From: Diphasiastrum complanatum
Taxonomy: Eukaryota; Streptophyta; Lycopodiopsida; Lycopodiales; Lycopodiaceae
NCBI GenBank assembly: GCA_029204225.1
Contig: CM055113.1
Coordinates: forward strand, 11,430,234-11,494,233
Direction of reading: 5' to 3'
DNA length: 64,000 bases
This document shows, in pieces, positions 1 through 64,000 of this stretch; position 1 is the stretch's first letter, and each line of letters begins with the position of its first letter. Position numbers and translations under genes: made by a program. Below the pieces are notes generated by a model. It did not search any database. It saw only the letters and a program-made list of their open reading frames with translations, and was not told where the DNA came from.

Positions 1-2200
1 ACCATGGAAATACCCAGAAGCGAATGGAGGACACAGACCTCCCAGAAGATAGAATCTACCAAGAAACCAAAGATGAAACCGTCAATGGTAGATACAAGTG
101 ACAAAACAAAGAGACACATGGAAAGCACTCGAGCATGAAGTTGTGAAGCTGTTGAGAGCTCTCCAATTTTGAGAATGTCAACCAATTGCAGCAATAAGAT
201 ATTCTGGTTAAACTGCGGCAATTTGTGAAAAACATTTTTGTGATAAAGACTAGCGACAATAAGCACTTGGTTTTATGTAAGCGAACGAGGATCTATGTTT
301 TTCCAAGTGACGATCGAAGATGCTTATGCAAAGCGGAACGACATCGTCCAATATGAGTTGTAGTGGGTCCTAGAACACATTAGGGGTGGGATGATGTTGG
401 CTGATTCTGACGAATCCCCAAGATACTCGGACAGAGCAACTCAAGAGCACCTCTCACCTTAGACCGAGGAGGTCTTTGAGAAGACGAGACTAATGAAGAC
501 TGAGAGCCGAGAAGTACTAGCTAGGAAAGACATGCAAGAATTGTGTAAGCCTCATGGTGAATCCGGAAGATGGAATGACCATGTAGGTTTTCTAAACAAA
601 TGTAATAAATGCAAGTAGAACCCTCTTAAAGAAAGTAGAGTGAGCCACCTTTTAATGGTGACCTCTAGGGGAGAGCATTATTCCACTTGTAATTTGTGAA
701 ATGTGGAAATTCCACTAGGATGCCACCTAAGGAGCTCTCTTGCTTATTTAAGAGACTCTCTCTTTGTGATGCTTTTTGTGAATTGTATCAACTCCATGCC
801 GAAATAAGAAGAGCCTTCACGAGTTTGGTGCATCCATTGAGCTACTTGATCATGCTTGTTTCTTGAGTGATGCATTTATGATCTTGCCCTTCCCTCCTTT
901 TGTGTGTGGTTGTGGACTGTAGAGTGGATTAGATTTGCTACTTTCGTATAGTGGATTAGTTTCTTTCCTTGTTTGTGGATTAATGTAGGAACCAACATTC
1001 AGGTAAACTACATAGGCTGGATCTGTGGTGTAGTTCTTGCATATCTCTTACAGTCCAGTTCTTGATGTTCTTGGGATGTCCAAGAATCAATAGACTGGTT
1101 GGTTTCTTAATTCTTGGACTTCTAACATGCTGTAGATTAGTTCTTGTTTCTTGTTTTGTCAATTTATGCAAGTGTAGCTTAGTTTAGTAAAGTTTAGGCT
1201 CTGATTCAGTTCATTTTTAGGAGTAGATAGCTGTAGAATCTGCTGAATGTTCATTTGGGCTGCACTATGCCCTGTGAATGAGCGTTCATGGCTTGTATCT
1301 ATGTATGAATGTAAGTGCATTCAAGAGAGTTTGTCCCTGAGTAGTCCTCTGACAGGCAGGACAAAAATCTATACTACAAAAACAATTTGTTCCCTTCTAC
1401 CTGATGTTGGGTTTAAAACAAGAATGACAATCTCAAAAAGAACCCACCATCTCTGCTGATAGGCAGAAGTAAGAAAGAATTAATTTTAAAAACCAACAGA
1501 TCCTCTGGATCAGGGGATCTGTAAACACCCAAGTTTACGATCCAAACATGTTATTTTGAAACTCGTTTTTGCCATGTCACTGATCCAAACCTTGTTACTA
1601 TTTGAAACTTGTTTTTTAAACACATATATACGGATCGGTGACTTGGCAGGCTTCTATATATATTTATTCCTCTCCTTTGTTTTTTTCTTTGAGAGTAGAA
1701 AGAGAAGCACCGTAGAACCATAGCAAGACACGATTGAATCTAACTAACTTCCTTATGAACTTGAGCTTGTTTCCTAAGCTTGTTTCTTGAGCTCCTGAAT
1801 TTATTCCTTAAGATTCTCAGTATATTTCTTATTATTGTTTTTAGACTAACTAAACAAATATCTAAAGATCCTAACTAAGTCTGGATTGAGATTCCTAACT
1901 TTCAAAAGCTTGAAAACTTACAAAAACCCAAAAAATGAAAAAACTTAACAAACATACTATTTAGTTTTTGGGCTTCTCCTCTCGTCGCAGTGGAAGGAGG
2001 GTTTAGATGTTAGGCCCTGAAACTTAAATTGTATTAAAACTTTTTTAATATTCTATTTGATATTTTATTGGAACGATATTTTTTACAAGATTTCTACACT
2101 ACTGACCAAACCGTGAGTCAGGCCCTCTGAGAATGTCTCTCCATTATATCTTACTAGAGGTTGGAAGATACTTAAAAAATCAAGCTCCAGTGGACTTCAT
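1..2200. other. Stretch without a recognisable gene; possible LTR-like leader
   Basis: I see no supported coding sequence here; the open frames are short and in both directions. Around 640-830 there is a promoter-like arrangement (a CTTATTTAAG box near 740, then a CT-rich leader and a possible poly(A) signal, GAAATAAG, near 803) of the kind found in plant LTRs. A second TATATATATTTATT leader lies near 1650. Neither has a paired copy, primer binding site or polymerase domain in the window, so an LTR origin is only a guess. Confidence 0.3.
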
Positions 2201-4858
2201 GTGAAAGCCTTTGTGGTAATATCCACTAAATCAATTGGCGAGCCCGAATTCTCCATGGACAATGTTGAAAGTCTTGGTGTCATCCACGGTATCTACCTTC
2301 AAGACGAATTTGCATTCGACAGAGCTGAGTTTATGACTCACGACCAAAATGGTTTTAAGTGTCATGTTATTTTGTCTTGTGCAGACATGACACATTTTAC
2401 TGTTGAGCCACCAACTCATGACTCAAATGAATTTATGTTTAATTACAAGGGGGGGTTTCATCTTCAATGACTTGATGGCCCTATCTAGCAAACATAAGCT
2501 GTTAATGGATGTTGAGGAAATACAAAGGGTTTTTTCTATGCAGCAATTATTGGATCTGCTACAGTTTCTATGATTGAAGATGTAACAGGAATGGAAATTG
2601 TTCTATGTACATAAACAAATCCCTCTCTTAAAGAACAAGAAAAATCGGCTTTGAAAAGAAGGAGAAAAGTAACCACTTTAGGACCAAGAAGAGAAAGTCA
2701 TGAGGTTCATATTGGAAGAGAGACTGCAAAAGCTGTTGGGACCGCCGGAAAAAGCCCAATGGAGCCGAGAGTGGATCAATCAAGAATGTTATCCGGCTCT
2801 TATTGCAATGTATCAGACGATGAAGGGCGTATGGTCGAGGAAGAGCAAATCCCTGAGTTTGAGGGTGATGCAAATGTCAATCTCGACAATTTTGTAATTG
2901 CTATGTTCCGGATAGAAAGCAAAAATGTCCAGTGCGCCTCACTTTTCACGAACCAATAAGCTTTGGATCACTCATTTGCTGAACAATTGTTTGATGATTT
3001 GAGCAGACCCAACAGTCCACCACCCGCATCGTCACTTTGAGGCCAATTTCATCCAAGAAAGGTGACGAGGAAGAAATCATTTTCGAAGGCCCAATTATGT
3101 TTGAAAAGATGTATAGCGAATTCATGCGTGTTGATAGAGCAGAGAATGAGCAGGTCTACATAGACACTTATTCCAAGGAGGTGGATCTCAATCCTGGATC
3201 TAGATTGGATGGATTGTGTAAAGATTGCTTTTTGTCATATTGTATTTTTGAACCTATCGATGGTCAACATTTTTGTTATGCATGTAGTGAATTGGCGAAG
3301 GTTGCATTAGATCAAAATAGGATACATCCTCGGATATTTGATGCCACTTTTAGGTTTGTGCATGCCAAGATATGTATATTCAAGAATGCATCTCATTACT
3401 TCTTGAATCGGACAGAGTCAATTCCGAGCCAGAAGAGAAGAGAAAAAAAAAAAGCAGTCTACCAGAAATCATGGAGCGTGCACGTGATCTATGGATCTCA
3501 TTGAATCGACCACGCTTTGTTAGAGGAGTGAAGCTAAATCTTGAGCAACTAAAACAGATGAGAGCATTTTATCTCGGTTTGTACATGGTCCTTGGCAGTA
3601 GTACTGCTGGACCCTACACAATAATAATCTTTCATTCAAATGAAACATTCGACAATTTCATGCAAGTCATGAATTTGTATGTGAATGATTAGATCTCCTA
3701 CGACGAACCTGCATTGGAATCGAGGAAGACAAAAAACAAAGCAATATCTATTCGGTTGTTCAGATGTTTGAGGTATATGCCGGATGCCATGTGCGATTGT
3801 ATCCTAAAGAAGCTTGTAAATGGAGAATTGTATTTTGGAAGAAAAAACAGAGAAAAATAGATTAATGAAGGAGTTTTCTTGATGGTTCGTGAGATGGCTG
3901 CACCAAGTGTTGTATAGTATTTGCTTACTATAGAAGAAGACTTGCCTTCAGATGTGGATTACAACAAAGAGAGCATAAAAAAACCCTCAAAAATCATCGA
4001 CCCGACTTTTTGTCGGAATTGGATTAGAGCACACTATGGCAAAGGGAAAGGTATAACTTCAAAATTGATTGGTGCTATACCTAAACCCTTGAGAGCAGCT
4101 GTAGAAAATATAAAACAAAAATATCTTGCCGCCCACAATATTGAGCATGACACTGGGACCTCTAGTAACACCGAATGGAGGTTTCTCTGTAAAGTAAAAA
4201 CTTCAAAAAATGAGGAGACCATCTGTTGTGGAGCTGAAGAATCAAGTTTCATGACACTTCCTTCTTCATTGTGGGAGCATCCCACATTGTATATATTTGA
4301 TAACTTGGAGTCTCTAGATTTCAATTACATTTTGTCAATGGTACGCCATTGTTTGACAACTCTCACGCCACAGCACAAAGTCTGTGTGATTGTTCTCTTT
4401 TTGGAGCACAACAGAAAAGTAAGGTATCAAAGCAATGCGTGATGTACAGTATTCTATTTTTGAAGGTTACTACAAGCTGGCAACTCCTTTGAAAGAGAAC
4501 AATAATTGTTCCAAACTTGCATCATGTTCTATTTGTTCTCTACATCGGCAAAACATTTTGTGTCATGTAAGCTAGATCACAAAAAGAAAGCAAAGCATTG
4601 GCGAGGTGTGAGCAGCATTATTGAATCTTTTTGTGCTCCAAGTTGGTCTGTGTGCTTACATAGAATGTCATATTGTGTGTCAGAGCTCATAAACAGCATC
4701 GGTTGGACTATAGTGAGTATCGATATCCCAAAATATAGATATGACTCAATCCTTCCTAGCGCATCAAGACCGTTTGGAATCACCTCCAAATATAGATTCA
4801 TCTGAAGACTCAGAGGAATCTAATGAGGAAGATATGGATATAAATGTAGAGACGTTAT
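2201..4858 (+). pseudogene. Decayed coding region of unrecognised family
   Basis: A chain of plus-strand open segments (2201-2467, 2651-2956, 3037-about 3450, about 3400-3692, 3921-4439, about 4440-4858) reads like one protein broken by frameshifts and stops. One break is clear: the frame changes at a run of A near 3440, where the product runs from a KKGDEEEIIFEGP start, through a Cys-rich patch (CKDCFLSYCIFEP, then CYACSEL), into a charged KRKKKSSLPEIMERARDLW segment. Later parts contain SLWEHPTLYIFDNLESLDF, then KHWRGVSSIIESFCAPSW, and the last frame ends in an acidic tail (SSEDSEESNEEDMD). Two in-frame stops (TAG near 3690, TAG near 3858) also interrupt it. I do not recognise the family. 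A mobile-element protein is possible, but I saw no terminal repeats or catalytic motif. Confidence 0.5.
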
Positions 4859-5315
4859 AGTTTGTATTGGTGGTTATGCCTAGACCATAAAGGCAAGTAA
4901 GTACCTAATACTTCAAGCGGTAGGGGTTGTTACCGCTAATTTTGACAATATAACAAAGGAATACGGTTTGAAAAAGGATTTGTGATTAAAGTGTCATTTC
5001 TTGATGAATGTTATATATTTTTTAAATGATTTGAAAAGGATTTTTAACATATGATATGTGAATGGAAAGTTTTATAATATTTTGTGTATGCTTGAGTTTT
5101 ATAGTACACAATCATGTCATACCCAATTGAAACGTGGTTCATATACAATCAAATTATCGAATTTTTGTAATTAAACAATGTCTCGAAATTCTCAAGTCTA
5201 TTTTTGAAAATGGATTTTGCAAAGTCCAAAATTAATTAATATTATGTTAATTTTGAACTTCCACCAAAACATAGTCAATATTTCAGTGCAACATAGTAGA
5301 AGCACGTTCCAACAT

Positions 5316-5433
5316 GTGGATACCCTAAAATGCTTCTTGGTTTCCAAGGGGAGGCTCGAACCTGGGACCAAAGAAACTTTGGATGCCAAGCTAACCAGTT
5401 GAGCCAACCCCGTTGGGTGGATACCCTAAAATG
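5316..5433 (-). mobile_element. tRNA-like retroposon (SINE-type) with 17-bp target duplication
   Basis: An 84-bp insert (5333-5416) is flanked by perfect 17-bp direct repeats, GTGGATACCCTAAAATG at 5316-5332 and 5417-5433. Read on the minus strand, the insert has an A box (TGGCTCAACTGG) and a B box (GGTTCGAGCCT) at tRNA-like spacing, and its ends (CCAACGGGG and CCCCTTGG) can pair like an acceptor stem. This is the structure expected of a retroposed tRNA or a minimal SINE copied into place by a LINE machinery. The anticodon arm is too altered to name the isoacceptor. Confidence 0.75.
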
Positions 5434-5563
5434 AAGAGGATGCCACAGCACACTGTGCCAAGTCACAAAAAAAACAATATTGTGAAAAGGGAAACAAAAC
5501 TTGCACTTGAGATAACTAAGAAAAGGTTGTTCCCTTCATTGGTATGACAACACCTTAAGTAGC

Positions 5564-5626
5564 CCCCCACTCCCCCTCCCCCCCCCCCAAAAAAAAAGGT
5601 ACATAAAAAAAAAAAAAAAAAAAAAA
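5564..5626. repeat. Homopolymer tracts (C-run, A-runs)
   Basis: A C-rich run followed by two A runs separated by GGTACAT. It gives a false poly-Phe reading frame on the minus strand. Nothing else is supported here. Confidence 0.8.
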
Positions 5627-5849
5627 GAAGAAGCACCAATTTGGTAAAAAAAATATAACTTTAAGGGTGCAATGCACATGGTGAAGCTTCGTCATGATAT
5701 GGGACTGATAAGGAATCAGTGGTATTTGTGAAGGGGAATAGCAAACGCGTGGCATATTGTGGTTGGTTGAGAGGAGCCTGATTTCAAGCCATATCACTTT
5801 CACAAAAAAGGTCTAATCTCAGCCATCCATCTGCAACTACTACAGTAGA

Positions 5850-5948
5850 TATCCTTCATCCCACGACTGACTACCGTCCTAGAGCAGGTTTCGTCGTTCG
5901 AGCGGCTCAACTTGCTATGACGGTAGCCAACCTCCTGAATGAAGGATA
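5850..5948. repeat. Imperfect 100-bp foldback
   Basis: TATCCTTCAT (5850-5859) pairs with ATGAAGGATA (5939-5948), and CTACCGTC (5871-5878) pairs with GACGGTAG (5919-5926). An 11 x 12-nt internal loop separates the two stems, and a 40-nt top remains. It could be a short MITE, part of a retroelement, or chance. Confidence 0.5.
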
Positions 5949-6021
5949 CTTAGTATGTATTGAGTTTATGAGGACTTCCTTTTCTAAGCATTTAGGTGAG
6001 GAGCTTGATTACAGCCCACAT

Positions 6022-6024
<3 letters not shown>

Positions 6025-6085
<61 letters not shown>
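6025..6085 (+). repeat. (AG)n microsatellite
   Basis: About 30 AG units, ending in an AACAAAAAG sequence. It lies about 330 bp beyond the FAD4-like stop codon. The Glu-Arg reading frame across it is an artefact of the repeat. Confidence 0.95.
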
Positions 6086-6087
<2 letters not shown>

Positions 6088-6413
6088 AAAAAGAAACTAG
6101 GACAAAGATATTCACATTCAATGGAGCTATTCGAGTATATTGGAAGTAACATTGAGCCAAGAGTAGGCTACATTCAATTATCTGTAGATGGTTGAACCCA
6201 AAAACTGTAAGGTGTCAGTCTCTTGAGATAAAGTAAATTTTACTGGCCCTCCTTCCCTTCCCTTGCATTGCCACAAGGAAAGGTAAGGCCAAAAGAATAG
6301 ACACTTCAATGAGAACTCGCATGGCAACCTGATTTATAATCTCAACTAGCCAAATTTAGCTGCTGACTAGTACCTGATATATAGCAGTGTATTGCATGGT
6401 GTCAATCAGTCAG

Positions 6414-7544
6414 TCAGTCGGCAGCAGCAGCAGCAGCAGCGTCTTCTTCCTCAAAGTGGGAAGTTTGATGCTGCTGTGGCATCGTCGCGTCCCACGAACG
6501 AGGAACTACTTTCCATAATGCATAAATCATCCACTCTAAGTTCTTAAAAAAATTGCTGCTATCTAGCACAGGATTCCAGAATCCCGAAACAATGCAATAG
6601 TTACAGTTATAGGGATGGTGATGGTGCTGGCCATGCATCTTTGGAGATATAAGCAGACCATGGTCCTGCAACAGCCTAACTAGGGCTGGTAGCTGGCTCT
6701 TTTTCATGTGAGACCAGGCGTGAAATTGTTGGCTGAACACAATGCAAGCCATGAACACTGCCGCAAATGCATCGAAGCTCACATTTCCTGGAACAAAGAT
6801 GGCCGGCAAAAGCACAAAACCTACAGGACGTGCTAAAGAATAAAGATTATTGGCGAACTGGCGCTTTGTGATGGTCCAGGGCCGCTTGTGATGGCCTTGA
6901 AATGCATCGATTTGAGATCCAAACATCACAGAACTTGCATCTCCATAATTATCCATTGCCCAGTGGTAAATACCGGTCCCTAAGTCCGCAAGCCAATAGG
7001 CCAAAACAATAGAAACACAGGCAGCCACAAAAGTTTCTACTGAATCCACTTCCCTGAATGACTTTATTGCCATTGTTCCTAGCACGCTACAACCGAACAT
7101 CACCCACAACTGCTGACTCAAAGTTGATTCCAAATCTGTGTCTGCTGACCCCAGCTCGGTGTCAATCAATGTCAAAATTGTTGAATTTGGAGAAGAGTTC
7201 GCTTTTAAAAGTGGCTGATGGATCTCGTTGCATGTCAAGAGGCGTGTTTCATCCTCCGCACCTGCTGCTACTTTAGAGGAATCTATTGGTGGGTACAAAG
7301 ATATAGATTGCAAAGAATGGCGATGCAGCCTGAGATCACTCGAAGCGTTCAATTGTTCACCCACATGCACACTGCATCTAAAATTGAACCAGCGTCGGGT
7401 AGTTCCCGGCCAAAGCAACTTATTTGAGCATAAATGGATCCTCAAATTCATGACAGAAAGATCACCACGGTGATCAATTCCGAAATTGACGAGCGAGGAC
7501 GAGGTTGGTTGGGGAAGAGCCACTGCACGTATGAAGCTCCCCAT
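6414..7544 (-). CDS. FAD4: Plastid fatty acid desaturase 4-like (FAD4 / plasmanylethanolamine desaturase-type)
   Basis: Intact, intronless reading frame of 376 codons. Plant FAD4 introduces the trans-delta3 double bond into 16:0 at sn-2 of plastid phosphatidylglycerol, in thylakoid or envelope membranes. The first ~110 residues are Ser/Arg-rich and poorly conserved-looking, as in a transit peptide. Hydrophobic segments lie at about 146-160, 171-188 and 240-272. The His-rich iron-binding motifs of the family are all present: GTGIYHWAMDN (about 189-199), QGHHKRPW (216-223), HAWSH (275-279) and HGQHHHHPYNCNYC (304-317). The ATG at 7544-7542 gives a normal-length product. The C terminus is odd: a run of seven Ala coded by a trinucleotide repeat at 6419-6440, just before the TGA, probably variable in length. 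No neighbour shares its direction closely, so it is probably transcribed alone. The family call is firm; the exact substrate is inferred. Confidence 0.9.
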   Translation of the reverse strand: MGSFIRAVALPQPTSSSLVNFGIDHRGDLSVMNLRIHLCSNKLLWPGTTRRWFNFRCSVHVGEQLNASSDLRLHRHSLQSISLYPPIDSSKVAAGAEDETRLLTCNEIHQPLLKANSSPNSTILTLIDTELGSADTDLESTLSQQLWVMFGCSVLGTMAIKSFREVDSVETFVAACVSIVLAYWLADLGTGIYHWAMDNYGDASSVMFGSQIDAFQGHHKRPWTITKRQFANNLYSLARPVGFVLLPAIFVPGNVSFDAFAAVFMACIVFSQQFHAWSHMKKSQLPALVRLLQDHGLLISPKMHGQHHHHPYNCNYCIVSGFWNPVLDSSNFFKNLEWMIYALWKVVPRSWDATMPQQHQTSHFEEEDAAAAAAAD

Positions 7545-9079
7545 GTCGATCCGTGTTAAATCAGTGTACCCTCAAGGAGGAGGATCAGCAGCAGGACTCC
7601 CTGTTCAAAATCATCCAACCCCCTCAAAGGATTTCAAGCATTCTCAATGTTTCCTTTCAGCTACTATCCATCTATCGATCTACGCGTGTGTGTGTGAGAG
7701 AGAGAGAAAATAGAAGCACAAATAGCTCCACGTCTACTTCCTAGCAAGAGAGAAACGAGGATTCTAGATTCCTTATCAATAAGCAACCATCTAAAGTGAA
7801 TATGCAACCATGTAAAGGTTAAAGCTTCACATGCCTTTTATGTGGCCTACAAAGTCTCAAGTGCACTTTAATTTAGGATCTCTTGCTATGCAAAGAGTCT
7901 CCTTGCCTTGGCCATCGTGTTGCAACATAGACCTGTTCATGTTGTGCTTTTGATTCCAAGGATCAAAGCATTTTCTTATATATATTTGTTTTCTAGTAAT
8001 TCGAGTGACTCCCATCACACGTATTATTAGCTTTGTCACATAGTTGTATGTTGTTATTATCGTTTTCTCAAAGATAACAGCTATCTTCTGGCTCTCATTA
8101 GAGAGTGCACCACAAAGCCACATGCAGTGCCTCTGTTGCACAGTCCCCACAGAGATTTTTTTTCCGTTATGTCCATCCATCACCATTGGATGGAGTGGGG
8201 CCAGCATTGCAGCTGCTCTTGCAGTGCACTCCTTAAGCATTCCCCTATCTTCTAGCTGAGTTTGAGATAAATGCCTTTTATTAATCTTTTTAAATCTCAA
8301 GACTTTGCTTTAATTTTTTTTTTTTGCCATGTTGCTCACAATCTTAGAGATCTTCTTGTTTATAGCTATTGTGATGATTTTTAGCTTTGCCACAGTAGTA
8401 GTAAGCTATTTTGGAATTTGAATGCCTTCATAAGACAAGCTTCTCATGATGTATCAATCATCTTTTATTTTTGTGATTTGTTGAGGTATTTTCTTGGCTT
8501 TTGTTTCTTGTATTTGACAGGCTCATTGTTTTTTATCGACATTTTTTTGGCTATAAACTAATAGTAAGAGTGAGCATGAAGCAAAATTAGCACTCTCTAA
8601 TCCTTGAGAGGACTTTTTTCGCTATAAGAGTGGCTTCACATGAAGTGGGGGGTAAGTCCAAAAGGCCCAAATCTTTTACTTTGATTGGTGGAGGCGCTTC
8701 AAAAGGCCTCCACCCCATTTCACAAGGGGTGAGAGTTGCCCCTAGGTGGCATTAAAGGTGCCAAGCTGGGTAAGTCAAGATACTAGGGGAGTACCTTGGA
8801 CCTCTTGGAGTATTGGGGGGTAAGTGGTGGGCCTTCTCTCTCTCCTCCAATAAAAATCATAAATGGCTAAAAGCATGGTTTGGTGGTACAAAAAGATAAC
8901 CCATTTTTCATAGTACCTTTTGGTAGTATATGTCAATATTTGTGGATTTTATTACTCATAATTGATATTGCTAATACAATGCTTATGGTAGTACATTTCT
9001 CACTTTTTGGAGCTTGATAGGTGCCATGAGTTAATGCAATGAAGGCATCCTTGACAATGATGGGCCTACTTTATCCTAT
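7545..9079. other. FAD4-like upstream region and intergenic DNA
   Basis: A GT/GA-rich patch (7684-7709) lies in the probable 5' leader of the FAD4-like gene. I find no clear TATA box. A 147-codon minus-strand frame at 7857-8300 matches no family I know and is probably chance. At 8687-8714 a perfect 9-bp stem (GGTGGAGGC / GCCTCCACC) with a 10-nt loop forms a hairpin of unknown role. Confidence 0.5.
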
Positions 9080-9117
9080 TTGAATTTGGATAATAAATGC
9101 TTTGCTCTCCAAATGAA

Positions 9118-9345
9118 CAGTTCATTGCTATCGTTGCTTTCTGCTATTAGTGGACATTGCTATCATTGTTTTCTGCTATCAGTTCATGTTGCTATCTTGC
9201 TTTCTGCTATCAGTTCATTGCTATCTTGCTTTCTGCTAGATCGGTTCATTGCTATCGTTTCTTTATGCTATCGTTGTTTTCTGCTAGATCAATTCATTGC
9301 TATCATTGCTGTCCGCTATCAGTTCATTGCTGTCGTTTTGCTCTT
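9118..9345. repeat. Minisatellite, units of TTCATTGCTATC...TTTCTGCTATCAG
   Basis: Degenerate tandem units of about 30 bp, each with a TTCATTGCTATC core followed by a TTTCTGCTATCAG or TTTCTGCTAGATC end. It creates a Leu/Ser/Ile-rich false frame (9080-9409). Confidence 0.8.
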
Positions 9346-9689
9346 TGTTGCCTTTTGTTTGAAACATCTTCTTGCATTCCGCAAAATTGATCTCGATCAT
9401 TTATTGTAAAAGATGAGGACACCTGCAAGGAAGTGCAAAGCCGTCTCTAAGGCCACTGTTGAAAATCTTGAGACATTGAGTGCACCTCCCAGCATACACA
9501 AATGGCCACAGACCAGTTACCATGTCGGATCACCAACGAAAACGGGGGTCATGGATCAATCAGAAACCACACATTCACAGCTTGATGAATCGTTTGAGAG
9601 GATGGCTGTTGCGGCCGACGATCATTCAAGCCACAAGAGAGAGGGTAAATTAAGCATCGTAGGTTTTTGTCTATAATGAATTTTGTTAC

Positions 9690-10230
9690 TTTTAGTACTT
9701 TTGGTATTATGATAGCAATTAGCTGCTTTTGGTTCTTAATTTGGAACTTTAGCTGGTTTTGGCTCTTAACTTGGTACATTAGCTGATTTTGGTACTTAAC
9801 TTGGTACTTTAACTACTTTTGGTACTTTAGCTGCTTTTGATACTTAACTTGGTACTTTAGCTACTTTTGGTACTTAGTTTCGTACTTTTGGTATTGTGGT
9901 AGTAACTAGCTACTTTTGGTTCTTAATTTGGTACTTTAGCTGCTTTTGGTACTTTAGCTGATTTTGGTACTTAACTTGGTACTTTAGCTGCTTTTGGTAC
10001 TTAATTTAGTACTTTAGATACTTTTGTTACTTAAGTGGTACTTTAGTTGCTTTTAATACTTAATTTGGTACTTCTGATATTACTATAGTAATTAGCTACT
10101 TTTGGTTCTTAATTTGGTATTTTAGCTATTTTTGGTACTTTAGCTGATTTTGGTACATAACTTGGTATTTTAGCTGTTTTTGGTATTTAATTTGGAAGTT
10201 TAGCTTCTTTTGGTACTTAATTTAGCTATT
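9690..10230 (+). repeat. Left array of a TGGTACTT-based minisatellite
   Basis: Many degenerate units of the form TTTTGGTACTTAACTTGGTACTTTAGCTGC, built on a repeated TTTGGTACTT core. The same core occurs in the opposite orientation at about 11.7-13.9 kb. Confidence 0.75.
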
Positions 10231-10329
10231 TGATACTTTTTAAGTGAGGATTTACAGTGACTAGTTTGTGCTAAAATTAACACTATCTGTTTTGCAAGAA
10301 AAAATAAAATGGATGAATATCTGATCCTG

Positions 10330-10860
10330 CGGAAAATCTGTTACTCAACCGAGGAGCTTCATGAAGAATACTAGAGGGCAAACTTGCAAAAGACCTGCTA
10401 GACACTGATCTGCCAGACAATCAATGGCTAACGGTCATGTAGCTTATCGTCTAAAATGTCAAAATGAAGAGTCTTTTCAGCTGCACTTGTAGAGTTTTTG
10501 ACATACATTATATGCACAAATATTGTAACCGGATTAGACCACCAATGCATGGACTATATCTCGTTCTGCGTCTTGAACGAATAATTCTCTGCAAAGTCAA
10601 TGATTGAAAAACAACATCCAAAGGAAATTTCAGCAAGAAAGTCTTTAAATTGTTGTGACTACTACCACCGAAACACAAAGTTATGCTTGATGAAGTTTTT
10701 CAGATGTGCTGAAATCAGGTCAACAAAAGCAGTGCTCCACATTCTTTGCACTACCAAATCCTTTCTCTTCTTGATAGAACCGCCCTCATCAACAAACCCT
10801 GTCACAAGGTCTGCAAAGATCTTCACAAATAACTCTCTGTTGTCCACTGATCTCTCATAG
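10330..10860 (-). pseudogene. Transposon-associated protein, C-terminal half (decayed)
   Basis: On the minus strand, segments MWSTAFVDLISAHLKNFIKH, NFVFRWQ, QQFKDFLA, DFAENYSFKTQNE, SMHWWSNPVTIFVHI and LDDKLHD follow one another in the correct order, with stops and frame breaks. From memory, this is the order in a large uncharacterised protein family (core AENYS...QNEIQSMHW...ISDD.HD) that is repeated in genomes of seed-free plants, algae and some animals and looks transposon-associated. An N-terminal piece of what may be the same gene lies at 13.88-14.29 kb, with a low-complexity array between. No intact frame remains. The family call is moderately sure; a function is not known to me. Confidence 0.55.
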
Positions 10861-11341
10861 GTACTGCTCCTTCAGTTTCCAGACAAAATAAGGCTTCAAC
10901 GCCTTAAAACATCTAAGAGACATTTGCACTTCTGGGTGAGCCCTTTTGAATTTTTGGAATAGCTTGACCTGTGACCTAAAAACCTTACAGCTTACTAAAA
11001 GAACATCATAACATGCCTAAAAATTATCACGTAAGTTGATCCAAGCTGACTTGAACATTAAACCAAACTTAATTTGTTTGTAAAATTCATAGCAATATGA
11101 ATCAAGCGAGAGAAAGTGAGAAAAAGAAAGCAAGAAGAGTGTTAGTCAAAATTCCTGGACCATACGGTTGTATCCTATTCCAGAATGTCACCACAATGCT
11201 CCCTCCCCAATGGCATGGCCTTCCTTGTGGATGTTTCAAGTCCAGCAAAGAACCGTTTATGATACCATGCCTTCAATAGGGAAAAAACAAGGGCTACACC
11301 CCTTCCTAGAATTGGGAATGTTGACTATCTTTAACTTTATC

Positions 11342-11482
<141 letters not shown>

Positions 11483-11699
11483 AAATCTGTTGTAACCACG
11501 TCAGAAATTATAATTATATTTCAGGATACACTAAGAAACACACTGGTTCAGCTCAATATAGTGTTGGTTCACTCGAAACTTCTTAAAGATTCCTTCTGCA
11601 TTAAAGTCATTGTTAACATCTTCAAAGTGAACTTGAGGAGTTTTCTCGTTACCACTTATCTATATTCAAGAAGTCTTATCGTGTTACACGACATAAGTG

Positions 11700-13860
11700 A
11701 TTTCAAACCTCCTCTAAAACTTGGATGTTTATTGATGTTACGGGTTTTATTGTTTCCCTTGAAAAAACAATACCAAACGTACCAAAATGGGTACTATGCG
11801 ACAATAACAATATTGAAGTAAAATATAACCAAATTTGATAGTCTGAACTATCTAAATTGAAAATCAATAAGTACCAACTGAAAAAAGTATTGGTACTATA
11901 GAGTTTCAGAAAGCTTTGGTACTCAAGGGTTTCGCCAACATTTAACATGTTAGTATCTTTCTGCAAATTCTCACCAAATTTCTTCTGTTGTTGCACATTA
12001 AAATTACCAAAGCACACTGCACGTCAAAGAGCTGTTTAAAAGCTTCTTATAGTACCAAAGTACCAGAATGGTAGAAAGTACCAACAGGTGACTACCATAT
12101 CCATGGCAAAAGATCATATACAGGTAGTACCAAAGAAGTACCAAACATGTAGAAAGTACAAGAACCTTAATTGGTAGTCTAGATGATCAAAATTGTTACA
12201 CGATAGGTTCAAATAGTGCCAATCTTTGGTACTCAAAAGTTTCACGAACACGTAAACATTACAAAAATAGTACAAATATTGTAGAATTGGTAGTAACTAA
12301 TGCTTACATTTTACCAATTGTAAAACAACACTAAAATAGTATAAAAAAAAACCAAAATGGATTGTATGCGAGCTGCATACACAAAAAAATAAAGAAAGAA
12401 GTACCCAATTCGATAGTTTTATGGGTAAAATAGGGACACGAGAAGCCTAAATAGTACTATTTTGGTAGATTTTAAAATAAAAATGAGACACTAAGTATAA
12501 AAAAACCTATTTTGGTAGTCAGGAGGATCAGAATTGGTACACGATAAGTTCTTGTAGTACCAATCTTTTGTATTCAAGAGTTTTGTCAACACAAAAATAG
12601 TACCAAAATTTGTAAAATTAGTACCCAACTATTGGGTAATACTACCAATTGGTGTAATAACACTAAAGCAATACCAAAAATACAGAATCAGGTCGTATGC
12701 AAACTGCAAATACGACCAAATTTAAAAAAATAGTACCAAATGCTGTAGATTTTAGAATAAAAGTGGTACACACTATAAATCTCAGTAGACCAATTTGGCT
12801 GATTTTAGAATGAAAATGAGACACAAGATATCAAAAAACCTTTTTTGGTAGTATGGAGTATCAAAATTGTTACACAATAAGTTCCAGTAGTACCAATCTT
12901 TGGTACTCAAGAGTTTCACCAATACGACAACACGACCAAAAGAGTACAAAAATTGTAAAAGTACCACCTAATGCTTCAATACCACCAATTTGGTAACAAT
13001 ACCAAAACAGTTCCATATAGGCCGAAATGAGTACCAACGTTGTGCACTATCTATGTTTGAACGACACACGACTAGGATGTTTCTTTCGTATACAAACATT
13101 CAATACAAATATTGCTTCATTATTAGCAATCAGTGGCAAACGACTTCAAGCCTTCAATCTTACAACAAAAAAGCAAACTAACATGTACCAACAAGTACCA
13201 ATAGTATCAAACTTTGGTAGTCGAGGGTTTCAAACTATGTCAAAATGCAGTCGGACATAATTTCCTTGTTGTTGCACATTGCACGTTGAATAATTGTTTA
13301 TAAGCTTTTTAAAATACCAAAGTACCACTAATAAAACAATCAGTCGTGCAAAAACTACCGCAAGTCTCAAAGTAAAACACAGTAGTTTTGAAAACACCTG
13401 AAATATCACAAGTACCAAAAGTTTCAAAATATTTAAAAGCACCAAACAGCTAAATGCTAGTAGATCAAAAAGTATCAAAATGTTGCATACAACAAATTGA
13501 AGAAACATTTAAAAACTACCAAAACTATCAAAAGCACCAAAGAGCAACAAACAACAATACTTTCGGCACACCAGAAGTACAAAATGTTCCATGAAGACCA
13601 AATAGCAAAAAGAAAAGTTATTTAAAAAGAATATAGAGTACCAAAAATATATCTTACACAAGTTATCATAAGTACCAAATAGAAAATGAATAGTTGTTTT
13701 TAAACTTCTACAAGTACCAATAGTCCCAAAAGTCCAAAAGAGCATAATATCAGTTGAGTAAAAACTACAAAACAGTTCCAAACAGCAAGAGGTGCAGTGT
13801 GTATCTACAGAACCAAAGAACGAGTATCAAAGATCAGTTTTAATAGTGCCAAAGAACAAC
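11700..13860 (-). repeat. Right array of the TGGTACTT-based repeat, inverted
   Basis: About 2.1 kb rich in AGTACCAAA on the plus strand, that is TTTGGTACT on the minus strand, the same core as at 9.69-10.23 kb but inverted. Units are very degenerate. Hydrophobic minus-strand frames here (13230-13508, 13509-13781) come from the repeat composition and are not taken as genes. Confidence 0.65.
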
Positions 13861-13879
13861 AGTACCAAGAAAACGAAAA

Positions 13880-14290
13880 TCCAAAAAAAAGGACCTGAGA
13901 GTCGTCAAGAAGATAAACTAAATGTCTGACAACACTCTTTCTTCCAATCCTTTGTCGGCATATGTCTTTTTTGTTGGGGGACACTCGAGTTTCTGAGCTC
14001 CAAAAGGTATACACCAGTTCCTTGACCTAGGCTGTGATTATGCTATCTCTAGGCAATTGTCTCTGACAGGCACTCAAGGGCAGAATCTCCTTGTCATCCT
14101 TAATGTTAAGGTGAGAACTGGCTATAGCAATATTTCTGCGATGAACGTCCAAAGCACCTGCAATTCTCTAATGAGGGAGACTCGTTGTGCCATCGGCTTT
14201 ATTTAGTACCATCACAAGCGAAGGTCTCTTCACGAAGAGTTCATTCGCCGAGTGAGCACCTTAATTTGACTGAGGGTGTTACGGATGTTA
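13880..14290 (-). pseudogene. Transposon-associated protein, N-terminal part (decayed)
   Basis: The minus strand reads VLNKADGTTSLPH, then GALDVHRRNIAIASSHLNI, then VKELVYTFWSSETRVSPNKK, DICRQRIGRKSV and HLVYLLDDSQ in one frame over about 400 bp, broken by only two TAG codons. The W.S.ETRVSPNKKD..R.RIG pattern fits the N-terminal part of the same uncharacterised family as the pieces at 10.3-10.9 kb. If they are one gene, the 3 kb of repeat between them sits where an intron or insertion would be. Confidence 0.5.
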
Positions 14291-14841
14291 GAAACAAGAT
14301 TGCTTTCAACAAAAATTAGATGATATTTGCAGCTCCCAAAAAGTTGGTTATAGAAGTAGTTCTTGGAATATATCTTTCTGAATACCTATTGAAAATTGTT
14401 CTGTATGTCCGCCAATATTTTGCCATAGCTAAACATATTCGTTTTTCTGTTTTGACATCATCTACTGAAGGTTAATCTCCAAGCCTCCTAAAAAAAATTC
14501 GTTCATTCTCTGTTCCCGTTTCTTACCAGCCCAATAGCCCTTCATTGTAGCTTTGTTGGCATAGTGACGAGGTTCCATGCTGGGATCACTCGCGTATGTC
14601 TCATGCATTGTAGGAAAAACTGCTGGAATATCCAGAATTGAATTTGTGAAATATATATTATTGCCCTGAAGACTATGCATGTTGGGATCACGTGCTATTC
14701 AGTGCACAAATTAATCGATCAGACAAAGAGCTTGATCAAACAGATCATGATCAGCAAGAAAGACCTGGATCAGGCGATCAGAAAGAGCACGATCAGCAAG
14801 AAAGAGGATTATTAGACCAATCTGAGAGATCTTGCAAATGC

Positions 14842-14987
<146 letters not shown>

Positions 14988-16403
14988 GTTCTAACTTGCT
15001 CTGGGACCTTAGAGAGTGTCACCCCTTAGAGTCTTACAGGGCACGCTGGGTGCACCCGAGTCAGCTTTACAACATCCTCCTCTCGTTTGAGGAAGCTGAT
15101 GTCCTCATCAGGGCCAAACTAGAACCTAAGACTCATGGCATGGGCTTAATTCATCGGCCAGACTTTATTCACATATACAAGGGCACGAGCTTGATTCACC
15201 AAACGTAGGGGCCATGCCTACTTTGGATAATAGCTAACTAGGATCTTAGGCTAAGGTTCATGGCTCGCAGGGATGTTTGCCATTCTTTCCTTTCTGTTTC
15301 TCTGTCCTTCTTCACCTCGCTAGGCATAGTCATCATTGCACTTGATAAGTATTGCCGCATCTTCACTTCAAAGAGGTCTCGTTGCGCCTCTGGCATGGGT
15401 TCGTCTCTTGGTGTAGGTTCAGAAGGGCCACCCATCTCTTCTTGGAGAGGCGCCACTGTGGAGTGCATATGCTCTTTCTTTCTTGACTTGGACCTGGTCC
15501 CATCTCGATGCATGCGGGAGCCGTATTCTCGAACCTTCTCCTCTCCGTCCGTCAATGCTCATAACTCATCAAGGTGGTCGTCCATTATAGTAAGAGGTGT
15601 ACTTCCAACAGATTATCGCATCTATCCTTTTTATTTTTGAAAACTCTCCCTTCTGTCGGCCGGGCCCCACAGCTCTCTTTTCTTCTTTATTAAATCAGCT
15701 TTAATGGAAATATCCCCTCCTCAAACTAGCACGCTCACATCACCTGAGAGCCAAGTAGGAACCAGGTCATTTGTGTCCAAACAAGCACACAACAAACGGA
15801 ACATACCAATCAACGCAAACACAGAGGATCCCTCTCAAGCCACAATCCCCTTGAGACCAGACCTAGGACCTTTGCCTAGCCGCGCCCACTCAAATCTATC
15901 ACAGAATTAGCCCACAGGAAAACATCCATCCAACCATTCATGCTTTCACCATTAAGCAGCACATTGCCTCAGTCACGCCCCACTACTTTTTGGTCGATAG
16001 CCCTTATAGCTAAACGATCGGCAGCTATCCCGCACCGGCAGCTAACCACCCGTGCTTTACACCCGAATTCGAGCAGCATCTCTGTATCAATGGTTAACCC
16101 GTACAGTTCGCATATGTCACCCTGCACCCCACAAGGCACAGACTGTGCTTTCACCAACCTAATGGCAGCACATTGCCTCATATGTCCTACGTGAAGACGA
16201 TGCCAGGCCCAAACCGCGGGAACTGACCATGCTTATACCTCAAGGGCAACACCTTGCCTCATCAAGTCCCCCGTTCTGCCGACCACCCCGACCGTGGATG
16301 CACTCGTGCTTACACTGTGGGCAGCACCTTGCACAACGGTTGTCCTGACAAATCCCAAAACGTGGCCATCCCTATGAGACTTGCGTAGCTGACCAGCTAG
16401 TCG

Positions 16404-16415
16404 GCTCTGATACCA
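16404..16415 (-). promoter_or_regulatory. Primer binding site (initiator tRNA-Met)
   Basis: TGGTATCAGAGC on the minus strand, complementary to the 3' end of plant initiator tRNA-Met. It is separated from the LTR by two bases. Confidence 0.85.
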
Positions 16416-16417
16416 CA

Positions 16418-17331
16418 TGTTGCGCCGGCGCCTGAAAGGGCGCTGGGACTAGAGCGGTTTTCGCAACATGCGCTTCAGTCTAACATTCATCCATCATGCA
16501 CTTACGTAAAAGCCAACTCAGAAACGTAACAAGCTTAACCATTCAGACTTAAGAAAACTGGAATCCCAATCAACCAGGGAGCCAACTCAGAATCCGTCCC
16601 CAAAAGGTAACCAAAGGCAAAGACAAGCCACACATGAAACCCAAGGCATAGTGGTCGCCAAACTGACCAATTGGCATAGTGGCAAGCCACACGTCGGTGA
16701 CGTGGACCCTTAGGCGCCGACGACGCAAAAAGGTTGTAGTAAGGGTCCTTCCACTTGGACCAGTCCCGAGGCGAAACCGAAATGGTAATCATCCCCAAGG
16801 ATCAACTTTATTAGATCTGGAAGAGGTTACATTCATACATAGACTGACCGGTCTCGCGGCCACCAACACGTGCTGGGCATTGTGCCTGGCTCGTGCTGGT
16901 AGAGGGAGCTGAGCCCTGGTGACTGGATTCCTGGCGCTGGTTGAGCTGCCCAAGTTTCTGTCTGCCGGACTCCCCCTATAGTTTTGGTGTGATTCGGCAC
17001 ACCCCCTCTGTCCTAAAACATAGTGTTTTCTGGTAAAACACGCTTTTTAGGACTTAGTTTTTATTTCGCTAATCAAGCTTGGCAAGCCTGGCAGAATCAA
17101 TCTGGCTCCTGAACATGGGTCCCGGGAGCCGTCCCGGCGGCGAAATCAACTTGCTTCCCGACTAGGCCATGACTCGGGCTCCAGAGCTAGCTCATGACTT
17201 GTGACTACTTGACTGGCTCACCACAGGTTGGAGGCTCAGTCCTTGACGTTCTAACTTGCTCTGGGACCTTAGAGAGTGTCACCCCTTAGAGTCTTACAAG
17301 GCATGCTGGGTGCACCCGAGTCAGCTTTACA
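16418..17331 (-). repeat. 5' LTR
   Basis: A 914-bp LTR bounded by TG and CA, next to the primer binding site at 16404-16415. Its outer 86 bp are repeated with few changes at 14987-15072. Confidence 0.75.
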
Positions 17332-19440
17332 ATAGATAGTATCTAATTTTTACTTGCCCCTCCTCGTTTTAAGCTACTTTATTAGTAATTCGGCGATCAA
17401 AGTATATAGCCCCTATAAGAGTCACTCGGGTTGTTAAAGGTCAAGATTCCATCAAAGTTCATCCTACGGTTATGATTGCTTGCTTCACAAGAAAGTCACC
17501 TACTTACCTAAAAACATGAGTGGTAGGCTATATAAACAACACATTGCCCACTTATTTCTTCACATGTTGGCTCTCCTTGCTTCTACAAAAAAAAGTGTGA
17601 TTGTGAAGTGCCCACCCACGCGATTGGATCACGACCTAGTGTTGCATCTGGTGAGTTCCCTTTTTGTTTGCACTCTCTACCACTTCATTTATAGTTTAAA
17701 GAGAATAGCAAGATGAATGATCACCATCGCTAAAGCTATGGAAATGCTTATGGTTTGCACATAACAAACAAACAGATACCCATCTGGCCACACCCATGCT
17801 ACACGTTTTGATGCACCCATACTACACATTCTGATGCACACCTACTACACATTCTGATGCGCCCATACTACGCATTCTGATGCGCACTTACTACACATTC
17901 TGATGCACCCATACTACACATTATGATGCGCCCCTATACTACATATAGTATGCATTCTGATGCACCCATCTGGCTGCGCCCACACTACACATTTTGAAGT
18001 GCCCATACTACACTTTCTGATGTGCCCATATACCACATGGAAAATTGGGAACTAGGACACATTTGTCCAAAGTTTTTCGATTTGTTTTGCAAAGATGTCA
18101 CTCTTTGACCGTAAATTGGCGTAGTGGCAGTTCATTTGTGGACTACCAGCCGATTGCCAAACTGAATGCAACGGGATGTCCTCCATACTTTGGATGACGC
18201 TATATGGGTGGCGAAAGCCTATGATAGCACCGACATCGCTTCACGGAAGAGCATACATGGACAAAAGGCCGTGAAACCAAAAACCAATAAGCCTAAGAAT
18301 AAGAGAGAGTATTTTCATGAACTGGAAGTTGTTGCTCACTAAAAGAGAAAAACAAGAAACCGTAGTAATGATATGCCACATAACTCTCTAGTCGAATAGG
18401 TCTGAAAGCTCCCAAGGCCCGATGGGCGAAACTCATTCAAAAATTTGATTTTGAGGTTTGGCATATTAGAACAACCATTCATTTAAGAAGCGAAAAATTT
18501 GGCAAAAGTGAGTCAACTGAAAAACTCTGAGGATGAATAAGGATTATATGTAATTTCTTGTATTGCACAAATAATTAATTCAACATGTTATTAGAAAACT
18601 TCTAGTAGAATCGCTATAATCAAATTTGTTCTTAAATCAATAAAATTTCAGCTCATTCTTTCTCATTTCCAAATCTGTGAACTTGAGGAATTTCAGTGCG
18701 AGATCAAAATTTTCCTTCACAGACCGTAGAGATTGAAAAGTGGTGAAAAACATGAGCTGAAATTTGTACTATGAAGTTGGAATTTGGGAAAATTCCCGAG
18801 AACTTCACATAGTACCAATTTGCTAAACTCTAAGGTCATATGAGTTATTCCAAAAATTGATTTCTGCATGATTAGATCAGGAAGTAAACGGTTTTCTTGG
18901 AGAAAAAACTTGTGGTATGGGACCTAAGCAATTCCAAAGGGAAGATCTGAAACTAATTGGATCGATTTGACCATAGTAAGGTCGTATATGTTTAAGGATG
19001 CCAAATACTATTGGTCACGGAAGGGTATTTTGTCAAAAATTTGAGGTATTGGTCATGACCCCTAAGGGATATCTCAAATTTACAAAATCAGAAACCTTGT
19101 GTACTATTTCTTCATTCTAAGAATATATTAGTGAATTTCTTAACGCTAATTAACAAGACTTCATGTGATTTCTTGGAAGGTAATTATTAATGTTATCCGT
19201 GAGCCTTGGACGATTCCACGTGAAAGGTTAATTGTTTTTTAATATACAGTTATTCTTCTCTAATTAATCCATTATCCTTTTCTAAAAATATGGGTCAATT
19301 TTCTAAGAGGTAAAACTTTTATAATGAACGAAGAAAATCTTTTGATAAGTCATTTAGGCGATGTGTTGGAACATTAACTGTATTGAGTTACAATAATGCA
19401 ATACATATTTTTAACTTTCAAGATTTTCAAAGACTTCTCC
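17332..19440. other. No gene seen; contains a minisatellite
   Basis: Nothing coding is supported. The notable part is a minisatellite at about 17805-18030 (listed separately). The rest is AT-rich unique-looking DNA. Confidence 0.5.
17805..18030. repeat. Minisatellite, ACACATTCTGATGCACCCAT units
   Basis: Degenerate tandem units of about 22-29 bp with the core CATACTACACATTCTGATGC. Confidence 0.8.
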
Positions 19441-19544
19441 TAGGCCATATCTACACTGATACAACACCTATCACAAGAACGCAACATGCAAATATCCACG
19501 CAGCATCCAAAGGAAGTCCCCCAAAAGAATTAGTATAGACATAG

Positions 19545-19825
19545 GCATGGATACTATCACGTGGAACATCCAGGCGTGGATAATCCACGCAAACATCATT
19601 TCCGGCAACGATTGTACACCCGTGGCCGAAAATCGAAAAATTGAAACTATGTGGATTATCCACGCATGGATCTTCCACACCAATCATTTTGGGACACCAT
19701 CGTTTGACTCCGAATACTGGCACAAGCACTGGAAATTTTGCATGGATTATCCACACCATAATGAATTACTAAAAAAAAGGGTCGACTTTTGCGTGGATAC
19801 CACGTGGATAATTATCCACGCATGA
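19545..19825. repeat. Cluster of palindromic TGGATWATCCA sites
   Basis: A palindrome built on GTGGAT-A/T-ATCCAC recurs at about 19574 (GCGTGGATAATCCACGC, perfect), 19652, 19741 and 19803, with related half-sites between them. The spacing is about 60-90 bp. This clustering is not explained by any gene here. Confidence 0.65.
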
Positions 19826-20013
19826 ATAATTGTTATGTCCATGTCTTGTATTGTCTCCTATCTCTTGGCTCAGGGGTGAAGCTTCTAAAGATTGATCAAT
19901 TGCTTCTACTTGGTTGGGTGGTTGCTCCACCGGATTTTTCTTTGTGTTTATCTTGCAAGCAGGATCTTGAGGAGCTTTCCCTTACAACAGTATCAGATAA
20001 AGGCTTACGAAGA

Positions 20014-20125
20014 TGAAACTATTCATTGGATCTTTGGTAGAAAATCAATTGGATCTCTCTTCCAGGAGTAGGTGAAACTATTCATTGGATCTTTGGTAGA
20101 AAATCAATTGGATCCCTCTTCCAGG
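20014..20125 (+). repeat. 59-bp tandem duplication
   Basis: Two adjacent copies of a 59-bp unit beginning TGAAACTATTCATTGGATCT, second copy at 20073, with one difference in the shared part (TCTCTCTTCC versus TCCCTCTTCC). Confidence 0.9.
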
Positions 20126-20159
20126 TGGAAAACAAGCTTCCAAGTGGTGTTCTCTCATA

Positions 20160-20348
20160 GTGTTTCACATGCACGGTGCTATGATCCATCTTTCTCAAAA
20201 TTTATGGAAAGATGTCCTTGAGAGTCAATTTATGATGTTTTTTGGAGTATCTGCTTATGCAGCTCACAACTTTGGTAGATCTGAAATTTCTACCAAGTGT
20301 ATTTTTATTCTAAGGATCATTAATGATGGAATTAGTAATGCATGTTAG
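20160..20348 (+). pseudogene. Possible Ty1/copia integrase remnant
   Basis: A 62-codon frame contains FMMFFGVSAYAAHNFGRSEI and STKCIFILRIINDG, which resembles the end of copia-type integrase (FG..AY.H......R.E...K..KCIFLGY..G). Nothing else of a copia element is readable around it. The match is short and from memory, so this is tentative. Confidence 0.35.
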
Positions 20349-21570
20349 TTGTTTCCAAGATTTTTTATTCTACGCTATGTTTTTTGGTCAAAAATTGCTT
20401 GATTTCCATGATTTTTGACTAGAAATTGATAGTAAGAGCTAAAATCCAGCAAGATCAAATCATTTAGATGGATATAATTCTGTCAATTAAGTTGCATGTG
20501 TATGAAAAAGGGTTGCATATCAATAATATTAACTTTATGTAGAATAAAAAACCAAAAAATTGTCAAGAATCATCATTTTTGCAAGTTTTTCATAAAGTTG
20601 GATAGTATGTTGTTGTAAAATGCCTTGTAGAGCTTGCCAAAAGCTTAATCAAAGTCTTTTGAAGTTGTCCCTAAAGAGCCAAGATTTTGATTGCTATCAT
20701 TCCACAAAAGCATCAAGCATGGAATAAATCTAGCTTATTTTATATTCCTTTTGGCCTCTCCAACAAGCTATCAAACCTGTGAATTGGTGGTCGGGGGCTT
20801 ATGCTCCATTTCCATCAAGTTTGTGCCTAGAGCACGCTCCTACAAACCAAAAATATTTGTTCTCGGCCCATACTGCTTCTCAGGACCTGTATGAATGCTC
20901 CACATAAGTCTGATACATTGTTTAAGACTGTTGGTAATGTTGCCTTTGGGGTTGAGAAGGTGTTTGCATGAAGTGGCCTAAAAAAAGTGCGCCCTACTAC
21001 AGAATTTCAATCACTCTGTTCTCGCACGTGTGAAGCTAAGGTGGCAGAGTGAGGTGTGAATCATCTTGGTCACTTGGTCTCGTTCTCTATTGTGCTTTAT
21101 AGCGACTAATTTGATGCACTATAGCTAAAAATATGGCCATTTGAAATTTTGGCAGTTTTGTGAGTAAAACTGTCAAAATCCATCAATGTTCGGATTGCAT
21201 GCATGTTTTTTTCCCCTGATTTGATGTACTATGGTTGCTTGGATTTGTTGCATGTTGATTATGATGTAGTTTTTGACATGCATGAGGGACTTACAATCGT
21301 TTTGAGTGGTCATATGCAGGTACTCTAACGGTTGAATCATAAATCAGTGATTTAGGTTGACAATTTTCTTAAAATTGGATTTACGTTTTAAAAAAATTGT
21401 AATCATAACTTACAGTTTTTGTCGGGTAACTGGGTATGTGAATTGACCATATTGGAGTCCATTGACCATACTGGAGTCAATTTCAATTGGAATTGGTCAA
21501 CTATACTTCACTTAAAGTTAAGAATAGACGTATTCATTGACTAAGATTAGTTATTCTCTGTTTTAGATAA
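20349..21570. other. No gene seen
   Basis: AT-rich DNA with only short chance frames. A small inverted similarity (TTCACTTAAAG) and a duplicated CATATTGGAGTC / CATACTGGAGTC near 21450-21480 are the only structures I noticed. Confidence 0.5.
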
Positions 21571-21576
21571 TTCAAG

Positions 21577-22203
21577 ATGCCTGAAGAAGCTGCAAATCAT
21601 GCTATGCCAAATCCGGTTGTATCTTCGTACATGCACATTTGTCAGTAATTGAGTACGGTGCTCAATGACATTAATTATCGGAATAATTTGCGAGATTAGC
21701 AGTTGGAGGTTCTTTTGAACCAAGTGAAATTACTGTCCATTCTGATCTCGGATTCGAACCTGAGACTTATTTGGGGGAGAAGAAGCAAAAGAAACTTGAA
21801 GTCATGGAGGATTGGTTCGTTAAGTAGAGCAGTTATTTTAACATTCATGGTGTTTTTGAGGAGAGAAAAATCGAGAGCATGGTGTTGTTTTCTACGTGAC
21901 AAAGCATCGTCGTGGTGGCGAGACCTGACTGTTAAGCCCACAACCTGGGATGCTTTTGCGGATGTCTGTAAAAAAGCTTTCATGATAGCTGATCACATCG
22001 ACTATTATCAAATTTTCGTGAATTGCAAGATAGGTAGCAAGAGCGTAGACTCTAATTTCCAAGAATTTATGGATCTCTGGAATCAAGTTTTGTCATTCGA
22101 TCCTAAATTGGCACTTTGGCAATTTGTCCCAGCCAATTATCAAAACGAATGCAGCAGAAATGTGCTTCAAAACCTCGAGGATGCTCGTCGAATAGGAGAG
22201 TAG
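21577..22203 (+). pseudogene. Gypsy-type retrotransposon gag remnant
   Basis: From an ATG at 21577 (MPEEAANHAMPNP), a frame with stops passes into EPETYLGEKKQKKLEVMEDW and SSYFNIHGVFEERKIESM. After a frame change near 21880 it continues as FLRDKASSWWRDLTVKPTTW, DAFADVCKKAF and SNFQEFMDLWNQ. The WW.DL......TW..F...F pattern is typical of the plant retrotransposon gag domain. No protease or reverse transcriptase follows, and no LTRs are visible, so it is a fragment. Confidence 0.65.
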
Positions 22204-22399
22204 AAAGTGAGGGCAGTTAGCTCATGCGCTTTTGATTCTAATCTAATGAAAAAGCATTAAAAATGCATAACTAAATAATAATGCCAAAAGATTAAGAAAA
22301 TAGACACAATCACAAAGAGCATTAGAGAGAGTTTCAAAAGTGCAAGAGGATAATAGCTGCTCAAGCTTGCGTGCAACTTCATATTGTTTGTAGCCAGTG

Positions 22400-24035
22400 T
22401 GACTACTCGACCATCCAACTTCTATTTAGCAACCATGAGCTGGTCGACGAGCAAGGTGCCCAACTTCTGGTAGGCTGTCTTGACATCCTGGGGAATGGCC
22501 GGCGGTCTTGTTGTGTTGGCTGGGCCGATTTGAGTTCAGCCTCTTTTGCGGCTTCTTTGAGTAACTCTTCTGGTTGCACAAGCTCTTATGGTGTTGTTGG
22601 ATCAGCATGTTGTGGCAATGAGATGTATTTTGTATTTATGAATGCATCATCGTCCAACGGTTTGTTGTTGGACTCGACATCCACAATGGTGGAGGGAGCA
22701 GCAAGGGGAGCAGAGGTGAGGATGGGTTGGAGAATGGGTTGTTCAAATGAGGAGGGAATAGAAGGCATGTAGAATTCCAAGGTTGTGTCTAGGATATTGG
22801 AAGGGGAGGTGGGAGGGGTGAAATGAATCAAGTTCATAAAGGCTAGGGTGCTTGGAGATAATTGGGAGTCACTAGGAGAAATGAAATGAGGTGGGGTGGA
22901 GACGATGTCGTGAGTGGTGGAGTCCAAGGGGGTGACAAGGATGGAGGAGTCGATGGTGATGGATTTAGTGACATCAGGGGCAGAAAAAGAGGAAGGGACG
23001 GTGGATGGAGAGGCAGTAGTGGTGGAATCAGTAAGCTTTTAGGAGGCGGTGTCATAAGAGAGTATAGGAGAGCGTTGGCTGGTGGAGGGAATGACGGTGG
23101 TGAGGACGGATGAACGGTGAAATCCATGAATCTTATGTTCGAAGAGAGTAACAGAGAGGGGGAAGACAAGGGGACCCGCGGCGAACTTCTAGCAAACATT
23201 GGTCTTAATAGCCCTTCGCAGCTCAAAACTCACAAAGGCGTGCCAATCATATGGCACCACAGTGTTTGCTAGAAATTTCTTGTGGGATTCTACAATTTGA
23301 TGGAGGAGGGATGGGATGCACTCCTTGTGCAAATTCTTGATGGCTAAGAAGATGTTGAGGTGGGAAGCAGACAAGATGATGGGATCGGTGCTAGCCTCGA
23401 TCAAATACTTGTCATTCATGTGACTTCGAGGTGCCGAGAGAATCCATGAAGGGTGCAATGGCAGGACGGGCTTGCTGATGTAATGGCTTTGATCTATCAC
23501 TGGAGACTATCCCGATGGTAGCCAGAGACTCTAGGTTCACACGCACTCGATGCGTGGTACCTTGGTATCGAATACAAAATCTAGATTTCTTCTCATCCCA
23601 AGTTTTGAAGGCCTGGATAGCCAAATCTAGACATAGGGCGTAGGTGAAAAGTTGGGAATAGATTCTCATTGCTTCAAGGAGAGGTTGGGCTGATTGGATC
23701 CCTGGGGCGATCCAGGTGTTAGTTGGAAGGTCAAAGATTTGGGTGGAAGAAGAGATGTCACGGTGGACGATATGAGTGATATCAATTTCGTCAAATGGGC
23801 TGGAATGGGGGGTTGTCAGGGTTGGTGGAAGAGGTCATGATACAAGATGATGGAGAGGAAGATGGTGGATTGGACGGTTATGATAGTAGGGAGGCTTTGG
23901 AAAGAAACCAGTAGAAGAAAGGGTGAAATGGATGGAAGGGGTGATTTCAATGAGATTACAGTGAAACAGAGGAAATAGGAGTTGGATGTAGAGTGGTCGA
24001 GTGCTTAGAAGAGCTTGTAAAAGTTCTGAGCGCAA
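22400..24035 (-). pseudogene. Retroelement-like coding remnant, unidentified
   Basis: Minus-strand frames follow one another with breaks (24035-23835, 23669-23412, 23500-23189, 23226-22843, 22927-22586). The upstream part reads LFTYALCLDLAIQAFKTWDE and SRFCIRYQGTTHRVRVNLES; the downstream part is very Pro/Ser-rich. A gag-like or plant-mobile-domain origin is possible, but I cannot name the family. Proline-rich stretches on one strand could also be chance in this GGA-rich DNA. Confidence 0.35.
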
Positions 24036-24379
24036 TCGAAAAAAGTTGAAAATTCAGAAAAAAAAATAATATGAATTAGATCTGGATCTCATATTGTTGT
24101 GGTGAATCTATGTAGTTTCATGTGGAGGCCAAAAGATAATGAGTTAAAAAAATGTGACCACATATGTTCTTGGAGTCCTTAACATAGAACTTTGAGACAT
24201 CTTACATACTAAAGGATGTCTTCCTTTTATTTTTGGCTAATAAATATGATATTATCGAGATTTCATGCTCTTGGTTGCAAAGGCAAGACTCTATGTTCAT
24301 ATAGGTAAACGAAGTTCTTGACAAAGTCAATGCTAAAAGAAATGCCTAAATTTTAGAAACTCTTCCTTTGAATTACAAG

Positions 24380-27480
<3,101 letters not shown>

Positions 27481-27486
27481 ACCTTG

Positions 27487-28150
27487 GATTCATGATTAGC
27501 ATACTTGAAGGTTAGGCTTTACTAGTTGCAACTAGACTCCATCCCAAGCAACACATTAGCTGTGAGCAACTTGCAAGAGGTTGCATGCATTTGAGATTCA
27601 AGAAAGAGAAACCATAAATGACTTGCAAAGAATCTTTAACCTCATTGATTCTCTTTGGAAGTCGTTGTTTTGAATATAGACCAATTGTCCTAGTTGGTCC
27701 AAAGAGAGCATGTTCCTCTTCATTGTGTGAATGAGAAACCACATGCTCCAATTCCTCTCACAAGCAATAGCAATATAGTCCACAAAGAGGGCTCGCATTG
27801 CAACAAGCTACAACCTAGGAATATGTTTCCATACTCTTTGCACCAAAAAACTGGTCTCAACATGCCATCTCTCTACAATGCCACAAGCCTCCCAAAATTG
27901 AGCCTATAGTTCTTGAACATCAAAAACCCATTCCCCAATCTTTGCTGCATGTTGAGATTCGTACAAAGCATTTTGATGTAGATGAACCACCCATCATCCA
28001 ACTTATGGTCCCAAAACTCTTGCTCATACCTCCACAAAAGATGAAGCAAGTTTCCAATAGCATGCAAAGGCCTATGGAACCATTGCCATTTGCTTTGCCA
28101 TGTAGACTTTACCTCATCAAGCCTGCGCATTCCAAATTAAGGGTTCAACT
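27487..28150 (-). pseudogene. hAT transposase, C-terminal part (decayed)
   Basis: Minus-strand segments in order: PLHAIGNLLHLLWRYEQEFW, DGWFIYIKMLCTNLNMQQ, FKNYRLNFGRLVA, then after frame changes CERNWSMWFLIHTMKRNMLS and LGQLVYIQNN. This is the C-terminal half of plant hAT transposases, ending in the dimerisation region (CERNWS.....H..KRN.L). It has at least two frameshifts and stops and no N-terminal part nearby. Confidence 0.75.
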
Positions 28151-28622
28151 TTCAAGTTTTATAATATCCACAACTCGACAACAAAAAATCAAGAACCAAT
28201 TTTAGTTTTAACGACAATCATCAACAAGAATTAAATCATCAATAATCAAGCATCATGATCTTGAAAAAAGTCTCAAGCCTAATATAGTTATATTACTTGG
28301 AACAAACTATAGATTAGTATTATCTTTGGAGACTCAAATTTGTGCAACTATAGTGTTGCTTGCACAATTTGTGCATAAACTCATAGAGAAGGCCCATGGT
28401 GGACCCCTCCATTTTCGTGAGGCACGAAATAATGTGTAACAGCTACAACCCTACATCGATAGAAATGGCCTCATCCCAAAATGGAGAATGATAATACAAT
28501 CATCCCAAAATGCTTGGAACGAGGTTGTTGTGACCCGCTCCACTATGCCCAATGGTTGGAAACAAAGATTTGCATAAGACTATGCACCTTAAGCAAGCAC
28601 TCCAAAACAATGAAAATACAAG

Positions 28623-28624
<2 letters not shown>

Positions 28625-28674
<50 letters not shown>
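28625..28674 (+). repeat. (CT)n microsatellite, 25 units
   Basis: An uninterrupted CT tract. No LINE tail is recognisable beside it. Confidence 0.95.
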
Positions 28675-28677
<3 letters not shown>

Positions 28678-30634
28678 GAGTTTTCACACAAGCCAACCAA
28701 AGGACTATAGCAAAAAAGAGTGCCTTGGGATCGATCAGGCCCGTAAAAAAGAGCCTGATTCTGAAATGTATGTATCGGGCCCTACCTTTCATACACTAAC
28801 CATGATCCTTTTCAAAAGAATCGAGATTACACATGAATCAAAACAAGCAAAAGATAATACACCATACGCGTAAGATTTGCAATGGAGATCAATAGAGACA
28901 ATGTAGAAGATCAATATCAATAGTATTAGATATAAAAACTCACAGATGAAGTATCACGATGGAATAATCCTTACACTAGTTGTGATCCTGGGGTGGATGA
29001 CCACAATAAGGAATGAATCCCATAATAACCTATAGGGAGTATAAATAATTTCAAGATAATCAGTGCACTTGTAGAGAGATTCTCTCCGTCCTCACATATA
29101 ATTGAACAATCTCTATCGAACTCACCCAACACCTATGAGTATCATTGGCAACTCAAAAAAGTTATGTATGCATGACCTAGGACTCCACTTTGCATCAGTC
29201 CATAGTAAGTGAATTCTCATGCATGGGCACCAATTCCCCACACCCTCCAAGATCTTTTTTCATGCTTCTATCATATGCATCTCACAAAATACTAGAAATA
29301 TATTAGCATAAGCAAAACTTTCGATGAACACGAATTCCCCACACCCTCCAAGATCTTTTTTCACGCTTCTATCATATGCATCTCACAAAATACTAAAAAT
29401 ATATTAGCATAAGCAAAACTTTTAACAAATACCACTTGCTAGATTCTTACTTAGCATGTAGCATAATGATTCTAACAAATAGCACTCATTATTTCATCGA
29501 TATGCAGTGGTTCCATATATTGTTCAAAACAGTTTCTTGCTGTGATCTTCAGCCTTTAAAAGAAAGCGTCGAAAGGTTCCAAAACTGTAAATACAACTAG
29601 CAGAATAATTTGAAGACAAGTATTCACATCGTTTCAGCCATTCAATTAAGATGCAATGGTCAAATTCCTTCCAAAATCACCTAAGAGCATCTATATATCA
29701 GTAGCGGTTGTGCTAACAATGCAGCAGTTCAGCAACACAATATAGCACCCAAGGTTGCAATATTTGGTAACAACTAGCCATAATTGTGAAAAGCACCTCT
29801 TCTAATTTGCATGATTCAATAACCTGACAAGTAATAGGTTGTGGCAATTATTGTTTTGAAATTTGCATGAAAATGATAACCGAGCTCATCTAACAGAAAG
29901 TGTGCTTCACAGGCTAACAGTAGTTTGCCTTCGTGGTACACTTTTAATACTTTGATGCTAGTTACAAGATGATTTATAAAAAAAACGTCTATCCTAAAGT
30001 TGCAATGTCCCGATAACCTTCAAATCCTCAGAGAGTGTGGTTCGCACGCTCCAAAACCCCAACCAACTGTCTTGTTGAATCAATCGATGCAAGCAGATTC
30101 AAGCGATACTATCAAACCTGCAGGTAGTTTGCAAATACTTTTGTGTGTTTTGGGTGATAAAAAAAGTTTCAGCTTCCACAAATTCATAGCAAAACTTTCT
30201 AATCAGTAACTTAATCCCTGTACATGGCACTTACATATCAGCAATGGGCAGACCAAACTAAATCCATGTAAGGTAGCTTTTCAGAATCCATAACGACTAA
30301 AATACACTAGAAAAGAAATCTCTTCCCACAGTTGATTAGTTACAGGGAAACCATTGACTACAAAATCAGTACCTGATTGCTCACAAATCCTTAGCTTGAT
30401 TTATCTTAACAAAATGACAAGATTTCAAACTAGACTAAAGGTTTGCCACCTGTTAAGGAGAACTTCTACGCCAAGAGTCCATGTAACGTTGTCCACAACC
30501 TTTGTCCAGGGAAACACAGTTCTTTACAAAAGAGTCATTGTCATGACAATAAGCATGACAGTCCCGCAGGCACTTCTAGTCCAGCACTTTTTGAGTCCAC
30601 CAGCAGTAAACTCACATTGAAAAGCATCTGCCAT
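28675..30634. other. Intergenic and 3' flank of the SURP/CCCH gene
   Basis: No separate gene is supported. The segment just below 30635 is expected to hold the 3' UTR of the minus-strand SURP/CCCH gene, but I could not fix the poly(A) site. A 101-bp tandem duplication lies at 29232-29423. Confidence 0.45.
29232..29423 (+). repeat. 101-bp tandem duplication
   Basis: Two adjacent near-identical copies beginning AATTCCCCACACCCTCCAAG, second copy at 29333, so a recent local duplication. Confidence 0.85.
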
Positions 30635-30664
30635 TTAAATTTTTACATATTTTTCCACATAGCC
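30635..30664 (-). CDS. SURP/CCCH gene, exon 6 (9 codons plus stop)
   Basis: After a TGTTGCAG| acceptor, ten codons read GYVEKYVKI and TAA. This completes the C-terminal module: KIAKLVQ of exon 5 is followed by GYVEKYVK, the ending I remember for plant homologues and close to the AYVEKY ending of SCAF/PHRF1 proteins. The phase is 0 on both sides. Confidence 0.75.
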   Translation of the reverse strand, partial: GYVEKYVKI

Positions 30665-33600
30665 CTGCAACATCAAAAGGTAAACCCAAGATTTAGTCAA
30701 GTATTAAACCAGAACACAGAGGATTATAAAGAATCTAATTTAAAAGAGGATAGAATTTGAAAAGACTCATGATAGTAATTATGTAAGCCTAAACTTTCCA
30801 GCTTTTCTGGCCATAAGCTTGGCTCTTTTTATCAAATACAGCAGAAATTTCTCCAAAGCTTTGGCGCTAGTGTGCACTAAATTGACGGAGCCGCAAGAAA
30901 ACTTAAAAATGGCATTGACACTATGACATCTTATCTTGAAATCAATGATAAATTGATTAATTAACTCAAGTTCCCTATTTACATGTCCGTAGCTCCAACC
31001 AAACCCTGAACCCATGACCCTTCAAAGTATAAGCGTAACTCTCAAAACAAGCCAATATTTACTTTAAATAATTGCAGAATCCATGTGTTTGGTAACATCA
31101 AAAAGTGTCTATCAAAGTCTAGATCAGAACAGGAGAATGTTGCTTGCTTGTAGAGCAAAAAATAACAAAAAGGAAGCAGTTTTCTTCATTTGTGTGATGA
31201 AATTCAAATATGCACTTTATTGAAACCATAGTTGCAAGCCACATTCTGGAACGTGATCTCGAACGTGATCCAGAATGTGTTCCAGAACGTGATCCAGATC
31301 GCGTTCAGGAAATAAGAGTAAGGCTTTCCCAGAATGCAAAAGAAAAATAATTGCTTTTTTTTATTTTGCCTTGAATTGTTTTTAAGGAAAACTGTATAAG
31401 AGGGTGGAAGTATGCCGGTTTATCAGCAACTCATGGATGATGAGTGAGGATAAGGATGAACTTGTAAAAGACAACTTAATGGCCTACTTTACAGATAACT
31501 GTCAATAATTATATAACTGTCATAGTTGCAATGCCCCCTCTTCCAGAAACGCGTTCAGAAATGCAGTCAGAACCACATTTCTGAACTGCGTTTCTGAAAT
31601 GGGATAGCGTTTCTCAGAAAAGTTTATTTTTTGGCTTTTTGTGGGCAATATGGGTATCAGATTAAAGCTCTGATCAAGGGCATTGCATTTTTATAGGTTG
31701 CCAGGTGTTTTGGCTACAGTTGGGTTGGTTACAGCATGGTTAAGGTCTAGTTAGGGCAATATTAGGGCAAAAAATATAGATACTCTGTTTTTTGTTTTGG
31801 CACGATTGTGCTCCTAGAAATGCGTTTCTGGGAATGTTTTTGCCCAGAAACGTGTTTCTGGGCAACTACGATATATATTGATTAATTGATTAACTTTGCA
31901 GATCGCTGGCATTCCGGAACATTTTTGCAGTGGATCGCGATCGGCCACAACAATGATTAATTTAAAACCAATAAAAAAATTAATCTAAATGGTTCGCAAT
32001 CGCATGCCTCTAGAACATAGTTGCCCGTCGGAACACATTCTGGAACGCGTTTCGTTCCGGAGCTTGACCAAAAAAAAAAATTTAAATACGCATTTTTTTA
32101 CAAAGGAAAAAAGCACGATGCTGTAATATCGCTGTTCCTGTCATCAAATCCAGCATTCTCTACCTCGCTCACCTCTGATGCAAAGGGGATTGATGGAGCA
32201 AAAAGCTAGCTTGATTTCAGAGCCTATCCCGTGTGGGATTGTTTTACATTTTGGCTAGCTACTGCGGCTGCAGGAAAGTCTTCATTTTCTAAACAGGAAA
32301 GTACCTCGAGGGTTCAGAAATAAGAAGGTATTGAGATGGGCAGAAATAATTGGTCAAGCAAGGCAAAGAGTTGAGTTTTTGGCGGCCCAAGTGTCATTAG
32401 AGCAGTTTTAAATATTCTGCAGGTATAATATTAAAGAAAATAAATGATGATTTGTATTCTTCTATTGGAAGTTACCTTCTTTCCATTTTTGATTGATTTT
32501 CATAATCAATCAACCTGGCATTTGATATCTTTAGAGTCCAGATAACCTTACATGTAGAAGTTCTACACAGGTTTACAAATTATTATAATATCAACAACCA
32601 AAAATCTGTTATCCTCAATAAATGTTGTGCTGCTGAATGCCTCCTTTATTCTCCTTGAGATTTAAAGTTTGACTATTTTGCGCCCCAAAAAAAGGACCTA
32701 TCAGAGAAATTTTTTGTTTGTTAGCCACAACTTGATTTGTTTTAGGTAGCGATTATAAGCTATTTAGTCGTTCCAGTCCAGTACGTTCCGGCCCAAAAGG
32801 GTCTTCTAAGCTCTAGAAGCTGCTTTTGTTGTTCCATTTTGCTCCCCTCTCACTTCTTTGATAGAAAACAAAATAAACCAGAACTTGCAACAACAGATGC
32901 TGAAGCCATGTCAGTACAAAACCAAATAATTAATAGACACAATAGCCTTTCTCCACTATAAGAAAAACTCAAACTCGCTATGACAGGGAAGTGTCATAAA
33001 TTATCTACAAAATTTTGTTAACCGTGGAAATTTTCGAGGATGAATATAGTAGCTTCTGAGTTTGAATTTTCATAGAACTGTAAAGTTTAACATATTTTTC
33101 ATTTTAGAGACCATACTATGACAACTATGCTACCAAGTAGAACAATCAGGACTCTGCAAAAGCATACAATATGACTGCACTCACATATCAAAAAAACTCT
33201 AGCCTCAAACTGTATGGTCCAAATGATAATTACAATTTGGCCGATGATGACCATATGATTCCTAAATGTCTTCACAATGCCCAAAAATGAATTGATCAAT
33301 TAATAAGACCTCAAGTGCTTTTAAGTACACATTCATAGCTCCAAATAAAACCCTGAGCGCAAAACCATTCAAGGACGTATATTAAAGTAGCTCACAAAAC
33401 AAGCCAGTATTTACTTATAAGCAATGTTGCAGTGTCCATGTGTTTCGTGAAATCAAAATTCATGTATCAAAGTCTAGATCAGAACAGGACAATGTGGGTC
33501 TCAACAATTGCAGAGCAGAAAATACAAAAAAGAAACACCTTTCTTAAGTTGTGTGATTAAAAACAGATCTGCACCATGTTAAAACTGATAATGATATAAT

Positions 33601-36600
33601 CTAAATGGTTTGAAAACTTCTCCAGGACATCAATCATGAACCAAGAAAGTAAACTCTATGTGTCTTAGTCCAACGGGATACTGCAAGCTTTTGAAACAAT
33701 ATGGAGGATTGCATGCTTCTAGAAGTTGATTTTGTTGTTCCGTTTTGCTCCCCTCTCACTTCTTTGATAGAAAGCAAAATAAACTAAAACTTGCACCAAC
33801 AGATGCTGAAGCCATGTCATTACAAAACTAAACAATTAGTAATGCAAACAAGGCTAGCACATCAACTTTTTAAGAGACATGTAAAGAAAACGAGCTGAAG
33901 TCAGAAAATCTTTTTATCTGATTGAAGAAGTACATAAGAAACTAGATTGAAATTCTCTTATAAAACAAGAAAAAAATCTACCCAGAACTGAATATAAGAG
34001 GATCAAAATGTTGACACTTCCAGCTTCGTAACAACACTTCATGCATGAAGTATCAGCAACTCAGTCGACAGAAAGAATCTCACCTGAACAAGCTTGGCAA
34101 TCTTCTGCCGGGAAAATGACATGAAATGGTCCACCTTATCTTGAGTTTTTGGTACCTGATGACTTTGTAAGGTTCCAAGAACTTTATCAACAGCTTTTTT
34201 GGCAATAGTTTTGAATGCCTCTTTGCTCATATGGCCTTCTTTCCATGTTGGTTTCAATACCTCTTTCACATACTCAGTTACAGCAACTCGTAAGAGCATC
34301 CCTGCTGGCTTCCCATCCTTTTCTTTCTTCCCCTTGTCTTGCCCATCCTCCGAATTGAAATCTGCTCCTTCACCCTCGTGCTGCATTGCCTCTGTGTCTA
34401 CATTTCTGGGTGAATTTTTTTTATTCTCGAGAGTTGGACTCACATTTTCAACACTAACATTTCCAGCGACTGACTGGGTTACTGACTGGGCCATATTCAT
34501 TTCATGTAGGACAGCTCGAACAGGCAGACCAGGACTCACGCTTTCCATCACTAACTCATCTGGAGGTTCACGGTTTACACTCTGCATGCCACCAGCTGCT
34601 GGCCCTGGACTCATTGGTTCCTCTGACAAAACAGGCTCTATATTTACTACAGGCATATTAAGCTCACTTCCTGCAGATGATCTCATCAGTGAAGATACTG
34701 CTTGGTCAATTGAAGATCCCAAACTCTTACTCCTAGGATCACCACCGGGCGGTTCAGGCTCAAAGCTTTCTGCAAGACGAGTATTATGCGTCAAAGAACT
34801 TGATGACATTCTGTTGTAATTATTTTGAGGAAGAACATGCATTCCAGATTCTGAGCTGCCAAGAGGGATGTGTGAAACAGAGCCTGCTACTGATCCCGAG
34901 GAAAATGCTTGAGAGCGTGCCCCACCTGACAGATACATGGTGTCAGGCATTGATGAGTGCTGGGTTGTTAAGGGATGTTCCAACAAAGGTCTCGAATGAG
35001 ATGTCATATTTCCAGTATTCTCTGAGGGACTGCTACTAATGAACTGGTATGAATGCAGCGGTTGAAGAGCACTTCTGGTGAAAGGTGACTGCTTGGTTTG
35101 AGCAAGACAGGCAGCATCCTTTTTGTGATGCGATACAATACCATTGAAAGATGGATAACTTGGCAAAATTTCTTGCTGTACAGACGTGTTTCCTGAGTTG
35201 CACGAGCTTTGAGCTGAAATTGCACCTCCAGGCCCATGCTGGGGTGGCGAAGGACTAGGTGGAGCCAGACCTTGCTGCTGAGCAAAAAAATTACTAAAAG
35301 GATGCTGAGATGCAGGAGTTGGAGATGGCAACCTTTGCTGTTCCGACAAGGAAGCGGTTACAGAATCATGCAATGCTGGTCCTAGACCAGTTTGAGGAGA
35401 AGGCAAAGCTGCACTTGTTGCATGCTGATAAGATAGCATCTCACTGGCTCCAGGCAGACTTGGTGGTGGTGGTGGGGGTGGTGGGGGTGGTGGTAGTGGC
35501 ATTCCAATTGCTACAGCAGCTGCGGGTGGTTGAGACAAAGGGTTCCAAGACATAGGAGCACTAGATGTAGATGACCTTCCAGAGAACATAGGAGCTTGTT
35601 CTGGAAGTGGTGGTGGCAAAGGCAAATTTGCAGAAGTACCAGGAGTGGGTGCAAACTTGACTGTTTTGTTATAAGGAGGTACTGAGGACAATGTTTGATG
35701 TTGAGGAAACGAAATGTTTGGAATGATGGGAAGTGACGGTGATGACTTTAGTGATCCGAATGACTGTTGGTTTGTCAAATTAGATGTGTATGCAGCTTGC
35801 TGAGGAGCTGTCGATAATTTTATATCAATGCCATGTGAATGTGGAGACAATGCAGTCTGTAGATTGTCAGACAAAGAAGCTGAACCTGGTGGTTTGTGTG
35901 TATTGGAGACCAATACCTCCCCACTAAAAGTTGCGCTTACAGATTCAGATTTTGCTACGCTTTCAGATTCCTGGCTTGGAAACCCCACATGCATTCTTAT
36001 GGTATCTTCCTGGCTGCCTCTTTTCTCAATACCATTATTTGACCAGTTAAACTCTTCTCCTCCTGCCACGTCAAATACTTTTGGAGGTCTAGAAGTGGGC
36101 CCTTTGCCAGAATTGGGCCAAGGTCCATCCCTCATGGTATAACTCCGTTCATTTTCCATGGGAACATCTCTCCTCCCCCGTGCTCTACTTCCTCCCAGAA
36201 TTTTTGGACTACTATCACCAAGGACCATAGGGCTATCCTGATGAATGAACCTGCAGGATGATCCTCTGAAGCAACGACCTTTGGAATAATCATAACAAGG
36301 TGGAATAGGAACACCTCTTCCTCTACCTCTCCGGCCTCTTCCAAAGGAACCTCGATCTCCTCTCCCTTCATTCCCACGCCTCATCTCCCATGGTGGTGTT
36401 GGACTCTGACTTCTGTGTTGCCTTGGCGAACGACTGAAAATGAAACGTGCAGAGTAAGCTATAAATGTTTTTTTGCTCACTAAACAAAATACAAGATGCT
36501 TCGAAAGGCTTGCACATCCAAACTTCCAATCACAGTTGGTCAGAAAAAGCTAGTAGCTTCACAAGCATTTCCTGTAGAACAGAAGGCTCAAGGAGAATGT

Positions 36601-39600
36601 ATTTGAAGCGGGCCACAAACTGAACAAATGTCCCAGAAAGGAAAATGAACATATGGATCTATAAGTGTGTAAGGCATTGAGAGTGTTAGCCATTAAGTTT
36701 TCATGCATTACTTCGATCGCATCCCACGCCAACCTGCTTATCTCAAGTAGATGCGATTCGTTCACACAAAATTTGAGTGCAGTACTGATTATATTATGTG
36801 ATGCACATAGCCCACTCCTTTTAAATTACGCTACACAAGAAGATTCATCAAAAGAAGTAATGAAAGCAGTAGATGTTACTTTTCACTTAATGAACTGTGA
36901 TATGTATATACAGATGCCATAACAAGAAGAAGCCTCCAGTTATTAAATGGTGCATTTGCCAAAAAGATTTGTGTGCTCTCTTCCGTTGGAAACAGGAACT
37001 GGAGCCTTATGTAAGATATTGTACCTTGACAATAACATATAAACAAGTTCCAGATAGTGACAAGTATAGATGCTCAAAACAATTGTTACTCAAGAAAACC
37101 TCACAGGGTTAATGCCATCTCAGCAGTTTTCTAAATCTTCGTAAATGTTAGATATCATCCATGTGAATCTTGATGCTAAGCATGAAAGCAACCTACCTGT
37201 AAGAATGAGAGTAACTCCCCCTCCAATGTGGAGACTTGCTGCGGCTTCGTCGTCTTCGCCTGCTTCCGCCTGGAGAACGGCTTCTGCTTCTACTTGGAGA
37301 TCGCCTTCTTTTCCTATTTGAATAGTGCTCATCATCTGAATCACTGTCCTTTACGCCTTGTCTTATGAGCCTTCCAAACTCATCCACAATATGTGGCCCA
37401 GACGGTAAACTCTTGCTTGGACCAACCGCTTGATGCCGCTCTTTTATTCTACCCGTATGTATTGTCCTTACACTCGTTTCCTGATCCCTGATAGGTTCAC
37501 CTACTCTGTTGTAAGCATCTGCTTCCACATCATCAAAGGTTTCAACCTGTTGACTCTCGAGATTAGACCACTTTTCATCACCACATTCTCTTCTGTCATC
37601 AAAATGCTTCTGTTTTATACTATATTGCACTTCATGCAATTTCCTCTGCTCTAGCGATTCAGAAGACCTTGCAGCTGTTTCGATATCATGCTCATTGCCT
37701 CCTACGGGCCTGCCTTCTTTAGCCACTGCAGGGGAGAGCTCTTTATGGATTGGCCTTACGAGATCGGGCACTGTGCCAACAACTGTCATACTTCGCTGAT
37801 CGAATCCTGTCCTGCGTCGAGAATCTGTATAGGAAGCAAAACAAAGATAAATATCTTGCATCATTGACCAAAAGAGAAGTACATACTTGTCAATAGACAA
37901 CTTTCAGTTTGCTAAAAAAAACAACTCCCATGTACGATAATGGCGGCTCACAACAGCTGGATAGAGCTCACATCTTTTGAACCTTGCAATTTTAGCCCCT
38001 CATAAAACTATTAAATCCCCAACCAACTCACAATCATTTGTAATGCGGTAATGCTGCGTCAAGTCCAATTCAGCCATTAACCAAATTCTTCAGTAACATA
38101 ATAAGCTGTTCCTGGAAAAAATAGCTTCCTATGTGCTTGAAAACAGCAAGAGACTCAAGAGTTAGTAGTATTGGTTTCCCGAGCTTGCTTGACTATCATA
38201 CCTTTCAGAATGTAAAGGATGTCCTAACTTTTATAGTTAGCTTGGTTATTTTTGTTCTTAATTTCAAATTTAGGCTGAGCTGTACCTGATCTTAATATTC
38301 AAGGACATGCTCACATCGAACATGCTTCTCCCAATTTTCTGGGGAAGGCAGCCCCTTCGTACATCCTCCAATGAAACATGAATGAACCCAGCAAAGATAT
38401 ACCATCAGCTCAGTTTCTAAAATGAACTAAATAGATTTTGGATTCTGGAAGAGGATATATGAATCAAAGGTAGTGCCAAACTTCTGAGTTAATAAAAATT
38501 TATGCTGAAGCTTGAAAATGTTACTAGTGAATTTTTCATCCATGAGATTAGTGCTACATGGAATGCAACCAGAAAGAGATCTCGCCTGCTCATAACGGAA
38601 GCTTCCTCTGTAGTATCCTCCATCTGGTTTCATGTACTTTGAAGTCAAGAAGCCAACACGAGACTTGGAGCAATATATGAATTGCACATGTCTTTATTTC
38701 AGTGTCCAATGGAACACACAATGTAATCAATAGCTCTCTATTGTTACTGTTTTTTAACCTTCAACAGGCCTTTGGCCTAAGCCTCCACCCACGCATGGCC
38801 AGGGAAACCAACAAAGTGGGCAAGCACAATCCAAACATGCTACAACACCCCACCACGTGAGCGCCAGATAATTTTCATCAATGAAAGCATTCATTAATTA
38901 GATCCCCAGAAAAAACTAGTTCACAGATTGATAAGATTTAACCTCTTTCTTAAGCAGCATTCTTGTTGACCTTTTCACACCACCTTCTTCTAACCTCTTT
39001 TCTTTCGAATCAATGAGAGAAAGACGCCTTTGTTGTGCACAGCTTATACACCAAAAAGCTTCTACAAGTTTCTTTAGAAAAGATTTGCTTGTCTAGTAGA
39101 GGATATGCTATCAATCCTTCTGGTACCCTATACATCCTTTTGCTCTCTTGACACTCTCCTGGTCAACATCTCAATGTGAATGTCATCAATCAAAATGGTG
39201 GCCAGTGATGCAAACTATGTGCACACACACCTCTATCCTACTATATGTCTCCTTGACTAGCACATGACTACAAAGACACTTGGATAGACTCCACTTATTC
39301 CAAACCAATTGGTGTTTGGCAGTTAATATCAAGAAGACTCGAAGTATGATCTTCAACACCTCCAGGGCCTATATGCAGTGGCAATTGTTTACTTTAGGTG
39401 GTCAGCCATTCGGGGGGGGGGGGGGGGGGGTGTCCTCTGACACATATTGGGGATACTCTTCACTGGTCCTATCTTTAGTATAGAACATGAGGCTTCAGCC
39501 AAGATGAGGAAGGGCCATGCAACGCTATTTATCCTTGACAACTACTGTTTCCGAAAGCATATTCAGGATGCCCTGAGCAAGTGTAAGCTATTTGATGTCC

Positions 39601-40242
39601 TTGTATCTCCCATGGCTATGTATGCAACAGAGGCTTGGTTCATAGGGATTTTAGTGGATGAGTGGGCTAGTGTTTCTGGTCTACAAATCAAAATGCTCTC
39701 ACGGATGATTCACATCAGATTATTCTTGCAAAGTTTGTTGTCCCACCACTTCAAATTGACACTATCTTTAGAGTGACTATATATATACAAAGACTGATGG
39801 GATTCCAGGCTGACAGATCAACATACTCATGCCTGGCCTTTACCATCAGAGGATGAGGCAGATATACCTTCCAGGGACCGACATAGACATCGAGATCGAC
39901 GGCACATAAAGCTTTTGAGTCAAAGAAGTTATGGCAATTAGGAGTACTCGCTAGTCCACAACCATTCACACTAGGAGACAACAACATCTCCCACCAGTAC
40001 CTGTAGTGCCCACTCTATCTATCACAGCTTTCTTCAACAGCGTTGTAGATTGAGCACACCTACACATGTCTACATATTACAACAAGACACTATTAGGCAG
40101 CATCATTGTTTCAATATATTAACACATTCTTCTACTTAGATGCTTGTCAATTAGTCAGTTTGTTCGTGGAGACAATTTATGCTCCCATATGGATTTTATC
40201 ATACTTGAAATGTATTTATCTTGTATTTTTTGGTACCCCAAA

Positions 40243-40319
<77 letters not shown>

Positions 40320-42238
40320 CTGGAGCAGACTTTTCATCGGGATGATGGTGGACAAATTGCCAATTATGTGATGTACTAATATCAAATTTACTACATGTTA
40401 ATGATGCTAATGTTAATGTTGTCATCTCGAAGAATCACTTTATTCTTGCTATCTCCATTTGCACATGATGAGATGATGAGAACTATTCTTGATGAAGCCA
40501 TATGGGATGACACAAAATTATTTCCTCTTCGTTTTGGTGAAAACAACTTTGCTACGAAAACTTGATCCACAGCTTTACCGATTTGATTTTAAGCACCTCT
40601 CCTTACTTCTTTTTGCAAAACTTCGTCAATGTCATCTCTCTCACCATCAAGGTAGTCACCAAGTTTTGATAGATTTGCAGAAGACCGCTGAGTGTAATAC
40701 TCAATCATATCAACATCCTCAACACTTTCATCACCCTCCAATGGTTGATCAGGAGCCTTGTTAAATATTTTGTGATTGGCTCTCCATCATTCAACTTCAT
40801 TCTATGAATTTTTTGAGTGGCTTCAAACATGCCTTGAAGTGTTCTCCAACCTTGAAACAGTTTTTTTGCAACACTTTATATGCAGTACCAAATCATCATG
40901 AACCAACATTTATGTTCCTACTCTCTCCTCCAGTCCTCATCAAAATCACTACCATTGGAGGAACTTCACAAAGATTTGTTAAACCTCCAATTACGTCACT
41001 TCACATAGAAGCCACAACAGGGGGCTTTCCACAAAGTTTCTTACTCCTCTGATCAAGGTTGATTTTGCAAACCTTTTGCTAGCCTTTGTAACGCATGCTT
41101 TCATGCTTCTTGCAGGCTTTAACGGTACCTCTTCTTTGAAGTACTTTCATTTAGTCATTGTTCTCAAGCATCTCCATTGCATTCTGCAATGGGTTACTCT
41201 CTCTTCAACATTCAATGCAGATCTGCTCTCTTATCAAGAACGCTGATCCTCTCCTCTATTTCAGATGTCAGATTCCTCTACATGCTGCCATCATCATGGC
41301 TCCAATACCGAGTGAAAGTACCAATTCAATAATCAATCTCACACATTAGCTCTTTAGCATTCACCACAATGCAAACAAGCATTCATAGGAAGAGAGAAAA
41401 GATTCTATGATGAGAGAGTGAGTCTCCAAGAACTACCTCCAATAACTTTCCTAATGAGGGAGAGTATGCCCATTAGTAACTACCGTTGACATGACTAGGC
41501 CTCCTTGTCTAGTGAGACTTGGCCTAGCACATAGAGTGGACCCCGCTGCATGCCATACTAAGGAAAATTGCACACCACCATGTGCACTTGGCAAGCTATG
41601 TACACAAACTAAAATAGGCCGGCTAGACAATGTGAGGCTTGTGTGTGAGCCGAGCAGCACATCAGGAGGGCTACAAGAATGGTTGGGCAACACATAAAGG
41701 AATGGCAGTTCAAAGCTTTCACCAAGGTCCAAAGACTAGGACCATTAACACCCTATGCATAGTAGCAACCAAACTTGTTTGGTTGGAGAACCAAACTTTT
41801 TTCAAACACGTTTGAGACCTTTTTTGAGCTTTTGTTTTTTTTGGAAGACAAAATCCGTTTACGTCTATTTGTGGCTTATTTGTCACCTATTTTCAAGGAT
41901 ATCATAAGAAAGTGGATGTTCCTATGCGCCTAAATGTAGCCTTTTCAATTGTATAACAAATGATAAGCAAATTTGCCTACAAAATATTAAAAAAATTTAA
42001 CTTTTGAAAACCCTAGAATTGAGAAAAGTTTTCAAACGTTTGGTGGATTTTTCCAAACATTTGAAACACGTTTCAAACGTTTCAAGTTTGGACGTTTGAG
42101 ACCTTTGGTCACTACCATGAACCTATGTAATAACATTAGCAAATCATGTAAATTCCAAGTTCAGCGCCCAAGGCCATCAAGTGACTAGGTTCATTGAACT
42201 TGCACATTCTTTAACTTGCGTGTTTGGTAGGACAAGGA

Positions 42239-42287
<49 letters not shown>

Positions 42288-45200
42288 CGCGCCCTCCGCC
42301 CTGCTGGTGCGCTGCCCGCCTGCTGGTGCGCTGCCCGCCCTGCTAGCGCTGCTGCCCTCTCTCTCTCTTGCGCGCCCACCCGCCCTGCTGGCGCTGCTGT
42401 CCGCCCTGCTGGCGCTGCAGTGCTGACCTTCGCACCTGCCCTACGCTGCCCTGCGCTGGTCTGCGCTACTGCGCTGCTACGCCTGGCCGTTTGTCTACAC
42501 TGTCCTCCATCTGCTTACCGCCTCCTATGGCACCTAAGAAAAAGGGGGGTGTTCTTACACCCCCCTCCCTGTTGGACACCCCCCCATCACCGGTAGTGAT
42601 GGAGGAGCCGTCTTCGGTGATAGAAACTAGTGACATTCCTGTCAACATGGCTGCCATTGACTACACTCCTTCCAAACCTACCGAAAGTCTTTTTGCTTAT
42701 GATCTTAGTTTTATCCGACAAGAAATTCTTGGACTTAAGAAGCAACTACACCTCTTTGAAGCTGAAAATAGCAAGTTAGCTAAGGATCTTTTTGGTGTCA
42801 CGGAACGTGTGGAGCAGCTTGAGCAAGAAAATATATATCTTAAGCAACGAATTGCAGAAAAAAGTGTCTTGGAGGAGACTTCCAACAAGATCAATAGCTT
42901 GGAGAAACAAGTCGAGGAGACGAAAACGTGGGCAGCACTCTTCAAACCGGATGATATGGGCAGCAAACTCTCATCACTCGCAAAACAGGTTGAAGAAACG
43001 ACATCGATCCTTAAGCAAGGTAATCACTCTCAGATTTCATCTTTTCCGAAGGAAAACGATTTGGAGACAGTTTTGGGTGAACAAGCCAGAAGGGCCAAAA
43101 AAGCCTTTAACATTAGAGTAAGAGGCATTGCCAATGGTGGAAAACCGTTGGAAGAAGCTACGGATTTGCTCATTTCCAAGTTATCTCATGTGGCTGATGG
43201 TTTTGATACTGCTTGGCGTAGTAAATTTGATGACAATGTTTTGTTTATCAAGTTCCGCTCGCTTTCACAACGGAATGCTGCCCTTCGGCTTAGGGCAAAG
43301 CTTAAAGGTACTTTCATTTATATGGATGATGACTTAACAAATACTCAATGGTTGGCAAGAAAAAAGATTATCCTTGAAGCGAAAGAGAAAGGGCAAAGGG
43401 TTGTTTTTATTGACGGGAAACCGAGATTTTTCGACCTTCCACAATAGGAACTAGGGGCCCCCGGATATAGAAGCTACCCGAGATCCCCTACCAATTTGAG
43501 ACTTGGCTTCTGGAATTGTAATGGTTTTTTATCTTCGTCATCAGCCGGAGACTTTGCTGATTTTATTAGAAAATGCGACATTTTGTTGTTGGCTGAAACT
43601 CATGAGTCCTTATATCATCCTCTTCCAAATATACAGGAGTACTCTTGGCATTCTGCTTTTCGTCCATTTGTTAGGGGAAAAACTTGTCGAGGATCTGGAG
43701 GAGTAGCTTGTTTATACAGAGACACCACAGTTCAGATGGTTAAACAAGATCCATACGCTCGCTATATTTGGTTACACATTATTGGCTCACTATTGGGATT
43801 ACCTCAGGACATCTATATAGTTGTATGCTATTTTGCTCCACAGACCTCAGTGTTTGCTGAGTTTGGCGGGGACCCTTTTCAGGCTCTCTCAGATGATATT
43901 GCTATCTTTTCTCAGCAGGGTTCCATTTTACTAGCAGGTGATTTCAACGCCCGCACAAGTTCTAGACAAACCGAATTTCATGCAGCTACGGATCTTCTCA
44001 GGCTTTACCCTTTGGATATGGGGCTAGACCGGGTATCACAGGATGCAGACACTCCAGCTACATCTTTCGGGGAGCAGTTGATCACTCTAGCAGAGATACA
44101 CGATCTTGCCATTTTGAATGGCCTCACACAGTGGCCTTCCTCATCAGCATATACATGCTATCCTCATGGTGGAGGACATAGTGTGGTCGACTACTTTATT
44201 GGATCACCTGCTTTGATTTCTCACATTTCTGATTTCTCCATTACACCCCCTACCATTTCCGATCACTCACTCTTACACATCTCACTTGGTCACATAACCT
44301 CTTCTTTGCAAGTTTCTTGCTCTCTTCCCACTCATAAACGTATTCCTTTCACCCAATCTGGATTCACTAATTACACCACAATCTTATCCCAACTACTCGC
44401 TAACTTCCCGTTCATGGCACCAATTGACCAGCAAGCCACTTTTCTCTCTACATCCCTCTTAGCTGCTGCTTCCTCATCCTTCCCCACCAAAATGACATCA
44501 TCTCACAGAAGTGTTCACAACAGATGGTATGATGCAGAATGCCACTCTCTTCACAATCATGTGACATATGCCAGGTCACACTCCCCTGCCACACTCAAAC
44601 AATGCCAGAAAGAATATCATAGAACCACCAGAACAAAGAAGATCAAGTACCTACAATCACTCTGCCAAAAAATGATCAACTCTTTAGATTCACCCTCCTC
44701 CTCTTTTTTCTGGAAACATTTCACCAGACACTCTTCAACATTGGCCCCCATAGCCATCGAATCCTGGATCGAGTATGCCACGGAGTTATATACCACGGAC
44801 TCTCCTCCTACCTCACTCTCACCAAGACCTGACCACTGCTCACTTTTCACCCCTGACATGGTTGAAAACGCCATTAAACATGCCAAACTAAATAAAGCCA
44901 CTGACTATGACTCCTTAAGTGTAGACTTCCTAAAGCCCGTAGCACATCTCATCTCCCCTTACATTGCTCATGTTTTTAACACAGCTGTTACTTCTGGTTT
45001 TTCATTTTGAGATGCATTATTGAGGAGGCTCGACATCGGAAACAGAGAATTTACTGTTGCTTTGTGGATTTTCGCAAAGCTTTTGACTCTGTTCCACGAC
45101 ATCTTCTTTTCCAGAGACTGTCTTCACTTGGCTTTTCAGAGGATACTATTGCTGCGATCATTACTTTATATGAGCGAGTCTTGGCACGTTTCAGAGATGG

Positions 45201-47016
45201 TAGTGGCTGGTCCTCACAGATACATTCTACCATTGGTGTGAAGCAGGGTTTCCCCTTATCACCCACTCTTTTTGCACTATATATAGATGACCTCGAGCGG
45301 ATTATTCGCGAGGAAGGTGGAGAGGGCTGTCCCCTAGCAGACATTATTATCCCCATTCTCTTGTACGCTGATGATGTGGTTCTCCTCTCATCCTCTGCAG
45401 CTGGTTTACAGAGTCACCTTTCTGCTTTACATCACTTTTGCCAGCGTTGGGGATTGACGGTTAACCTTAAGAAGACTAAGATTATGGTGTTTAACACCAA
45501 CAGACAGCATATGAGAGATGTGATTTTCTACTATGACCGGCTACCGATTGAGATCGTGACCTCCTACACCTATTTGGGAGTTCTTTTCTCTGGTCCGCTA
45601 CTCACTTTTCGACCAGCAGCCACCGCCAGGCTCCGCAAGGGGCATACCGCTCTTGTGCATATGGAGAGATTTTGCTCTACTTATTATGTGCAGGATCCTG
45701 CTACCAGATGCCTACTATTTTCTGCTACTGTCTCCCCAGTTGTGCTATATTCGGCTGAGACTTGGTGCCCTGATTTATCACGCGATACATGGAGAGATCT
45801 TACTCGTATCCAGATTCTCATGCTCAGTAGGATAATCCGGGCTAAGCCCTCAGTACCACATGATATCATACTAGCCGAGTTTGCTTCTCCTCCATTAGTT
45901 GTTGGTGCTATGTTTCAGATCATCACCTTTCTTCACAGGGTATCAGATCTAGATACCTCCAGATACATTGTTGCTGCTCTCACTTCATCTCGTACCATTG
46001 CGGATCAGGGAGCCAAGCACTCTTGGTATCGCAGTGTCTCAGCCCTTCTTCAGACTTGGGGTTTATCCGCACTTGATCTTCCGAATGGAACCCATGCTTA
46101 TATCAGACAACAGATCTACCGGAGCTACATACGCACTATATGGTCACATCCTGATCCAGATAGGGTCAAGCTACATTATTATGGCACACATCTTTTACGG
46201 CTGGACGTTTCGGGCTTGCCTATTCTTCCAGTTTATCTTACACAGACGCTATCTTTTGGTCTGAGATATCGTATAGGACAGCTTCGAGTCTCTTCTCATC
46301 AGCTTGCTATCGAGACAGGTAGATACACAGACACTCCCAGATTGCAGCGGATATGTCAGCTCTGTTCTCTTCAGGAGGTGGAAGATGAGTTTCATTTCAT
46401 CTTTCGCTGCCCAGTATACTATGAGATTAGAGGACGATACCATTGTTTATACCGAGATATTCCCCTCACGTTGAGCTCCTTCCTCGAGTATCCAGACGCT
46501 AGATGTGTGGGTCTTCTTTTGAGAGAGATGTATATTTTACGAGCTTCACTTCTACCTAAGCTCTCAGATATGGATTCCAGTCAGGCTCACATTACTCAGT
46601 TCTTCCAGAAGCGAGACAGAGTGGATATTTTGGTTGCGGATTTTGACGTCCCCGTCCGAAGATCGAAGACACAGAGAGTTTCGGCTCGATCCAGTGCTAC
46701 TAGATCTTCATACGCCTCCCACCAGCCTACATCACGACCCACTACTACCATCACTCATTACTTTCGGCTTGCTCGTAGCTAGTTTCCTCCGCGGAGCAGG
46801 TGGTTAAGCTCTTGCTTTGTACCCTCACCAGCTGGTGGTCAAGCTTGGATACTTTTTCTCTTAGAGACAGAGAGATCGATACTTTAGTTTTAGTTTTACT
46901 GTCTTTTCATTGGTAAATAAGTCCTTATGCGGACAATGCTTCTCACATTTTGTACTCTCTTTTGTCTTATGTGCCCCTGGGCACCAAAAGACGTTAATAA
47001 TAATAATTCTAATTCT

Positions 47017-47107
<91 letters not shown>

Positions 47108-50100
47108 GAAGCTATCATCGAGGAAGCCAGACATAGAGTTTACTGTTGTTTTGTTGACTTCAAGAAAGCCTTTGATTTCGTTCCACATTATCTTCTCATC
47201 CAAATTCTACGTGATCTTGGTTTCTCCACTGATACAGTCTTAACGGTGATGGCACTTTACGAGGGCGTTTTTTGTTGCTTTCGGAGTGAGCCACGCATGC
47301 ATCTCAGAGTATATTGCCATCAGGGTGAAGCAGGGCTACTCCCTCTCCACATTATTTGGATTGTACATTGATGAGCTTGAGAGAGTCATTGAGCAGTGTG
47401 GTGACACAGGCTGCAATCTTTGAGAAATTCTGATTGCCATCCTCCTCTATCTGATGATGTGGCTCCAGTCTCCACGACTAAAGAGGGCCTCCAAAGACAC
47501 TTGGACAATCTTCATGCTCTCTACACCAGATGTTTGAGGGTTAGTACTGCGAAGACCAAGATCATGGTCTTCAATACATCCAGGGCCTTCAAACAAGAGC
47601 TTATCTTTGACAGACAGACACTGGAGGTTGTATCATCCTACACTTACTTAGGGGTTCTTTTCACTGGCCTATATTCGGTATGAGACAAGCAGCTACGGCC
47701 AGCAGACTCGGGAAGGGACACGCCTCCCTTGTCCAACTAGAGAGATTTTGTTTCCGGAAGTTAATTCGGGATGCCCCGAGTAAGTGTCAATTTTTTGATA
47801 CCATTACTACCCCCACCGCATTATCTGCAGTGTACATGTCTCATTGAATTGGGCCAATATTTCACGCATCCTTATGATAAGGGCTAAGCCCTCCATCCCA
47901 CATTAGATCATTTGGGTTGAGTTTGCAGTTCCACCTATACAGCTGGACGCTATCTTCCGACTTATCACTTATATCCAGAAAGTCAGGTCCTTTTCCATGG
48001 ACGAGCAAAGATACACAAGCAACACTCATCTCTTCCACCCACCTTCATAGTCAGGGCTTTCGACTATCATGGTTTTCTCATACCTCCCACTTATTTGACA
48101 TGCTTGGCATTTCTATCATGGACCTTCCATCAAGCACTCATGGATACATTAGATGCTTTCTATACCGAGCATACCTTAGTCAAGCATGACGGGGCCAATT
48201 AGATGACAAACCCGACTACTATCGGACTCAATTCTTGGAGCTGGATACATTTAGGTTCGTTGTTTTACCGAGCTAGTTGGACTCAGGATTATCACATGGT
48301 CCGAGATTCAGATTGGGCAAGCTCTGCGTCTCATCACATCACCTCAAGATTGAGACTGGAGCTTCCAGGGTATCCCACGAGAGAAGAGGACTTGCTAGCT
48401 TTGTTCCCTATCGGAGGTGGAGTCTGAGGATCATTTTTTATTCAGACGCCTAGTCTATTATGAGATCCGAGAAAGATATCACTACCTATTTCAAGATGGA
48501 TCTGTCACACTGAGATCTATTATAGCCTATGAGGATCCACGTTTTGTTGCACTCATGGTAAGGGAAATGCTTATATCACGACGGGATTTATGTCAACCTG
48601 CTCAGCCGAGTCACTCTGACGATCAACTCCAGAGTTCGTCCTTCTCTTGTAGAAGATTAGACTGATCCGAACTCATACGACAATGCCAATGACAATGACA
48701 ATCCACAACATAGAGATCAGAGGCGATGTACTACTTAGATTCATGTGGTTCACCAAGCCACAGGTCATACCATGAGGGGCCACACATATTATAGCCGACT
48801 TCATCGACGACCTCCGATAGCAATAGTCCCCATTACATCTTTCTTCAACAGTAACAGGTCTTGAGGACAGCAAGTTATATTGTCACCATTACCAATTATG
48901 TTTATATTTGCAGTGATATACTCTTGTATCAAATGCACTCAGATTTTCATTTTAAGAGATACATTTAGTTTATCTGTCTTTACTATTTTGGAGACATTCA
49001 TACACTCCCTTATGTGCCACATAGTTGACATGTACTCATTGTCGTATAAGTCACCGTGTTCTTCGTAATAAAAAATGCACTTATGAATCTAATGAAGGCA
49101 GACGTCTAATTAATCTCCTCTACAGCTCGTCCACTGGTGCCTTTTGGCGTGACTTCTCTCCCCGGTCTCCACCTCCCTCCCTCACAAATCTTTGCACTTG
49201 GACTAACTATGCCACCACTCTATACACTATCCCTACTAACACTCACATTATCATTTCCCCACCACCCTCTGATTTCTCTCTTTTTACGTCTGATATGGTC
49301 CTTGAGCCATCAAGAGAATGAGAACACATTGTACACAGGATGTCAATCTGAACTTCTTATCCATGCTCCTGACACACTGAGACCCATACTTGCCGATCTT
49401 CTTAACCACGTTGTCATCACGAGTTTCCCTTCCTCCTAGTGCACCAATATCATCCATCCTATCCACAACAGCGGTGATCCCATTAAACCTAATAACTACC
49501 GCACCATCATGATTGGACATGTCATTGCAAAACTCTATTGAACCAACCTCCAGTCTGCAGTGAGTACAGAGGCAGAGTCTAGGAGACCTCATGCTACGGG
49601 TCAGACGGGTTTCAGAGCTCATTGCTCTACTACTGATCATGTCCTTACACTCTGTTCCATCATTGAGCAAGCCAGGCAGAGACGGGAGACAGTTTATTGT
49701 TGCTTTGTTGATTTCAGGAAAGCCTTTGACTCGCTCCCACGATCCTTGCTTATTCAGAGGTCACGGGACTTGGGCTTCTCCACAGATACAGAGATGAGAG
49801 AGTTTGGGATTGTTTCAAATGAGAGTCTGGCATCTCATATCCAGTGTTGAACACTATTGGGGTGAAACAGGGTTGTTCCTTATCACCTCCTTTATTTGGA
49901 TTATACATTCATTGATGAGCTTGAGGAGGTTATCAATTGGGGATGATGGTCTGGGTTGTAGCTTTGGTGATATCTTGATTGCAATACTTTTATATGATGA
50001 TGATGTAGCTCTATTACCACCAACCAGGGAAGGACTACAAAGACACTTGGACAGTCTACACACATTTTGTGATAGATGGAGATTACAGGTGAACATCTCG

Positions 50101-51078
50101 AAGACCAAAAATATGGTCTTCAATACTTCCAAACCCTTTATGCTGAGACAGGAGTTTAACTTTGAGGATCAGCCTCTAGAGGTAGTTTCATCTTATACCT
50201 ACTTGGGGGTGCTTTCCAATGGTCCTATTTCAGTATGAGACATGCAGCCTTGGCCCGCCTAGGGAAGGGCCATGCGTCCTTGGTCCAGCTAGAGAGATTT
50301 TGCTTCAGGAGATATATTCATGATGCTCCTAGTAAGTGTCGCCTTTTTGACATTATGGTCCCTCCTACAGTACTCTATTCAGCTAAGACTTGGTGTACAT
50401 CTTCTTGGTATTCACAGGTTACTCGTCTCGAGTTCACTCACCATCTCCAACCTTCCAACAGGCACCTATGACATTTATCGGGCTTACATACCTTGTAGGG
50501 ACAGTTGGGTGTTAAACCCGACTTTTATCGGACTCACTTCTTAGAGCTTGATGTATCGGGCTTCCTTTCCAGCCGCAGTACTTAGACTTTGGGTTATCAG
50601 ATTGTTTGAGATTTACACTGGGACAATTCAAAGTATCTTCACATCACCTTAAGATTGAGACTGGACGTTTTCGGGGCACCCCACGAGATGACAGGATATG
50701 CCAGTTATGTTCACTAAGAGAGGTGGAGACTGAGGAGCATTTTATCTTCAAATGTCCTGCTTATTATGAGATACGTGGTCGATATCACTGCTTATTCAAA
50801 GACTCACCTACTACTTTACATTCTCTCATCGCCTATGAGGATCCTCGGTGTGTGGCCCTTATGTTATGCGAGATGTCCCTGATTCGAAGTCTTTGCTCAA
50901 CCAAATATTCATGATACATATATTTACTTACTATGAGAGTAAAGTAGAGTAGAGTAGAGATCTATCTACTAGTCTTCCTTATCTGGTAGTTGTTTGTTTT
51001 ACTGGAGACATGTATATGCTCCTTTTAGTGTTTATCATACTTGAGATGTACTTATTGGTCTTATATGCCTTTTGGCAT

Positions 51079-51161
<83 letters not shown>

Positions 51162-51707
51162 ATGCTTCGGTCACACTGTGGTCCCTTATAGCATATGATG
51201 ATCCACGATGTGTTGCACGTATGATCAAAGAGATGTTCTTACGACGACAGGACCTATGCTAGCCACCTACTCATCCTAATACACAGCTCCAAATCACATC
51301 GTTTTTCTCCTGCAGGAGGACCTTGGATCGAATGACAACGGCGACGACAATGACTTTTACCGACATAGAGACCAAAGATGACGAACTACACATACTCATA
51401 TTGCCCGCAAAGTCACTACTCAGAGATGACCTCCTCGGCGACATCAGCAGCATTTATTGAGACCACCTCTAGGCATTATCCCCATCACATCTTTCTTTGA
51501 CAACAACAGTATTTGAGGACAGCGAGATATACCATTATCATATTGGCAGCAAGACTCTCTTGCATTAGACATACTCTATCTTTTAGTGTAGTACACATGC
51601 TTTTCTTCTCTGTTATGGAGATGTTTCATACGCTCCCGCTGTACCACAGACTTGATATCTACTTTTTTCGTCTTATATGTCTATTGGCATGGAAAAGACA
51701 TGAATAA

Positions 51708-51741
<34 letters not shown>

Positions 51742-54637
51742 CTCTTCTAGAAGGGGCGTTAATGCATGCAGCAAGCCTCTTCCTAGATCCCATGCTACAG
51801 ATCCAGCATAAATCTATGTTGAGGGAATTGATGATTGATTGAGGAAAAATTCTCCTAACACTAGCTTGCATGGCTGAGAATTGCTCGGTTGATCCGAGGC
51901 TTCATGTAATGCTATTTCTTGTGATCAAAGTCCCACTTTGGGGAGGGCGCCCATTCCGCCCTCAATGTTGTGTTTTTTTTTTTGGTTGCATGTTGCTAAA
52001 ACTTTATGCATGCCACTAAATCTTAATGCATGTGCAATTTCCTTTCTGATAGCATATCAATTTCCATTTGCATGTTGTTGTAATCTGGCCATAGCTGCGC
52101 TGGTACGATGCTGAACTCCAAGATCTCACCTCTAAATACCTCAAGCTCATCATTGGGCGAGTCTTGGCCTGTTGGATCGGGATACACCTTACTAATGTAT
52201 TGCAAAGTTGAAAGTTCAAACCTGGTGGGGGCTGGTCTCAAAAAGTCAAGGATAGAATGGGCCCTGAACATACTGAGGACCCTTGGCCTCTTAGTGACAA
52301 ATCCCACCAAGAACGGTGTTGTGTCAACGACCTCCTTGACCCATGGTATCCGTGCTATGTCCTCAAAAAGGAGGTCGAGATAGTGTGCAGCACATACCGT
52401 CCAAAAAATGTGGGGATAGGCCTTATTAACAAGCCTCCCCATCAAATGACAACTTGCAACATTGTCCGTCACAACCTGCACAATTTACAAATTATAGCAC
52501 AACTTACAACTACTAACTTGAAACTTGAGTCTTGAATCAAGCAAGCTGCAACAATATCGAACAAATTACAAATTTGAAAGTTGCAATAGATACTTGTGAT
52601 TCGTGATTCAAAAGTTTTAAGTTGCAGCCTGTAGGTTATAGTCTGTAAGTCATAACAAGATTTTACAACTTTCAAGAACCAAGAATCAAGTTTGAATTGT
52701 AATTGTATATTTGCACAACATTATCTGGTCCCACCTCCACAATGGCCTCCTGGATATGGCGAAACATATACTCGCCGATGACCGATGTGCCTGCCTCGAA
52801 GGTGTCGATGGCTCTCAAAAACATCGTGCCCATATAGGAAGACACCAATATATTCAAAATGTGTCCCTTCCTTACATCAGTCTAGCCATCACCCATACGT
52901 GGTTTCCAAGCAGCCAATGGCCATTTAAGTTCAACATTGACAATCAATGATTGTGGCAAATTGCAATTAAAATCGTCAAACCTCAAAAATTAAGTGACAA
53001 AGCTGAGAGCTTGAAAGGGCTTACTTTTCCCAAGACTTCTTGATCGGCTGTAGCTCCCAATCAATGGAGGCTCACTCATCAAGAAGTCCTCTCCTCTGCA
53101 AATGATCCATGCTGGGACCTTCCCACTCCAAAACGATCCTAGAAACGGCTCTCGTCATCTCCCTCCATGCAGGGGTTGCAGCAAGGTGAAATGGGAGGTC
53201 GCACGTGTAAAAGCACCTCCTAACAACAATCTCAGTCAATTCCTCGTTTGATTGCGTCCAAGAGGCCATATAATAGTCCTCAGCCAAGGGCTCTACCCCT
53301 CGATGGTGCACGATCTATAGATGGTGCTCTGGAGGAACCAATGCCACAAGTATTGCTAGGTCATGGCCTTGTGTCACCCTGAGTCCCAACATCTCCAAGA
53401 GACCGAGTCTGAGAGGTACTAGGCTCATGAGCTACAGATGTACGCCGCGATGTGGAAGGCTCTAGCCACTCTGCTAAATGAAAAGCTACAACTCAGAAAA
53501 ATTATAGCACATGTTGCAAGCAGTAGTTTCCAATTTACATAGAAGACTCACAAATTTGGTAATTGGATTGTTGAATGTCGAATGTTGAATGTTCAATGAA
53601 ATTATGAATCATGATTAACATTCATAAGGGACAATTGAAAGAGATTAAAATTTAGAATGATGAATCAAATAGTTTAAACTCAATTTTCAAACCTTGAACT
53701 TTTGAGTCATGACTTCAAATAAGTTACAACTTACAACAAATTTTAAATTCCACAATACATATTCCAAATTCAAAATTTCAAAATAATAAATTCAAATAGA
53801 TTATAGGACTTGAGAGTCAGGAGAGCCGCCTCTGGGCATCGAAGGACGGGCCTCCTCTAAGTCCTCAGGAGGTTGGGCAGGTGCATGTAGGAGCTCTCAT
53901 AATGACTCTGGTGCCTGTGTGCAACCCATAATGTCATGTCACCGTAAGCATAGCAGGTGTGCCTTTATCCGAGTTGAGCCACCTGTGTATCTAACACCGC
54001 AATACCTATCATGGTCCATCAAACAAATTGGACAAAATAGGTCAAGACTCGAGATTCAAGATTAGACTTTGGAGAGTCGAGACTCAAGAGTCAAGATTCG
54101 AGATTCAAGCCTCAAAGAGGACCTTCTCTCATGAGTCACTGACAACTGTACTATCATCTATGTAGTCTGTACTATGTGTTATCATCTATGTAGTCTGTTG
54201 ACACTTGACAGTTGAATGTTCAGTGTTCAAACTTCGAACTTTAATGTTCACAACTACAACTTACATGTGATACTAGATAGAAACTTGAAGTTGAAAGCTG
54301 AAACTAACTATTACTATTTATGGTTTAAACTTTACCTACAGGTCCACCACTTTGTGCCCGATGTGCCATAGTTTGCTTCGATTGTCACAGGATCCCACGA
54401 GAGATCCCTAACCTTGCATCGTACTACGTAGGCTAGTCCTAATTCCTATCTAATACTACTACCTAAACCCTAAATTCTAATAACAAATTCCTATCGCTAA
54501 TTACCAAATTCCTAATACCTATTTAATACAATCTTATCTTTCAAAAGTGACTCCCCAATCGGCGATTCGAACACCAAACCGCGATTCAAATCGGGGAACT
54601 GTTTGAATCGGGACAGCATTCGCAACATTTTCACGCA

Positions 54638-54704
<67 letters not shown>

Positions 54705-57700
54705 ATTTGATTGATGTCTTGAGTACCCTAAGGTACATAGGACTAAGAAAAGGTCCAACAGCCTGGAATAGTACATCATGATGCCCATCAACATGGAAGA
54801 AATGGTGGATGGTATGTTGTGAAGGTGTCACTAGATGTGCCATGGACCTCTGTCGACGGGGAGGCAGTCGGTGTCGTCTCTATTGTCGTGGCGCTCTGAG
54901 TCGTGGCCTAATAGCTAGCTGTCTCTTTGGCCATCGACACTATCTCTGCTGGCGATGTATGAAGGAATCTAGAAACTCTGCCTCTCCATGTGAATCATAG
55001 CCTATGGGTACCTCGGATCTCTGTCTCCAGCGGGATATGCACTCATTGATGCTCAACTGTGTCAACGAATGTGTATCAATATCTAGTCTCCTCCTCCTCA
55101 AGTCTGACATCTCCCGAATCATCAATACAACACATCTAGGGTCCTCATAGGATATCAGGGTAGAAAGTGTGACTGGGTGCTCCTTGAACAAGCAGTAGTA
55201 CCTCCCCCAAATCTCATAGTAGGCTGGACATCTGAAGTGGAAATGTGACCACAATCTCATGCATAACACACGTGCTACAAAGCCGGCCCTCTCGTGGGGT
55301 GCCACTATATCTGCCGGTCTCAATGGCTAGCTGATGTGAGGAAACCCGAAACTGACCCATCGATATTTGCAGCCTGAGTGATATACTCCTCAGCAAGTAA
55401 CCAGGTACTATGGGGCAGCCAGTTGAATCAAAAGATAGAAAGTGTGTACGGTAAAACTCACTCTTGGTCCCCAGTGGACCCTTCCAGGTGCTATCAAGAT
55501 ACAATCTGTAGAGGAGGCCTGTGATGTACTAACAAGTGCCCACAGGTAGGTCAGTAATTTGAATACCCAATGTGGAGAGGAGACGACAAGCCTGGGAATA
55601 CCATGAAAAGAGGTGACCCTCTGAGTGTAGGCGCCGGGATGAAAATAGAGCCGCAACAACATAGTGTGTACCCCCGTCCTGAAGATCATCCAACCTCTGT
55701 ATAAATGTGACAATATGGAATAAGGCCTCAATCTGAAGGGGGGGGACCGCAAACTCCTCCAATATAATCTGATGTGGTACTGAGGGCTTAGCCAGTATCA
55801 TCCAAGAGAGCAAACGAATCTAGAGCCGGGAGATATATGTCCAATCAGTAGTTGTCAGACCAGTACTCCATGTCTCAGAAGCATACATAGCTGAGGGCAC
55901 AACCATAGTGTCAAAGAGCCGGCATTTAATCGTCGCATCTCTGATGTGTGAGGTGAAGCATAGTCTCTCCAAATCTACAAGTGAGGCATAGCCCTTCCAT
56001 ACCCGGACTATACCTGCATGTCTCATGCTGAACGTCGGCCCCGAGAATAGCACCCCCAGGAATGTATAGGAATCAACAACCTCAAGTGAATGACCATCCC
56101 ATAGAAGCTCCTGCCGCATCATGAAAGACCTAGAGGTGTTGAACACCATAACCTTAGCCTTGGCCACATTCACTGACAAACCCCACCGTGTGCAGAAGGA
56201 AAGAAGAGCATCTAAGTGTAGCTGCAAACCCTCTCTCGTCCGACAAAACCACATCATCGACATACAAGAGGATAGCAATAATGAGGTCGCTCAATGTACA
56301 ACCCTCCCCCCCTCATCACGCTGTATAACATGCTCCAACTCGTCAATGTAAAGACCAAAAAGTGTAGGAGAGTGGCCAGCCCTACTTGACCACAATAGTA
56401 CTAACCACCTCCGGAGAGATAACTCCTGATAGTCGTCGGTCGGACCCTGCCAATAATTCGCCTGTACAATGCTATTACTGCCTGTATAGTATCCTCCTGA
56501 AAGCCCCGATCATGAAGTCTCTGTATCAATAGATGCCTGGGCACAGAAGCAAAGGCCTTGCAGAAATCCACAAAGCAACAGTATACACGCTCTCTCTTGG
56601 CCTTAGCCTCCTCAATGATGGACCTTAAAGTAAAGATATGATCTGATGTAGTATATCCCGATCTGAAACCCGCCTGGCCAATGGCATGGAGTGATCTAGC
56701 ATCCATCTCTGTACTAATCTCTGACTGTAAGATTGAACCATAGACTTTGGCAAAGAGGTGGCTGATCATAATGGTGCGGTAGTTGTCAACTTTCATGGGG
56801 TCACCGCCTTTATGGATAGGGTAAATGAGATTTGTGGACCATGGAGAGGGAAAATCAGAGGTGACAGCTCAGTTGAATAGAATAGAGAGGAAGGGTGAGA
56901 GGATGTTGGGAGCATACTTTAGAAGTTCAGCCTCTAGCTCATCAATGTCTTTGGCTTTATGGGAATGGAGTCATGTGATGGCCTGCTCTATAAGATCGTT
57001 AGTGAATATGGCAGAAGTATTTGTGGGAAGAGATGTGGGAAGAGGAGGGGTATCTAAGATGGTGTACAATGATGTGGCATATGCGACCCAAATGCTGAGG
57101 TCTGTGATCCATGGTGGAGGTGACAGTGGAAGGAACTTCCAGAAAGAACCTGAGGAAGAACTGAAGAGGACCATCACTTTCTTACCCTGGCCAATCTCGT
57201 ATGCAATTTTCTTTTTCATGGTAGTTCTACGGTAGGCACAAGATATGGTTTTGATCATATGAGGAAGATGGTAGCGAGCATATATGAGGTTCTGATGGAG
57301 GTGGATGCATTCCTAATCATACCAAGGGTTATGGGGTCTATGATGTCACTGGTGTTTGGGCCGTGGGGATGGAAAGGCAATGGAAGCTATAGTGTGGATG
57401 GTCTGGACAAGAAAGAGGGACTGCTCCTCTAAAGTATGCTCATGTGGGAAATAGGTAAGGAGATCAGAGAGGGCTTCTCTGTACAGTGGTGTGTTATGTG
57501 ACGTGTAGCGATAGGTGGGTTTCATTGTAGGGGTCGAAGAGAGAATATGTGTGATGGGGAGATGACCAACAGAGAGTGAGAGATATGAATGATCAGAAAG
57601 AGTGGTGCGGTGTACAGAGAAGGATGAAATGGAGAGAAGGAGAGGCGGTGAACCCATGAAATAGTCGACGACGCTATGTGGGAAGCAGGTGGTCACCAGA

Positions 57701-59470
57701 GCCTGGCAGCTGAAGGAGGCCATTATAAATGGCCAATCCATGAGCCTCGCCCAACTGAAGCATCTGCTCCCCGTATGATGTAACTGGACCCGCTACATCC
57801 GCCGATCGTCGTATAAGACCAAGATCATCCCAATCAAGTGCATGTATCCGTTGTGGATCATCTGCTGTGAAACTTCGTTTGCCTAGACCCAGTCCTAGCA
57901 TTGAGTCCCCCGCTAGAAGAATATATCCTCGATCCTCATATCTGATAATGTCCGATGAAATATCCATGAAAGCTGACTCCTCCTCTGAGGTGAAAGCTGA
58001 TGTCTCTGGTGGGCCATGCATATGTCACGATCTAACTCCATTAACCTGTGGTCCAACCTGATCCAAATATAGTGAGCTTGCTCGTTAGTGTATAGTAGCT
58101 CGACCCACGGCTAGAGAGAGTCTCGAAATAAGCAAGCAACACCACCTGAACCGCGACCAGTCAATGCCCTCGTCGTCCCCCAACAGGTAGAAAGCCAGCG
58201 AAATCCCTCAATGCAAGGAAGTCCTCTCTCGGGACTCGCATGTGTCTTTGTAAATATAAGGATATGCCCTGTGACACAAAAATCTCTAAAATCTCCTGTT
58301 GTAGCTGAAGAATGGATACCATTGCAGTTCCATAAACTCAACCGCAATGCTTTTGTGAGGGCCCCCGAACCGCTCCTAAGTCCAGGAGGCCCAAATCCCT
58401 ATGTCTCAGATTTCTGAAGGTCAATGTATTGGGCCTTAACATCCCGATAAACCACCCTTTTGCCCAATGCTTTGGCTTCGCTGAGAACCTTTCTCCTTTC
58501 CGTAACTTGCATCGGTGTGAGATCATCATCCGTAAAGACAAGGGTACCTCTCAGCCTACCCCGTAGCCTAAGGGCAGCTTGCCGCTACTCTAATCCCGTG
58601 AACCGTATGATGAGTGTAGATGGATCTCTTTCAGTTCTCCACGCTCTTTCCATTCCGTTGCAATGGTGGGAAAGTGTATCCGTGAGGAAATTGGTTGCTT
58701 CGGTAATTGGAGCCTTAGTATCTTCAATTCCTCGCACCCGAACATTCATAGACTTATACTTCCACATTTCTTCTTTGGATATGGTGGCTGAGATGACGCT
58801 ATTGAAGGTAGGTGTACCTTCTTTGCCGTCTTCTTTGAATAGAGAGGCCCATGTTTTGGTCTCCGCCTTATGGTGCTCAATCCGTTCCTCCAATTCTTGG
58901 ATCTTTGTGTTGGTGGTGCTGGCTGGTTCTTCTTTTTTGCCTCTTGCAAAGAGATGATCCGGGCCATCATAGTCAGCTTCTCGATTGCCATAGCTTGTAT
59001 TGTGGTGTTCATTTGACCCATTTCAACATCCTTAGATAGCTAGATTCCAGTGTAATCTGCTCCATGCAAGAAAGAATGTATTGTTCAAATGCCTTCGTAG
59101 GGGAGTAAGCTTCCTTAGGGAATGAGAGGGGATAATGAGAGGGGGCAGGAGAACCAAGGAGGGAGGAGAGAGCCGAAGAAAAAAGGGGGGGGGGGGGGGG
59201 GGGGCTGACTGCGTACTGCTGCGTGGCTCCAGTGGTGTCCAGCGAGGAGGTGGAAGGGAGAGAAGGAGCCAGCGAGGGGGTGGGAAGAGCCAGCGAGGTG
59301 GTGGGAGAGGTAGGAGAGGCAGCCAGGGGGGGAGGGGGGGTGGGAGAGGACGGGGTGTCCAGCGATGGAGGGAGTGAGTGAAGGAGGGAAGCGAGGGCTC
59401 CCCTTATTTTTCTTGGCCATAAGGGGATGGATAGAGAGAGATCACCAGCAATGGAGGACGGCCATCACCA

Positions 59471-59531
<61 letters not shown>

Positions 59532-62500
59532 AGGGAGAGAGGACACCTGGCCACCATACTTCTTGTTGTGTTGTCTACACAAAACTTGAAACTAGTATGT
59601 GGAAAAATTTTATGATTGTGCGGAAAAACTAAGAGAACCCTCATTCTTGTAAACATATGTCTGCAGAGAGATTTAGCAAGCAACGGGAGCTGGAAATTTG
59701 TGATCTCATGAAATATTGATAGTTTATTAGTCAGTCATATAGCAACAACATTCATACAGCATTAATGTAGTTTATACAACCACTTAACAAGTTGCACAAA
59801 ATTACGTCTTCATACAACAGCAAAATTAAGAAAATCAGCAATTGAAGCAACGGGAGCTGGAAATTTCTGATCTCATGAACTATTGAAAGTTTATTAGTCA
59901 GTCATATAGCAACAACAATTCATACAGCACTAATATAGTTTGTACAAGCACTTAACAAGTCGCAAAAAATTACATCTTCTAACAACAGCAAAATCAAGAA
60001 AATCAGCAATTGAAATCAATATATAGGTCCATATCAATAACAAAAGGATCGTATGGACCAATTGCTAATAGCAATCATACTACATTAACCTGCAGGGCAT
60101 AGAGCTCAATTAGCCATTTAGCTCAATTAGACTGCAAATCAACGGCTTCTTTATTTAGTTTTGTGAGAAAATTTTGAGTAAGAGCAATTCTAGTAGTATT
60201 GCTTCAAAGAAGTCACAGCACTTGGTTGCCAATGATTCTTAGAGCGTAACAAGCAAGGCCAATTACATACCTCATCACTTGCTCAACCAGAGAGGTGTGT
60301 ACCTAACACTTACTTTACCTCGGATTGTTTACCTTCAAAAGGTGATTTCATTTACTCTGTTACGGTGAGACAAATCAAATTAACCACAAGATTATCATCA
60401 AAATTCAATTTTTTGGTATAGAGTTCGCAAAAATGACTTCTTATGGAAAATGATATAAACCACCAAGAATATAAAATCATTATTATAAAACTTGATTGCA
60501 AGGGATTTCCAAAGGTCTATGTGATGAAGCGAACTACCTACAACCACACACAAAGGAAAGAAATTTATAAAGTAAAACAACCGCATTAGAAGGGACATCT
60601 AGGGCATAGATAATTAATAAGAGCTAAACGACGTAGAACTTTGAAAAACTATCCTTAGTCTAAATGACACTCAATATTGCACTAGCACATAATTATGCGA
60701 CAACGTAATTTCCATTGACAATAATAGATCACAAACTCAAACTTCAAAAATAAAAAGACCAAGACCGAATATAGGAAAAACTAGATACAAAAGTACAAAT
60801 GCAATTTGAAACAACAAATGACAAATATATCATGTGACGTTAAGTAAGCTAGCTGCAAGCACACCCTCAAAATAGATGTAAACACGTAGTTGGCCACTAC
60901 TTTATAAAACTTTGAATGTTTGCTAAAGTAGTAGATCGAGATGCGGTTGAACTGGTGAGATTGGGATATGTCCAAATTCACAATTTCGATTTAGAACCCC
61001 TGATGTCATTAGGTGAAGCTTTAGAATAAAGTATACATGCAACCAAAAAAGTTAGAAAAAAGCCATATCAAACCAACATAAAAAAACAACATTTTTTTAC
61101 CATTAGGTGAACTTAAAACAATGCACACATGCAATAAGAAAGGTCATATAACCAACCTCAAACCAAAAAGAAACAAAAGTATAGTCAAATCAAATTCGCT
61201 TAGAGTCTCATGTAAGTACCTCAACAAGAAACCAAATTTTCACACACTCTCGTAAATATAGTTGCCCGTTCCACAACGAAACGCGTTCCAAAACGTCAAG
61301 GAAATTAGTATGTATTTTTTCTTTTTTGATTTGATATTTTTTTCAGTTTTTCAGGCCAAAAGTGCATATTCCATCTGGCATCTATACAAATGTGCTGTTG
61401 AACATATATAAGCTTTGCTCTACGAAACAGCAATGGCATTTGGGGAACTGAACTAGGAGATCTAAACAAACTGCAGTCAGCATCTTTGAATCCCCTGAAA
61501 ATTGGGTCTCGTCGCTTACATAGCAAAAGAGTTTTTTAACATTGATCAAATTATCAAAAATGATCACTGTTTGAATGTATCCAAATTGCATATGCCTGGA
61601 GTATAAAGTCAACAACAATCGACAACTGGGTTAAAGATTGGTGCAAACATGTGCTTCCAACAAACCACGATAAAGCAATAGCTGATCAACATAGTGCTCA
61701 TTGTTTCAGATTCCAAATCGATGTTGTGGATCCATGAGGCCGAAATTACATCCTCCATCCATATAAAGAATGCTCATAAAAGTTGGTTCCTTATTTTTTG
61801 TAGACGTAGTATTTGCTACTTGTTAGGTATTTCTTAGGGAAATCTTTTAAGTATTGTTTGATAACACATTCTGCACCAGTACCTTCCCGGAACGTACTGT
61901 ACAGAACGTACACTACGTTCCGACCTAGTTTGGTCGAAACGGGTTTCTGAGCTTGTAACTTTCACCATAAGATCAAAGGATATACCTCTTCTACGTTGGC
62001 CGTCTATAGTGGGACGATCAAGGTCTCGATTCTTATTCCAATTATCTAAACGTAGCTGCTCCTGCTGCTTGGAATGATCACTATCGTATCTTGACATTGA
62101 GTTACAGATGCTGTCCCGCTCTTTCTTGAACTTCGGTGAAGGAGATAATTGATCGTCGTCTGCAGAAATGATCATCAGACACAGCACTCAAAGGCACATA
62201 TTTGTGTGTGCCTGGTCTATCTTAAATCAGCCGGCATATACTACACAAAATATGAAAAAATGATCATAAAACCGATGGAAGTAAATAACAGCACCATTGA
62301 TATTCATCTCAGATGCATTTGAAGAGAAACGTCCTTCCGACGTAGAACGTGCTTCTGAGTTGATCTTTTGATGCTCTTGAAACAAAGATGTTCTATTTTC
62401 AGCTGAAGCTGACTTGGAAAGCAAGTCATGTTTCTTCCATTCATAAAAGTTGTAACCAATAAATGCTTCAGAACCTGCCTCTCCTCCAAACAAAAACCGA

Positions 62501-63618
62501 AACTTGGGATCATTAGCCTGCTTTATTCTAGCCATGTCTTCGAATTGAGGTCCATTCTTCGCAACAAAAGTAGCAAGAACCTCTATGTTTTTTACCACTT
62601 CTGGGTCGGATGGAAGAGGTGGCAGAGCTTGTGGAGAGCATGGTTGCAAGTTTATATCCGTTGGCAAAGTTGTGCGTGGCGATTTTAAGTCTAGAATTTC
62701 TAGAGAAGCACAAGTGTCTGAAGTCCCAGGGTTAGAAGCAATAGATTGTGAGGCATCTTTTGCCATAGAGGATGGATGAGCAGAGCCTGCACCGGCAGCC
62801 AGCCTTCCAATTGATTTCGATGGACTGGACGTATTATACTGGACCTCTATCCCGTAGGATTGCTCGCTTGACTTTAACATTCTCCTTTGAGTACTGAAGG
62901 AAGGAGTACTGAAGGGGCCACGAACAGTCCAAAATTATCCAAGTGACTACATGCTTGCATCTAAGCAACAGCAACATGTCCTCCTTTGTTTTGTGCTCCT
63001 AAAGTTCTCCATCACGAATGACAAAAAATTGATCTGACTGCTTCAGACGCTGCTAGTTTTTGGTCAGCCAGAGGCAAATCGCAGCAGTGTCATGCGACCC
63101 AGCAGCCATCTACAACAACACAGCAGTTGTAACAACGGCTCAGCTTATGCATGATTTGAGATGCCTTGAACTGAATGGTAGATTAAACCAGCACTTCGGC
63201 TTCTGAACTTGACAAAGTGTGAACTTGGCAACAAGTAAGGTGAGGGCGAGAGAAACAGCAATGAGAAGAATAAGAACATGTAACTCGTTGATAGGTTGCA
63301 TTGCTAGGTTAAAACCTGTTGTTAAAAACCTAAATCCAGCAAGCACATTATGAACTATACGCAAGTGCACAATCGGCTGGCTACCCTGGTGCTGGCAACG
63401 TGCATAATTTATGACCAACACTTCACGAATGCGGATTAGGTTTTAAAGACGAAAACAAAAACCGCTTCGCATCATTGGCAGAAAACAAGGGATACCAACC
63501 CGCATTCACCATCAATTTTATTTCAGAAGCGGAAATGAGCTACGGGTATTGTTGGCGCATACCTTCTGGATCGCCAATCCGCCATCATCAACTGCCGATG
63601 TTCGTGAGCGGCATGCAT
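30635..63618 (-). CDS. SURP-RS-CCCH zinc finger RNA-binding protein (C3H38/C3H55-like), six exons
   Basis: Proposed joined CDS: 63618-63563, 62893-62295, 62159-61986, 37824-37197, 36433-34084, 30664-30635 (minus). Every junction has GT...AG ends and compatible phase, and the sum is 3837 nt (1278 residues plus stop). Domains in order: a SURP module (about 119-174; FVAKNGPQFEDMARIKQ, then FLFGG), an acidic/basic linker, an RS region (about 440-500), one CX7CX5CX3H zinc finger (about 532-550), a Pro/Gln/Ser-rich middle with a poly-Pro run, and a C-terminal helical module (about 1195-1278). That module resembles the C termini of SCAF/PHRF1-type proteins that contact RNA polymerase II CTD or splicing factors. 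SURP plus RS plus CCCH points to a nuclear pre-mRNA splicing or 3'-processing role; this is inference. The third intron is about 24.2 kb. Weakest part: exon 1 and hence the start. Confidence 0.8.
30665..34083 (-). other. Intron 5 of the SURP/CCCH gene (3.4 kb)
   Basis: Bounded by GTGAGA and TGTTGCAG. It contains a local duplication: about 30950-31210 plus 32810-32940 match about 33300-33560 plus 33715-33840. The first copy appears to have been opened by an inserted block (about 31.2-32.1 kb) of AACG-rich repeats. Confidence 0.7.
31228..32070. repeat. MITE-like repeats with ATAGTTGCCC ends and AACGCGTTCC motifs
   Basis: ATAGTTGC-type boundaries at about 31228, 31525 and 32018, and an inverse GGGCAACTA near 31862, bracket repeats of GAACGTGATCCAGAA and CCCAGAAACG/CGTTTCTGGG. 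The last part carries GGAACGCGTTTCGTTCC. A related block lies at 61.25-61.95 kb. Exact element borders are uncertain. Confidence 0.5.
34084..36433 (-). CDS. SURP/CCCH gene, exon 5 (zinc finger, Pro-rich region, C-terminal module)
   Basis: The 2350-nt main exon starts after TTTTCAG| and finishes CTTGTTCAG|GTGAGA. It holds CYDYSKGRC-FRGSSC-RFIH (CX7CX5CX3H), an RG-rich patch before it, a poly-Pro run, and TEYVKEVLKPTWKEGHMSKE near the end. Reading through the donor would add only FFLSTELLILHA-type residues, so splicing on is more likely. Confidence 0.9.
37197..37824 (-). CDS. SURP/CCCH gene, exon 4 (RS region)
   Basis: The acceptor TATACAG| and donor TTACAG|GTAGGT bound 628 nt. The exon codes a charged linker and then KRRRSPSRSRSRSPGGS and RRRRRSRSKSP, an RS-type region. 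Exon 3's last G plus AT of this exon gives Asp, keeping the frame across the 24-kb intron. Confidence 0.85.
39272..40244 (+). mobile_element. LINE copy E, 5'-truncated
   Basis: Begins in the reverse transcriptase (AAAGACACTTGG..., equal to the RHLD region of the other copies) and keeps KKTRSMIFNTSRAY and SKCKLFDVLVSPMAMYATEA with frame breaks and a G-run at about 39412-39430. The 3' end carries the hairpin GTATT-TTTT-GGTAC (40223-40236) followed by CCCAAAGA and then CT repeats. Confidence 0.75.
40245..40316 (+). repeat. (CT)n(AT)n microsatellite after LINE E
   Basis: About 15 CT units (40245-40274), then about 21 AT units. The CT strand is the sense strand of LINE E. Confidence 0.95.
42240..42285 (+). 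repeat. (CT)n tract at the 5' end of LINE A
   Basis: About 23 CT units directly before TGCGCGCCC, the start of LINE A. A shorter CT tract (42357-42368) followed by the same TGCGCGCCC recurs 83 bp later. Confidence 0.95.
42527..43447 (+). CDS. LINE A ORF1 protein (coiled coil, RRM-like, C-terminal domain)
   Basis: 306 codons from MAPKKKGG. A Pro-rich basic start is followed by a heptad-rich region (about residues 60-170; LKKQLHLFEAENSKLAKDLF, then VEQLEQENIYLKQRI) that should form a coiled coil. The last third (NIRVRGIANGGKPLEEATDL ... FIYMDDDLTNTQWLARKKII) matches the layout of L1 ORF1p RRM-like plus C-terminal domains, nucleic-acid chaperones that coat LINE RNA. No CCHC zinc knuckle is present, although many plant L1 ORF1 proteins have one. 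The stop is TAG, and the frame continues open into ORF2. The Met at 42527 is chosen because upstream codons lie in the GC-rich monomer. Confidence 0.75.
   Translation: MAPKKKGGVLTPPSLLDTPPSPVVMEEPSSVIETSDIPVNMAAIDYTPSKPTESLFAYDLSFIRQEILGLKKQLHLFEAENSKLAKDLFGVTERVEQLEQENIYLKQRIAEKSVLEETSNKINSLEKQVEETKTWAALFKPDDMGSKLSSLAKQVEETTSILKQGNHSQISSFPKENDLETVLGEQARRAKKAFNIRVRGIANGGKPLEEATDLLISKLSHVADGFDTAWRSKFDDNVLFIKFRSLSQRNAALRLRAKLKGTFIYMDDDLTNTQWLARKKIILEAKEKGQRVVFIDGKPRFFDLPQ
43496..45009 (+). pseudogene. LINE A ORF2, APE endonuclease and start of RT domain (truncated by deletion)
   Basis: Starts at the conserved first strand LRLGFWNCNGF, read from TTG; no ATG lies between the ORF1 TAG and this point. 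APE-type endonuclease residues are visible: the WNCNG Asn, LLLAETHE Glu, GSGGVACLYRDT, LAGDFNAR (Asp/Asn) and the final SDHSLL Asp-His. Behind it comes a linker up to HVFNTAVTSGFSF. A deletion then joins the frame to the wrong one and gives a stop at 45007-45009. The 44.9-kb end corresponds to the start of RT; the segment with NNYRTIM and the GQAGFR block is missing but kept in copies C and F. Confidence 0.85.
45007..46782 (+). pseudogene. LINE A ORF2, reverse transcriptase and C-terminal Cys/His motif
   Basis: Continues ORF2 in another frame after the deletion. RT motifs: YCCFVDFRKAFDSVP (catalytic Asp), GVKQGFPLSPTLFALYIDDL, LLYADDVVL (the catalytic YADD), and KKTKIMVFNTNRQH. After a long thumb/linker comes CQLCSLQEVEDEFHFIFRC (C-x2-C-x9-H-x4-C), the terminal zinc-binding motif of L1-type ORF2. 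The stop is TAG at 46780. The 591-codon frame is otherwise intact, so the copy is fairly young. Confidence 0.88.
46964..46992 (+). promoter_or_regulatory. LINE A 3'-terminal double stem-loop
   Basis: Outer stem GTCTT (46964-46968) with AAGAC (46988-46992); inner stem GTGCC-CCTG-GGCAC (46971-46984). It is the probable recognition site of the LINE reverse transcriptase. Homologous hairpins end copies C, D, E and F. Confidence 0.75.
47021..47104 (+). repeat. (CT)n tract between LINE A and LINE B
   Basis: 42 CT units joining the tail of copy A to the 5' truncation point of copy B. Confidence 0.97.
47105..49075 (+). mobile_element. LINE copy B, 5'-truncated and decayed
   Basis: Starts within RT right after the CT tract (EAIIEEARHRVYCCFVDFKK) and keeps broken pieces of RT (KTKIMVFNTSRAFKQ), the connection region and the C-terminal VYYEIRERYHYLFQD segment in several frames. 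Its end, near GTCGTATAAGTCACC, aligns with the GTCTTAT hairpin region of other copies, but the hairpin is lost and no CT tract follows. It is the one exception to the 3' pattern. Confidence 0.75.
49076..51083 (+). mobile_element. LINE copy C, 5'-truncated
   Basis: Starts at the linker before RT (FWRDFSPRSPPPSLT), keeps NNYRTIMIGHVIAKLY, TGQTGFRAHCSTTDHVLTLC, VYCCFVDFRKAFDSLP, a mutated YDDDVAL active site, KTKNMVFNTSKPF, and CQLCSLREVETEEHFIFKC near the end. Stops and frameshifts break it. The RT motif reads YDDD instead of YADD, and the element is dead. It ends with hairpin ATGCC-TTTT-GGCAT (51065-51078), TTAAAT and a CT tract. Confidence 0.8.
51065..51078 (+). promoter_or_regulatory. LINE C 3'-terminal hairpin
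   Basis: ATGCC-TTTT-GGCAT, 5-bp stem and 4-nt loop, preceded by GTCTTAT as in copies A and D. The outer stem's 3' arm is lost. Confidence 0.7.
51084..51159 (+). repeat. (CT)n tract between LINE C and LINE D
   Basis: About 38 CT units joining the tail of copy C to the truncated start of copy D. Confidence 0.97.
51160..51710 (+). mobile_element. LINE copy D, heavily 5'-truncated
   Basis: Only the last part of ORF2 (SYDDPRCVARMIKEMFLRRQDL-like codons, with TTA CAT... homologous to copy C) and the 3' UTR remain. It ends in hairpin ATGTC-TATT-GGCAT (51677-51690) inside outer stem GTCTT (51670-51674) / AAGAC (51695-51699), then ATGAATAAAAG and CT repeats. Confidence 0.75.
51670..51699 (+). promoter_or_regulatory. 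LINE D 3'-terminal double stem-loop
   Basis: Outer GTCTT/AAGAC and inner ATGTC-TATT-GGCAT (one T-G pair). It has the same layout as copy A with different inner stem bases. Confidence 0.7.
51711..51739 (+). repeat. (CT)n tract after LINE D
   Basis: About 14 CT units following the ATGAATAAAAG tail. Confidence 0.95.
52020..53340 (-). pseudogene. hAT transposase, N-terminal/DUF659 part (decayed)
   Basis: Minus-strand pieces in order: AWREMTRAVSRIVLEWEGPS (about 53.1 kb), YMGTMFLRAIDTFEAGTSVI and IQEAIVEVGPDNVVQ (about 52.7 kb), then VVTDNVASCHLMGRLVNKAY, PHIFWTVCAAHYLDLLFEDI and RPAPTRFELSTLQYISK (52.48-52.02 kb). This is the DUF659/RNase H-like section of plant hAT transposases. AT-rich segments at about 52.49-52.72 and 52.93-53.06 kb interrupt it and could be introns; the first is flanked by TTGTGCA repeats, so it could also be an insertion. 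The C-terminal dimerisation part is absent, and the hAT piece at 27.5-28.1 kb is a different, distant fragment. Confidence 0.7.
53341..54640. other. AT-rich intronic DNA
   Basis: No gene seen. Contains GAGTCAAGA / GATTCAAG-type degenerate repeats (about 54040-54110), a duplicated TATCATCTATGTAGTCTGT (about 54150-54200), and a GATTCAAA...TTTGAATC inverted repeat near 54580-54610. Confidence 0.5.
54641..54701 (+). repeat. (GA)n tract at the 3' end of LINE F
   Basis: About 30 GA units; on the minus strand, the sense strand of LINE F, this is a (TC)n tail right after AATCAAATCTTT. Confidence 0.97.
54702..59476 (-). mobile_element. LINE copy F, near full-length but decayed
   Basis: Minus-strand copy of the same family. 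Order from the 5' end: a G/C-biased leader with repeated CCTCGCTGG units (59.48-59.05 kb, with a 59.19-kb G-run on the plus strand), ORF1 pieces (59.02-58.41 kb; KHGPLYSKK, then NVRVRGIEDTKAPITEATNF), a TAG, then ORF2: endonuclease (from LRLSLWNCNGIHSS at 58.35 kb, GSGGVACLFRDSL, HSVVDYFMGSPPL), RT (NYRTIMISHLFAKVYGSILQ, GQAGFRSGYTTSDHIFTLRS, VYCCFVDFCKAFASVP), and the C-terminal PAYYEIWGRYYCLF region near 55.2 kb. Many frameshifts and stops. It ends in a hairpin and a (TC)n tract, and is preceded by a (TC)n tract. Same orientation as the host gene. Confidence 0.85.
54716..54744 (-). promoter_or_regulatory. LINE F 3'-terminal double stem-loop
   Basis: Minus strand: GTACC-TTAG-GGTAC (54736-54723) within an outer GTCCT/AAGAC pairing with one mismatch. 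It has the same layout as the other copies with different stem bases. Confidence 0.7.
59477..59528 (+). repeat. (GA)n tract at the 5' end of LINE F
   Basis: About 26 GA units, that is (TC)n on the sense strand of LINE F, directly before its leader. Confidence 0.95.
59680..60013 (+). repeat. 167-bp tandem duplication
   Basis: Two adjacent copies starting GCAACGGGAGCTGGAAATTT, second copy at 59847, with about 10 substitutions and a few small indels. Confidence 0.9.
61255..61945. repeat. MITE-like block with ATAGTTGCCCGTTCC end
   Basis: Begins ATATAGTTGCCCGTTCC with CGAAACGCGTTCC, and near its other end has GAACGTACTG, TACGTTCC and CGAAACGGGTTTCTG. This is the same motif set as in intron 5 (31.2-32.07 kb). 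The block lies just inside the 24-kb intron, about 40 bp from exon 3. Confidence 0.45.
61986..62159 (-). CDS. SURP/CCCH gene, exon 3
   Basis: A 174-nt exon between CTGCAG| (acceptor) and AGAAGAG|GTATAT (donor), coding a charged DDDQLSPSPKFKKERDS-type linker. Both phases fit. Intron 2 above it is 135 bp. Confidence 0.8.
62295..62893 (-). CDS. SURP/CCCH gene, exon 2 (SURP domain)
   Basis: The exon codes for the SURP domain and ends ATCAATG|GTGCTG. The acceptor is CCTTCAG at 62894; a second, in-frame CCTTCAG 15 nt upstream (exon start 62908) is an equally good acceptor. The first ATG inside the exon is at 62880. Confidence 0.8.
63563..63618 (-). CDS. SURP/CCCH gene, exon 1 (proposed start)
   Basis: The ATG at 63618-63616 opens a short frame (MHAAHEHRQLMMADWRSR) preceded in frame by TGA TGA, and ends AGAAG|GTATGC. 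Its phase (2) fits the next exon. A second in-frame start (MMADW) is possible. Support is from phase and position only; I recognise no conserved N-terminal motif. Confidence 0.5.
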
Positions 63619-63719
63619 GCTCGCGGAGTACAATCATCAACAGAAACGCTAATCAAATAAATGGAAATTCCATCAAAACCACAACGCTACTGTCAATTTT
63701 CTCCTCTGTCTCAAGAGAG

Positions 63720-63835
63720 GGTAGCAATAGCAAGAAACCCTAACTAGGGTCGGGCAGTGACAATAGCTGCTCCTCGCAGTTAAAAGAGGAGCCTCCCCTA
63801 ATCAGTTACACACAACAACACACTATTATATATTT
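63720..63835 (-). promoter_or_regulatory. Promoter/leader region of the SURP/CCCH gene
   Basis: On the minus strand an AAAATATATAATAG TATA-like box (about 63823-63838) precedes, by about 90 bp, TTAGGGTTTC (about 63735-63746), a telo-box-like element common in 5' regions of plant housekeeping and RNA-processing genes. The leader then runs to the ATG at 63618. A short upstream frame (ATGCCGCTC...TGA) overlaps the start region. Confidence 0.55.
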
Positions 63836-63838
63836 TAA

Positions 63839-64000
63839 AATTATTTATGTTCATCATGGCATCCCAAAATTAAACTAACAAGGAAACCCTCCCCCCCACA
63901 CACACACACATACATTATAATACAGTGCCATTCTTTTGATGTTGTGGATGTGCTGAGTTGAGTCATACCTAATCTTGGAAAGCCATGCAATATCGTCCCC
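63839..64000. other. Upstream flank
   Basis: AT-rich DNA and a C-run followed by (CA)n near 63890-63910. Nothing coding is visible up to the window edge. Confidence 0.5.

Follow-up and report, generated by a model that had tools for sequence, protein, structure and literature searches.

Diphasiastrum complanatum carries LINEs without poly(A), with two ORFs and an APE-type endonuclease, that very probably use target-primed reverse transcription to insert selectively into (CT)n/(GA)n microsatellites already in place. The direct observations behind this reading are sense-strand CT on both sides of the copies, their fixed orientation, outer flanks that are mostly unrelated to one another, the recent age of the copies, a conserved stem-loop at the 3' end and intact APE catalytic residues in relatives. 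The window, i.e., the whole stretch of 64,000 nucleotides that we analysed, is C22:11430234-11494233; the assembly searched comprises 1.74 Gb.

CT tracts border LINE copies in the window

Six LINE copies in the window are bordered by seven long sense CT tracts (Table 1), and tblastn homology to LINE ORF1, endonuclease (EN) and reverse transcriptase (RT) lies between these tracts, on the plus strand from 39.2 to 51.3 kb and on the minus strand from 58.9 to 55.1 kb. The preliminary description had placed CT tracts at the ends of the copies, always on the element's sense strand, and had reported no poly(A) tail: the seven tracts lie in the sequence where it put them, CT is on the sense strand at 7/7 (inverted copy F included), and we saw no poly(A) tail on the window copies. 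Its count of nine junctions stands as regards orientation, but these are not nine independent sites; the tracts number only seven, two of which (47020-47104 and 51084-51159) are each shared by neighbouring copies. The 3' end of copy A is hairpin-like, GGTACCCC, and then passes into CT. Where copy B meets copy C (~49050-49100) there is no CT, and we count this 3' end of copy B against insertion into CT. Long CT/GA tracts elsewhere in the window (near 6.0, 11.3, 14.8, 24.4 and 28.6 kb) gave no match to the window LINE proteins.

Table 1. LINE copies, reading frames and CT tracts in the window
Feature	Position	Strand	Basis
LINE copy A, 5'-truncated, decayed	39232..40244	+	tblastn: RT 39232-39817, 34-44% amino-acid identity
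(CT)15 at copy A 3' end, then (TA)n	40245..40274	+	
(CT)22 immediately 5' of near full-length LINE	42242..42285	+	
Near full-length LINE, young family	42286..47019	+	nucleotide identity to 20 fetched copies
ORF1, ATG to in-frame TAG, 306 aa	42527..43447	+	
ORF2, APE-type endonuclease, RT, C-terminal CCHC-like motif	43448..46782	+	Pfam matches
(TC)42, 3' tract of near full-length LINE and 5' tract of copy B	47020..47104	+	
LINE copy B, 5'-truncated, 5' end at CT	47105..49080 (end approximate)	+	tblastn: RT 47114-48590
LINE copy C, 5'-truncated, EN C-terminus to RT	49052..51083	+	tblastn: EN 49052-49300, RT 49659-50890
(TC)38, 3' tract of copy C and 5' tract of copy D	51084..51159	+	
Short LINE copy D, 5'-truncated, RT C-terminus and 3' UTR	51160..51710	+	tblastn: RT 51161-51328
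(CT)14 at copy D 3' end	51711..51739	+	
(CT)29-30 at copy F 3' end; GA on +	54641..54700	-	
LINE copy F, full-length, decayed, other lineage	54701..59476	-	tblastn: ORF1/EN/RT, 38-65% amino-acid identity
(CT)25-26 immediately 5' of copy F; GA on +	59477..59528	-	

A young and abundant family of APE type

The family of the near full-length LINE is a non-LTR retrotransposon of APE type, with RT and an APE-type endonuclease in one ORF and no LTRs. ORF1 matched no Pfam family confidently; the TAG that closes it is conserved among copies, and ORF2 follows in the same frame with this one TAG between them. In the window element, ORF2 matches PF03372 (E 6e-15) and PF00078 (E 2e-27), and its frame is disrupted by a deletion at ~45001 (element position 2715) of about 216 bp of RT that other copies retain; in an undeleted copy ORF2 is open across 1183 codons. 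The ORF2 of L010 matches PF00078 (E 3.5e-33) and PF03372 (E 1.5e-14), with no RNase H and no confident zf-RVT match. The endonuclease shows the APE fold, and its catalytic-type E, D/N and DH residues are invariant in 21 aligned ENs.

A search of the assembly with the ORF2 C-terminus returned 18,573 candidates, of which 150 were scored, and all 150 matches listed are 99-100% identical. The window element shares 98-99.6% nucleotide identity with 20 fetched copies over most segments; for the largest 5' segment, the value is 95.9-96.5% in four of the 20. Over the last 1900 bp of 21 copies (the window's included), the pairwise difference averages 0.53% (range 0.1-1.0%, maximum 0.96%). Judged from these comparisons of sequence, the family is very young and very abundant.

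Junctions across the genome

Copies were chosen from the 150 matches listed on protein score and not on flank. Our 48 3' ends comprise 20 whole copies, 18 further 3' ends, two junctions inside a tandem array and eight small-contig copies; our 41 5' ends comprise the 20 whole copies, 13 further 5' ends and the eight small-contig copies, and the independence of all copies is not certain because small contigs may duplicate chromosomal loci. Every young-family 3' end runs into sense (CT)n (48/48), in tracts of 4-134 units (median 27.5); 14 of the 48 have fewer than ten units, which we count against insertion into CT. Sense CT likewise precedes 40 of the 41 5' ends, truncated copies included, in tracts that reach 57 units. 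By subset, CT is present at both ends of all 20 copies fetched whole, at all 18 further 3' ends and both internal junctions of the head-to-tail array on C15, at 12 of 13 further 5' ends, and on both sides of the small-contig copies (8/8). Where the 5' UTR has an internal (CT)6-7 between the outer tract and the aligned start (4/20, and some later copies), it is the outer tract that we counted.

Non-CT 5' junctions, which we looked for, are rare (1/41): the exception, L131, has (CT)43 at its 3' end and a 5' end joined to non-CT DNA, and also counts against insertion into CT. Most genomic copies read are flanked by CT rather than set in unrelated DNA, and full-length 5' ends, too, are preceded by it, so that CT is not confined to the 3' side. 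That chance could hardly produce such junctions had been argued beforehand, and the background bears this out: a sense CT tract of at least six units starts no more than 15 nt downstream of 0.18% of positions, in 91,455 bp drawn from the window outside 39.0-60.1 kb and the distal flanks of the 20 fetched copies. Beyond the CT, the flanks are mostly unrelated (five similar pairs among 40 flanks). These copies thus show what marks a target-specific, microsatellite LINE: the target repeat on both flanks, in a fixed orientation.

The preliminary description had raised two other origins for the tracts, and neither withstands these data. In one, CT is a 3' tail that arises along with the element itself, by copying of RNA or by slippage, and the insertion sites are not CT. 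CT at every young-family 3' end, in some cases only 4-9 units, would agree with such a tail, as would the extra TTTC/CTT units in tails of the second lineage described below, and there is a precedent in lepidopteran RTE elements, described as ending in short simple repeats and seeding microsatellites (PMC2887409). This origin is nevertheless strongly disfavoured, to the point of being barely credible, because a 3' tail cannot place CT at 5' ends, where we find it both in full-length copies and in those truncated inside ORF1 or ORF2. In the other, short CT seeds at the ends of the element expanded into microsatellites once it had inserted. Slippage does lengthen microsatellites, and family 5' UTRs do hold an internal (CT)6-7; against this, the internal (CT)6-7 is not expanded in the copies read, the tracts always lie between element and mostly unrelated DNA, and near-identical copies (0.1-1.0%) already carry 5' tracts of as many as 57 units and 3' tracts of as many as 134. 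Given such youth, we regard later growth as extremely improbable.

Nested insertions and the search for empty sites

In 17 of the 41 5' flanks, the copy sits in CT that forms the tail of another LINE from this group. A regular-expression count of LINE 3' signatures no more than 60 nt from the CT gave 19/41, from which we dropped L018 (no hairpin) and L184 (the tail CT differs from the occupied tract). In nested tracts, the orientation of the host LINE always matches that of the inserted copy, as the sense-CT rule requires, which accounts for the succession of window copies that point the same way. Since every inserted copy ends up between two stretches of CT, the CT tail of an older LINE becomes a target for younger ones.

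The same CT tract is occupied in two copies of one dispersed repeat, by L017 and by L182/L183: the hosts are 95-96% alike, short pieces of the inserts are 98% alike, and the 5' UTR layouts differ. Comparison of these sequences suggests two separate insertions into CT that was already present in each host copy; the alternative is that the inserts share one origin. A joined-flank search for an uninterrupted site with both flanks of L019 found none, which we also count against insertion into CT: the left flank was matched by L164 on C4 and by L166 on C3, the right flank, which is an LTR end, was matched at numerous positions, and the two never coincided. L164 carries an unoccupied (CT)19 LINE tail. 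We considered it as the true empty site of L019 and rejected it, because its left block is a piece of another LINE that ends in CT; L164 is thus an unoccupied LINE tail.

3' structure and proposed mechanism

A two-helix stem-loop just 5' of the tail is supported by 13 aligned 3' ends (12 from Diphasiastrum, plus L050): 89.4% of cells pair, 11 cells are changed on both sides, and covariation exceeds that of all 500 shuffles and all slid versions, while the number of further pair types is not above the shuffles; the alignment limits were chosen by hand, and two of these measures depend on that manual cut.

That the elements integrate into CT/GA by target priming, with a first nick in the GA strand, had been proposed beforehand and is the best reading of our data. 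In this scheme, ORF2p would nick the GA strand within a tract, and the resulting (GA)n 3' end would prime reverse transcription of the element RNA. That RNA would end in the conserved stem-loop and then a short TAATTC- or AATAAA-type sequence, and a read-through (CU)n at its 3' end probably pairs with the GA primer. The far end would then join the remaining CT tract, in 5'-truncated copies often via CT-type microhomology; we see microhomology at the truncated 5' joints of L011 and L027. With LINE tails as repeated targets, head-to-tail LINE-(CT)n-LINE series such as that in the window would build up.

A second lineage and more distant relatives

P0014 (Diphasiastrum complanatum O6H91_13G068200), with a 100% match on contig C13, represents a second lineage, of which we read the 3' ends of 20 copies (84-100% identical to P0014). 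CT of at least four units is present at 18/20, mostly preceded by a few TTTC or CTT units; the exceptions are L147, with a short impure pyrimidine tail only, and L149, which is broken at the hairpin, its end lost. Because many of these tails run through TTTC/CTT repeats before CT, the preference may be one for pyrimidine tracts and not for CT alone; like the two exceptions, this counts against a target that is strictly CT.

The closest relatives that we found are fern and lycophyte LINEs, and named ones outside Diphasiastrum are mostly from ferns. In a tree of 99 rows, all of them database hits and among them no Tx1 reference and no named plant L1 row, A and F are sisters (100/96) within a group of fern-type sequences (100/98), on long branches. 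Together with the second-lineage 3' ends, this tree makes CT-linked insertion common to clearly different lineages. Relatives also occur on genome contigs, i.e., L050 and L051 on a Trichormus MAG and L052 and L053 on a mussel-symbiont genome, where their source is probably host contamination. After its hairpin L050 has a pyrimidine-rich 3' end, TTTTCTTTCTTTCTCCC; no CT was seen at the 3' ends of L051-L053. The viral contigs searched yielded one weak match.

These tails bear on whether annealing, rather than the endonuclease, picks the target: a nick in any pyrimidine/purine tract would suffice, CU-rich RNA would pair with a GA-rich primer, and CT would predominate as the commonest long tract. 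The TTTC and CTT units ahead of CT in the second lineage, the 3' end of L050 and the microhomology at L011 and L027 are all compatible with this. In the young family, however, the junction is CT itself in 48/48, and no copy was seen in a tract made up purely of (TTC)n or (TTTC)n; we consider target choice by annealing unlikely, though not so unlikely as to be set aside. Returning to selective insertion into CT/GA, we tentatively entertain a broader version of it, which is possible rather than probable: the whole lycophyte-fern LINE clade would be specialised on CT/GA (pyrimidine) tracts in a self-maintained niche, its tails serving as preferred next sites, so that it produces LINE-(CT)n-LINE series and a large share of long CT microsatellites, with ORF2 expressed by read-through of the conserved UAG.

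Comparison with known elements

The Tx1 lineage includes (TC)n-specific families, and TRAS1, of the R1 clade, is a LINE specific to telomeric repeats, a target that differs from the CT/GA of the clubmoss LINE. More generally, target-specific families of APE type are described in the Tx1 and R1 clades, which resemble the clubmoss LINE in combining an APE endonuclease with target specificity (PMC4640811); its nearest relatives found are from ferns and lycophytes, in our tree without a Tx1 reference. The Togen families are described as (TG)n-specific animal LINEs, and DongAg and DongBg as inserting in microsatellites; like the clubmoss LINE, they lie in a simple repeat with the target repeat on both flanks (PMC4640811, PMC3636483). 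They differ in belonging to RLE-type groups near NeSL/R2 and in occurring in animals, whereas the clubmoss LINE is an APE-type element with two ORFs, in a lycophyte, and targets CT.

Plant L1 lineages of the ME2/ME3 type carry a 3' poly(A) tail. The clubmoss LINE resembles the plant L1 clade as a plant non-LTR element with EN and RT, and departs from it in the absence of poly(A) (48/48 3' ends run into CT), in its CT target, and in the absence of RNase H and of a confident zf-RVT from the L010 ORF2. One LINE lineage of maize and sorghum is, similarly, described as having a conserved 3' RNA structure (PMC3747384). In lepidopteran RTE elements, the 3' ends are described as simple repeats, and LINE 3' ends are thus coupled to microsatellites there as well (PMC2887409). 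The repeat is their own 3' end, whereas the clubmoss LINE has CT on both sides; we rejected classification as an RTE element with a simple-repeat 3' UTR, as the repeat is not confined to the 3' end.

Interest in target-specific LINEs stems from two properties: they spare genes, and their insertion can in principle be programmed. Among the cases named in the passages cited here (PMC4640811), most are from animals and the rest from amoebozoa, oomycetes and similar groups. Our search of the open-licence literature found no microsatellite-specific LINE from a plant or fern, a scope that does not exclude one in print. Animal microsatellite-specific LINEs are already known; a plant one that supplies its own landing sites looks new. 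The family is young and abundant, and therefore offers many fresh junctions whose sequences can reveal in what order cleavage, priming and 5' joining take place. If LINE tails do feed later insertions, the abundance of microsatellites in a plant genome would be tied to the activity of its transposons.

Insertion contexts and breakpoints

Only one of the 41 5' ends adjoins non-CT DNA; it belongs to a single locus on contig C3, represented by the fetched sequences L131 and L031, where the 3' end carries (CT)43. On contig C15, near-identical elements form a head-to-tail array (L047 and L048) with spacers of (CT)35 and (CT)37.

Within the reverse transcriptase domain, three breaks fall at near-identical positions: a 216-bp deletion in the full-length window copy, the 5' break of the fetched copy L025 and that of the truncated copy B, which may mark either a breakpoint hot spot or a coincidence. 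Other repeats in the window are a tandem pair of 168-bp copies (91% matches) lying immediately outside copy F, and a cluster of diverged tandem repeats of ~30 and ~48 bp.

Coordinates of junctions, breaks, insertions and repeats
Feature	Location	Copy or locus
Junction TAG	window 43445-43447	young family
Junction TAG	L010:2606-2608	young family
RT break (deletion)	window 45001	full-length copy
RT break (5')		L025
RT break (5')	window 47105	copy B
Non-CT 5' end	C3 near 6614700-6619700	L131 with L031
Head-to-tail array	C15:5071300-5076930	L047, L048
168-bp tandem pair	window 59678-60014	
Diverged tandem repeats	window 9118-10223	

Relatives and the ORF1/ORF2 junction

A relative that is 43% identical, with a hairpin and a pyrimidine run at its 3' end, is encoded on a Trichormus MAG contig (L050), which we infer is probably DNA of the fern host, Azolla. 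P0043, a protein that carries the label Enterobacter cloacae complex sp. GF14B, places among fern-type LINE sequences in the tree and is a probable contaminant.

In the young family, ORF1 and ORF2 share one frame and are separated by a single TAG (CAA TAG GAA CTA), present in the full-length window copy and in 16 of the 20 fetched copies; the pattern was not found in the other four (L009, L011, L016 and L025), several of which are truncated. A TAG occupies the same junction in copy F, a decayed element of a different lineage, and the residues that follow are similar between lineages (GFGPPGLRS versus ELGAPGYRS). The first methionine of ORF2 is residue 97, downstream of the first catalytic endonuclease motif. 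Read-through of this TAG stop is suggested.
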